Assembly: GCA_012729555.1 (NCBI GenBank)
Contig: JAAYCX010000064.1
Span: 1-43,704 of the forward strand
Length of the DNA stretch: 43,704 bases
Origin: Acidobacteriota bacterium
Lineage (GTDB): Bacteria > Acidobacteriota > UBA6911
Direction: 5' to 3'
Of this stretch, positions 1 to 43,704 are shown piece by piece (the first letter of the stretch is position 1; each line of letters starts with the position of its first letter). The notes beneath the pieces are model-generated. The model was not told where the DNA came from. It saw only the letters and a list, made by a program, of their open reading frames with translations, and made no database searches. The position numbers and the translations under genes were made by a program.

Positions 1-123
1 GCGTTACGCTTGGTCGGATTCCTCGACGTACCGTCCAGTACGCCTGCGGAATCCTCCCGGCTCGCGCCTTGTATCCACGCCCACCTGCGCCGCCTCGCGA
101 CGTACCCTCATGAATAATGCGGG
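1..123. repeat. Palindromic intergenic repeat, cut by the window edge
   Basis: No gene is visible here. The stretch contains nested inverted repeats: GATTCC (17-22) with GGAATC (48-53), and inside them CGTAC (27-31) with GTACG (38-42). The word CGTACC with a CTCG-type lead recurs at about 93-106. It ends in TGAATAATGCGGGTTA, which abuts the malQ stop codon on the opposite strand. From memory this resembles an interspersed intergenic repeat common in deltaproteobacterial and related genomes, but I cannot verify that. The left end lies outside the window. Confidence 0.45.
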
Positions 124-1575
<1,452 letters not shown>

Positions 1576-1629
1576 GGGAGCACCCGGCCCGGGGGCGCCG
1601 GACCGTCCGCCCGGCGCCCGCGGACCCGA

Positions 1630-4377
1630 TTACGAACAGCCGCTGGTCTCGCCGCAGTTCATGCACTTGTAGCAGGAACCGTTGCGTACCATGATGCTGC
1701 CGCACGAGGCGCAACTGGGGGCGTCGTCGAGCGCGTACATCGATTTCATGTCGTTGAGCGATTTGGGCCCGGCATCGGGGACGACGGTTTCCCGGGCCTC
1801 GGCGACGGCCGTCTCCCTCACGTGGACCCCGGTCTGCAACTGCTCATCCACCGGGAGGAACTTGGAAGCCAGCCAGCGGAAGATGTAATCGACGATCGAC
1901 TTGGCGAACGGGACCTCCGCGTTCCCCGTGTGCCCCGAGGGCTCGAAGCGGACATGGCTGAACTTGTCGATCAGCACCCGCAGCGGCACCCCGTACTGCA
2001 GCGCCAGGGAGATCGCGGTGGCGAAGGAGTCCATCAGGCCGGATATGGCGCTCCCCTCCTTGGCCATGACCAGGAAGATCTCCCCCGGCTGCCCGTCGTC
2101 GTACATCCCGACCGTGATATACCCTTCATGCCCGGCGATGCTGAACTTGTGGGTGATGGCCCTCCGTTCCACGGGAAGCTTGCGCCGCACCGGCTTGAAT
2201 TCCGGGACCGCCGATTTGGCCGCTTCGGCCTTCGACCCCCCCGACGCGTTGAGCGGCTGCGTCCGCTTGGAATTGTCGCGGTAGATGGCGATGGCCTTCA
2301 CCCCCAGGCGCCAGGCCTGCGTGTAGAGGTCGGCGATCTCGTCGACGGTGATGCTCTCGGGCACGTTGACGGTCTTGCTGATGGCGCCCGAGATGAACGG
2401 CTGCACCGCGCTCATCATCTTGATGTGCCCCAGGTAGTGGATCGACCGGTCGCCGCGCTGCGGCTTGAAGGCGCAGTCGAACACCGGCAGGTGCTCCGCC
2501 TTCACGTGGGGGGCCCCCTCGATCATGCCGTTCTCGTCGATATAGGCGGTGATGGCGCCGATCTGCTCCCCGGTATAGCCCAGCCTGGCCAGGGCGGCCG
2601 GAACGGTCTGGTTGACGATCTTCATGACCCCGCCGCCCACCAGCTTCTTGAACTTCACCAGGGCCAGGTCCGGCTCCACCCCGGTCGTATCGCAGTCCAT
2701 CATGAAACCGATGGTGCCCGTGGGCGCCAGGACCGTGGCCTGGGCGTTGCGGAAGCCGTGTTCGGCCCCCTCGAGCACCACCAGGTCCCAGCACTCCTGG
2801 GCCGCCCGCGCGAGCGGCTCCGGAACGCACTCCGCCTGGATGTTCTGCACCGCGGCGCGGTGGGAGCGCATGACGTCCATGAAGGAATCGCGGTTCCGGG
2901 CATAGGCCGTGAACGCCCCCAGCCGGGCCGCGATGCGCGAAGACTGCAGGTAGGACTCCCCGGTCAGGACCGCCGAGACCGCCGCGGCGTAATTCCGTCC
3001 CTCGTCGCTGTCGTAGGCCAGGCCGCTGTGCATGAGCAGGGCCCCCAGGTTGGCGTAGCCCAGCCCCAGCGGGCGGAATTCCCGGCTGTTCTTGTCGATC
3101 TTTTCGGTCGGGTAGCTGGCGTTGTCGACCATGATGTCCTGCGCCGTGATCATGATGTCGACCGCCCGGCGGAACCCCTCGACGTCGAACTCGCCGTCCG
3201 GGCCCATGAACTTCAGCAGGTTGAAGGAGGCCAGGTTGCAGGCCGAATCGTCCAGGAACATGTATTCCGAACAGGGGTTGGACGCGTTGATGCGGCCCGA
3301 CGCCTTGCAGGTATGCCAGCGGTTGATGGTGGTGTCGTACTGCATGCCGGGGTCGCCGCAGGCGTGGCAGGAGGCGGCGATCTTGTGCATCAGGTCACGG
3401 GCGGCGTAGGTGTCGACGATCTCCCCGGAGGGGCGCTCCCGCGTCATCCAGCTCCCGTTCTGTTCCACCTGGCACATGAACTCGTCGTTGACGCGGACGC
3501 TGTTGTTGGCGTTCTGGAAGAAGACACTGCTGTAGGCCTCCCCGTCCACCGCGCTGTCGTAGCCCGAGGCCACCAGGGTCCAGGCCTTCTTCTCCTCCTT
3601 CGCCTTGCACTCGATGAATTCCTCGATATCGGGGTGGTCGATGTCGAGGATGACCATCTTGGCCGCCCGGCGCGTCTTCCCCCCGCTCTTGATCACCCCG
3701 GCGAAGGCGTCGAACCCCTTCATGAAACTGACCGGGCCGGAGGCGGTCCCCCCCCCGGAGAGCCGGGCGCGGGAGGAGCGCAGGGGGGAAAAATTGGTGC
3801 CGGTCCCCGAACCGAACTTGAACAGCTTCCCCTCGGTATGCGCGAGCGACAGGATCGAATCCATGGTGTCCTGGACCGAGTTGATGAAGCATGCGGAGCA
3901 CTGGGGATTGGGCTCGATCCCGCAGTTGAACCAGACGGGGGAGTTGAACGCGGCGTACTGGTGCAGCAGCAGGTAGACCAGCTCGTCGTGAAAGGTCTGG
4001 GCATCCGCGGCGGAGGCGAAATAGCCCCCCTCGATCCCCCACCCGGTGATCGTGCGCGCGACCCGCTCCATGAGCTGGCGCACGCTCCGCTCCCGCTGCG
4101 GCGTCCCGACCTGGCCGTGGAAATACTTGCTCACGACGATATTGGTCGCCGTCTGGGACCAGCTTTTCGGGATCTCCACCCCGTCCTGGCGGAAGAGATC
4201 GTCCCCTTTTTCACTCGTGATGACGGCCGAGCGCTCTTCCCACTCCACCGTGTCGTAAGGATTCGTCCCCTCCTTCGTGAAGTGGCGGGGGAACTCGAGC
4301 CCCTCGGCGTCCTGCCGCTGCACAGCCATTCCTTTCAAGGCGGCATTTTCCATTGGAACCACTTTGTTGCTGCTCAT
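1630..4377 (-). CDS. nrdJ: Vitamin B12-dependent (class II) ribonucleoside-diphosphate reductase
   Basis: This enzyme reduces ribonucleotides to deoxyribonucleotides using adenosylcobalamin as radical generator, so it needs neither oxygen nor an NrdB subunit. The 915-residue protein shows the RNR large-subunit motifs: NSPVWFNCG followed by CSACFINSVQD, the active-site signature NPCSE at residues 367-371 just before the second SACNLAS cysteine region, and the loop PTGTIGFMMDCDTTG. The C-terminus ends in two CxxC pairs (CASCGS and CYKCMNC), the usual zinc-binding, cysteine-rich tail that re-reduces the active site. GGGAGGAG lies about 10 nt before ATG 4377. Two NrdR-like boxes upstream suggest control by nucleotide status. 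No cobalamin riboswitch is evident in the leader. Confidence 0.97.
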   Translation of the reverse strand: MSSNKVVPMENAALKGMAVQRQDAEGLEFPRHFTKEGTNPYDTVEWEERSAVITSEKGDDLFRQDGVEIPKSWSQTATNIVVSKYFHGQVGTPQRERSVRQLMERVARTITGWGIEGGYFASAADAQTFHDELVYLLLHQYAAFNSPVWFNCGIEPNPQCSACFINSVQDTMDSILSLAHTEGKLFKFGSGTGTNFSPLRSSRARLSGGGTASGPVSFMKGFDAFAGVIKSGGKTRRAAKMVILDIDHPDIEEFIECKAKEEKKAWTLVASGYDSAVDGEAYSSVFFQNANNSVRVNDEFMCQVEQNGSWMTRERPSGEIVDTYAARDLMHKIAASCHACGDPGMQYDTTINRWHTCKASGRINASNPCSEYMFLDDSACNLASFNLLKFMGPDGEFDVEGFRRAVDIMITAQDIMVDNASYPTEKIDKNSREFRPLGLGYANLGALLMHSGLAYDSDEGRNYAAAVSAVLTGESYLQSSRIAARLGAFTAYARNRDSFMDVMRSHRAAVQNIQAECVPEPLARAAQECWDLVVLEGAEHGFRNAQATVLAPTGTIGFMMDCDTTGVEPDLALVKFKKLVGGGVMKIVNQTVPAALARLGYTGEQIGAITAYIDENGMIEGAPHVKAEHLPVFDCAFKPQRGDRSIHYLGHIKMMSAVQPFISGAISKTVNVPESITVDEIADLYTQAWRLGVKAIAIYRDNSKRTQPLNASGGSKAEAAKSAVPEFKPVRRKLPVERRAITHKFSIAGHEGYITVGMYDDGQPGEIFLVMAKEGSAISGLMDSFATAISLALQYGVPLRVLIDKFSHVRFEPSGHTGNAEVPFAKSIVDYIFRWLASKFLPVDEQLQTGVHVRETAVAEARETVVPDAGPKSLNDMKSMYALDDAPSCASCGSIMVRNGSCYKCMNCGETSGCS

Positions 4378-4474
4378 GAGAAGACTCCTCCCTGCTGATA
4401 TCTATAAAATGGGATGACTCCGCCGCGACCTCCACCGCATGCGGGAGTGTAACCGCCTCAAAGGGTATGTCCGG

Positions 4475-4504
4475 TTTTTACACGAACGGCGTCGGCGCTG
4501 TCAA
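4475..4504 (-). promoter_or_regulatory. Candidate nrdJ promoter
   Basis: On the minus strand TTGACA (4504-4499) is followed after 18 bp by TAAAAA (4480-4475), which gives a leader of about 90 nt. A second possible -10, GATAAT (4514-4509), lies just upstream and would place its -35 over NrdR box 1. I cannot tell which is used. Confidence 0.4.
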
Positions 4505-4523
4505 TCAAATTATCCCAAAAGTT

Positions 4524-4539
4524 CTACTAAATATGGTAC
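4524..4539 (-). promoter_or_regulatory. NrdR box 1 (nrdJ-proximal)
   Basis: The site CTACTAAATATGGTAC matches the NrdR consensus acaCwAtATaTwGtgt in its conserved core (C, A, A-T centre, T, G). It stands out as an AT-rich block in GC-rich DNA. Its centre is 32 bp from that of box 2, a whole number of helical turns, as is typical of paired NrdR boxes. Confidence 0.65.
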
Positions 4540-4555
4540 TCCAATGCCCGACTCA

Positions 4556-4571
4556 CCACAATATGTTGCAT
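4556..4571 (-). promoter_or_regulatory. NrdR box 2 (nrdJ-distal)
   Basis: Read on the minus strand the core is CAACATATTG followed by TG, which matches nine of the ten central positions of the NrdR consensus. Together with box 1 it predicts cooperative repression of nrdJ by the ATP-cone repressor NrdR. The nrdR gene is not in this window. The rest of the 325-bp nrdJ/exonuclease intergenic region holds the two divergent promoters and nothing else I recognise. Confidence 0.65.
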
Positions 4572-4636
4572 AAAGTCGGATAAATCCCTCAACAGTCGCA
4601 GGTTACGGTCCCCGGCCGGCCGCCCCCGCATCCCGT

Positions 4637-4665
4637 TTGACATCCGGGGCGTTATCTTTCACAAT
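4637..4665 (+). promoter_or_regulatory. Candidate promoter of the exonuclease gene
   Basis: TTGACA (4637-4642) is separated by 17 bp from CACAAT (4660-4665). The predicted transcript start near 4672 leaves a leader of about 30 nt that includes the GGAAGG ribosome binding site before ATG 4703. Confidence 0.45.
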
Positions 4666-4702
4666 GGCACTCCAAAAACAAACCGCCCCCCCGGAAGGTG
4701 AC

Positions 4703-5512
4703 ATGGTCCAGTACCTCGTTTTCGATATCGAGACCCGCGTCGACAAGGATCTGGTGAAGGAGATCTACGACCCCGAGAACAGCCTGACGCTGGACCAGGC
4801 CTATGACACCGCCCGGGACCGGATCCTGGAGAAGAGCAACCAGCAGAGCGACTTTTTCCCCATCCCTTTCCATATCCCGATAGCCATCTCCACGATGCAG
4901 GCGGACGAAAAGTACCGGATCCTGTCGCTCGGGTGCCTGGGGGCCGACCGCTTTTCGGAGGAGGACCTGGTCGCCAGGTTCTGGAGCATTTTCGAGAGCG
5001 CCCGGACGATGGTCACCTTCAACGGCCGCGGGTTCGACCTCCCCGTGCTGGAAACCCGCGCGCTGAAGTTCGGCCTCTCCCTCCCCCGCTACTTCGGGGC
5101 GGACCAGGGGCGGAGCACCTTCCGCGGCAGCCGCTACAGCGACGCCTACCACATCGACCTCTGCGATTTCCTGTCGAATTTCGGCGCCGCGCACCGGCGC
5201 AGTTCGCTCGATGTCCTGACGCGGCTGATCGGGCTTCCCGGAAAGTACAGCATCGAAGGGGATGACGTCGAATATCTCTTCCGGCAGGGGCGGCAGAAGG
5301 AGATCAACCAGTACTGCGTCACCGACGTGGTGCAGACCTACCTGCTTTTTCTGCGGGTGGAGCTGCTGCGGGGCCGGCTGACGCCAGAATCCTACCGCGA
5401 AGCCCTGGCCGCGGCCCGGGCGGACCTGGCCGAGCGGGCGGCGCAGGCCGGGCCGGACAACTTCCTGCAGGACTTCCTGGAGCGCTGCCGCTTCCCCGGG
5501 GAAGGCGCCTGA
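4703..5512 (+). CDS. DnaQ-like 3'-5' exonuclease (PolB-like exo2 family)
   Basis: This is a predicted DEDD-superfamily 3'-5' nuclease, probably in DNA repair or RNA/DNA end trimming. All three exonuclease motifs are visible in the 269-residue product: Exo I FDIET near residue 7, Exo II TFNGRGFDLP near residue 112, and Exo III YCVTDVVQTY near residue 210, whose tyrosine and aspartate suggest the DEDDy type. The family resembles the stand-alone predicted PolB-like exonucleases (DNA_pol_B_exo2), which lack a polymerase domain. I chose ATG 4703 because GGAAGG precedes it closely. An in-frame TTG at 4637 falls inside the likely -35 element. The gene is monocistronic and divergent from nrdJ. Confidence 0.88.
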   Translation: MVQYLVFDIETRVDKDLVKEIYDPENSLTLDQAYDTARDRILEKSNQQSDFFPIPFHIPIAISTMQADEKYRILSLGCLGADRFSEEDLVARFWSIFESARTMVTFNGRGFDLPVLETRALKFGLSLPRYFGADQGRSTFRGSRYSDAYHIDLCDFLSNFGAAHRRSSLDVLTRLIGLPGKYSIEGDDVEYLFRQGRQKEINQYCVTDVVQTYLLFLRVELLRGRLTPESYREALAAARADLAERAAQAGPDNFLQDFLERCRFPGEGA

Positions 5513-5515
5513 GCC

Positions 5516-6046
5516 CTACCCCTTCTTCCTGGCGGCCGGAACGGGACTCTTTTTACCGGCCGGGCGCGCCGCGCCCTTCTTCACCGGGGTCCGGGCGGGC
5601 TTCTTCCTGCAGGCGGCCAGGAACTCCCTGAGCACCCTTACCGCCCGCGGGAGTTCTTCCTTGGGGACGATGATCTGGTCGCTCTTGAAGGTCGAGGTCG
5701 GGACGGCCCGGATGCCGTTGTCGCTCAGCACGGTCCCGACGGCGCACATGTAGCCGGTGGTGACGAGCGAGAGCTTCTTGTCGAAGCCGATGATCTTCAC
5801 CAGCCCCTTCACGTCGTACTTCTCCAGCATGCCTTTCATGCGCAGCCATTTGCGGCGGGGCACCACCATGGTGACCGACTTGGGCTCCTGGACGATCAGA
5901 GCAAAACGCGTGGTGGCCGGACGGAACCACTCGCCCGGGATGGGGTGAGTCCCCACCGGAAGGTCGACGGCGACGTAGTCCTCGGGAAATACCACCAGTT
6001 CGGTGCGGCTCAGCAGTTCCTTGAGATCGGCGTTGAGATCTGCCAT
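5516..6046 (-). CDS. ACT-domain protein with a Lys/Ala/Pro-rich tail
   Basis: The 176-residue product has an ACT_7-like segment in its middle (about residues 85-140: IIGFDKKLSLVTTGYMCAVGTVLSDNGI and a following TSTFKSDQIIVPKEELPRAV), the pattern of small stand-alone ACT proteins related to aspartate-kinase regulatory domains. These usually bind small ligands; the ligand here is unknown. The last 30 or so residues are dominated by Lys, Ala, Pro and Arg, like histone-H1-type tails that bind nucleic acid. I chose ATG 6046 because AAGGAG sits 5 nt upstream; a longer frame reaches 6079 without support. It follows the DUF1684 lipoprotein gene by 29 bp on the same strand. Confidence 0.7.
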   Translation of the reverse strand: MADLNADLKELLSRTELVVFPEDYVAVDLPVGTHPIPGEWFRPATTRFALIVQEPKSVTMVVPRRKWLRMKGMLEKYDVKGLVKIIGFDKKLSLVTTGYMCAVGTVLSDNGIRAVPTSTFKSDQIIVPKEELPRAVRVLREFLAACRKKPARTPVKKGAARPAGKKSPVPAARKKG

Positions 6047-6075
6047 AGGGCTCCTTGTCGATTGGATGAGTGGTT

Positions 6076-6888
6076 TCATGATAGCACCGTCTTCGGGACG
6101 CCGGAAAGCCCTTTCGCCCCCACCTTCCGCCGCAGCTTCCCGGTCTTGCCGGCGGGCGGGAATTTCCTTTCGCCCGCCCTGACGGGAACGGAGAGGGTGT
6201 TGGCCGCCGGCGGCAGCGGGCAGCTGTAATCGGGATTGTAGGCGCAGTAGGGGTTGTACGCCCGGTTGAAATCCAGGTCGTAGGTCCCCGAAGTGTTTTC
6301 CGCCAGATCGATATAGCGGCCGGCCCCGTAGGTCTCGTCCCCCGAGGTGGCGTCCCGGAACGGGACGAAGAGCGAGGGGGAGGCGGTATCTGCGAAGCGG
6401 AAGACCTCCAGGCGGCAGTCGCGGTCCCCCACCCGGAATTCGAACCAGCCGTAGCGGAGGGCGTCGCGGACCTCGCCGGTGTTGGTCCCCATGCGCACGG
6501 GGGAGGCGACCTCGTAGCGACGGAGCCGCACCGAAAACCTGAGCGAGGGATCGACGGGGTAATAGGAAAGGCCCCGGAACGCCGCGCGCCCGGCGGCGGG
6601 GATGGGGGACTCCGCCCCCGACCTGAAGGCCTCGTCCTTCGCCTCCCTTTCCAGGAGGAGGGCGGACGCCCCGGGCGCGGACGTCCCGGGCGCGGACACC
6701 TCGGGCGCGGACACCTCGGGCGCGGACGCCTCGGGCGCGGACGCCTCGGGCGCGGACGCCCCGGGGGCTCCTTCAGGGGGGGCCCCCTCAGGGGGGGACG
6801 GCGCGCGCCCGCACCCTGACAGCGCCAGCGCGAACAACCCACAGGCGGCGCAGAGCGTCCGCCGGCGCACTCCCGATCGCCTGTTCAT
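6076..6888 (-). CDS. DUF1684 family lipoprotein
   Basis: This is a predicted exported lipoprotein of 270 residues with no known reaction. A basic N-terminus and hydrophobic segment end in the lipobox LSGC, with Cys26 the lipidation site. Residues of about 42-76 form a low-complexity Ser-Ala-Pro-Glu linker built from five-residue repeats. The DUF1684 core follows, with its hallmark stretch TYGAGRYIDL, then DLDFNRAYNPYCAYNPDYSCPLPP and the C-terminal AGERKFPP. ATG 6888 is chosen because it gives the signal peptide and has GGAGG upstream; the open frame extends further without support. The linker repeats suggest a flexible stalk between membrane anchor and domain. Confidence 0.85.
   Translation of the reverse strand: MNRRSGVRRRTLCAACGLFALALSGCGRAPSPPEGAPPEGAPGASAPEASAPEASAPEVSAPEVSAPGTSAPGASALLLEREAKDEAFRSGAESPIPAAGRAAFRGLSYYPVDPSLRFSVRLRRYEVASPVRMGTNTGEVRDALRYGWFEFRVGDRDCRLEVFRFADTASPSLFVPFRDATSGDETYGAGRYIDLAENTSGTYDLDFNRAYNPYCAYNPDYSCPLPPAANTLSVPVRAGERKFPPAGKTGKLRRKVGAKGLSGVPKTVLS
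6662..6766. repeat. Seven tandem 15-bp repeats inside the lipoprotein gene
   Basis: The unit GCGGACGCCTCGGGC occurs seven times in a row with minor changes (6662, 6677, 6692, 6707, 6722, 6737, 6752). Being a multiple of three, it adds or removes five residues (SAPEA or a close variant) per copy without a frameshift. Copy number could vary between strains by slippage. Confidence 0.9.
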
Positions 6889-7015
6889 TCCTCGACCTCC
6901 CTGAGTTTTCATCCTGCCGGCCCGGAGGGCTCCCCGGGGCCGCCGCTTGACTAAGATACGACCCCCGGAGCCGGATGTTTCCATAAGTAGATGCTCCATG
7001 GGGTTTACCCGAAAA

Positions 7016-7031
7016 TGTGACCCGGGTCACA
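7016..7031. promoter_or_regulatory. Perfect CRP/FNR-type operator palindrome
   Basis: TGTGACCCGGGTCACA is a perfect 16-bp palindrome that fits the CRP consensus TGTGA-N6-TCACA exactly. It lies about 128 bp upstream of the lipoprotein gene and 295 bp upstream of the coiled-coil gene. A GATAAG -10-like hexamer at 7054-7059 would put a plus-strand start at about 7065-7066, with the palindrome centred near -42, the class II activator position. Which CRP/FNR-family protein binds is unknown. Confidence 0.6.
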
Positions 7032-7065
7032 ATCGCGGTCCGAAACTCCTGCCGATAAGGGACCG

Positions 7066-7230
7066 GGTGCGGCCCGCAGCCGCGCCGGAGACGAAAGTTT
7101 TCGGGGATAAACTGCAACCTTTCCGGGAGAATGTCGTTATTGAAAGGAGACCCTCAAACCCAGTACAACACCTCCTTTCAGGGGGCGGCGGGGGATGGAA
7201 GATTCCACCCCCGCCGCCCTTCCTTTTTCG
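7066..7230 (+). ncRNA. Candidate small RNA with an anti-Shine-Dalgarno segment
   Basis: This stretch of about 165 nt has no convincing reading frame but ordered RNA features. A perfect 9-bp stem pairs TGAAAGGAG (7141-7149) with CTCCTTTCA (7172-7180), and a strong terminator hairpin follows directly. The right arm contains CACCTCCTTTC (7169-7179), identical to the 3' end of bacterial 16S rRNA including the anti-Shine-Dalgarno core. The 5' end is inferred from the GATAAG hexamer downstream of the CRP-type site. It could instead be the leader of a lost gene. Its existence as an RNA is inference. Confidence 0.35.
7183..7229 (+). terminator. Strong intrinsic terminator
   Basis: A perfect 12-bp stem (GGGCGGCGGGGG at 7183-7194 with CCCCCGCCGCCC at 7208-7219) is followed by TTCCTTTTT. 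No annotated plus-strand gene ends here, so it most likely ends the candidate small RNA. Confidence 0.7.
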
Positions 7231-7250
7231 CCCGCAGTCCGCGATCCCGG

Positions 7251-7279
7251 TTGACACCCCCGGGGGCTTTCGATAGTCT
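7251..7279 (+). promoter_or_regulatory. Candidate promoter for the coiled-coil/GAF-like gene
   Basis: TTGACA (7251-7256) with a 17-bp spacer to TAGTCT (7274-7279) lies just after the terminator. It would start transcription near 7286, about 25 nt before ATG 7311. Confidence 0.45.
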
Positions 7280-7310
7280 TCACACAAATTTGAGTGATTA
7301 GGAGCGATCC

Positions 7311-8537
7311 ATGCCCTCCGCAAGAGAATGTGCCGATCGGCTTCGGGAACAGGCCTATAAAACCCTCTCGCCGCAGCTCGAAGCGCTCAATGACGAGCTG
7401 GAGCAGGTCCGCCGTTCCCTCGCCGCGGGGATCGGGCAGCTCGAACAGAAGATAGAGGCGCTGCGGCGTGTCGAACTCCCCGCGATGGCGCCCGCGCTGG
7501 ACGGGATGCTCGAGGAGTCGATCCGGGCACGCGACCTGGAATCGGAGGCCCTGGCACAATTCACGCACGACCTGGGCCGGATGGAGACCCAGGAACAGAT
7601 CCTCACCCTCCTGCTCGACGCGGCGGCCCGCTGCTCCGCGCGCGTCGCCCTGTTCGCGCTGCGCGACGGACGGCTCACCGGCTGGTCGTCGAGGGGGTTC
7701 GCCGAGGACGCCGCCAGGACGATCGGGGCCGATTCCTTTTCCCCGGACGCGTGTCCCGAATTCGGGGACGCCCTCGCCGCCGCGACGCCCGTGGAAGCCT
7801 CCAGCCTGCCCGAAGCCCCCTCGCTCGCGCCCATCCAGGCGGAGTGCCGGGGCCCCTGGCGCCTCCAGGCGCTCCGCGTGCTCGACCGCCCCGTCGCCCT
7901 GCTGGTTGCCGGGGGGGGGGACGGCGTCTCGGCAAGGCCGCAGGCGCTCTCCATCCTCGTGAATTTCACCGCCCTGCGCCTCGAAAACATCGCGCTCCGG
8001 CTCCTGCGCGAATTCCGCGAACCGGCCGCACCCGCACCCGGCGACGGCCTTCCCGAAACCCGCGAAGAACCCAAACCGCAGGCCGGGCCGACGGAGCCCG
8101 CGCCGCCGCCGCCGCAGGCGGAAGATGCCCCGGGGGCGGAGGCCGCGCCAGGCGCCGCGCCGGAAGAACCCGGACACGAGTTCGGAGACTGGGCGGGGAG
8201 CGGCTTCGAGGCTTCCGCCTCTTCAGCCCAGGCGGAGGACTCCCCCGCCGGCGAGGACGAGAGGCTGCACGCGGACGCCAAGCGGTTCGCCCGCCTCCTG
8301 GTATCGGAAATCAAGCTCTACAACGAGACCCACGTCACGGAGGGGCGCCAGAACCAGGATCTCTACCTGAGGCTGAAGCGCGACATCGACCGGAGCCGCG
8401 AGATGTACGAAAAACGGGTCTCCCCGACCGTGGCCGACCGGATCGATTATTTTCACGACGAGATCGTCCGCATTCTGGGGGATAACGACCCCTCGACGCT
8501 CGGAAGCGACTATCCGGGGCCCAGGATTGAAAGTTAG
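7311..8537 (+). CDS. Coiled-coil protein with GAF-like domain and conserved C-terminal helix box
   Basis: I do not recognise a named family for the whole 408-residue protein. Residues 1-90 are heptad-rich and charged, a likely coiled coil. Residues of about 90-225 look like a GAF-type sensor fold (ILTLLLDAAARCSARVALFALRDG ... RPVALLVAGG). A Pro/Ala/Glu linker follows. The last 90 residues carry the block AKRFARLLVSEIKLYNE, then DLYLRLKRDIDRSREMYEKRV, which I recall from zinc-ribbon and response-type proteins of acidobacteria and deltaproteobacteria. AGGAG lies 6 nt before ATG 7311. The product is probably cytoplasmic. The slt lipoprotein gene starts 3 bp after its stop, so the two are likely co-transcribed. 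Confidence 0.75.
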   Translation: MPSARECADRLREQAYKTLSPQLEALNDELEQVRRSLAAGIGQLEQKIEALRRVELPAMAPALDGMLEESIRARDLESEALAQFTHDLGRMETQEQILTLLLDAAARCSARVALFALRDGRLTGWSSRGFAEDAARTIGADSFSPDACPEFGDALAAATPVEASSLPEAPSLAPIQAECRGPWRLQALRVLDRPVALLVAGGGDGVSARPQALSILVNFTALRLENIALRLLREFREPAAPAPGDGLPETREEPKPQAGPTEPAPPPPQAEDAPGAEAAPGAAPEEPGHEFGDWAGSGFEASASSAQAEDSPAGEDERLHADAKRFARLLVSEIKLYNETHVTEGRQNQDLYLRLKRDIDRSREMYEKRVSPTVADRIDYFHDEIVRILGDNDPSTLGSDYPGPRIES

Positions 8538-8540
8538 CCA

Positions 8541-10742
8541 GTGCACGTATTCCGAAAATCTCGAGGAGGGGGGCGCCGTGAACGACTGAGCCCCCTCTGC
8601 CTCTCCGCGCTTGCGGCCCCCCTGCTCGCCGCGTGCCTCGCGCCCCCCCCCGCGGGCGTATCGATCGATCCGCCCCCGCCCCCGGCGGGGCTCCAGCGGT
8701 GGGACCCCGACGACCGACGTCTCCCCCTCGCGCCGCTCGAGGCGCTCGGGCGGGGCGTGGACCACTTCGAGGCCGGGCGCTGGGCCGAAGCGCTCGACAC
8801 CCTCCCCGGGCCGGGCGCCCCGTCCTTTCTGGTCGCCGACTACGCCCTGCTCTACCGGGCCAAAGCCCACTTTGAGCTGAAACAGTACCGGGAGGCGCGC
8901 CAGGCGTTCCGTACCCTCACCGAGCGCCACCCCGGTTCTCCGCTCGAGCGGGAAGCCGTCATGGGCCAGTGCGCCTCCCTGCTCGAACTCGGCGAGGCCG
9001 GGCCGGTGCCCGGGCTGCTGGCCGCGTACACCGACCCGGAGGCCCTCTACACCCGGGCCCGGGCCCTCGAACTCGAGGGGAACAGGGCCGGGGCGGTCCC
9101 CCTCTACCTCACGGTCTGGTCCGAAAGCCCCGCAACCCCCCATGCCGAAAAGGCGGGACGCGCCCTCGAGGCCCTCTCCCCCGGGGCGCTCGCGGGGAAA
9201 CGGAACTACGCGCCCCGCCTGCGGCGCGCCGAGAAGCTGCTCGCGGCGGGGAGGAACTCCGAAGCCCGCACCCTCCTGCTGGCCCTGGGCCGGGTTTCGG
9301 CCCCCGATTCCGGCTCTTCGCAGAAGCGGACCCTGCTGCTGGCCGAGGCCGACTACGCGCTCGAACGAACCTCCTCGGCCCTGATTTCGCTCGCGAAGAT
9401 CAGCGCCGACGACCCGAGCCTGCACGCCCGGGCCCTTTACCTGGAGGGGGGCTGCCGGCGGCGGCAGGGGAACGAAAAGCTCTTCCTGGCGGCGCGGGAC
9501 CGGGCCCTCAAACTCCACCCCGCATCGGCCGACACCGAGGAGCTCTGCTACTCCGTGGCGACCTGGTACGACACCCGGTACGAGGACGCGGAGTCGGAAA
9601 ACGCCTACCGGGTCCTGCTCGAGGCTTTCCCCCGGGGGCGGCACGCGGAGCGGGCCCGGTGGAAACTGGCGCTGTACGCCTGGCTCGGCGGGCGCTTCGA
9701 ACAGGCGGCCGCCGCCTTCGCCGGATACGTGTCGGCCCATCCCGACCCCCCCGCGGCCGCCCCCGCGCTCTACTGGATGGGCCGCTGCTACGGGAAGCTG
9801 GGGGACGCCGCCCGGGCGCGCTACCTCTACGGGCGCGCCGCGGCCCTCGTCCCCGACACCTTCTACGGCGACCTGGCCCGCGCCAGGGCGCGGGAGCTGC
9901 CGCCGTCGGGGAAGGGGACGGGGACGGGCGACTTCCACTCCTTCCAGGCCCGCGTCGACAAGCTCGGATACGCACCGGTCCCGATCGGCGGTCCGGACGG
10001 CGCGGCGGCCGGCCCGATCGACCGCGCCGAACAGCTCGCGGCCGCCGGGCTCGAGCCTCTCGCCCTCGAGGAGCTCCGGCACGCGCTCCGCGGCCGGCCC
10101 GAAAACCGGCGCCTCCTCCAGTACCTGATGGCCCGGGTCTGCGCCCGGGGCCAGGACTACCACGGGGCCATTTCGAACCTCTACAGCGTGTATCCCGAAT
10201 ACGCCGCCCGCCCGCTGGCCGATCTCCCCGCCGAGGCCCGCGACCTCCTGTACCCGACGCTCCACCGCGACGCCGTCGCAGCGGAGGCCGCCCGCAGGGG
10301 GGTGGAACCCGCCCTGGTCCTGGGTCTCATCCGGCAGGAATCGGCCTTCAACCCGAAAGCCCGCTCCCGCGCGAACGCCCGCGGCCTGATGCAGATCCTC
10401 CCCTCCACGGGCCGGAGCCTGGCGCGCAAGGCCGGGATCCGCGGATACAGCGCCGCCCGGCTCTACGACCCCGCCGTCAACATCGCTCTCGGGACCCGCT
10501 ACCTGGCCGACCAGCTCGAGCGGTACGGGAGGGAAGACCTGGCGCTGGCGGCCTACAACGCGGGGGGCTCCCGGGTGAAGCTCTGGCTCGAAAAGTTCGG
10601 CGAGCCCGACATGGACGAATTCATCGAACGGATCCCCTTCCGCGAAACCCGCAATTACGTGCGCCGCGTCCTGGACAACCGCTCCCGCTACAGGGTATTA
10701 CTATCGGGCGCACCCCTGGCGGCGCAGGAAAAGAGCGAATGA
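8541..10742 (+). CDS. slt: Lytic murein transglycosylase (Slt70-like) lipoprotein
   Basis: The enzyme cleaves peptidoglycan glycan strands with formation of anhydromuramic ends in the cell envelope. The 733-residue product begins with a hydrophobic segment ending in LLAAC, a lipobox. Residues of about 50-480 are helical repeats of TPR/Slt superhelical type, and the C-terminal SLT domain holds the catalytic glutamate in RQESAFNP at about residue 600, then GLMQILPSTG, the PAVNIALGTRYL segment and AAYNAGG. I keep the GTG at 8541 because it gives the signal peptide; its ribosome binding site is poor and a stronger GGAGG at about 8565 serves only an out-of-frame GTG. Its stop overlaps the aminotransferase start by 4 bp. 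Confidence 0.9.
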   Translation: MHVFRKSRGGGRRERLSPLCLSALAAPLLAACLAPPPAGVSIDPPPPPAGLQRWDPDDRRLPLAPLEALGRGVDHFEAGRWAEALDTLPGPGAPSFLVADYALLYRAKAHFELKQYREARQAFRTLTERHPGSPLEREAVMGQCASLLELGEAGPVPGLLAAYTDPEALYTRARALELEGNRAGAVPLYLTVWSESPATPHAEKAGRALEALSPGALAGKRNYAPRLRRAEKLLAAGRNSEARTLLLALGRVSAPDSGSSQKRTLLLAEADYALERTSSALISLAKISADDPSLHARALYLEGGCRRRQGNEKLFLAARDRALKLHPASADTEELCYSVATWYDTRYEDAESENAYRVLLEAFPRGRHAERARWKLALYAWLGGRFEQAAAAFAGYVSAHPDPPAAAPALYWMGRCYGKLGDAARARYLYGRAAALVPDTFYGDLARARARELPPSGKGTGTGDFHSFQARVDKLGYAPVPIGGPDGAAAGPIDRAEQLAAAGLEPLALEELRHALRGRPENRRLLQYLMARVCARGQDYHGAISNLYSVYPEYAARPLADLPAEARDLLYPTLHRDAVAAEAARRGVEPALVLGLIRQESAFNPKARSRANARGLMQILPSTGRSLARKAGIRGYSAARLYDPAVNIALGTRYLADQLERYGREDLALAAYNAGGSRVKLWLEKFGEPDMDEFIERIPFRETRNYVRRVLDNRSRYRVLLSGAPLAAQEKSE

Positions 10743-11917
10743 ACCGTCCCCAGCTGTCGCAGAAAGCCGAACGCTTCACCGAATCGGTCATCCGCGAGAT
10801 GACGCGCCTGGCCCGGCTCCACGGCGCCGTCAACCTGGCCCAGGGGATGCCCGATTTCCCCGCCCCGGCCGAAATCAAGGAAGCGGCCTGCCGCGCGATC
10901 ATGGAGGACGTCAACCAGTACGCCATCACCTGGGGCGCCCCGAGGCTGCGCGCCGCCATCGCCGCGAAAACCGGGGCCCGGTGGAAGCGCGAGATCGACC
11001 CGGAGCGCGAAATCACCGTCACCTGCGGGTCGACCGAGGCGATGATCGCGAGCCTCCTGGCCGTCGTCGACCCCGGGGACGAGGTGGTGATCTTCGAACC
11101 CTTCTATGAAAATTACGGCCCCGACACCGTCCTTTCCGGGGCGGTCCCCCGTTTCGTCCCCCTGCGCCCCCCCGACTGGAGCTTCGACCCCGGGGAGCTC
11201 GAGCGGGCGTTCAACAGCCGCACCCGCGCCGTCATCCTCAACACGCCCAACAACCCCACCGGGAAGGTCTTCGGCCCGCGGGAACTCGGGGTGATCGCCG
11301 ACCTGTGCATCCGCTGGGACGCCTATGCCGTCACCGACGAGATCTACGAGCACATCGTTTACGACGGCCTGGAGCACCGCTCCATCGCCACCGTCGAGGG
11401 GATGCGGGACCGGACCATCACCATCAACGGGATGAGCAAGACCTACAGCGTGACCGGGTGGCGCGTCGGGTGGGCCATCGCCCCCCCGCACCTGACCCGG
11501 GGCATCCGCAAGGTGCACGACTTCCTCACCGTGGGGGCGCCCGCGCCGCTGCAGGAGGCCGCCGTCGCGGCACTCGGCCTGCCGCCCGCGTACTACTCCC
11601 GCCTGGCCGCCGCCTACCAGGAGAGGCGCGACCTCCTCGTCGGGGCCCTCGGCGAGGCCGGTTTCGCCGCGGCGCCCCCCCAGGGGGCCTACTACATCAT
11701 GGCCGATTACGGCCGGCTCAGCGCCGAGAGCGACACCGCCTTCACCCGCCGCCTGGTCGAGGAGGCCGGCGTCGCCGTCGTCCCCGGGAGCAGCTTCTTT
11801 CACCACCCCGGCCGCGGCGGCGGCATCGTCCGCTTCTGCTTCTGCAAGCGGGAGGAGACCCTCGTCGAGGCAAAAGAGCGGCTGCTCCGCATATCCTCTG
11901 GCTCCCCAAAGCCCTGA
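10739..11917 (+). CDS. PLP-dependent class I/II aminotransferase
   Basis: This fold-type I aminotransferase moves an amino group between an amino acid and a 2-oxo acid using pyridoxal phosphate. The 392-residue protein shows GMPDFPAP near the start, CGSTEAMIASLLAVV, NTPNNPTGKV, DEIYEHIVYDG, and the Schiff-base lysine Lys234 in MSKTYSVTGWRVGW. Overall it resembles the kynurenine/methionine aminotransferase group (YbdL-type), but substrate cannot be settled from sequence. The ATG lies in an ATGA overlap with the slt stop codon, which implies translational coupling; a longer frame upstream belongs to the slt shadow. The ECF sigma gene starts 17 bp after its stop. Confidence 0.92.
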   Translation: MNRPQLSQKAERFTESVIREMTRLARLHGAVNLAQGMPDFPAPAEIKEAACRAIMEDVNQYAITWGAPRLRAAIAAKTGARWKREIDPEREITVTCGSTEAMIASLLAVVDPGDEVVIFEPFYENYGPDTVLSGAVPRFVPLRPPDWSFDPGELERAFNSRTRAVILNTPNNPTGKVFGPRELGVIADLCIRWDAYAVTDEIYEHIVYDGLEHRSIATVEGMRDRTITINGMSKTYSVTGWRVGWAIAPPHLTRGIRKVHDFLTVGAPAPLQEAAVAALGLPPAYYSRLAAAYQERRDLLVGALGEAGFAAAPPQGAYYIMADYGRLSAESDTAFTRRLVEEAGVAVVPGSSFFHHPGRGGGIVRFCFCKREETLVEAKERLLRISSGSPKP

Positions 11918-11922
11918 TACGC

Positions 11923-11928
11923 TAAGAT
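11923..11928 (+). promoter_or_regulatory. -10-like TAAGAT close to the sigma-factor start
   Basis: TAAGAT ends 6 bp before GTG 11935, so a transcript from it would begin at the start codon. No -35 is evident. Since no Shine-Dalgarno precedes the GTG either, leaderless expression is possible, alongside read-through from the aminotransferase gene. Confidence 0.3.
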
Positions 11929-11934
11929 CCCTGC

Positions 11935-12525
11935 GTGTGGAAAGACACGGACTCGGATGAAGACCGCCTCCTGGTGACCCGGTGCCGCGAAGGGGACGCG
12001 AGCGCCTTCGAGACCCTGGTCCGCAAGTACCAGCAATCGGTCCTCAACCTCGTCTATCATTACCTCGGCTCCCGCAACGACGCCGAGGACGTCTCCCAGA
12101 AGATCTTCACCAAGGTCTATTTTTCCCTCTCCAAGTTCGACAACCGCCGCCCCTTCTTCCCCTGGCTCTACCGCATCGCCGCCAACCAGTGCTACGACGA
12201 ACTCCGCAAGCTCCGGCGCCACAAGGTGCACACCTTCAGCGAACTGAGCCTGGAGGATTCCAACCGGCTGGAGACGCTGATCAGCCAGAACGAACCGCCG
12301 CTGGAAACCGAGGAGGACCAGAAGCAGGTGGCGGCGCTCCTGCACCGGATGCTGGACCAGCTCCCCGAGCAGCAGCGCACGGCCATCGTCCTGCGCGACC
12401 TGGAGGGGGTCCCCTACCCGAAGATGGCCGAAATCATGCAGTGCACCGAGCAGGCGGCCCGCCTGAAGGTGTTCCGCGCCCGCACCCGGCTGCGCGAACT
12501 GCTGGAACGCGCCATGCGCAAATAA
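11935..12525 (+). CDS. ECF-type RNA polymerase sigma factor
   Basis: The 196-residue product is a two-domain sigma-70 family factor. Region 2 covers about residues 12-90 (GDASAFETLVRKYQQ, DAEDVSQKIFTKVY, FFPWLYRIAANQCYDELRK) and region 4 covers about 130-190 (LDQLPEQQRTAIVLRDLEGVPYPKMAEIM and a helix-turn-helix ending in KVFRARTRLRELL). Such factors direct RNA polymerase to stress or envelope regulons. No anti-sigma gene follows; the next gene is on the other strand, so control must come from elsewhere. Position behind slt and the aminotransferase suggests an envelope link, but that is inference. GTG 11935 is the only in-frame start that keeps the N-terminal helix. Confidence 0.93.
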   Translation: MWKDTDSDEDRLLVTRCREGDASAFETLVRKYQQSVLNLVYHYLGSRNDAEDVSQKIFTKVYFSLSKFDNRRPFFPWLYRIAANQCYDELRKLRRHKVHTFSELSLEDSNRLETLISQNEPPLETEEDQKQVAALLHRMLDQLPEQQRTAIVLRDLEGVPYPKMAEIMQCTEQAARLKVFRARTRLRELLERAMRK

Positions 12526-12538
12526 CCGCGGTTCCCGG

Positions 12539-13237
12539 CTAGACCACCTCTTCGGTCTCGAACCGCGGGCGGGGGGCCTGCCGTCTTTCGTGGCTCTCGA
12601 TCCAGCCCCGGACCCGCTCCTCGCCGTAGGCGGCGCGGAAGCCGGCGACGATTTCGGCCACGGGGATGTCATCGAAGCTGCCGAGGAAAGCGACGTATTC
12701 CATGTAGCGGCGCCCCTCCCCGTTGAAGGGCTGGAAGATGGAGTCCTCGAGCCCGTCGAACTCGAGCGGCGGCACGCCGTGCCGCTCGCACAGCTCCCGG
12801 TTGAAGGCGGGGGTGGCCTTCACCCATTTCCCCCCGAGGTGGAGCTCGGCGAAGGCGTGCCAGGCGAACAGGTCGGAGCCGAGGTACTCGAGCAGCTGCC
12901 GGGTGGCGAGGTGGTTGCGCACGTGGGCGAACCCGGGCCGGGCGGGGATGCCGGCCGCGCGCGCGGCCGCGCACAGGAGCGACGCCTTGGGGATGCAGAA
13001 GCCGCGTCCCGCCCGGAGCACGCGGCTCGACCGGTAGTGCTCCGGGAGGTGAAACGGGGTGTAGGGGTCGTAGCGGATCCCGTCCCGCACGGCGCGGTAG
13101 AGGCGCACCGCCCGCTCCCGCTCGTCCGCGGCGCCCGCGGCGTGCCGGGCGACAAAGGCGAGGATATCGGGGTGGTCCGCGTCGATGATGTCCGTCGGCC
13201 GGAGCCAGGGCGCCAGGTCCTCCCTTTCGACGCTCAC
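12539..13237 (-). CDS. Transglutaminase-like (papain-fold) protein
   Basis: The 232-residue protein belongs to the bacterial transglutaminase-like group, cytoplasmic and without a signal peptide. The likely nucleophile is Cys81 in GRGFCIPKASLLCAAARAAGIPAR, and His127 in AWHAFAELHLGGKWVKATPAFN supplies the second catalytic residue. The ATPAFN box replaces the usual D-T pattern at the third position, as in this subfamily. Substrate is unknown; members are thought to be proteases or amidases rather than cross-linkers. The GTG start overlaps the stop of the upstream VOC gene by 4 bp (GTGA), so the two are translationally coupled. Confidence 0.85.
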   Translation of the reverse strand: MSVEREDLAPWLRPTDIIDADHPDILAFVARHAAGAADERERAVRLYRAVRDGIRYDPYTPFHLPEHYRSSRVLRAGRGFCIPKASLLCAAARAAGIPARPGFAHVRNHLATRQLLEYLGSDLFAWHAFAELHLGGKWVKATPAFNRELCERHGVPPLEFDGLEDSIFQPFNGEGRRYMEYVAFLGSFDDIPVAEIVAGFRAAYGEERVRGWIESHERRQAPRPRFETEEVV

Positions 13238-13743
13238 GGCTGCGGCTGCTTGTACTGGATCAGCTCGAAGGGGTTCCCGGCGTTGTCCCGGATGAAGACG
13301 AAGGCCACCCCGGGGGTATCGACCGGCCCGAAGGCGACCTCGGCCCCCTTGGCCCGGAGCTCGGCGACGGCGGCGGCGACGTCGGCCACCTCGAAAGCCA
13401 TGTGCTTGAGGCCGTGCACTCCGAAATCGGCCGAGGGGTCGCGCCGGTAATCGGGCAGGGGCTTCGCCCCCTCCACCTCGAACAGCTCGATGTAGCAGTT
13501 GCCCCGGCGGATATGCACGATGTTCATCTTCTGCGCGCCGTCCTCCTTCATCCGCGCGATCACCTCGAACCCCAGCATCCGGCCGTACCAGGCGGCGGAC
13601 GCCTCGGCGTCCGGCACGCTGATGCCGACATGGTGGTGGGCGATCCCGAAACCGACCGCCTCGTCGTTGCCGTCGGCCGCACTCATGTTCATGACCATCC
13701 CTCCCAGAAACATCAAAGCCAGCAGACCCGTCCCCTTTTTCAT
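13234..13743 (-). CDS. Exported VOC (glyoxalase/bleomycin-resistance) family protein
   Basis: The 169-residue product has an N-terminal signal-like segment (MKKGTGLLALMFLGGMVMNMSAADG) and then a single vicinal-oxygen-chelate domain starting HHHVGISVPDAEASAAWYGRMLGFEV and ending NPFELIQYKQP. Possible metal ligands are the HHHV histidine, the glutamate of CYIELFEV, His in HGLKHMAFEV, and the glutamate of NPFELIQ. Glyoxalases are mostly cytoplasmic, so an exported VOC protein is slightly unusual. ATG 13743 has GGAGG upstream; TATAAT at 13761-13756 lies so close that a transcript from it would start inside or after that site. It is divergent from pepT and coupled to the transglutaminase-like gene. 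Confidence 0.82.
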   Translation of the reverse strand: MKKGTGLLALMFLGGMVMNMSAADGNDEAVGFGIAHHHVGISVPDAEASAAWYGRMLGFEVIARMKEDGAQKMNIVHIRRGNCYIELFEVEGAKPLPDYRRDPSADFGVHGLKHMAFEVADVAAAVAELRAKGAEVAFGPVDTPGVAFVFIRDNAGNPFELIQYKQPQP

Positions 13744-13832
13744 ACGCCCGCCTCCATTATACCCCGCGCGCAGGAGGAAATCGGCCTCCCGCTCCCCGGG
13801 CCAAAATCGTGTCGCTTCGCGCTGAAAGCAAG

Positions 13833-13838
13833 TATACT
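13833..13838 (+). promoter_or_regulatory. -10 element of the pepT promoter
   Basis: TATACT would start transcription near 13845, giving a leader of about 55 nt before GTG 13901. The -35 region is not recognisable. Confidence 0.4.
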
Positions 13839-13900
13839 CGGTGCAGCCCGGGGCGCGGGCGGATACTTCCGAAAACCGTCCGGACAAAGGGGAAGGGGCC

Positions 13901-15172
13901 GTGGAGATCAAACCGAAGGTCGTGGAGAGGCTGGTGCGCTACGCCGCAATCGACACGCAGTCCAAAGAAGAGGAGCTCCGGGTCCCGAGCACGGAGAAGC
14001 AGTTCACCCTCGCCCGGCTGCTCGTGGAGGAACTCCGGGAACTCGGGGTGCGGGAGGTGCGCCTCGACGAGGAGCACGGCTACGTCTACGCCACCGTCCC
14101 GGCCACCCTCCCCCCCGCGGAGGCGGCCGCCGTCCCCGCCGTCGGCTTCATCGCCCACCTCGACACCTCCCCCTCGGTCAGCGGGACCGGCGTGCGCCCG
14201 GTCGTTCACGAAAACTACGCCGGCGGCGACATCGCGCTCCCGGGCGACCCGGCGCAGGTGATCAGGGAAAACCCCGTCCTGCGGAGCCAGGTCGGGGCCG
14301 ACATCGTCACCTCGGACGGCACCACCCTGCTCGGGGCGGACGACAAGGCGGGCATCGCGGCGATCATGACGGCGGTCCAATACTGGACGACGCACCCGGC
14401 TGAGCGGCGCGGGACGATCAGGATCGCCTTCACCCCCGACGAGGAGGTGGGGAACGGGACGGCGTTTTTCGACGTCCAGGGGTTCGGCGCCGACTTCGCC
14501 TACACCGTCGACGGGGGGGACATCGGGGAGATCAGCGACGAGACCTTCCACGCGCAGACGGCCGTCGTCACCTTCGCGGGGCGGAACACCCACCCCGGCT
14601 ACGCCAAGGGGATCCTCGTGAATTCGCTCTACGCGGCGGGCCATTTCCTCTCCCTCTTTCCGGAGGGGATGAAGCCGGAGACGACGGAGGGGCGGGAAGG
14701 GTACCTGCACCCCCACGACCTCGGCGGCAACGAGGAGCTCGCGCGGCTCAAGGTGCTCCTGCGGGACTTCGAAACGGAGGGGATGGCGGCCAAGGGAGCG
14801 TTGCTCGGGGAGATGGCGGCGGAGACGGAGAGGCGCTTCCCCGGGGTCACGGTGGGGCTCGAGATCATCGACAGCTATCGCAACATGAAGGAGGTGCTCG
14901 GGCGGCACCCCCGGGTCGTCGCCATGGCCGAGCGTGCGATGCGGCAGGCGGGCGTCACCCCCTTCCGCCACGCCGTGCGCGGGGGGACCGACGGCGCGCG
15001 CCTCTCCTTCATGGGGCTCCCCACCCCGAACCTGTTCGCCGGGATGCAGAACCCCCACAGCAAGCTCGAGTGGGTCTCCTCCCGCGCCATGGAGCTCGCG
15101 GTCGCCACGATCGTGAACCTCGCCCGGCTCTGGGCCGAAAACGGGAACGCCCCCGGCCCGGACAGGGTATAA
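13901..15172 (+). CDS. pepT: Peptidase T (tripeptide aminopeptidase, M20B)
   Basis: PepT removes the N-terminal residue from tripeptides in the cytoplasm and uses two zinc ions. The 423-residue product aligns by eye along its length with the known enzyme: RYAAIDTQSK and VPSTEKQFTLA at the start, metal ligands in IAHLDTSPSVSG and LLGADDKAGIAA, the catalytic/metal pair in TPDEEVGNGT, TVDGGDIGE, HPGYAKG, and the C-terminal RGGTDGARLSFMGLPTPNLFAG. GTG 13901 is chosen because the family N-terminus begins there and a purine-rich AAGGGGAAGGGG precedes it; an in-frame GTG at 13841 sits only 2 bp after the -10 element. The -10 box of the next operon overlaps its stop codon. Confidence 0.95.
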   Translation: MEIKPKVVERLVRYAAIDTQSKEEELRVPSTEKQFTLARLLVEELRELGVREVRLDEEHGYVYATVPATLPPAEAAAVPAVGFIAHLDTSPSVSGTGVRPVVHENYAGGDIALPGDPAQVIRENPVLRSQVGADIVTSDGTTLLGADDKAGIAAIMTAVQYWTTHPAERRGTIRIAFTPDEEVGNGTAFFDVQGFGADFAYTVDGGDIGEISDETFHAQTAVVTFAGRNTHPGYAKGILVNSLYAAGHFLSLFPEGMKPETTEGREGYLHPHDLGGNEELARLKVLLRDFETEGMAAKGALLGEMAAETERRFPGVTVGLEIIDSYRNMKEVLGRHPRVVAMAERAMRQAGVTPFRHAVRGGTDGARLSFMGLPTPNLFAGMQNPHSKLEWVSSRAMELAVATIVNLARLWAENGNAPGPDRV

Positions 15173-15173
15173 T
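15168..15173 (+). promoter_or_regulatory. -10 element of the small-protein/nucleotidyltransferase cassette
   Basis: A perfect TATAAT overlaps the pepT stop codon and would start transcription near 15180, just ahead of the GGAGGAG ribosome binding site at 15185-15191. Confidence 0.5.
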
Positions 15174-15200
15174 CATGACATGCCGGAGGAGCGGATCCCG

Positions 15201-15389
15201 ATGATGGAAAAAGCGGTCACGATTCTCGAGTTGACCCGGGACTGCTCGATCAGGGAAGACTTGGCCTATTGGCTGCGCCGGAGCCCCGAGGAGCGGGTCG
15301 CCGCCGTCGAACTGCTGCGAAGGCAAAACCATGGAAATTCAGCCCGACTTCAGAGATCTGCTCGCGTTGTTCGACAGGAACGGAGTTGA
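15201..15389 (+). CDS. Small partner protein of a nucleotidyltransferase cassette
   Basis: The 62-residue protein carries the block DLAYWLRRSPEERVAAVELLRRQNHG followed by ARLQRSARVV. I recall small proteins with this D-x-x-YW-(x)3-PEERVAAVE-LRRQ pattern directly upstream of DUF6036-type nucleotidyltransferases in many genomes, which suggests a two-gene unit similar to a toxin-antitoxin pair. ATG 15201 has a strong GGAGGAG 9 nt upstream, better than the in-frame ATG at 15180. Its 3' end overlaps the nucleotidyltransferase gene by 59 bp in another frame. No function has been shown that I know of. Confidence 0.7.
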   Translation: MMEKAVTILELTRDCSIREDLAYWLRRSPEERVAAVELLRRQNHGNSARLQRSARVVRQERS

Positions 15390-15777
15390 GTGCCTCATCG
15401 TCGGAGCCTACGCCCTGGCCCGGCATGGCGCTCCGCGCTACACGGGAGATCTCGATATCCTGGTTCACGCGGATACCGCCAACGCAGCGCGAATTCTGAA
15501 ATCGCTCAAGGAATTCGGATTCGGTTCTCTCGGGTTGAAGGCGGAGGACTTTCAGCAGCCGGGCCAGGTCGTGCAGCTTGGATTTCCCCCGGTCAGGATC
15601 GACCTGCTGACATCGATCACGGGCGTCTCCTGGGAAGAAGCCCTGGCCGGGAGCGTGGAAGACTTCCTCGGCGACCTTCCCGTACGCTACCTGGGGATCC
15701 GCGAACTCATACGGAACAAAAAGGCCCTGGCCCGGAAGAAGGACCTCGCCGACCTCGAGGCCATCGGGGCGGAGTAG
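15331..15777 (+). CDS. Nucleotidyltransferase-fold protein (DUF6036/AbiEii-like)
   Basis: The 148-residue protein has the minimal nucleotidyltransferase signature: CLIVGAYALARHGAPRYTGDLDILVHAD at about residues 20-47, with the G-A-Y helix cap and Asp-Leu-Asp as metal ligands. A short helical tail ends in RNKKALARKKDLADLEAI. Related proteins are toxins of AbiEii-type systems or uncharacterised; the acceptor molecule is unknown. GAAGG precedes ATG 15331. It overlaps the small gene before it by 59 bp, so the two are tightly coupled. Codon use looks slightly less GC-rich than in pepT, in keeping with a mobile accessory pair. Confidence 0.8.
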   Translation: MEIQPDFRDLLALFDRNGVECLIVGAYALARHGAPRYTGDLDILVHADTANAARILKSLKEFGFGSLGLKAEDFQQPGQVVQLGFPPVRIDLLTSITGVSWEEALAGSVEDFLGDLPVRYLGIRELIRNKKALARKKDLADLEAIGAE

Positions 15778-15791
15778 GCCTCACTCCGCCC
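15767..15791. terminator. Palindrome over both stop codons of convergent genes
   Basis: A perfect 9-bp stem (GGGCGGAGT at 15767-15775 with ACTCCGCCC at 15783-15791, 7-nt loop) includes the TAG of the plus-strand gene and the TGA of the minus-strand gene. It has no T-tract on either side, so it may block read-through poorly or with Rho. Confidence 0.4.
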
Positions 15792-16626
15792 GGCCCGAGA
15801 AGGTGATCTGGAAGGGGAGGGTCTCCTCCACCACCCGGTACCCGCGCGGGATCTCGAACAGGGAGCCGTCCGGCTCCTCGCGGCTGATGTTGACGAGCGC
15901 CTCGAGGTCTTCCCCCTGGCGCGGGTCGGTCACCTTCGAGAGCACCGTGACGTTGAGCTCCTCCGAAACCCAGTTTTCCCTGGACACCGTCATCGGCTGG
16001 TCGTTCCCCATGGCGCCGGCGGGATAGGTCGTCGTGGTGCGGGTTCCCCTGGCTTCCACCCCCTCGATCGTCATCGGCCCGAGCCGCTCCGTGGCGCTCG
16101 CGGCGGCGGCGTTCGACTTCCCCCCCATGGCGACCGTTACGGGCATGGGGAAGGTCAACCCCTCGGGGGGGGTCAGCACCCGGACCGGCAGCTCGATCCG
16201 GACGCGGTGCGCCACCCGGTTGACCGTGTCGAGGTAGACGCAGGCGCCCTCGACCGGGTCGAAGATCTCCGGGACCACCGGGATGTTCGCGCGGTTCATG
16301 ACCGAGGACCTGGCCAGGGGGCGCTCGGTGCGGGTGCGCCCCGCCGAGTCGCGGTAGTGGAAGGTGGAGGGGCGGGGATCGACCACCCTGGAGCCGTCGG
16401 GCAGGGTCTTCACCCGCTGCGCGATCTCCTCACCCGCATAGGGGCGCCCGGGGAGCATGCCCGGCTTCCCCATGGGGAGCGGGTTATAGGTGAGGGTGGC
16501 CGTATATTTCCCGTCGAGGCCGTTCATGACCCCGCCGGAAACCATGCTGCACTTCTGCATCTGCCCGTGGGCCGCGGGGAGCGCCGAGGCGAGACACAGG
16601 AAAACGATCCAGTTGCCGTGTTTCAT
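15781..16626 (-). CDS. Secreted protein of unknown function
   Basis: I do not recognise a family. The 281-residue product has a signal peptide (MKHGNWIVFLCLASALPAAHG, cleavage likely after AHG or nearby) and then a beta-rich, soluble sequence without metal or catalytic motifs I can name. It includes a T-L-T-Y-N start of the mature domain, RPSTFHYRDSAGRTRTERP, and paired strands ending in FQITFSGRAE. It is probably periplasmic. ATG 16626 has GGGAGG upstream, lying in one arm of an 11-bp inverted repeat. The gene follows the Tat-signal DUF169 gene by 65 bp; a longer open frame upstream is a shadow of that gene. Confidence 0.7.
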   Translation of the reverse strand: MKHGNWIVFLCLASALPAAHGQMQKCSMVSGGVMNGLDGKYTATLTYNPLPMGKPGMLPGRPYAGEEIAQRVKTLPDGSRVVDPRPSTFHYRDSAGRTRTERPLARSSVMNRANIPVVPEIFDPVEGACVYLDTVNRVAHRVRIELPVRVLTPPEGLTFPMPVTVAMGGKSNAAAASATERLGPMTIEGVEARGTRTTTTYPAGAMGNDQPMTVSRENWVSEELNVTVLSKVTDPRQGEDLEALVNISREEPDGSLFEIPRGYRVVEETLPFQITFSGRAE

Positions 16627-16631
16627 GGAAA

Positions 16632-16665
16632 CCTCCCGGGATAGGACATTATAGATCCCGGGAGG
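16632..16665 (-). promoter_or_regulatory. 11-bp inverted repeat over the -10 box and ribosome binding site
   Basis: CCTCCCGGGAT (16632-16642) and ATCCCGGGAGG (16655-16665) are perfect inverted copies with a 12-bp centre containing TATAAT on the minus strand (16653-16648). As DNA it could be an operator across the promoter of the secreted-protein gene. As RNA transcribed from the DUF169 gene it would fold and hide that gene's GGGAGG ribosome binding site, and the TTTCC after it gives a weak terminator look. Confidence 0.5.
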
Positions 16666-16691
16666 GAATGAATAAAAGAACCTTGTTCCCG

Positions 16692-17618
16692 CTATTTCTT
16701 CGGCGCGTCCAGGCCCCACTTCCTGAAATAATCGAGGTAGAAGGGGGGCTGGGCGAAATCGCCCTTCATCTCCCGGCCGAAGCTGCGGTAGCCCATCCCC
16801 GCCTTCTCGTAGTGGTAGACGCCGTACATCATCTCTTCCATGCGCGAGGCCGGGACGGTGAACATCATCTCGTCGTCCCCGACCCCGCCGCGCTCGAACT
16901 CGCCGGGGTCCGGCACCGTCACCTGGCACTCCCCGGTCAGGAGCGGGGGCACCACGGAGTGGACGCAGGACCAGAGGGGGTCGATGGTGGAGGTGACGCG
17001 GGTGCCGCTTTTGAGGAGCAGGGCGAAGAGCATGTGCCGGAGCTGCGACGCGTTGCAGTAGAAGACGGTCAGGTCGGGCTCGAAATTGGCCTTGTGGAGC
17101 GGCGCCAGCACCATGCCCGCGTACTTCCCGTGGGGGAGGAGCGAGATTTCCTGCGTCCTCTTTCTGGCCGCCGCCCTGTCCTGGACGAAGAAGGCGCTCC
17201 CGGAACCCTCCATGAAGTCCGCGGGCGGCTCCACCAGCCCATAGCCGATGATGGGCTCGAAGCACCAGTGGTCCTCGAGGAACATGGCGAGCGCCGTACC
17301 GCGCCGTCGCACGATGCCGAAAGCCTGGCAGGCGGAGTAGTGCTCCCCCAGGTCGCGCTTCGGCCTCACCGCCCCCGCGGGGATCCCGCTTTCATCCTTG
17401 AGCATCTTGATGGCGATCGGGTAGGTCCTGAGCACCAGCATGTTCAGAAGATCGTTTCCGTACGTGTTCATCTGCTGCATGGGCGTTGCCTCCTTCGCCG
17501 CGGCACTGCGGGCCTCGGCCATTCCGGCGGCGCTCGAAGCCAGCACGGCCGTGCCGGCCGCCGCCGTCGCCACAAAATGCCTGCGCGTCCACCCCTTCTC
17601 TTCCTGTCCCGAATCCAT
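16692..17618 (-). CDS. DUF169 family protein with Tat signal
   Basis: The 308-residue product begins with a twin-arginine signal (TRRHFVATAAAGTAVLASSAAGMAEA), so it should be folded, possibly with a cofactor, before export. The mature part matches the DUF169 family: TYPIAIKMLKD, the cysteine motif HYSACQAFGIVRRRG, FCNASQLR-type segment (FYCNASQLRHML), PLWSCVHSVVPPLLTGECQVTVPDPGEFERG, and DDEMMFTVPASRMEEM. Several conserved cysteines suggest a metal or iron-sulfur site. No DUF169 function is established. Most DUF169 proteins are cytoplasmic, so the Tat signal is notable. GGGAGG precedes ATG 17618. It lies 45 bp behind the phosphohexomutase gene. Confidence 0.85.
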   Translation of the reverse strand: MDSGQEEKGWTRRHFVATAAAGTAVLASSAAGMAEARSAAAKEATPMQQMNTYGNDLLNMLVLRTYPIAIKMLKDESGIPAGAVRPKRDLGEHYSACQAFGIVRRRGTALAMFLEDHWCFEPIIGYGLVEPPADFMEGSGSAFFVQDRAAARKRTQEISLLPHGKYAGMVLAPLHKANFEPDLTVFYCNASQLRHMLFALLLKSGTRVTSTIDPLWSCVHSVVPPLLTGECQVTVPDPGEFERGGVGDDEMMFTVPASRMEEMMYGVYHYEKAGMGYRSFGREMKGDFAQPPFYLDYFRKWGLDAPKK

Positions 17619-17663
17619 AAGTCCTCCCCGTTTGCGGCCATTGTAACCCGAAAGCGGACAGAG

Positions 17664-19385
17664 CTAGCAGGCCATTCGCTCCATCCGGCGCAGGATCCCG
17701 TCCGGCTCCGCCACCCCCGCGCGGGCGATCGCGTCCGCCCGGGCCTGGTCGTCGGCGACGGCGTAGATGCGGAGCTCGTCGGCGTTGCCGCTCGGCCGCA
17801 CGTGGGCCACCTCCCCGCTCGCAAACAGCACGCGCACCCCGTCGATCCAGTTGATCCCCGCGACGGGGGAAAAACCGAGCTCCGGGGTGAACAGCCGCTG
17901 GAGTTCCTCCCGGATCCGCCCGAGCTCCGAGGCCGCGGAAGGGGAAGGGGCGACGATGCCCCCCTCTTCCCCGGTCAGGGACAGGGGGTCGAAGGCCGCC
18001 TCGCGGACCCTTTCGTCGGTGGGGGAAAAGCGCCGCATCATCGCCGCGCTCGCCGGGCGGGGGAAGTCCCGGATCAGCGCCGCGCGGCTCCTGCGCTGAG
18101 GGAGGCGCGCGAAGAGCCCGGCCACGCCGCACCCCCGCTCCCGCGCGGCCGCGAGGACGGCAAGGAGAGGGAGCAGGGCGTCGCGCGTCGGCAGGGGCGA
18201 AAGGGTGCGCCCGGCGCGCGTGATCGCGCTCCCGGTGAGAAAGCCGCCGTTGGCCTCCCAGCCGCAGACGGCGCGCCGCCCCTTCCGGCGCGCCCGCTCC
18301 ATCCCCTCGATGACGTAAGGGGAACCGATCCGGGTCCTGGGCTCGAGCGCCGGGCGGAGGCTCCCCCGGTCGATGGCGTCGTTGCAGCTGACGGGGACCA
18401 CCACGGCGTCCGCCCCGAGAAACTCCGCCGTCACCATCCCGAGCAGGTCCCCGCCGAAGAAGAGGAGGCGCCCCGCCTCGATCCCGAGCAGCAGAGGGCG
18501 GTCGCTGTCACCGTCGGTCGACGCCACCGCGTCGATCGGCCCGTGCTCCGCCGCGGCCCGGTCCGCCATCCCCTGGATCGCGGCCACCAGCTCGTCCTGG
18601 ACATTCTCGGTGTCGATCGGCACGAAGGTCCCGCTCCGGCCGGCCGCGATCGCCCGGGCGCCCAGCCGCTCCAGGATCTCGACCAGGATATCCCTCCCCA
18701 CCGCCGAGTGCTGGTAGCACAGCACCCGCATCCCCAGAAGCGGCCTCCCGGCGAAGAATTCCGCGTAGCGCTCGATGTATTCGTCGCGCGCCTCGCCCGA
18801 TTCGGGCGGGAGCTCGCGGTGCCCGGCCTTGAAGTCCCCGCGGCCGTCGAAGGGGGACGCGTCGAAGGGCTGGCGGTAGAGGGCGGCGCGCACCCGCGCC
18901 ACCCGTTCGTTGACCGGGGCCTCGTCCTTCTTGAGGAGCTCGCCGCGCGCGGTGTTGAGCTTGTAGCCGTTGCGGTCGAACGGGATGTGGCTCCCGGTGA
19001 CCATGACGCTCCCGCAGGCTCGGGCCAGGGCGTAATGGGCCAGCGCCGGGGTCGGGATCCGGCCCAGGTTCACCGGCCGCATTCCCGCATCGAGCGCCGC
19101 CCGCACGACCGCCTGGACGATCTCCCCGCGCCCCCCCTGCTCCGCGACGCGGCGTGTGCAGCTCGGCCTCAGGTCGCAGGCGATATAGAACGGGGCCCCG
19201 CGCCGCGTCCCCCCCTCCCCCGGGGGGAGCGACTGCAGGTACTCGATCTCCGCCAGCGCGTTGATATAGACCTCGAGCTGGCTGAGGTGCCGCACCTCGC
19301 CGCGGCGCCCGCTGGTGCCGAAGCGGAGCTCCACCGGTTCGTAGTCGAGGCGGGCCCTCAACGAATCGAAAGGCCAGTCGGCCAT
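17664..19385 (-). CDS. Phosphohexomutase (phosphoglucomutase/phosphomannomutase)
   Basis: The enzyme interconverts hexose 6- and 1-phosphates and supplies sugar nucleotides for glycogen or surface glycans. The 573-residue protein has the alpha-D-phosphohexomutase layout: GTSGRRGE near residue 23, the phosphoserine loop VTGSHIPFDRNGYKLN with Ser132, the metal loop STDGDSDR with Asp291, Asp293 and Asp295, the sugar-specificity segment GWEANGGF, and the phosphate loop RPSGNADELRIYA near the C-terminus. The loop GSHIPFDRNG differs from the classic TASHNP form and marks a subgroup known in several phyla. Strong AAGGAGGGA precedes ATG 19385. It lies 28 bp downstream of aroA. Confidence 0.9.
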   Translation of the reverse strand: MADWPFDSLRARLDYEPVELRFGTSGRRGEVRHLSQLEVYINALAEIEYLQSLPPGEGGTRRGAPFYIACDLRPSCTRRVAEQGGRGEIVQAVVRAALDAGMRPVNLGRIPTPALAHYALARACGSVMVTGSHIPFDRNGYKLNTARGELLKKDEAPVNERVARVRAALYRQPFDASPFDGRGDFKAGHRELPPESGEARDEYIERYAEFFAGRPLLGMRVLCYQHSAVGRDILVEILERLGARAIAAGRSGTFVPIDTENVQDELVAAIQGMADRAAAEHGPIDAVASTDGDSDRPLLLGIEAGRLLFFGGDLLGMVTAEFLGADAVVVPVSCNDAIDRGSLRPALEPRTRIGSPYVIEGMERARRKGRRAVCGWEANGGFLTGSAITRAGRTLSPLPTRDALLPLLAVLAAARERGCGVAGLFARLPQRRSRAALIRDFPRPASAAMMRRFSPTDERVREAAFDPLSLTGEEGGIVAPSPSAASELGRIREELQRLFTPELGFSPVAGINWIDGVRVLFASGEVAHVRPSGNADELRIYAVADDQARADAIARAGVAEPDGILRRMERMAC

Positions 19386-19413
19386 CGTCCCTCCTTTCCC
19401 CGCCCCCGCGGGA

Positions 19414-20703
19414 TCAGCGGACGCTCCCGAGCGCGTCCCAGAAACCGGGAAAGCTCACGTCGGCGCATTCGGCCCCGTGGATGCGCGTCTCCCCCCGCGC
19501 CGCGAGCGCGGCCACGGCGAACGCCATCGCGATGCGGTGGTCGCCGCGCGTGGCGATGTCGGCCCCCCGGAGCCGCGCCCCGCCCGCGATGACGAGCCCG
19601 TCCGGTTTTTCGGTCACCCGGGCCCCCATGGCGGCGAGGTTGGCGGCCACGGCCGCGATCCGGTCGCTCTCCTTCACCCGCAGCTCCCGGGCGTCGGAGA
19701 TCTCCAGACCCCCCGCCGCCTGCGACCCGAGCACGGCCAGCACCGGGATCTCGTCGATCAGGGCCGCCGTCCCGGCGCCCGCGATGGGGGGGAGGGCGCC
19801 CTCGAGCAGCGCCGGGCTGTAGCGCACGCGCAGGTCGCCCCGCGCCTCCCCGGCTTCGTCGCGCTCGTTCTCCACCTCGAGCCCCATCCCCGCCCGCTCG
19901 AGGTAGCCGAGGAGTTCGCGGCGCCGGCGGTTCAGGCCGACCCCGGGGAGCCGGAGGTCGGAGCCGGGCACGAGGGCGGCGGCGACCAGGAAGAAGGCGG
20001 CCCCGGAAAGGTCCCCGGGGACGACGAGCCGCCGCCCCCCGAGCCTGGGCTCCGGGTCCACCTCGATCCGGTTCCCATCGACCCTCACCGCGGCGCCGAA
20101 TTCGCCCAGGGCGATCTCCGTGTGGTCCCGGGTCGGGACCGGTTCCTCCACCGCCGTGGTCCCCGAGCCGTACAGCCCCGCCAGCAGGACGCACGACTTG
20201 ACCTGGGCGCTGGCGACCGGCAGGGGGTAGCGGATGGCGCCGAGGGCGCCCCCCCGGATCCGCAGGGGGGGAAGGCCCCGCTCCCGAGCCTCCACGGCGG
20301 CCCCCATCCGCCGGAGCGGCTCGAGCACCCTCCCCATCGGCCGGTTGACGAGCGAATCGTCCCCCGTCAGCACCGACTCGAACGGCTGGCCGGCGAGGAT
20401 GCCCGCCAGGAGGCGCATGGTCGTCCCGCTGTTGCCCGCGTCGAGCGCGGCCGCGGGCGCCGAGAGGCCGCGCAGCCCGCGCCCCCGGATGGTGACGGTG
20501 TCCCCCTCCGTCCCGACCTCGACCCCGAGCGCGCGGAGGCACCCGAGCGTGCTGTGGCAGTCGCGGCTCGCGGCGAAACGCCCGATCACCGACGTCCCCT
20601 CCGCTATCGCCGCCAGCATGGCGTAGCGGTGGGAAATCGATTTGTCGCCGGGGAGCCGGACGGTCCCGGTAACGGTGGTTGCGGCTTCGAGTGTCTGGAT
20701 CAT
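19414..20703 (-). CDS. aroA: 3-phosphoshikimate 1-carboxyvinyltransferase (EPSP synthase)
   Basis: AroA joins shikimate 3-phosphate and phosphoenolpyruvate in the sixth step of the shikimate pathway. The 429-residue protein has [16 protein letters not shown] with Lys21, Ser22 and Arg26, the motif [38 protein letters not shown], a DEIPVLAVL box with the catalytic Asp, RVKESDRI and [14 protein letters not shown]. It reads as complete. ATG 20703 overlaps the uvrB stop codon by 4 bp, so aroA is translated in coupling with uvrB; the much longer open frame upstream of this start is the shadow of uvrB. No other aro gene is nearby. Confidence 0.96.
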
Positions 20704-22781
20704 GCGGTCGTCTCCGGTTGCACCAGTTCCATGGCCGTCTTCTTGAGCCTGCGCACCTGGTCGCGCAGGACGGCCGCCTGCTCGAACTCCTGCCGGCGGG
20801 CGGCCGCGCGCATCTCCCCTTCCAGGCGCCCGATCTCGCGCTCCAGCTCCGCGGCGGATTGGTAGGTGACGGCCTCCTCGGCCAGGGCGGGGGGCTCGTA
20901 ATAGTCCCCCTCGTAGATGCGGATCATGTCCGCGTCGAGGGGCTTCGTGATCGACTGCGGGGTGATGCCGTGCTCCTCGTTGTATTCCCGCTGGGCCGCG
21001 CGCCGGCGGCCGGTCTCCTCGATCGCCGCGCGCATCGAGCCGGTCATGACATCCGCGTAGAGGATGGCGCGGCCGTTGATGTGCCGGGCCGCGCGCCCCA
21101 CGGTCTGAACCAGCGAGGTGGTCGAGCGCAGAAACCCCTCCTTGTCGGCGTCGAGGATGGCGACGAGCGAGACCTCGGGCAGGTCGAGCCCCTCCCGCAG
21201 CAGGTTGATGCCGATGAGGGCGTCGAACTCCCCCGCGCGCAGGGAGCGGAGGATCTGGATGCGGTCGAGCGTCTCCACCTCCGAGTGGAGGTAGCGCACC
21301 CGCAGCCCCAGCTCCGTGTAGTATTCGGCCAGGTCCTCGGCCATGCGCTTGGTCAGGGTGGTGACCAGCACCCGCTCGTTGCGCCCGGCCCGGAGCCGGA
21401 TCTCCTCCATGAGGTCGTCCACCTGGCCGGCGACGGGGCGGATCTCGATCTCGGGGTCGGTCAGCCCGGTGGGCCGGACGATCTGCTCGACGACGACGCC
21501 CCCCGATTTTTCCAGTTCGTAGGGCCCCGGGGTCGCCGAGACGTAGATGACCTGGTTCACCCGTTCCTCGAACTCGGCGAAGTTGAGCGGGCGGTTGTCG
21601 AGGGCCGAGGGGAGCCGGAAGCCGTACCGGACCAGGTTCTCCTTCCGGGAGCGGTCCCCGTGAAACATCGCCCGGACCTGGGGGATGGAGACATGGCTCT
21701 CGTCCACGAACAGCACCCAGTCGCGCGGGATGTAGTCGAGAAGGGTGGGGGGGGCCTCCCCGGGCCCGCGCCCGGTCAGGTGCCGCGAATAGTTCTCGAT
21801 ACCGCGGCAGTAGCCGAGCTCGCGCATCATCTCCAGGTCGTACATCGTCCGCTGGTGCAGCCGCCGCGCCTCCAGCGGCTTGTCCTCCCGCTCGAAGCGG
21901 GCGCACTGCTCCTCGAGCTCCGCGCGGATGCCGTCCATGGCCTCCGCGAGCCGCTCCCGGGGCTGGACGTAGTGCGATTTCGGGTAGAGGGGGACGCGGT
22001 CGAACGTCCGGAGCCTCCGCCCCGTGACCGGATCGATCAGGGAGAGGGCGTCGATTTCGTCCCCGAACAGCTCGATGCGGACCGCGTAGTCCTCGTAGGA
22101 GGGGAAGACCTCCACGACGTCCCCCCGGGCGCGGAAGAACCCCCGCTCCAGCGCGAAGTCCTGGCGCGCGTACTGCATCTCCACCAGCCGGCGCAGGATC
22201 CCGTCGCGGGAGACCCGCTGCCCCTTCTCCAAAAAGAGCAGCATCCCGTAGTAGGCCTCCGGGGAACCCAGGCCGTAGATGCAGGAGACGCTCGCGACGA
22301 TGACGCAGTCGCGGCGCTCGAACAGCGAGCGGGTGGCCGAGTGGCGCAACCGGTCGATCTCGTCGTTGACCAGGGCGTCCTTTTCGATATAGGTGTCGGT
22401 CGCCGCGATGTAGGCCTCGGGCTGGTAGTAGTCGTAGTAGGAGACGAAGTACTCGACCGCGTTGCCGGGAAAGAAGCCCTTGAACTCGCGGAAGAGCTGG
22501 GCGGCCAGCGTCTTGTTGTGCGCCAGCACCAGGGCCGGGCGCTGGAGCGCCTCGATCACCTTGGCCATGGTGAAGGTCTTCCCCGAACCGGTCACCCCGA
22601 GCAGGACCTGGTGGCGGTCCCCCGCCCGGACCCCCCGGACCAGCTGCCCGATGGCGTCGGCCTGGTTGCCGGCGGGCTCGAAGGGGGTGCTGATCTCGAA
22701 CTGCGACGAATGGATCAGGGATTTCCCGTACGCCACGTCGCCGTAGACGAGGTCCCCGCCCGGATTCGGTGTTTTGGCCAT
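20700..22781 (-). CDS. uvrB: Excinuclease ABC subunit B
   Basis: UvrB is the damage-verifying helicase-like subunit of nucleotide excision repair; it binds UvrA, then recruits UvrC. The 693-residue protein shows Walker A GVTGSGKT at 62-69, the beta-hairpin [21 protein letters not shown] that clamps [16 protein letters not shown] (motif II), helicase motifs V and VI ([30 protein letters not shown] and QTVGRAARH) and a C-terminal UVR motif ([26 protein letters not shown]) that pairs with UvrC. Length is normal. A weak GAGAG precedes ATG 22781, and TATAAT (22810-22805) marks its promoter. I saw no clear SOS box. Confidence 0.97.
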
Positions 22782-22804
22782 TTGCTCTCTGCCGAAAAGC
22801 CTTT

Positions 22805-22857
22805 ATTATAACCGTTTATTCCCCGCTCTTCGAGTCCCGACCCGTTCGAGGTATATT
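22805..22857. promoter_or_regulatory. Divergent -10 elements for uvrB and lepA
   Basis: The minus-strand TATAAT at 22810-22805 would drive uvrB, and the plus-strand TATATT at 22852-22857 would drive lepA. Both would use -35 sequences around 22828-22834 (TCGAAG and TTCGAG on their own strands), so the two promoters share their -35 region and could compete. Confidence 0.45.
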
Positions 22858-22901
22858 TGGGGGGTGGGAACGAAGGTTCCGGGAAAGAAAGAGGAGTCCA
22901 T

Positions 22902-24704
22902 TTGCTGCGCGACAAGAGTCACATCAGGAATTTCTCCATCATCGCACACATCGATCACGGGAAGTCGACCCTGGCCGACCGCCTGCTGGAGCGCACGGGG
23001 GCGCTCACCAAGCGGGAGATGTCCGACCAGGTGCTCGACGCCATGGACCTGGAGCGCGAGCGGGGGATCACCATCAAGGCGCATTCCGTGCGCCTGAACT
23101 ATCGCGCGGCCAACGGGGAGGACTACGTCCTGAACCTGATCGACACCCCGGGGCACGTCGACTTCTCCTACGAGGTCTCCCGCAGCCTTTCGGCCTGCGA
23201 GGGGGCGCTCCTGGTGGTGGACGCGGCGCAGGGGGTGGAGGCGCAGACGCTGGCCAACACCTACCTGGCCCTGGACCACCACCTGGAGATCATCCCCGTC
23301 ATCAACAAGATCGACCTGCCGAGCGCCGAGATCCCGCGGATCAAGGACCAGATCGAGAACATCATCGGCCTGGACGCCGAGGACGCCATCCTGGCGAGCG
23401 CCAAGGAGGGGATCGGCACCGAGGAGATCCTGGAGGCGATCGTGCACCGGCTCCCCCCCCCCGCCGGGGACTACGACCGGCCGCTGAAGGCGCTGATCTT
23501 CGACTCCTGGTTCGACGCCTACCGGGGCGTCATCGTGCTGGTGCGCGTCATCGACGGCACCCTGCGCAAGGGACAGCAGATCCGGATGGTGGCCACCGGG
23601 CAGTCCTTCACGATCGAGCAGGTGGGGGTCATCACCCCCAAGTTCCAGGAAGCGGACGAGTTGACGGTGGGCGAGGTCGGCTTCGTCATCGCCAACATCA
23701 AGCGGGTGGCCGACACCAAGATCGGCGACACCATCACCGAGCACTCCCGGCCGACCGACGCCCCCTTCCCGGGGTACCAGGAGATCAAGCCGATGGTGTT
23801 CGCCGGGCTCTACCCGACCGACAACGGGCAGTACGAGGACCTGCGCGACGCCCTCTCGAAGCTGCAGCTGAACGACTCCGCCTTCTTTTACGAACCGGAC
23901 ACCTCCGGCGCCCTCGGCTTCGGCTTCCGCTGCGGCTTTCTGGGTCTGCTGCACATGGAGATCGTCCAGGAGCGGCTGGAGCGGGAGTTCAACCTCTCGC
24001 TCATCACGACGGCGCCCGGGGTGCGCTACCGGGTCACCACCCGGAAGGGGGAGGTGATGGAGATCCATAACCCCTCCAAGCTCCCGGATCCGCAGGAGAT
24101 CGACAAGTTCGAGGAGCCCCTGATCACAGCCATGATCCTGACCAGCGACGAGTACCTGGGCCCGATCCTGAAGCTGGCCGAGGAGAAGCGGGGGGTCCAG
24201 AAGGGGTTCGAGTACGTGACCCGGAACCGGGTGCTCGTCACCTACGACCTGCCGCTCAACGAGATCGTGCTCGATTTCTACGACCGGCTCAAATCGGCCT
24301 CGCGCGGCTACGCCTCGCTCGACTACCGCTTCGCCGGCTACCAGGAGGCGCGCCTGGTCAAGCTCGACATCCTCGTGTCGGGGGAGCCGGTCGACGCCCT
24401 TTCGCTCATCATCCACCAGGACAACTCGGTGCTGCGGGGGCGCGCGCTGGCGCTGAAGATGAAGGAGCTGATCCCCCGGCAGATGTTCGAGGTCGTCATC
24501 CAGGCCGCCATCGGCAGCAAGATCATCGCGCGGGAGGTCGTCCGCCCGATCCGCAAGAACGTGCTGGCCAAGTGCTACGGCGGGGACATCACCCGCAAGC
24601 GCAAGCTCCTCGAGAAGCAGAAGGAGGGGAAGAAACGGATGAAGCGGCTGGGGAAGGTCGAGATCCCCCAGGAGGCGTTTCTGGCCATCCTGAAGGTGGA
24701 TTAG
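22902..24704 (+). CDS. lepA: Elongation factor 4 (ribosomal back-translocase)
   Basis: LepA is a ribosome-associated GTPase that acts on stalled or mis-assembled ribosomes at the membrane and in the cytosol. The 600-residue protein has G1 [10 protein letters not shown]2 [11 protein letters not shown]3 DTPGHVDF, G4 NKIDLPSAE and G5 SAKEG, then the EF-G-like domains and the LepA-specific C-terminus ([27 protein letters not shown] followed by [10 protein letters not shown]). I chose TTG 22902 because the family N-terminus [20 protein letters not shown] starts there and AGGAG lies 5 nt upstream; a longer frame reaches 22857 without support. A TTG start is unusual for a conserved gene. Confidence 0.97.
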
Positions 24705-24861
24705 GGCGAGCCGCGGGCCCGTACGGTGACGGCGCTCACAGTTTCGGAAGATTGGGGGAAAAAGCGTTTCCTTTGCCGGCGGTTTGGAGCTACGTTAGGC
24801 GTAATAGCGGCATTTCTGCTTTGGTCGGACATCGGGGGGATCCCCGGGAGAGCATGGGAAT

Positions 24862-25251
24862 ATGAAATCGCAAGGGCGTCGCTTACTCGAAAACGCTGAA
24901 GGCAAGGGGATGGTCGGCTGCCTCGTGTTCATCGTCCTCATGGGGCTGGCGATCGTGCTGGCCGTGCAGCTGGGGCCGGTCTACTACGCCAACTACAACA
25001 TGGAGGCGGACATCAAGACCGAGGCCAGCCGCGCGGGCGCCCGCTTCCTCGACGACGACACCATCATCCGCGACGTCTACCAGATGGCGAAGCGGAACGA
25101 CGTCCCGATCCAGAGGGAAAACATCAAGGTGCACCGCCTCGCCGGCCAGGTCGTCATCGAGGTGACCTACTCCGTCCCCGTGAGCTTCATCCTCTTCGAG
25201 CGCGACTTCGACTTCAAGATCGAAGCCTCCAGCTTCATCGGGACCCTGTAG
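24862..25251 (+). CDS. Small membrane protein, DUF4845-like
   Basis: The 129-residue protein has one N-terminal membrane helix (GCLVFIVLMGLAIVLAVQLGPVYY at about residues 19-42) and a soluble tail of about 85 residues ending in VEVTYSVPVSFILFERDFDFKIEASSFIGTL-type beta strands. The single anchor, the LGPVYY segment and the length match DUF4845-type proteins, whose function is not known. The weak GGGAGAG some 10 nt ahead is the only ribosome binding site for ATG 24862. It sits 157 bp behind lepA, a gap in which I see no convincing promoter or terminator. Its last 17 bp overlap the convergent tag gene. Confidence 0.65.
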   Translation: MKSQGRRLLENAEGKGMVGCLVFIVLMGLAIVLAVQLGPVYYANYNMEADIKTEASRAGARFLDDDTIIRDVYQMAKRNDVPIQRENIKVHRLAGQVVIEVTYSVPVSFILFERDFDFKIEASSFIGTL

Positions 25252-25852
25252 CGCCCCCGGCCTGCACCCCGGCGTGGCGGAAACAGCCGACCAGGTGGTC
25301 GTTGACCAGTCCAGCGGCCTGCAGGTGGGCGTAGATCACGGTCGAACCGACGAACTTGAAGCCGCGCCGCTTCAGGTCGGCGCTGAGCGCTTCCGACTCC
25401 GCCGACGTCGCCGGGACGCGCCCCTCCGACCGCCAGCGGTTGACGCGGGGCCGGCCCCCGACGAAGCCCCAGATGTACCGATCGAACGAACCGAACTCCC
25501 CCTGCACCTCCAGGAAGCGCCGGGCGTTGTGGACGGCGGCGCCGACCTTCAGGCGGTTGCGGATGATCCCGGGGTCCCCGAGCAGGAGCTCGATTTTCCG
25601 GGCGTCGAAGCGCGCCACCTTCCGCGGGTCGAAACCGGCGAACGCCCTGCGGTACCCCTCGCGCTTGTAAAGGACCGTGCGCCAGCTCAGCCCCGCCTGG
25701 GCCGCCTCGAGGACCAGGAACTCGAAATGCCGGATGTCGTCGTGGCAGGGGACGCCCCACTCGCGGTCGTGATAGTCCACCATCAGGGGGTCGTCCCCCG
25801 GCCAGCCGCAGCGCTTCATCGGCTTCTTCCGCGGATTCAGTTTTTCGGGCAT
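25235..25852 (-). CDS. tag: DNA-3-methyladenine glycosylase I
   Basis: Tag excises 3-methyladenine from alkylated DNA. The 205-residue product has RCGWPGDDPLMVDYHDREWG at the start, FEFLVLEAAQAGLSWRTVLYKR with the glycosylase pocket, the helix-hairpin region GIIRNRLKVGAAVHNA, and the zinc quartet Cys15, His28, His186 and Cys190, with the same spacing (13 and 4) as in the E. coli enzyme. GGAGG lies 7 nt before ATG 25852. That start lies inside the last 16 bp of the MazF-like gene, which makes tag the third gene of a mazE-mazF-tag unit. Its stop overlaps the convergent membrane-protein gene. Confidence 0.95.
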   Translation of the reverse strand: MPEKLNPRKKPMKRCGWPGDDPLMVDYHDREWGVPCHDDIRHFEFLVLEAAQAGLSWRTVLYKREGYRRAFAGFDPRKVARFDARKIELLLGDPGIIRNRLKVGAAVHNARRFLEVQGEFGSFDRYIWGFVGGRPRVNRWRSEGRVPATSAESEALSADLKRRGFKFVGSTVIYAHLQAAGLVNDHLVGCFRHAGVQAGGATGSR

Positions 25853-26190
25853 TCGTCCGCCTCCCCCAGGAGTTGCCGGACGCTGCCGGAGACTCTTTCG
25901 GCATCGTCGTCGGCAAGACGCCCGATTTTCCGGAGAATGAGCCGGTTGTCCAGGGTGAAAAGTTTCATGCGCACCACGCAGGGGACCGCGAGGCCCGCTT
26001 CGGTGTAGTCGGTGAGCACGATGTCTCCCGGCCAGGCCGGGGCCCGGCCGGTGGTCACCATCGCCATCACCGTGTGCCCGTGCCGGTTGAAGTCCTCGCG
26101 GCTCAGCGCCAGGGCCGGCCGCCGTTTTGCCTGTACCCGGTCCGAGAAAGGGAAGGGCACCACGACGACGTCGCAGCGCTCACAGATCAC
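25837..26190 (-). CDS. MazF/PemK-family toxin
   Basis: The 117-residue product is a predicted sequence-specific endoribonuclease of the CcdB/PemK fold. It shows ERCDVVVVPFPFSDRVQAKRRPALALS, the standard MazF opening with the basic loop, then MVTTGRAPAWPGDIVLTDYTEAGLAVPCVVRMKLFTLDNRLI. GTG 26190 is used: this keeps the family start, and the gene overlaps the antitoxin stop by 11 bp; the longer frame upstream is a shadow of the antitoxin gene. It also overlaps tag by 16 bp. Expression should be repressed together with the antitoxin. The antitoxin-first order is normal for mazEF. Confidence 0.88.
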   Translation of the reverse strand: MICERCDVVVVPFPFSDRVQAKRRPALALSREDFNRHGHTVMAMVTTGRAPAWPGDIVLTDYTEAGLAVPCVVRMKLFTLDNRLILRKIGRLADDDAERVSGSVRQLLGEADECPKN

Positions 26191-26404
26191 GGAACGCCTC
26201 CTCGTCTTCCGGGCTGTTCCACTCCTGGAGGGTTTCGGCGACCGCGGCATGGTAGGCCGCATCGAACGGCTCGACCTTCCTCAGCCGCACCCGGTCCCCC
26301 TCCAGTTCGTAGGCGATCAGATCGCCCGGACCCACACCCAGGGCCGATCGGATGCCCGCCGGAATAGTGACCTGCCCTTTGGTCGATACCCTGCTTACTT
26401 TCAC
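26180..26404 (-). CDS. AbrB/MazE-type antitoxin
   Basis: The 74-residue product has an N-terminal SpoVT-AbrB DNA-binding domain (MKVSRVSTKGQVTIPAGIRSALGVGPGDLIAYELEGDRVRLRKV, swapped-hairpin type) and an acidic C-terminal tail (AETLQEWNSPEDEEAFRDL) that should wrap and inhibit the toxin. GTG 26404 is the start, with AAGGA 3-4 nt upstream. An 8-bp inverted repeat 9-49 bp upstream is its probable operator. Confidence 0.88.
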   Translation of the reverse strand: MKVSRVSTKGQVTIPAGIRSALGVGPGDLIAYELEGDRVRLRKVEPFDAAYHAAVAETLQEWNSPEDEEAFRDL

Positions 26405-26412
26405 GATTCCTT

Positions 26413-26453
26413 ATCCTTTACTCATTTACCGCCGTACTCTTTACCTAAAGGAT
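26413..26453. promoter_or_regulatory. Candidate operator of the MazEF-like operon
   Basis: ATCCTTTA (26413-26420) and TAAAGGAT (26446-26453) are perfect inverted copies 25 bp apart. On the minus strand two direct repeats of the GGTAAA-GAGTA type lie between them. The block is far more AT-rich than its surroundings and ends 9 bp before the antitoxin start, where an AbrB-fold antitoxin would bind to autoregulate. Confidence 0.5.
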
Positions 26454-26565
26454 ATCTCCCATTCGGTGCGCGGGCAACCCTTTCCCGGAAGGGTGGGCGG
26501 ACGTGGATAATGCCGTTGCCCCTCCGCCCGGGATGCGGGAGAATGAAATCATGGAGGAACGGTCC

Positions 26566-27069
26566 ATGAACATCCCGAAAGCGGTTCTGGTCCTGGCCTG
26601 TGCGCTGGCGCTCCCGGCCGCGGCCGCGAGGGGGGAGGAGAGTGTCCCGCTCGACGCCTGCCTGGCGGACGGCGGGTTCGACGCGCGGGCGGCGAAAACA
26701 TTCGGCGCCGACAGCAACGGCATGAAAAGGTACGTGATCGCGCTGCTGAACCGGGGGCCCAACCGCCCGATCGAGCCCGTCCGGGCCCGGGAGCTGCAGG
26801 CGGCCCACCTGAAGAACATCCAGCGGCTGGTGGAAGAGGGGAAACTGCTCGTGGCCGGCCCCTTCCTCGGGGAGGGGGACCTGCGCGGGATCTACATCTT
26901 CGATGTGGCCACCCTGGCCGAAGCGAAGGCCCTCACCGAGACCGATCCCGCGGTGAAAGCGGGGAGCCTGGTGATGGAGCTCCAGGAGTGGTACGGGTCG
27001 GCCGCGCTCGTGGCGGTCCCCGCCCTTCACCGGAGGGTGTCCCCCCCGCCCGCGGAGCCGGCCCGATGA
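26566..27069 (+). CDS. Exported YCII-domain protein
   Basis: The 167-residue product begins with a signal peptide (MNIPKAVLVLACALALPAAAARG) and continues with a YCII-like ferredoxin fold: KRYVIALLNRGPNR, RELQAAHLKNIQRLVEEGKLLVAGPFLGEGDLRGIYIFDVATLAEAKALTETDPAVKAG. The HLxNI-(x)5-EGxLxxAGPF pattern is the family hallmark; most YCII proteins are cytoplasmic and of unknown role. ATG 26566 has GGAGG 8 nt upstream and gives the signal peptide; a longer frame begins at 26503 without support. A GATAAT at 26506-26511 may be the -10 box. It overlaps the next gene by 4 bp. Confidence 0.8.
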   Translation: MNIPKAVLVLACALALPAAAARGEESVPLDACLADGGFDARAAKTFGADSNGMKRYVIALLNRGPNRPIEPVRARELQAAHLKNIQRLVEEGKLLVAGPFLGEGDLRGIYIFDVATLAEAKALTETDPAVKAGSLVMELQEWYGSAALVAVPALHRRVSPPPAEPAR

Positions 27070-27785
27070 GGGGTCTGGCCGCCCGGCTGATGGAGATCAC
27101 GGAGGAGCTGTCGGCGCGGGTGGACCGGATGCGTTTCGGGCCGCCGGTGGAGTACGTGTACAACCCCCTCGCCTATGCCCGGGCCCCCCACAGGGATTAC
27201 GTGGAGAAGCACGCCCGGCCGGGGGTCGCCCTCTGGGTGGGGATGAACCCGGGCCCCTTCGGCATGGCCCAGACCGGGGTCCCCTTCGGCGACGTGGCCA
27301 TGGTGCGCGATTTCCTGGGCGTTTCGGGGGCGCTGGACGCGCTCCCCCGGCAGCACCCCAAGCGCCCGATCCGCGGCTTCGACTGCCCGCGGAGCGAGGT
27401 GAGCGGCACGCGGTTGTGGGGCTACGCGCGGGACCGCTTCGGGGCCCCGCGCCCCTTCTTCGAGAAATTTTTCGTGGTGAACTACTGTCCCCTGGTCTTC
27501 ATGGCCGAGAGCGGCAAAAACATCACCCCCGACAAGCTGCCGGCCGCGGAGGCCGAGCGGCTGACCGCCGCCTGCGACGAGGCGCTGCGGCGCCTGGCGC
27601 TCGCAATGGACGCGCGCTTCCTGGTGGGGGTCGGCGCCTTCGCCCGCCGGGCCTCCGAGCGCGCGCTCGGGGGGAGCGGCATCCCGGTGGGGCAGATCCT
27701 CCACCCCTCCCCCGCCAGCCCGCTGGCCAACCGCGGCTGGGCCGAGGCCGCCCACCGCCAGCTCCAAAACCTCCAGTTGGTGTGA
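27066..27785 (+). CDS. SMUG1-like uracil-DNA glycosylase
   Basis: The 239-residue enzyme is predicted to remove uracil and oxidised pyrimidines from DNA. It has the SMUG1 motif GMNPGPFGMAQTGVPFGD at residues 59-76 and the second active-site motif HPSPASPLANRGW at residues 213-225, with the catalytic His213. The segment FFVVNYCPLVFM fits the base pocket. This form is common in animals and scattered in bacteria. The ATG is embedded in the TGA of the upstream gene (ATGA), so it is coupled to the YCII protein. A palindromic repeat follows 2 bp after its stop. Confidence 0.94.
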   Translation: MRGLAARLMEITEELSARVDRMRFGPPVEYVYNPLAYARAPHRDYVEKHARPGVALWVGMNPGPFGMAQTGVPFGDVAMVRDFLGVSGALDALPRQHPKRPIRGFDCPRSEVSGTRLWGYARDRFGAPRPFFEKFFVVNYCPLVFMAESGKNITPDKLPAAEAERLTAACDEALRRLALAMDARFLVGVGAFARRASERALGGSGIPVGQILHPSPASPLANRGWAEAAHRQLQNLQLV

Positions 27786-27787
27786 AT

Positions 27788-27809
27788 GGGGACAGTCACC
27801 GCTGTCCCC
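27788..27809. repeat. Palindromic repeat copy 1
   Basis: Arms GGGGACAG and CTGTCCCC enclose TCACCG. It fills the whole gap between the convergent SMUG1-like and GNAT genes, and the GNAT stop codon overlaps its last base. Confidence 0.9.
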
Positions 27810-28369
27810 TATTCATATTCATGGCGCAGCAGCCCGAAGAGGACCGAATCCTGGAGCTCCCCGCTGACGTGATACCGCTCGCGCTGATACCCTTCGCGCA
27901 CGAACCCGAGCCGCTCGAGGGCGCGGATCGACCGCGTGTTGCGGGGATCGACGTCGGCCTCGATCCGGTGGAGCCCCATCTCCACGAAGCCGAACCGGAC
28001 GAGGGCGGGCAGGACCTCGGACATGATCCCCTCCCCCCAGCGGTCGCGCCGCAGCCCGAAGCCGATCTCCGCCCGGCGATGCGCGCGGACCCAGTTCGAG
28101 AAGGCGCAGGTCCCGATCACCTCGTCCCGCCCCTTTTCGGTCACCCCCCACTCGAGCAGCTCCCCGGACCGGACCCCCTCGCGGGCCTGGCGGATGAAGG
28201 ACTCCGCATCCTCGATCTCCGCGAGCGCCGGATGACCCCAGTAGCGCGCCACCTCGGGATCGGAAAAGACCCGGAAGATCGCCGCCGCGTCGGCGGCGCG
28301 CAGCGGCCGCAGCACGAAATGCTCCGTCGTGATCAAGGGGATGTCGTCCGGACGAGAAAATCGTTTCAT
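27809..28369 (-). CDS. GNAT N-acetyltransferase (RimJ/RimL-like)
   Basis: The 186-residue product is a GCN5-type acetyltransferase of the ribosomal-protein/antibiotic-modifying branch. It opens TTEHFVLRPLRAADAAAIFRVFSDPEVARYWGHP, has AEIGFGLRRDRWGEGIMSEVLPALVRFGFVEMGLHRIEADVDPRNTRSIRALERLGFVREGYQRE, and ends HEYE. The acetyl-CoA loop R-x-x-x-G-E-G matches the family (RDRWGEGIM). The acceptor is unknown. No ribosome binding site is visible before ATG 28369; an upstream GTG at 28393 would draw its first residues from repeat copy 2. Confidence 0.85.
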   Translation of the reverse strand: MKRFSRPDDIPLITTEHFVLRPLRAADAAAIFRVFSDPEVARYWGHPALAEIEDAESFIRQAREGVRSGELLEWGVTEKGRDEVIGTCAFSNWVRAHRRAEIGFGLRRDRWGEGIMSEVLPALVRFGFVEMGLHRIEADVDPRNTRSIRALERLGFVREGYQRERYHVSGELQDSVLFGLLRHEYE

Positions 28370-28378
28370 GTCGTGAGT

Positions 28379-28400
28379 GGGGACAGTCACCACTGTCCCC
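28379..28400. repeat. Palindromic repeat copy 2
   Basis: Arms GGGGACAG and CTGTCCCC enclose TCACCA. It sits 9 bp upstream of the GNAT start and its last base is the first base of the next gene's TAG read on the minus strand. Confidence 0.9.
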
Positions 28401-28951
28401 TAATCCATATTTTCCACCGCCGACCGGTAGCACGCCGGACACAGCCCGTGGGACAACCAGGGCATCGCCTCGGCCTCGAAGATCCTCAGGAGGACCAGTC
28501 CCTCCTCGATCTCCGCCCACCGCTCCTCCGCGACCCGGATCTTCTTGCACATGCTGCAGATGGTGATGGAGTCCCCGGAGCGCGGCGTGCCCGCCTCCAG
28601 CAGCGGCACCGGTTCGCGCCGCTCGCTGCGCACTGTCCGGCTGCGCAGTTCGATCCCACCCTCCGGCAGCGGATTGAGGGCGAGCTCGAGAAATCTCCTT
28701 TCGGAGGGGGAGTCGCACCGGAACGGAAGCGGCGGGCAGCGGCGCCCGTCCCGGAGCCGCCGGAAGAGCTCCTGGTAGAGGTGGCGGGTCTCGTAGTCCT
28801 GGATGAAGTCCCACAGCAACCGCCCCACCACCTCTTCCGGGCCGCAGCTCGAGCGCCAGCAGTTATCTTCCGCGAAGCTCCGCCAGTTGGCGTCGACGCC
28901 GGCAATGGTATCGGCGCCGTCGATGCTGTAAACCAGGACATCCCCTCTCAT
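28400..28951 (-). CDS. PAS-like protein with a two-CxxC zinc site
   Basis: The 183-residue protein starts with a PAS-like sensor segment (SIDGADTIAGVDANWRSFAEDN ... VVGRLLWDFIQDYETRHLYQELFRRLRDG) and ends in a four-cysteine site: Cys132 and Cys135 (CSMC), Cys171 and Cys174 (CPAC). The pattern W-D-F-I-x-D-x-E-T-R-H-L-Y is one I associate with small sensor proteins of deltaproteobacteria, though the family is not named to my knowledge. No output domain is present. A weak GAAGGGG precedes ATG 28951. It is bounded at both ends by repeat copies 2 and 3. Confidence 0.7.
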   Translation of the reverse strand: MRGDVLVYSIDGADTIAGVDANWRSFAEDNCWRSSCGPEEVVGRLLWDFIQDYETRHLYQELFRRLRDGRRCPPLPFRCDSPSERRFLELALNPLPEGGIELRSRTVRSERREPVPLLEAGTPRSGDSITICSMCKKIRVAEERWAEIEEGLVLLRIFEAEAMPWLSHGLCPACYRSAVENMD

Positions 28952-28965
28952 GCCGCCCCTTCCGT

Positions 28966-28987
28966 GGGGACAGTGGTGACTGTCCCC
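28966..28987. repeat. Palindromic repeat copy 3
   Basis: Arms GGGGACAG and CTGTCCCC enclose TGGTGA, the opposite orientation to copies 1 and 2. It touches the RelE stop codon (28988-28990) directly. Confidence 0.9.
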
Positions 28988-29251
28988 TCATCTGTGACTA
29001 TGGACATCCTTGCGATGTCCGACCTTTACGACGATGACGGGCACTTCCCCGTCGTGGATTTCGTAAATGACCCGACAGGCGCCCAACCTTATCCGGTACC
29101 TGTCCTGCCCCGAGAGCTTTTCGGCTCCTGAGGGCCGCGGCTCCACCGACAGGGATTCGATGGCGGCCAGGATTCTTCGAAGGTCCGGATTCGGGATGGG
29201 ACGCAGATCCCGGGCAACCGATTTGCGGAGGACGACCCTATATTTTCCCAT
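28988..29251 (-). CDS. RelE/ParE-family toxin
   Basis: The 87-residue product is a RelE-fold toxin, either a ribosome-dependent mRNase or a gyrase poison: YRVVLRKSVARDLRPIPN, AIESLSVEPRPSGAEKLSGQDRYRIRLGACRVIYEI, and VVKVGHRKDVH. The C-terminal G-H-R-K-D-V fits the catalytic end of RelE-type mRNases. It overlaps the antitoxin gene by 14 bp, and its start relies on coupling. Neighbouring repeat copy 3 abuts its stop. Confidence 0.88.
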   Translation of the reverse strand: MGKYRVVLRKSVARDLRPIPNPDLRRILAAIESLSVEPRPSGAEKLSGQDRYRIRLGACRVIYEIHDGEVPVIVVKVGHRKDVHSHR

Positions 29252-29471
29252 GCTTCCTGAGATCCTTCAGAAGCTCCTCATAACTGATCAAGGGTTCGTT
29301 CACTCGTTCATCGAAAGCTTCCAGGTCCTCCTGGTCCTCCTGGAGAGCCTGCCGGACCGCATCGTTCACCAGCCGGGAAAGAGACTGCTGGGTATGGGCG
29401 GCCTTTATCCTCAGGGCATGGTGCAGGTCCGGCTCGAAATAGATCGTGGAACGGGTCGGGTTGTTTTTCAT
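29238..29471 (-). CDS. Ribbon-helix-helix antitoxin
   Basis: The 77-residue product starts with a ribbon-helix-helix domain (STIYFEPDLHHALRIKAAHTQQSLSRLVNDAVRQAL, CopG-like) and has a helical acidic tail (EDLEAFDERVNEPLISYEELLKDLRKHGKI) that should neutralise the RelE-type toxin. GGAGGAGAGG precedes ATG 29471. Antitoxin-first order is usual. The gene is mildly less GC-rich than neighbours. Confidence 0.85.
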   Translation of the reverse strand: MKNNPTRSTIYFEPDLHHALRIKAAHTQQSLSRLVNDAVRQALQEDQEDLEAFDERVNEPLISYEELLKDLRKHGKI

Positions 29472-29517
29472 GGGTCCTCTCCTCCCGGAAGGAGCATAGC
29501 ATCATGGCGTCAAAGCA

Positions 29518-30021
29518 TCAAGACGCCGTAACGCCACGCGCCTGCCTGTCCAGGAGAAACAGGATGTAGTCCGTCGCCGGCGGCGTCCGGCCGAGCTTCC
29601 GCAGCTTTTCCGCCAGCTGCCCGCGGTGGAAGGTCGCGTGGTTGACGCACTGAAAGACCGCCTGCCACAACGGCACGCACACGTCCCGCCCCCGCGTGTC
29701 CGCGTACCGGATCTCCCCGTCGAGCCGGTCGACCCCGAGGGTGGAGAGAAAAGCCCTTCTTTCGGTCTCGAGCTTCTCCCATGCGGCCCCGATCTCCTCC
29801 ACGGTGTCGAGCTTCACCCCGGTCGCGGCGGCCGCCCCCTGCCAGCGCCCGAGAAAGAGCCGTTCCACGAAAAGGATGTGCCGGAGGGTCTTCAGATACG
29901 TCGCGAAGCTGCCCCCCAGTTCCCGCTCCAGTTCCCCGGCCGGGAGCGCGCGCGCCTCCGCGACGAACTGGCGGTTGGCCCAGTCGTGGTATTCGAAAAC
30001 CGCCGCGATCCGCTGGATCAT
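29518..30021 (-). CDS. DinB-family protein
   Basis: The 167-residue protein is a four-helix-bundle DinB/YfiT-type putative metal-dependent hydrolase or thiol S-transferase. The metal triad is visible: His48 in LRHILFVERLFL, His128 and His132 in VNHATFHRGQL. It begins HDWANRQFVAEARAL, typical of the family. Partners often use bacillithiol or mycothiol; nothing here shows the substrate. AAAGGAGG precedes ATG 30021. It is followed by the antitoxin gene after 46 bp. Confidence 0.88.
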   Translation of the reverse strand: MIQRIAAVFEYHDWANRQFVAEARALPAGELERELGGSFATYLKTLRHILFVERLFLGRWQGAAAATGVKLDTVEEIGAAWEKLETERRAFLSTLGVDRLDGEIRYADTRGRDVCVPLWQAVFQCVNHATFHRGQLAEKLRKLGRTPPATDYILFLLDRQARGVTAS

Positions 30022-30183
30022 TGGAGCCTCCTTTGCCGCGGGGATCCGACTGCCCCGCGCACGACTTTATATCACACCGGCGGACGGGACATCCGCCCGA
30101 TCCCGGGGGCCTCCGGTTCGCGATGGCGTCCGGCCGGCACTTCACGGTAGACTCGGGCCCGGCGAAAAGAAGGGGGTTCCGTC

Positions 30184-30657
30184 ATGCTGAGCGCGTCACC
30201 CAGACGGTGGCTGTCGTGGGATTATTCGGTCAGGGACTCGGAAGGGGCGGATGTCGCCCGGGTCGTGATCGGCTCCTGGAGCGAGAAGGGGACAATCATC
30301 CTGGCGGAGGGGGAGTACCGCGTCTACCGCCAGGGACTGACCGGCCCCTTCGTGCTGGAAAGCGTCGACGGATCGACCGCCGCCAGCGCCGTGAAGCCCT
30401 CCGCCCTGCAGCGGAAATTCGCGGTCCTCTTCGGCGGCCGGGAATATGCGCTTCAGGCCACAAGCGCGCTCAGCCGTGAATTCGGCCTCTTCGACGGCGA
30501 CCGGCGCGTGGGCGCCGTCGTTCCCGCCTCGTGGCTGGGGCGCCGCGTGCGAGCCGAGTTCGACGGAGAAATCCCGCCGCTGCTCCAGACCTTCGTCCTG
30601 TGGCTGACGCTCCTCTTGTGGAAAAGGTCCTCGGACAGTTCGGTCGCCGCGGGGTGA
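30184..30657 (+). CDS. Conserved protein of unknown function with C-terminal hydrophobic segment
   Basis: The 157-residue product begins LSASPRRWLSWDYSVRDSEGADVARVVIGSW, is beta-rich through residue 120, then ends with a hydrophobic helix (LLQTFVLWLTLLLWKR). The fold pattern recalls tubby/LURP-one-type beta barrels, but I would not assign it. It may be membrane-anchored by its C-terminus. AAGGGGG precedes ATG 30184. The gene is single and convergent with the glycosyltransferase gene, with both stop codons in one palindrome. Confidence 0.65.
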   Translation: MLSASPRRWLSWDYSVRDSEGADVARVVIGSWSEKGTIILAEGEYRVYRQGLTGPFVLESVDGSTAASAVKPSALQRKFAVLFGGREYALQATSALSREFGLFDGDRRVGAVVPASWLGRRVRAEFDGEIPPLLQTFVLWLTLLLWKRSSDSSVAAG

Positions 30658-30667
30658 GCGGGCTCAC
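30654..30667. terminator. Palindrome over two convergent stop codons
   Basis: GTGAGC (30654-30659), GG, GCTCAC (30662-30667) is a perfect inverted repeat containing the TGA of the plus-strand gene and that of the minus-strand gene. It has no T-tract. Together with the similar case at 15767-15791 it may serve as a short bidirectional stop. Confidence 0.35.
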
Positions 30668-31512
30668 GCCGGCGGGAACACCTTCCGCAGCGCCCTTTTC
30701 ACCGGCCCGCCGAGGTGCGGGAAGACCATCAGCGGGGCGATCAGCACCCCCTTGCTCCAGGGGTCGAGCGGGCTGCGCCTGATTTCGGCGACCCCCGCGC
30801 GCCACAGCGCCGCCACCTGGGCGGCGTCGTGGGGCCACTGCTTGCTGATGCTCCCCTTCTGGTAGTACTTGTCGCACAGCGTCTCCGGCACCCGCACGAA
30901 CGGGCCCAAGAGCGCGAGGTGCAGCAGCCAGGTCCAGTCGGCCGAGTACTCCCCCCGGTCGTTCGGCCGGATCCCCCCGACCCGGCGCCAGGCGCTCGCG
31001 CGGAACAGGCCGCGGTTGGGCACCCACCAGCCGGCCGGGCGCCGCAGCATCACCAGCCCGCGCCCCACCGCGCTAGACCTGCCCTCTAGGCGCCGGAAAC
31101 TGTAAAAATCTTCCGTCCCGTCGACCTCGTGCACCTTCATGTCGGAGAACGCCAGCACCGCCGCCGGCCGGTCCCGGAGGGCCCCGGCGAGACGCTCGAC
31201 GTAGGTAGGGGCGACCACGTCGTCGTGAAAGGCGAAGAACATCAGTTCGCCCCGCGCCCGCGCCATGAGGTCGTTGGAGTTGCCTAGCCAGCCGAGGTTT
31301 TCGGTGCGCTCGATCACCCGGGTGCCGGGGTGGCGGGCGGCGAAGTCGCGGACGACGGCGAGGGTGCCGTCGGTCGAGGCGTCGTCCCCGACGAGGATTT
31401 CGAGGCGGGGCCACGACTGGCGCGCCAGCGACTCGAGCGTCCGGCCGATGAAGGCGGCCCCGTTCCAGGTGGGGACCAGCGCGGTCACCAGCGGGCACCC
31501 GTTATCGGTCAC
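30664..31512 (-). CDS. Family 2 glycosyltransferase
   Basis: The 282-residue enzyme transfers a sugar from a nucleotide donor, probably for surface polysaccharide. It has the GT-A start VTALVPTWNGAAFIGRTLESLARQSW, GDDASTDGT, ENLGWLGNSNDLMARARGELMFFAFHDDV (the DxD-type metal site is HDD), and ADWTWLLHLALLGPF in the acceptor half. No membrane helix is evident. GTG 31512 has GAGGAGGAG upstream. It lies 9 bp behind the FAD oxidoreductase gene, so both are co-translated. Confidence 0.88.
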   Translation of the reverse strand: MTDNGCPLVTALVPTWNGAAFIGRTLESLARQSWPRLEILVGDDASTDGTLAVVRDFAARHPGTRVIERTENLGWLGNSNDLMARARGELMFFAFHDDVVAPTYVERLAGALRDRPAAVLAFSDMKVHEVDGTEDFYSFRRLEGRSSAVGRGLVMLRRPAGWWVPNRGLFRASAWRRVGGIRPNDRGEYSADWTWLLHLALLGPFVRVPETLCDKYYQKGSISKQWPHDAAQVAALWRAGVAEIRRSPLDPWSKGVLIAPLMVFPHLGGPVKRALRKVFPPA

Positions 31513-31521
31513 GTCTCCTCC

Positions 31522-32730
31522 TCACCCGGCGATCTCCCGCGCCAGCCGCTCGGCCAGCCAGGGTCCGGTCGAATATTTGCCCGTGTCCACGGAGTGGTAG
31601 GCGCCGCGGCGCCGGACGCCGAACCGGTCGCGCGCGTGCAGCGTGGAATCGCGGTCCCCGATCGAACCGCTCCCGCGCGCGAATACGAAGCCGCCCCCCA
31701 CCACCAGCTCCTCCGCCTCGTCGAACACCCGCCCGATCCCCGGGATGTGGGCGCCAAGCCCGGCGCGCACTTCGTCGAGGAAGCGCTCGCGCAGCGCGCC
31801 CGCGAGCGGGGCCGGCTCCGCCAACTCAAGCCCGTCCCCCTCCGCCACGAGACCGACCGGGTACCAGGAGAGGTAGAAGTCCCTCCCGTTGTAGTTCTTG
31901 ACGTCCCCGAACGGCCCCACCGCGACGATGGCGCTCGGGAGGTCGACGAGGGTGCGCGTGCGCGCGAACACGCAGAACCGGTAGCGGTGGGTCCAGGGGG
32001 GTTCCGGGTCGAGCCCGGCCGCAACGTCCACCGGGAGACGCCCGTTCCAGAGCGCGTTGACCACGACGTCGTAGGGCTCGCTGTCGCCGCCGGCGCTCCT
32101 GACGCGCCACGCCCCGTCCACGCCGGCGACGGGAGCGGCGCCCGTGACCGTCACCCGCGGCCGGAAGGCGATGCGCGGCTCGGCATCGACGGCTTCGGCC
32201 ACCCGGTCCGCCGCCCAGCGGGTATCGACCGAACGCTCCGGGACGCGGAACCCGGCGACGATGTCGTCCCCGGGCGCCAGCGTCGCCAGTTCGGAAGACC
32301 CGAGCGGGACGGCGCGCGCATCCGAGACGTCGGTGAGGTAGCGGCGCGCGTCCGGGTGGGCCCGGATCAGGGCCCCGACCGCGTCGAACCGGGCGCGCAC
32401 GGTCGCGGCTTCCACCACCGAGTCGCGGTGCACGAGGTAGATGTCGTCGACGGCGGTGGCGTGGGGGCGCAGGTCGGCGCCGATGAGCCGGCCGAGGAGC
32501 GGGGCGAACGCGAGCCCGCCCGGAAGGACGTGCCGCGCGGTGCCGAGGGTCGGGTCGGCCGCGTAGAGATAGCCGAGGTGGATCTTCCCCTCGTTCCAGC
32601 GGCTGGCGGCGGCCATGGGGCGGTCGGCCTTGTCGAAGAGGGTGACCCGGACCCCGGCGCGGGCCAGAAACAGCGCCAGGCTGCTCCCCAGGATGCCGGC
32701 GCCGAGCACGGCCACCCGCCGATCCGTCAT
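31522..32730 (-). CDS. FAD-dependent oxidoreductase (DAO-type)
   Basis: The 402-residue protein has the FAD-binding Rossmann start VAVLGAGILGSSLALFLARAGVRVTLFDKADRP, then NEGKIHLGYLYAADPTLGTA, FARTRTLVDLPSAIVAVGPFGDVKNYNGRDFYLSWYPVG, and GIGRVFDEAEELVVGGGFVFARG at the end. The general fold is that of D-amino-acid/glycine-type oxidases. Proteins with the N-E-G-K-I-H-L-G-Y block are, as I recall, found in surface-polysaccharide clusters, which fits the cupin and GT2 neighbours. Substrate is unknown. Its ATG overlaps the stop of the FdtA-like gene by 4 bp. Confidence 0.8.
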   Translation of the reverse strand: MTDRRVAVLGAGILGSSLALFLARAGVRVTLFDKADRPMAAASRWNEGKIHLGYLYAADPTLGTARHVLPGGLAFAPLLGRLIGADLRPHATAVDDIYLVHRDSVVEAATVRARFDAVGALIRAHPDARRYLTDVSDARAVPLGSSELATLAPGDDIVAGFRVPERSVDTRWAADRVAEAVDAEPRIAFRPRVTVTGAAPVAGVDGAWRVRSAGGDSEPYDVVVNALWNGRLPVDVAAGLDPEPPWTHRYRFCVFARTRTLVDLPSAIVAVGPFGDVKNYNGRDFYLSWYPVGLVAEGDGLELAEPAPLAGALRERFLDEVRAGLGAHIPGIGRVFDEAEELVVGGGFVFARGSGSIGDRDSTLHARDRFGVRRRGAYHSVDTGKYSTGPWLAERLAREIAG

Positions 32731-33224
32731 CGGCGCACCCCCCCATGAAACGACAGGATCCGGAGGAACCCGTCGTAGTCGCGGATGTAGTCGTCGGCGT
32801 CATAATAGTGCGACGCGAAGACCAGCAGGAGGGCGTCGGGCGAGTACCGGTGCTGCACGCTCCAGACCATCGGGGGGAGGTGGAGGCCCAAATCGGGACG
32901 GTCGAGCGCAAATTCCTGCCGGTCGCGCCCGTCGTCGGCGACCACGGCGCAGCTGCCGCGCGCGCAGACCAGGAACTGCCGGCACTGCCGGTGCGCGTGC
33001 CCCCCGCGCGCTTCCCCGCCGGGGACGTCGAAGACCAGGAAGTAGCGCTTCACGGCAAAGGGGACGCTGCGGTCGAACTCCCCCACCGTCACGCTCCCGC
33101 GGAGATCGGAAAACCGGGGCAGCCGGTGGAGCGACACCCCGGCCACCCGCGTCGGGACGGCTCCCGCCCGGCCCTCTTCCCACCCGCCTTCCGCGTGCTC
33201 CTGGAGCTCCCGGAAATCCTTCAT
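32727..33224 (-). CDS. FdtA/WxcM-type sugar 3,4-ketoisomerase (cupin)
   Basis: The 165-residue product matches the dTDP-6-deoxy-4-keto-sugar isomerase cupins: VSLHRLPRFSDLRGSVTVGEFDRSVPFAVKRYFLVFDVPGGEARGGHAHRQCRQFLVC, then LHLPPMVWSVQHRYSPDALLLVFASHYYDADDYIRDYDGFL. The HAHRQCRQ block holds the catalytic histidine pair. It would provide 3-keto-6-deoxyhexoses, which are later aminated; no aminotransferase for this is adjacent. The ATG at 33224 has AAGGTC only. It starts 9 bp after the SDR stop, as first gene of a cupin-oxidoreductase-GT2 set. Confidence 0.88.
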   Translation of the reverse strand: MKDFRELQEHAEGGWEEGRAGAVPTRVAGVSLHRLPRFSDLRGSVTVGEFDRSVPFAVKRYFLVFDVPGGEARGGHAHRQCRQFLVCARGSCAVVADDGRDRQEFALDRPDLGLHLPPMVWSVQHRYSPDALLLVFASHYYDADDYIRDYDGFLRILSFHGGVRR

Positions 33225-33233
33225 GACCTTGTT

Positions 33234-34076
33234 CTATGCGTCCTCCAGGGACAACGGGACGGGCTGTCTGCCGTCGATGTCCCCGAACCCGTATTCCCTT
33301 GCAAGGGCCGCGGCCACGCAGACCGTGCCGGTGCGCTTCATCACCCCGGGGTCGGACGCGAGGGCGGCGACCGCCCGCCCGATGAAGCGGGGGGATTCGG
33401 AATTGCCCAGGTCGAGGAATTCGGCCGCGCGCATGACGCTCTCGGTCCGCACCAGCCCCGGGTAGAGCGAGATCACCGCCACGCCGTGCGGCGCCAGCTC
33501 CGCGGCCATGTCCGACGTCATCCTGTCGGTGGCCGCCTTGGCGACGCCGTAGGCCACGTTCCCCATTCTCTTCTGCGCGGCCCAGTAGGAGATGTTGACG
33601 ATCAGGCCCGCCCCGCGCGCGACCATGCGGCGGGCGGCCAGCGCCCCGGCCACGTAGTGGGCGCGCACTCCCGCCTGGAACATCGCGTCCCACCGCCAGA
33701 CCGGCTGCTTCCAGAAGGGGAAGGGCCAGGTGTACTCGTTGTTTTCGAACATGCGCTCGTAACCGCCCCAGACGCTGTTGACCAGCAGGTCGAGCCCCCC
33801 CCGCTCCCTGTCGATCCGCTCGAACACCGCCTCGACCTGGCCGTCGTCGGTGTGATCGCAGCGGACGGCGACGCCCGTCCCCCCGAGGCGGGAGACCTCG
33901 TCGGCGGTTTCCCCTATGGTGCCGGGCAGACCCATCGGCCCGGCCCCCGGGGTCACGGTCCTCCCGGTCACGTACACGGTGGCCCCGGCTTCCCCCAATC
34001 CAAGCGCCACGCCCTTCCCGACCCCGCGGCTGGCCCCCGTGACCAGCGCGGTCCGCCCGTTCAGTTCAGCCGTCAT
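33234..34076 (-). CDS. Short-chain dehydrogenase/reductase
   Basis: The 280-residue NAD(P)-dependent oxidoreductase has the cofactor loop TALVTGASRGVGKGVALGLGEAGATVYVTGR, the N-S-V-W-G-G block (LLVNSVWGGYERMF), the catalytic Ser in NISYW and Tyr-x-x-x-Lys in VAYGVAKAATDRM. Its overall pattern, with the long insert ENNEYTWPFPFWKQPVWRWDAMF, resembles the DHRS1-type subgroup. Substrate is unknown. GGAGGGAG precedes ATG 34076; the longer frame upstream overlaps the Gdx gene and is not real. Confidence 0.9.
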   Translation of the reverse strand: MTAELNGRTALVTGASRGVGKGVALGLGEAGATVYVTGRTVTPGAGPMGLPGTIGETADEVSRLGGTGVAVRCDHTDDGQVEAVFERIDRERGGLDLLVNSVWGGYERMFENNEYTWPFPFWKQPVWRWDAMFQAGVRAHYVAGALAARRMVARGAGLIVNISYWAAQKRMGNVAYGVAKAATDRMTSDMAAELAPHGVAVISLYPGLVRTESVMRAAEFLDLGNSESPRFIGRAVAALASDPGVMKRTGTVCVAAALAREYGFGDIDGRQPVPLSLEDA

Positions 34077-34159
34077 TCCCGCTCCCTCCAGCGTCCGTGC
34101 ACTCTTACCCGGCCGGCGACACCCGCATCGAACCGCCGCGTGCATGGTTATACCCGGGC

Positions 34160-34480
34160 TCAGGCCGGGGTCGCAAGCTTGAGCCCCACGATCCCGGCGA
34201 TGATCAGCCCTGCGCTGAGGAGCCGGCCGGCGCTTGCCGGTTCCCCCAGCAGCACTATGCCCAGGGCGACGGTCACGACCGCCCCCACCCCCACCCAGAC
34301 GGAGTAAGCGGTGCCCACCGGGAGCGCCTTCATGGCCACGCCCAGGAGCCCGAGGCTCACGACCATCGCCAGGACGGTCCAGACCGTGGGCCACAACCGG
34401 GTAAACCCATCGGTGTACTTCAGCCCGATCGCCCAGCCCGCCTCGAACAGCCCCGCGACAAAAAGAAGGATCCATTCCAT
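34160..34480 (-). CDS. gdx: SMR-family guanidinium exporter (Gdx/SugE)
   Basis: The 106-residue protein has four membrane helices and the Gdx subgroup signature: [32 protein letters not shown], with the essential Glu13 in helix 1, and [23 protein letters not shown] in helix 3. Gdx proteins export guanidinium by proton antiport; SugE homologues also carry some quaternary ammonium compounds. It may form a dual-topology dimer. No guanidine riboswitch is visible in the 56-bp gap upstream. It is 83 bp ahead of the SDR gene. Confidence 0.9.
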
Positions 34481-34513
34481 GTTCCCGCCTTCACGAAAGC
34501 CAGAGTTCTGCCC

Positions 34514-34533
34514 AAAAAAGTGATGTTATCACC
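34514..34533 (-). terminator. Short intrinsic terminator
   Basis: On the minus strand GTGAT-AAC-ATCAC is followed by TTTTTT, just after the stop of the 34537-35067 gene and before gdx. The stem is short (5 bp, 6 with a wobble), so efficiency is doubtful. Confidence 0.45.
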
Positions 34534-34536
34534 GCC

Positions 34537-35067
34537 TTACTTTTGCCCGGCACTGGCGATTTTAAGTGCCCGCACAGGCCTGCCGTCATCGGCCTCCAAC
34601 ATTCCCGGAATGAAATACAGCTCTTCCCTGCACGGCTGGTTCATCTCGGCCGTAACCACCCTGAGCGCGGAACCGATTGCGGCTGATTCCAGTTTCCCCT
34701 CGGCATTGGACGGCACGCCGACCACTCCAACAGGATGGGCGTTATCAAAATAGATGCAATGGGTCTTGCCATTCCTGGGATTGGGCGGCAGGAGTATGAC
34801 GGCCTTCTGGGCAGCGTTGGGCGGAGCGGCTTTCAGTAAAGGGCCCAGATCCCCGTCATTCAAAAGTGCGTCCCAGGCGTCGGGACCCACATAAATGGCA
34901 TAATATCCCGCCAGGCTTCCATTCATCTCCTGACTCACAATGCCCGTGGAGATTCTGATGAGCGAAAAACCCTCATCGTCTTGAGTCGAGGCCTGCTCGC
35001 CGGCCACAAAGGCTCGCGGAAACAGAGCCAGAAATGCAATCAGCATGATCCTCTTCATGTATCTCAT
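34537..35067 (-). CDS. Exported protein of unknown function, lower GC
   Basis: I do not recognise a family. The 176-residue product starts with a signal peptide (MRYMKRIMLIAFLALFPRAFVAGEQA), followed by FSLIRISTGIVSQEMNGSLAGYYAIYVGPDAWDALLNDGDLGPLLKAAPPNA, the segment CIYFDNAHPVGVVGVPSNAEGKLESAAIGSAL, and a last part CREELYFIPGMLEADDGRPVRALKIAS. Two cysteines remain in the mature part. Base composition is clearly less GC-rich than neighbours, suggesting recent arrival. GGAGG lies 4 nt before ATG 35067. A TATAAG about 15 bp further up may be the -10 box. Confidence 0.65.
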   Translation of the reverse strand: MRYMKRIMLIAFLALFPRAFVAGEQASTQDDEGFSLIRISTGIVSQEMNGSLAGYYAIYVGPDAWDALLNDGDLGPLLKAAPPNAAQKAVILLPPNPRNGKTHCIYFDNAHPVGVVGVPSNAEGKLESAAIGSALRVVTAEMNQPCREELYFIPGMLEADDGRPVRALKIASAGQK

Positions 35068-35157
35068 TGTTCCTCCGCCTTATACCACCGAAACAGCCCC
35101 AGCCGTTGAAAATGCGGACGTCCCACCCGTTTTTGCGCGCAACCGGAACGGCCCGAA

Positions 35158-35179
35158 GGGGACAGTGGTGACTGTCCCC
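35158..35179. repeat. Palindromic repeat copy 4
   Basis: Arms GGGGACAG and CTGTCCCC enclose TGGTGA. It lies 7 bp beyond the stop codon of the methyltransferase gene. Confidence 0.9.
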
Positions 35180-35186
35180 CTGAAAA

Positions 35187-36026
35187 TCAGCCCTTCCGGG
35201 CGATGACGGCGAATTCTTCCGCGTTCTCGTCGTAGGAAGACCCGGCGACGTCCGCGTGGAGCCCCTCCAGGGCCAGGCCCGCCCCCGCCAGTTCCCCTTC
35301 CAGGGTGCCGGGGTCGAAGCACTGAAACCAGTTGTACACCGTCCGGATGCGCCCAGGTTCGACGATGGTGTACTTGTCGAGGACGACCTTTTCCCGGGCA
35401 TATTTGAAGGTATTCAAAAACCCGAAATAGCGGCCCGGCGCCCAGAATCCGTCGAGAAGGTCCATCCCGCAGCTCGCCCCCTCCACCCGCCGGTCAAAAG
35501 CGGCGAGCGCGTAGACATCGAGGAGGACCGACCCGCCCGGCTTCAGGATCCGGTGGAATCTGCGCAACATCATGTTTCTCTGCGCAGGCCCGAGGGCGCA
35601 GAAATCGCACATGATCATCAGGACGAGGTCGAACCGGTCGGCGGTCTCCCAATCGAGGTAATCGGCCGCCACGTAACGGATGTCCAGCCGCTCCCGGGCG
35701 GCGACCTCCCGGGCGTAGCCGACCGACCGGGGGGAGAAATCGATGCCCGTCACCTTCGCCCCGAGCCGTGCCAGCCGCGTCGCGTACAATCCCGGGCCGC
35801 AGCCGAAATCGGCCACCCGGCTGTCCGCGCCGAGGCCGAAACGGGAGGCAATCCATTCCACCGAACGGTCGATGAAGCGGGCGTTGCGCGAGGCGAGATC
35901 GCCGGCCTCGTCGAGATGGAAGGAGAGCATCCGGGCCGACGTGTGCCCGTCGGTCCACAGTTCCCTTGCGGTGTGACACCCGAACGGCTCCGGCCGTTCG
36001 AAGATGGCGGCCAGTTCGTCGAACAC
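35187..36026 (-). CDS. Class I SAM-dependent methyltransferase
   Basis: The 279-residue product has the SAM-binding motif I VADFGCGPGLYATRLARLGAKVTGIDFSPRSV at about residues 70-101, motif II RFDLVLMIMCDFCAL, and motif III LKPGGSVLLDVYALAAF. Its closest type is small-molecule O- or N-methyltransferases; the substrate is unknown. GTG 36026 has GGAGG 7 nt upstream. The gene starts 3 bp after the stop of the GNAT gene, so they form a tight pair. Confidence 0.88.
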   Translation of the reverse strand: MFDELAAIFERPEPFGCHTARELWTDGHTSARMLSFHLDEAGDLASRNARFIDRSVEWIASRFGLGADSRVADFGCGPGLYATRLARLGAKVTGIDFSPRSVGYAREVAARERLDIRYVAADYLDWETADRFDLVLMIMCDFCALGPAQRNMMLRRFHRILKPGGSVLLDVYALAAFDRRVEGASCGMDLLDGFWAPGRYFGFLNTFKYAREKVVLDKYTIVEPGRIRTVYNWFQCFDPGTLEGELAGAGLALEGLHADVAGSSYDENAEEFAVIARKG

Positions 36027-36029
36027 GAT

Positions 36030-36485
36030 TCATCCTCCGGGGAGGGCGGGGACCGTCCCGCCGGGGCCGTACTCCATCAGGACCTCGGCGTGCCCCGTGT
36101 GGGGGTCCGTCCTTTCTCCGACGACGGCGAAGCCGCATCGCCGGTAGAACCGGACGGCCCGTTGATTTTCGCGATAGACGGTGAGCTCCAGCCTGTCGCG
36201 CAGCCTCTTGACCCTGTCCATCAGCCGCCGCCCCAGGCCCCTCCCCTGGAAAGCGGGGGAGACGAACAGGGCCGCCAGGGTATCGCCCTGGAGAGAAACG
36301 AAACCTCTGACCCTGCCCCCCTGCACGAAGACATGGGTCTCGGCGGCGGGCAGGTACCGGTTTCGCATGTCATCGACTTTCGACTCCCAGAATTCCCTGC
36401 CGACGAAATCGTGGGCCCCGGCCGACGCCTCGAGCCAGAGTTCCAGCACGTCTTCCATGTCCGAAGGTTCGAAAGCGCGGATCAT
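36030..36485 (-). CDS. GNAT N-acetyltransferase (YiaC-like)
   Basis: The 151-residue product begins MIRAFEPSDMEDVLELWLEASAGAHDFVGREFWESKV and has the acetyl-CoA loop LFVSPAFQGRGLGRRLMDRVK, then LELTVYRENQRAVRFYRRCGFAVVGER. Such enzymes acetylate lysines or small amines. ATG 36485 follows GGGGAGGAG; a longer frame upstream runs through the HigA gene and is not supported. It sits 71 bp downstream of higA and 3 bp ahead of the methyltransferase. Confidence 0.88.
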   Translation of the reverse strand: MIRAFEPSDMEDVLELWLEASAGAHDFVGREFWESKVDDMRNRYLPAAETHVFVQGGRVRGFVSLQGDTLAALFVSPAFQGRGLGRRLMDRVKRLRDRLELTVYRENQRAVRFYRRCGFAVVGERTDPHTGHAEVLMEYGPGGTVPALPGG

Positions 36486-36556
36486 GCTCCTCCCCTGGGG
36501 CGGAACGTTCGCGTGTGACCGGACCGGATCCTCGTCGGTGCCGCCCCGGCCGATGA

Positions 36557-36871
36557 TCAAGCGACATGCAGTGTCCTGATGCCGGCGATATCGTCCTTCA
36601 ACTCCTGTTCGGCGTCCCACAGATCGATGGCCCGCTGGGCGCCGAGCCAGAATTCGGGCGAGTTGCCGAACACTTTTCCCAAACGCAGCGCCATCTCCGG
36701 ACTGACGGCGCGTCGTCCGCGCAACAGTTCGTTTACAGATTGCCGGGACACTCCGATGGCGCGGGCCAGCCCGGAGGCCGTCAGCTGATAGTCCGGGAGA
36801 AAATCCTCGCGCAACATCTCGCCGGGATGGGTCGGGCGGCACTGCCTCCGCCCCTTGTTGTCAATACTCAT
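36557..36871 (-). CDS. higA: HigA-family XRE antitoxin
   Basis: The 104-residue product is a helix-turn-helix antitoxin: HPGEMLREDFLPDYQLTASGLARAIGVSRQSVNELLRGRRAVSPEMALRLGKVFGNSPEFWLGAQRAIDLWDA. This is the standard HigA/VapI layout with the toxin contact at the C-terminus. GGAG lies 8 nt upstream of ATG 36871, 13 bp after the higB stop. It should repress its own operon at the palindrome in the higB promoter. Confidence 0.92.
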   Translation of the reverse strand: MSIDNKGRRQCRPTHPGEMLREDFLPDYQLTASGLARAIGVSRQSVNELLRGRRAVSPEMALRLGKVFGNSPEFWLGAQRAIDLWDAEQELKDDIAGIRTLHVA

Positions 36872-36884
36872 CTCGTTCTCCGTC

Positions 36885-37166
36885 TCAATGGTAATCGCAG
36901 ATTTCGACGTCGTAGGCGTCGCCATCCTCGAACCGGAAACAGATCCTCCACTGGTCGTTGACCGATATGGAGTGCTTACCCTTCCGATCTCCCTCCAGAC
37001 CATGTAACCGGTTGCCCGGAGGCACCTTGAGATCATCGAGTCTGGTCGCCAGGTCGATATACTCAAGTTTGCGCATGGCCCGACGCGCCGTATCCGCAGG
37101 GAAACGTCTCATATTCCCGGTGCGAAAAAGCTCCTGTGTCCGCTTATCTGCGAACGTCTTGATCAT
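36885..37166 (-). CDS. higB: HigB-family toxin
   Basis: The 93-residue product is a RelE-superfamily ribosome-dependent mRNase: MIKTFADKRTQELFRTGNMRRFPADTARRAMRKLEYIDLATRLDDLKVPPGNRLHGLEGDRKGKHSISVNDQWRICFRFEDGDAYDVEICDYH. The G-N-R-L-H-x-L-x-G-D-R-x-G and SISVNDQWRICF blocks are diagnostic of HigB. ATG 37166 lies at the predicted transcription start and lacks a ribosome binding site, so the mRNA may be leaderless. An in-frame TTG at 37172 is less likely. Toxin-first order is normal for higBA. Confidence 0.92.
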   Translation of the reverse strand: MIKTFADKRTQELFRTGNMRRFPADTARRAMRKLEYIDLATRLDDLKVPPGNRLHGLEGDRKGKHSISVNDQWRICFRFEDGDAYDVEICDYH

Positions 37167-37173
37167 AGGCAAG

Positions 37174-37202
37174 ACTGTATCGCGTCACGTGACACATGTC
37201 AA
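37174..37202 (-). promoter_or_regulatory. higBA promoter with operator palindrome
   Basis: On the minus strand TTGACA (37202-37197) and TACAGT (37179-37174) are spaced by 17 bp. The spacer holds the perfect palindrome GTCACGTGAC (37184-37193), where HigA binding would block RNA polymerase. The predicted start is at about 37167, one base before the higB ATG. Confidence 0.6.
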
Positions 37203-37221
37203 TAGGAACGGAAGGAGGCAG

Positions 37222-37243
37222 GGGGACGGTGGTGACTGTCCCC
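37222..37243. repeat. Palindromic repeat copy 5
   Basis: Arms GGGGACGG (one change from GGGGACAG) and CTGTCCCC enclose TGGTGA; outer bases extend the pairing. It lies between the divergent higB and ovoA genes. Confidence 0.85.
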
Positions 37244-37320
37244 CTTGCATTCCTGCCCCGGACCCGACTACATTGAAGGGAAGACAGGGCGCATCGAGGT
37301 CGCTTCCCGGGGAGGGTGCC

Positions 37321-39540
37321 ATGGGGCCGGAAAACCAGGGTTCAAAACCTTCCGCGCCGACCCCCGGCGCCGCGGCCCTGACCGAGCGGCCCACGTCGGG
37401 CTGGCGCACCCAGGAGCGCCTCCGCCGCACGCGGACGCCCATCCTCGACCAGGGGGAGCCGGAAGCCAAGCGCGCGGAGATCCTGCGCTACTTCCACGAC
37501 ACCTGGGACCTGGACGAGGCGCTGCTCGAAACGCTGCGCTACGACGAGTCGTTCCGGCTCCGGGCCGACCCGCTGCGCCACCCCCTGATCTTCTACTACG
37601 GCCACACCGCCGTCTTCTACGTCAACAAGCTCGTCGTCGCCAAGCTCGTCGACCGTCGCATCCACCCCGCCTTCGAATCGATGTTCGCCGTGGGGGTGGA
37701 CGAAATGTCCTGGGACGACCTGGACGAGGCCCACTACGACTGGCCGGCCCCCCAGGCGGTCCAGGCCTACCGCGACGAGGTGCGCGCCCTGGTCGACGGG
37801 CTCATCCGGCGGCTGCCGCTCGCGCTGCCGATCACCTGGGACAATCCCTGGTGGGCGGTCCTGATGGGGATCGAGCACGCCCGCATCCACCTGGAAACCT
37901 CCTCGGTGCTGATCCGGCAGCTCCCCCTCGAGCATGTCCGCCGGCACCCGCTGTGGGAGCCGTGCCCGCGCGCGGGCGAGCCCCCCGCGAACGAACTGAT
38001 CGAAGCCCCCGGCGGCTCCGTCCGGCTGGGCAAACCGCGCTCGCACCGGCTCTACGGCTGGGACAACGAATACGGGGAGCGGATCGAAACGGTCGCCCCC
38101 TTCCGCGCCGCGAGCCACCTCGCCACCAACGCCGAGTTCCGCGCCTTCGTCGACGCGGGCGGTTACGGCGAGGAGCGGTGGTGGACCGAAGAAGGGTGGC
38201 GCTGGCGCTCCTTCCAGCAGGCCGAGTTCCCGCGCTTCTGGCGCCGGGAGGACGACGGGTACCGGCTCAGGCTGGTGACGCACGAGATCGACATGCCCTG
38301 GGACTGGCCGGTCGAGGTGAACTACCTCGAGGCCAAGGCCTTCTGCAACTGGCTCGCCGAGCGGCGGGGCGAGCCGGTGCGCCTCCCCACCGAGGCGGAG
38401 TGGCAGCTGCTCCGCGAGCGGCACGTGCCGGAGGACCAGCCCGACTGGGATAAGGCCCCCGGCAACCTGAACCTCGAGCACCACGCGTCGAGCTGCCCGG
38501 TCGGCGCCTTCACCCAGGGGCCGTTCTCGGACCTCGTCGGCAACGTCTGGCAGTGGACCGAGACCCCGATCGCGGGATTGCCCGGCTTCGAGGTCCACCC
38601 CTACTACGACGACTTTTCCACCCCCACCTTCGACGGCCGGCACAACCTGATCAAGGGGGGCTCCTGGATCTCGACCGGGAACGAGGCGACGCGGCACGCG
38701 CGCTACGCCTTCCGGCGCCACTTCTACCAGCATGCCGGCTTCCGCTACCTCGTCTCCGCGCAGCCGGCGCCGGCGGCGGTCGAGACGTACGAAAGCGACC
38801 CGCTGGTGGCCCAGTACTGCGAGAGCCACTACGGCGAGGGCGCCTTCGGGGTGCCCAACTTCCCGGCGGCGATGGCCGGCATCTGCCTCGCGGCGACGGA
38901 GGGGAAGCCCCACCGCGCGGCCCTCGACATCGGCTGCTCGGTCGGGCGCGCCGCCTTCGAGCTGGCGCGCGGGTTCGAGAGCGTGACCGGGCTCGATTTC
39001 TCCGCCCGCTTCATCCGCATCGGCGCGGCGATGCAGGAGCAGGGGTTCATCCAGTACACCCGCGTCGAGGAGGGGGAGATCGAGTCGCACCACGAGGCCC
39101 GGCTGGCCGATTTCGGGCTCGAGGCGCTGCGCGACCGGGTCCGGTTCGAGCAGGCCGACGCCTGCAACCTCAAGGAGCGCTACACCGGCTACGACCTGGT
39201 GCTGGCCGCCAACCTGATCGACCGGTTGCCCGACCCCGCCCGCTTCCTGGAGACGATCGCCGGGCGCATCGTCCCGGGCGGGCTGCTCGTGATCGCCTCC
39301 CCCTACAGCTGGGACGAGGCGTTCACGCCCAGGTCGCGCTGGCTCGGCGGGCGGCGCGTGGCCGGGGAGCCGCTCGCGACGCTCGAGGCGCTTCACCGCG
39401 TGCTCGAACCGTCCTTCCGCCCCGTCGCGGACCCGGTCACCGTCCCCTTCGTCATCCGCGAGACGCGCCGGAAATTCCAGCACAGCCTCAGCCAGGTCAC
39501 CGTCTGGGAACGGGGACAGTCACCACTGTCCCCATCGTAA
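37321..39540 (+). CDS. ovoA: 5-histidylcysteine sulfoxide synthase / mercaptohistidine N-methyltransferase (ovothiol synthase)
   Basis: OvoA joins cysteine to the imidazole of histidine with oxygen and non-heme iron and later N-methylates the ring to make ovothiol A. The 739-residue protein has an N-terminal DinB-like domain with the iron ligands His95 (YYGHTAVFYVNKL), His186 and His190 in EHARIHLETS, a formylglycine-generating-enzyme-like middle (about 235-480: RLPTEAEWQLL, GNVWQWTETP, LIKGGSWIST), and a C-terminal methyltransferase (LDIGCSVGRAAFELARG at about 534). The last dozen residues (ERGQSPLSPS) are encoded by repeat copy 6. GGGGAGGG precedes ATG 37321. No OvoB-type beta-lyase is nearby, so another PLP enzyme must cut the sulfoxide. 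Confidence 0.96.
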   Translation: MGPENQGSKPSAPTPGAAALTERPTSGWRTQERLRRTRTPILDQGEPEAKRAEILRYFHDTWDLDEALLETLRYDESFRLRADPLRHPLIFYYGHTAVFYVNKLVVAKLVDRRIHPAFESMFAVGVDEMSWDDLDEAHYDWPAPQAVQAYRDEVRALVDGLIRRLPLALPITWDNPWWAVLMGIEHARIHLETSSVLIRQLPLEHVRRHPLWEPCPRAGEPPANELIEAPGGSVRLGKPRSHRLYGWDNEYGERIETVAPFRAASHLATNAEFRAFVDAGGYGEERWWTEEGWRWRSFQQAEFPRFWRREDDGYRLRLVTHEIDMPWDWPVEVNYLEAKAFCNWLAERRGEPVRLPTEAEWQLLRERHVPEDQPDWDKAPGNLNLEHHASSCPVGAFTQGPFSDLVGNVWQWTETPIAGLPGFEVHPYYDDFSTPTFDGRHNLIKGGSWISTGNEATRHARYAFRRHFYQHAGFRYLVSAQPAPAAVETYESDPLVAQYCESHYGEGAFGVPNFPAAMAGICLAATEGKPHRAALDIGCSVGRAAFELARGFESVTGLDFSARFIRIGAAMQEQGFIQYTRVEEGEIESHHEARLADFGLEALRDRVRFEQADACNLKERYTGYDLVLAANLIDRLPDPARFLETIAGRIVPGGLLVIASPYSWDEAFTPRSRWLGGRRVAGEPLATLEALHRVLEPSFRPVADPVTVPFVIRETRRKFQHSLSQVTVWERGQSPLSPS
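39512..39533. repeat. Palindromic repeat copy 6, inside the end of ovoA
   Basis: Arms GGGGACAG and CTGTCCCC enclose TCACCA. It is read in frame as Gly-Gln-Ser-Pro-Leu-Ser at the end of OvoA. Confidence 0.9.
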
Positions 39541-39560
39541 AACCGGGACGCCGCGGCATT

Positions 39561-39713
39561 TCATGCCCCGCCTTTCCGAGTAAATTTGTAGACCGCCACG
39601 CCGAGCAGAAACACGACCGCCAGGCCGACCGACACGCGCGGATCGAGCATGGCCGTGAACAATACAAGGAGCGCCGCGAGGCCGCTGATGATGGCGTCCG
39701 TCCTGTTTGTCAT
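39561..39713 (-). CDS. Small two-helix membrane protein
   Basis: The 50-residue product is hydrophobic: MTNRTDAIISGLAALLVLFTAMLDPRVSVGLAVVFLLGVAVYKFTRKGGA, with two predicted membrane spans (about 9-23 and 28-43) and a basic C-terminus. I know no family for it. GGGAGGAG lies just upstream of ATG 39713, which is why this start is preferred over a longer frame. It sits behind the DoxX-like gene on the same strand, with a decayed repeat in between. Confidence 0.6.
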   Translation of the reverse strand: MTNRTDAIISGLAALLVLFTAMLDPRVSVGLAVVFLLGVAVYKFTRKGGA

Positions 39714-39760
39714 AGCTCCTCCCGTTCGCAAACGGATTTCGGACAACGCCCCATGCTGGA

Positions 39761-39781
39761 GGGACGCCGGCGACTGTCCCC
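39761..39781. repeat. Decayed palindromic repeat copy 7
   Basis: GGGACGCC-GGCGA-CTGTCCCC keeps the right arm and the outer bases of the family but has lost pairing in the left arm. It ends 2 bp from the stop codon of the DoxX-like gene. Confidence 0.5.
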
Positions 39782-39783
39782 GG

Positions 39784-40146
39784 TCAGAGGATCGCAACGA
39801 TCAGCGAGAGAACGAGCACGATCGAGGCGGGCACGGCCTTCTTCCATGGGTCCCCTGCCTTGAGGTGCATCCCGACGGCACCGATCATGAGGATCGCCAG
39901 GCCGAGGGCGGCGGGCCGGACGAGCTGTGGCAGCCAGAAACCCGCGAGCAGGGACAGGGCGAAGATCACCTTCAATCCGCCGACCACCCACAGGAACCAC
40001 ACCGGCAGTCCGTAGGCGGCAAACTCCTCCCGCATGTTCCCCGCCGCTTTGGCCCGATAGGCCGTCGCCTTGTGGAAACGAAGCAACCAGACGTTCAGAA
40101 TGCCGAATGCGACGATCAACTGCGCGATCATGCGTAGATATTCCAT
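39784..40146 (-). CDS. DoxX-like membrane protein
   Basis: The 120-residue product has four predicted membrane helices: MEYLRMIAQLIVAFGILNVWLLRF, GLPVWFLWVVGGLKVIFALSLLAGFWLP, LVRPAALGLAILMIGAVGMHLKAGDPWKKA, and VPASIVLVLSLIVAIL. The layout and the HLKAGDPWKKA loop fit the DoxX_2-type family of small integral membrane proteins, whose role is unclear (some take part in thiol or quinone redox). AAAGGAG precedes ATG 40146. Confidence 0.75.
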   Translation of the reverse strand: MEYLRMIAQLIVAFGILNVWLLRFHKATAYRAKAAGNMREEFAAYGLPVWFLWVVGGLKVIFALSLLAGFWLPQLVRPAALGLAILMIGAVGMHLKAGDPWKKAVPASIVLVLSLIVAIL

Positions 40147-40262
40147 GGGCGCTCCTTTATTGTTGGCTGACGGATCTGTCGCCTGCAAATTCGTTCGCAC
40201 TTTGCGGCGGGGCTGGACCCATCGGTCCTCGCCGCCACGGGTTTCGGCTCGATCCTTTGATG

Positions 40263-40268
40263 TAGAAT
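40263..40268 (+). promoter_or_regulatory. Possible -10 of the epimerase gene
   Basis: TAGAAT lies in an AT-richer stretch about 37 bp before ATG 40305. A -35 is not clear (TTTCGG is 15 bp upstream). Confidence 0.25.
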
Positions 40269-40304
40269 CATCTTACCATCTTTCCGGCATGAGGGGGGAC
40301 AGGC

Positions 40305-41306
40305 ATGAAAGTGCTCTTTATCGGCGGGACCGGCGTGATCAGCTCGGAGGCCGCGGCGCTGGCCATACGGGAGGGGATCGACCTGACCCTGCTCACCCGC
40401 GGCCGGAGCGCCGCCCGGCCCGCCCCCGCGGGCGCCCGGGTGCTGCGCGCGGACATCCGCGACCCCGAAAGCGTCGCCCGCGCGCTCGCCGGGCAGAGCT
40501 TCGACGCGGCCGTAGACTGGATCGCCTACGAGCCGCACCACGTGCAGGCGGATATCGACCTCTTCGCCGGGCGGGTGGGGCAGTACGTCTTCATCAGCTC
40601 GGCCTCGGCCTACCAGACCCCGCCCGACCGCCTGCCGGTGACGGAGGCTACGCCGCTCGCAAACCCGTTCTGGGAGTACGCGCGCCAGAAGATCGAGTGC
40701 GAACGGCTGCTCGAGCGGGCCCGGCACGACGAAAAGTTCCCCGTGACCATCGTGCGCCCCTCGCACACCTACGACGCGACCAAGGTGCCGCTGCCGGGAG
40801 GGTGGACGACGCTCGAGCGGATGAAGCGGGGGAAGCCGGTGCTGGTCCCCGGCGACGGCACATCTTTGTGGACGCTGACCCACGCGCGCGACTTCGCCCG
40901 GGGCTTCGTGCCGCTGCTCGGAAACGCGCGTGCCGTGGGGGAGGCGGTGCACATCACCTCGGACGAGTGGCTGCCCTGGAACCGGATCTACGGCATCCTG
41001 GCCGAAGCGCTGGGGGTCGAGCCGCGCCTGGTGCACGTGCCGAGCGAACTCGTCCACGCCTACGACCCGCAGTTCGGCGCGGGCCTGCTGGGGGACAAGA
41101 GTCGCAGCAGGATCTTCGACAACGGCAGGATCCGACAGCTCGCCCCCGGTTTCCGCTGCGACACCCCCTTCGCCGCGGGCGCCCGCGAGATCGTCGCATG
41201 GCACGAGGCCGACCCGGCGCGGCGCGCGGTCGACCCGGCCGTGGAGCGGCTGATCGACCGCGTGCTGGCCGCCTACGCGAAGGCCTGGCCGGGAGCTTCA
41301 TGCTAA
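40305..41306 (+). CDS. NAD-dependent epimerase/dehydratase (extended SDR)
   Basis: The 333-residue protein starts MKVLFIGGTGVISSEAAALAIREGIDLTLLTRG, a slightly altered glycine-rich NAD(P) loop, has YVFISSASAYQ and then WEYARQKIECERLL with the Tyr-x-x-x-Lys pair, and VTIVRPSHTYD. It resembles atypical extended SDRs acting on nucleotide sugars or RNA-like partners (the CSP41 type) rather than classic GalE. Substrate is unknown. GAGGGGGG precedes ATG 40305. A GemA-like gene starts 9 bp after its stop. Confidence 0.85.
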   Translation: MKVLFIGGTGVISSEAAALAIREGIDLTLLTRGRSAARPAPAGARVLRADIRDPESVARALAGQSFDAAVDWIAYEPHHVQADIDLFAGRVGQYVFISSASAYQTPPDRLPVTEATPLANPFWEYARQKIECERLLERARHDEKFPVTIVRPSHTYDATKVPLPGGWTTLERMKRGKPVLVPGDGTSLWTLTHARDFARGFVPLLGNARAVGEAVHITSDEWLPWNRIYGILAEALGVEPRLVHVPSELVHAYDPQFGAGLLGDKSRSRIFDNGRIRQLAPGFRCDTPFAAGAREIVAWHEADPARRAVDPAVERLIDRVLAAYAKAWPGASC

Positions 41307-41309
41307 ACT
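41304..41309 (+). promoter_or_regulatory. -10-like TAAACT before the GemA-like gene
   Basis: TAAACT overlaps the TAA stop of the epimerase gene and would start RNA exactly at ATG 41316, giving a leaderless transcript. There is no ribosome binding site and no clear -35. Confidence 0.35.
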
Positions 41310-41315
41310 TTGAGT

Positions 41316-41696
41316 ATGAAGATCGACCGGAACAAGCTGGCCGTCATCCATATCGTGAAGAAGGAGCTCGGCCTGGACGAGGAGCGGTACCGGGAGATCC
41401 TGCGCGAAGCCGCCGGGGTGGAGTCGGCGCGCGACCTGGACGACGCGAGTTTCCGCCGGCTGATGAACGTCTTCATGCGCAGCCGTCACTACCGGCCGCG
41501 GCCCGACGGGATCACGCTCCGGCAGAAGTACTTCATCGGGAACCTGCGCCGGGAACTCGGGTGGGGCGAGGACCACTTCCGCAATTTCCTCGTCAAGTAC
41601 CATCACAGGGATCAGCTGGAGCGGCTGACGAAGGCGGAGGCGAGCCGGCTGATCGAGTCGCTCAAGAACGTCAAGGCCCATGCCGGAGGGGAATGA
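41316..41696 (+). CDS. GemA/gp16-like (DUF1018) protein
   Basis: The 126-residue protein has the shape of phage Mu GemA/gp16 homologues: MKIDRNKLAVIHIVKKELGLDEERYREILREAAGVESARDLDDASFRRLMNVFM, then ITLRQKYFIGNLRRELGWGEDHFRNFLVKYHHRDQLERLTKAEASRLIESLKNV. In Mu the gene modulates host transcription. No other phage gene is visible here. The start at ATG 41316 lies 9 bp behind the epimerase stop; an upstream TTG at 41310 is less likely. It ends 5 bp before repeat copy 8. Confidence 0.8.
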   Translation: MKIDRNKLAVIHIVKKELGLDEERYREILREAAGVESARDLDDASFRRLMNVFMRSRHYRPRPDGITLRQKYFIGNLRRELGWGEDHFRNFLVKYHHRDQLERLTKAEASRLIESLKNVKAHAGGE

Positions 41697-41701
41697 GTCC
41701 G

Positions 41702-41723
41702 GGGGACAGTCACCGGTGTCCCC
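41702..41723. repeat. Palindromic repeat copy 8
   Basis: Arms GGGGACAG and GTGTCCCC (one change in the arm) enclose TCACCG. A decayed partial copy (GGACGCTGGTGACTTCCCC) follows at 41727-41745. Confidence 0.8.
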
Positions 41724-41776
41724 AATGGACGCTGGTGACTTCCCCCTCTGTTCAGACGTCCCCCTTATGGAAAATG

Positions 41777-41802
41777 GGAAACGTGCGGGACGTCCCTGTT
41801 TT
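41777..41802. repeat. Second palindrome type with GGGACGTCCC core
   Basis: GAAAC (41777-41781) and GTTTTC (41797-41802) flank the perfect 10-bp palindrome GGGACGTCCC (41786-41795). It differs in sequence from the 22-bp family and supplies the last base of the xylA stop codon. GGGACGTC recurs at about 41821. Confidence 0.6.
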
Positions 41803-43196
41803 CAGAAATGGGCGATGGGCGGGACGTCGCGGTTGGCGACGCGGTTGGGGACAGTGGTGACTGTCCCCAACGCCTGGTTGATTAGGTTTTCCAGGCGCTC
41901 CTGGCGGCCGCTCTGGCGGCCGGCCGTGCCGTACCCGGCGGCCAGGGCGGCCAGCTCCCCGAGCTTCATCTCGCCCCGCTCGAAGCGGGCCCCGTCGCCC
42001 GAGTCGAACGAGCGGTAGCGCTCGGAGACGAAGGCGGCGAGCTTCCCCTCGGCCTGGAGGCGCCAGGCGGCCTCGAGCCCGACGGCGAAGGCGTCCATGC
42101 CGCCGATGTGGGCCTCGAACAGGTCGGAGGGGTCGACGGAGTTGCGCCGCACGTGGGCGTCGAAGTTGAGGCCGCCGCTCGTGAAGCCCCCGGCGCGGAG
42201 GACGGCGTACATCGCCAGGGTGGTGTCCCGCCAGTCGATCGGGAACTGGTCGGTGTCCCAGCCGCAGCGCGGGTCCCCCCGGTTGGCGTCGACGGAGCCG
42301 AACAGCCCCATGGCCGCAGCGGTCTCCAGCTCGTGGTGGAAGTCGTGCCCCGCCAGCTCCGCGTGGTTGGCCTCGATGTTCATCCGGAAGTCGGCGTCCA
42401 GGCCATACCGGCGCAGAAAGCCCGCCACCGTTTCCACGTCGAAGTCGTACTGGTGCTTGGTCGGCTCCATCGGCTTCGGTTCGATGTAGAAGACCCCCTG
42501 GAAGCCCCGGGCGCGGGCGTAGTCCCGGGCCATGGCGAGGAAGCGGGCCAGGTGCTCTTTTTCTCTTTTGAGGTCGGTGTTGAGGAGGCTCATGTAGCCC
42601 TCCCGGCCGCCCCAGAAGGTGTACCCCTCCCCGTCGAGCAGGATCGTGGCGTCGATGGCGGCCTTGACCTGGGCGGCGGCGTGGGCCACCACGGCGAACT
42701 CGGGGTTGGTGGCGGCGCCGTTCATGTAGCGCACGTCCCCGAAGAGGTTGGCGGTCCCCCAGAGGAGCTTGACCCCCGTGGCGGCCTGCCGCTCCCGCGC
42801 CTTGGCCGCCATGGCCATCAGGTTCCGCTCGCTTTCGGCGGGGGTGGCCCCCTCGGGGGCCAAGTCGCGGTCGTGCCAGCAGTAGAACTCCGCCCCCAGC
42901 TTGGTGAGGAACTCGAACGCCGCGTCGAGCCTTTGCTCCGCCAGCGTCATCGGGTCCCCCCCGCGCTTCCACCCCTGGGCGTGGGTGGGGTCGCCGAAGG
43001 TGTCGCGGCCGTCGGCGCAGAAGCTGTGCCAGTAGGCCACGGCGAAGCGGAGGTGGTCCTTCATGCTCTTGCCGCCCACCATCCTGCCCGGGTCGTAGTA
43101 CTTGAACGCCAGCGGGTTATCGCTCTCCGGCCCCTCGTACCGGATCTTCCCGATGCCCGGGAAGTATTCCCTGGATCCCACGAAATAGTCCGCCAT
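41802..43196 (-). CDS. xylA: Xylose isomerase with repeat-derived C-terminus
   Basis: XylA converts D-xylose to D-xylulose (and D-glucose to D-fructose) with two divalent metals. The 464-residue protein shows [13 protein letters not shown] with His108 and Asp111, [16 protein letters not shown] with the metal Glu and Lys, [35 protein letters not shown] and [16 protein letters not shown]. The natural end is about LENLINQAL; the final 21 or so residues ([21 protein letters not shown]) come from repeat copy 9 and flanking repeat DNA. GGAGGGGG precedes ATG 43196. It lies 26 bp downstream of aspA. No xylulokinase gene is in view. Confidence 0.96.
41847..41868. repeat. Palindromic repeat copy 9, inside the end of xylA
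   Basis: Arms GGGGACAG and CTGTCCCC enclose TGGTGA, with pairing extended to GTTGGGG/CCCCAAC (41844-41871). It is translated within xylA on the minus strand as Gly-Thr-Val-Thr-Thr-Val-Pro. Confidence 0.9.
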
Positions 43197-43222
43197 GTCC
43201 CCCTCCTGGATATCGGTTGTTC

Positions 43223-43704
43223 CTAATCCGCCGTCATCTTCCCGGGCCGGATCATGTTTTCCGGAGCGAGAATCCGGTCGAGCTTCTCCCTGGAGAGAAG
43301 GTTGTCGCGCAGCACGAGCGCGTAGACGCTCGCGCCGGTTTCGAGCGCCTCCCGGGCCAGGTCGCTCGCCGTCGCGTACCCGAGCCAGGGGACCAGGGCG
43401 GTGACCAGCCCGATGCTGTTCTCCACCAGGGAGCGGCAACGCTCCTCGTTGGCCGCGATCCCCTCCACGCAGCGGTGCCTCAGGGTGTTCATCCCCTGGA
43501 TCAGCATTTCCACCGACTCGAAGACACTGTGCACGATGATGGGTTCGAAGACATTGAGTTCGAGCTGCCCCGCCTCGGACGCCATGGTCACCGTCAGGTC
43601 GTTGCCGATGACCTTGAAGGCGATCTGGTTGACCACCTCCGGGATGACGGGGTTGACCTTGCCGGGCATGATCGACGAGCCGGGCTGCATCGGCGGGAGG
43701 TTGA
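43223..43704 (-). CDS. aspA: Aspartate ammonia-lyase, C-terminal part
   Basis: Only the last 160 or so residues lie in the window; the 5' end is beyond base 43704. The part seen carries the lyase signature [11 protein letters not shown] and then [49 protein letters not shown]. The [10 protein letters not shown] block separates aspartase from fumarase C, which has a different sequence there. AspA releases ammonia from aspartate to give fumarate. An internal ATG at 43690 is not the start. It is upstream of xylA on the same strand by 26 bp. Confidence 0.92.

Follow-up and report, generated by a model that had tools for sequence, protein, structure and literature searches.

What kind of element occupies the intergenic region between a DUF1684 gene and the divergently oriented gene of a 408-aa protein in an uncultivated bacterium of the phylum Acidobacteriota? 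A preliminary description of positions 7016-7230 in the window, that is, the whole 43,704-nucleotide stretch of DNA analysed here, had proposed a small RNA under CRP/FNR control, carrying a copy of the 16S rRNA 3' tail that could be covered by a Shine-Dalgarno-like sequence within a hairpin. The sequence elements of that proposal, including the palindrome, GATAAG, GAAAGGAG, CACCTCCTTTC, the 3' hairpin and the T run, are all present on reading the sequence and are summarised below, together with the flanking genes and the elements recognised subsequently. No gene was found within the RNA stretch, whose open reading frames are not conserved. The window's genome (G000) and those of two close relatives (G004 and G006) are referred to as the trio.

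6076-6888, minus strand: divergent DUF1684 gene, the left anchor of the locus (PF07920, E 4.3e-47; synteny)
7016-7031, no strand: perfect palindrome TGTGACCCGGGTCACA (TGTGA-N6-TCACA), a CRP-like operator (sequence, genome count, trio alignment)
7054-7059, plus strand: putative -10 hexamer GATAAG, a weak consensus match with GATAA conserved in the trio
7060-7088, plus strand: 5' GC hairpin GGACCGGGUGCGGC-CCGCA-GCCGCGCCGG, from folding and alignments, in the trio only
7107-7220, plus strand: family-conserved RNA core, as matched by covariance model R2
7118-7123, plus strand: 5' arm of helix P1, CCUUUC, after a conserved GCAAC; pairs with 7142-7147
7142-7149, plus strand: GAAAGGAG, which forms the 3' arm of P1 and doubles, within the trio alone, as a Shine-Dalgarno-like lid able to pair with CUCCUUUC
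7169-7179, plus strand: CACCUCCUUUC (DNA CACCTCCTTTC), anti-Shine-Dalgarno-like segment with the seed ACCUCCUU at 7170-7177
7181-7221, plus strand: GC-rich 3' hairpin (intrinsic terminator), from covariation
7224-7228, plus strand: U tract (TTTTT) after the hairpin, from sequence
7251-7279, plus strand: sigma70-like promoter TTGACA-N17-TAGTCT of the 408-aa gene, outside the RNA, conserved in G001, G008 and G009 and in the trio alignment
7311-8537, plus strand: gene of the 408-aa protein, the syntenic anchor; in the genomes compared, its orthologue follows the RNA

Distribution and Synteny of the RNA

A first search at the DNA level recovered only two full relatives and gave the impression that the element was limited to the trio. 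This was overturned by reading the syntenic intergenic gap in other relatives, where a diverged yet recognisable element was present, and by covariance models. The first model, made from two relatives, yielded further copies within the genus and in other genera, and the second (R2) was built from eight sequences. Genome scans with R2 detected the RNA core on the plus strand, as a single copy, in 12 of the 15 genomes of the window's family, with the window's genome matching at E 6.4e-17, and a locus search added a weaker thirteenth copy in G009. The copies span four genera. All comparison genomes were draft assemblies; R2 matched none of the 23 further genomes of the class at E<0.05 and, in a sample of 199 genomes from the phylum, matches were confined to the window's family. 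Rfam contained no family matching the window at gathering score and, for the relatives, nothing was found up to E 0.5 except a microRNA artefact.

In every copy the RNA precedes the same 408-aa gene by 0.2-1.8 kb and shares its strand, and this includes the three R2 matches outside the training set (G011, G014 and G005), all of which are located 0.3-1.8 kb upstream. Genome-wide matches that land beside this gene are not placed by chance and the element must, therefore, be a real conserved feature. Between G000 and G006 the overall identity is 82%, with values of 90% for the palindrome, 92% for the stretch carrying the Shine-Dalgarno and anti-Shine-Dalgarno sequences and 89% for the terminator, against 60-75% for the intervening DNA. 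Comparison of the genomes establishes the locus as conserved, single-copy and syntenic, and as one which would encode an RNA with a covarying terminator hairpin and an invariant segment ACCUC(CUU).

The 408-aa protein has orthologues in nearly all family genomes and yielded no Pfam match; its gene is followed by that of a lytic transglycosylase. In G001, G008 and G009, where the RNA has diverged, DNA search recovered nothing of the region except the promoter of the 408-aa gene, and this indicates that the gene constitutes a separate unit. Across the genus, the interval 7251-7310, comprising this promoter and the 5' UTR of the gene, is conserved beyond most of the intergenic region.

Secondary Structure and Strand

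The RNA from 7057 to 7232 folds with a predicted energy of -85.1 kcal/mol, corresponding to z = -4.9 relative to shuffled sequences. In the second of the two hairpins that had been described, and taken for a terminator, covariation is evident: 96% of cells are paired over its 13 base pairs, both sides have changed at 5 of the 13, and none of 500 shuffles reached its covariation score. The RNA thus ends in a GC-rich hairpin maintained by covariation, as is characteristic of intrinsically terminated, trans-acting sRNAs. A simple terminator scan of the window did not flag this hairpin. A U-rich tail follows it in the trio, and G012 carries a run of eight U, while in many other relatives the tail is weak or absent. 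Strand preference emerged from G004, where the hairpin yields -32.9 kcal/mol on the plus strand against -23.0 on the minus strand; with two C-to-T changes there, the plus strand still forms G-U pairs at positions that would be mismatched on the minus strand, and these wobble changes favour the plus strand.

Upstream from the anti-Shine-Dalgarno-like segment, (A)CCUUU located after the conserved GCAAC is predicted to pair with AAAGG(U), generating helix P1, which is longest in G011 (ACCUUUUU:AAAAAGGU) and was not seen in G007 and G009. Support for P1 from arm matching is modest: matched pairs of arms performed better than clade-swapped pairs, at p about 0.002-0.02 depending on the set, with arms that had been picked on the alignment. 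A further hairpin, UUCAA..UUGAA, lying between P1 and the seed, was considered as a shared element and set aside because it is restricted to G001, G003 and G008.

The Anti-Shine-Dalgarno-Like Segment and Its Predicted Pairing

The most conserved part of the RNA is the segment immediately 5' to the terminator hairpin, where ACCUC occurs in all 13 copies and the complete ACCUCCUU in 9. The three positions following ACCUC, the last of the anti-Shine-Dalgarno sequence, read CUU, GUU, ACC or UAU, and the seed departs from a perfect anti-Shine-Dalgarno sequence in G003, G005, G007 and G009 (CACCUCGUU, CACCUCACC, CACCUCUAU), being ACCUCGUU in both G003 and G005. Within the window CACCTCCTTTC occurs once, and no other site lies within one mismatch, where 0.63 would be expected by chance. 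Its 11-nt identity, which refers to the general bacterial 16S 3' end and not to the 16S tail of this genome, is not family-wide, such that the earlier claim holds for the core ACCUC and, in most copies, for ACCUCCUU.

Exposure of the seed differs between the trio and the other genomes. Outside the trio, the predicted mean probability that the seed is unpaired is 0.60-0.90 in nine of ten genomes and 0.48 in G008, whereas in the trio, where GAAAGGAG is the predicted partner of a largely paired seed, it is 0.25-0.41. The hairpin formed by the Shine-Dalgarno-like and anti-Shine-Dalgarno sequences reaches -13 kcal/mol in the trio and at best -4.2 kcal/mol in the other genomes, where the position of the Shine-Dalgarno-like arm contributes instead to P1. 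Exposure is probably the commoner and the older state of the seed. Since the seed is covered only in the trio, this hairpin of the preliminary description is peculiar to the window's close lineage, and it is the arms of the terminator, rather than those of this hairpin, which are conserved and covary throughout the family. Conservation of the paired arms, the check attached to that description, accordingly gives a mixed answer. Overall, that description is borne out, at the level of sequence comparison, with respect to a plus-strand RNA with a covarying 3' hairpin and a highly conserved anti-Shine-Dalgarno-like segment, but not for the lid hairpin and the CRP site as general features.

The Upstream Palindrome and Candidate Regulators

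GATAAG implies a start near 7066, and the palindrome stands upstream with its centre some 43 bp from it; this spacing is class II-like, such sites being centred near -41.5, and it is conserved in the trio along with the palindrome. The same centre precedes a putative promoter of the divergent gene by about 73 bp. To judge from these distances, the palindrome could act as a class II Crp-type site on the RNA and, from further away, on the divergent gene. A promoter scan of the window did not flag GATAAG. Perfect copies of TGTGA-N6-TCACA number two in the 3.8-Mb genome, and the reversed pattern, used as a control, none. The palindrome core GTGACCCGGGTCAC is invariant in the trio and the palindrome is absent from the other relatives. 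In G001 and G003 an apparent CRP-like site, TGTGAC..ACACA, preceding the RNA was discarded, as it represents the last codons (..YWDIVTTDTIKLR, then stop) of an inserted gene.

The second perfect copy in the genome, TGTGAAACGAATCACA at L018:1501-1516 (G000:C11:86362-86377), precedes genes for a Rex-like repressor and a NuoE-like protein; it resembles a Rex operator and may be one.

CRP control of the RNA, as originally suggested, is plausible for the trio but not general in the family. In its favour, the genome encodes a Crp-family protein (L063) whose CRP-type recognition helix (SRETVTR) closely resembles the one in E. coli CRP; on inspection by eye, the arginine of its cAMP pocket appears to be missing. 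Each of the 11 genomes tested yielded an Hfq-like protein, which exceeded the Pfam cut-off in 9 of them.

The Hfq-like protein of the window's genome (MVNRKLIRPSLSEIKDQMPRYG..., L078, G000:C20:48682-48831) and its homologues L075-L077 and L079 are highly conserved, and in most family members the score lies just over the Pfam Hfq cut-off.

Proposed Function and Alternative Explanations

We consider it reasonably probable, on the evidence of the alignments and predicted folds, that the locus is the gene for a small regulatory RNA, some 115-165 nt in length and read from the plus strand, which acts in trans and bears an anti-Shine-Dalgarno seed. The ACCUC(CUU) segment would block translation of target mRNAs by pairing with their GGAGG-type Shine-Dalgarno sequences, possibly with the assistance of the Hfq-like protein. 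In the trio, the internal Shine-Dalgarno-like arm would additionally cover the seed, and transcription would probably be tuned by the Crp-family protein bound at 7016-7031. Our confidence in the sRNA is tempered by the imperfect seeds, the paired seed of the trio, the missing U tracts and the lack of a conserved target match. In two pattern searches, the 10-nt complement AAGGAGGTGT occurred near no ATG in G000 and at no orthologous genes elsewhere, and the one plausible hit of the target search was a TusA-type start in G008 only. A target co-varying with the seed, carrying near its start codon AAGGAGGTGT in genomes of the G000 type and AACGAGGTGT in G003 and G005, was rejected when the matches turned out to be mostly within coding sequences or unrelated.

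The failure of the pattern searches to find a conserved target would also be consistent with a conserved RNA that does not act on Shine-Dalgarno sequences at all, and in which ACCUC is bound by a protein or by another RNA, for example in a sponge or as a titration target. Constancy of ACCUC beside a variable remainder of the anti-Shine-Dalgarno sequence points in the same direction; on the other hand, retention of the full ACCUCCUU in 9 of 13 copies and four genera, and its exposure in most predicted folds, speak against this explanation, which we judge unlikely. Less credence still is given to a cis-acting leader, similar to an attenuator or riboswitch, in which competition between P1 and the Shine-Dalgarno:anti-Shine-Dalgarno pairing would control termination at the 3' hairpin and thereby the 408-aa gene. 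Such an arrangement would account for the RNA always lying on the strand of that gene, and for the capacity of GAAAGGAG in the trio to pair with either the upstream CCUUUC or the downstream CUCCUUUC. However, this alternative pairing lacks conservation, the hairpin arms showed no antiterminator partner, and none of the Rfam riboswitches matches. Moreover, a highly conserved promoter belonging to the gene itself lies below the hairpin, and the varying distance of 0.2-1.8 kb, across an inserted gene in G011, G013 and G014, argues against a leader; riboswitches and attenuators share a transcript with the adjacent gene that they control, and the separate promoter and variable distance do not fit this.

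The conserved segment could also be read from the opposite strand, where AAGGAGG would be the ribosome-binding site of a short leftward peptide, MGT[LFI]xD..KV[AS]F, and the GC hairpin would fall in its 5' UTR. AAGGAGG-N7-ATG followed by similar starts of 15 residues does occur in G011, G012, G013 and G014. The frame is missing, though, from G000 and G004 (4-6 codons), lacks a start codon in place in G008, is 1-84 codons long elsewhere and, in a manual alignment, shifts within the window's genus. Two synonymous-looking third-codon changes in G011 are, on manual reading, both halves of one P1 pair, and the wobbles in the 3' hairpin favour the plus strand. We regard such a peptide as very improbable.

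Returning to the sRNA, its history in the window's lineage may be modelled as an open, ancestral anti-Shine-Dalgarno RNA which gained the Shine-Dalgarno decoy GAAAGGAG and would toggle between an inactive Shine-Dalgarno:anti-Shine-Dalgarno form and an active P1 form blocking ribosome-binding sites, under a newly acquired Crp-type promoter. This elaboration is speculative and, in our estimation, unlikely to be correct.

Comparison with Known Regulatory RNAs

Small RNAs of the CcsR type in alphaproteobacteria carry CCUCC motifs within C/U-rich sequences resembling anti-Shine-Dalgarno. BjrC80 (RF02354) has a C/U-rich motif of this kind, as does the RNA described here, which scored 21.3 bits (E 0.046) against a gathering score of 80 and thus falls outside that family. 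Spot 42 and CyaR are CRP-controlled sRNAs of enterobacteria; the likeness of the present locus to them, an sRNA beside a CRP-type site, is one of functional analogy without homology, and here the site is confined to three close genomes.

The nearest functional analogue is NfeR1 of Sinorhizobium, which silences mRNAs via anti-Shine-Dalgarno motifs and belongs with the alpha-r14 family, where each of three hairpins carries CCUCCUCCC (PMC10746234). In these rhizobial RNAs the anti-Shine-Dalgarno seed lies in unpaired regions, as is predicted for most copies here, and silencing in trans at ribosome-binding sites is likewise proposed for the present RNA. They differ in that the present RNA carries a single ACCUC(CUU), in the linker before the terminator, either unpaired or in one hairpin, and does not show the three hairpins; no relation in sequence was seen, in line with the absence of an Rfam match. 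If our reading is correct, riboregulation through anti-Shine-Dalgarno seeds, known chiefly in alphaproteobacteria, arose in Acidobacteriota as well, a phylum with few annotated sRNAs (4 in the table of PMC9029176). The locus and covariance model are now defined for tests.

Two minor observations may be added. At four loci from genomes of other genera (L041, L042, L044 and L045) the minus strand of the RNA carries, behind AAGGAGG and a 7-nt spacer, the similar short frames MGTLLDE..RKVAF, MGTFLDGRPRKKVAF, MGTLLDEAEARKVSF and MGTIDDVEKRRKVSF. In the window, positions 6680-6762 contain short in-frame repeats of the GCGGACACCTCGGGC type which encode (EVSAP)n-like repeats in the N-terminal part of the lipoprotein-like DUF1684 gene product.
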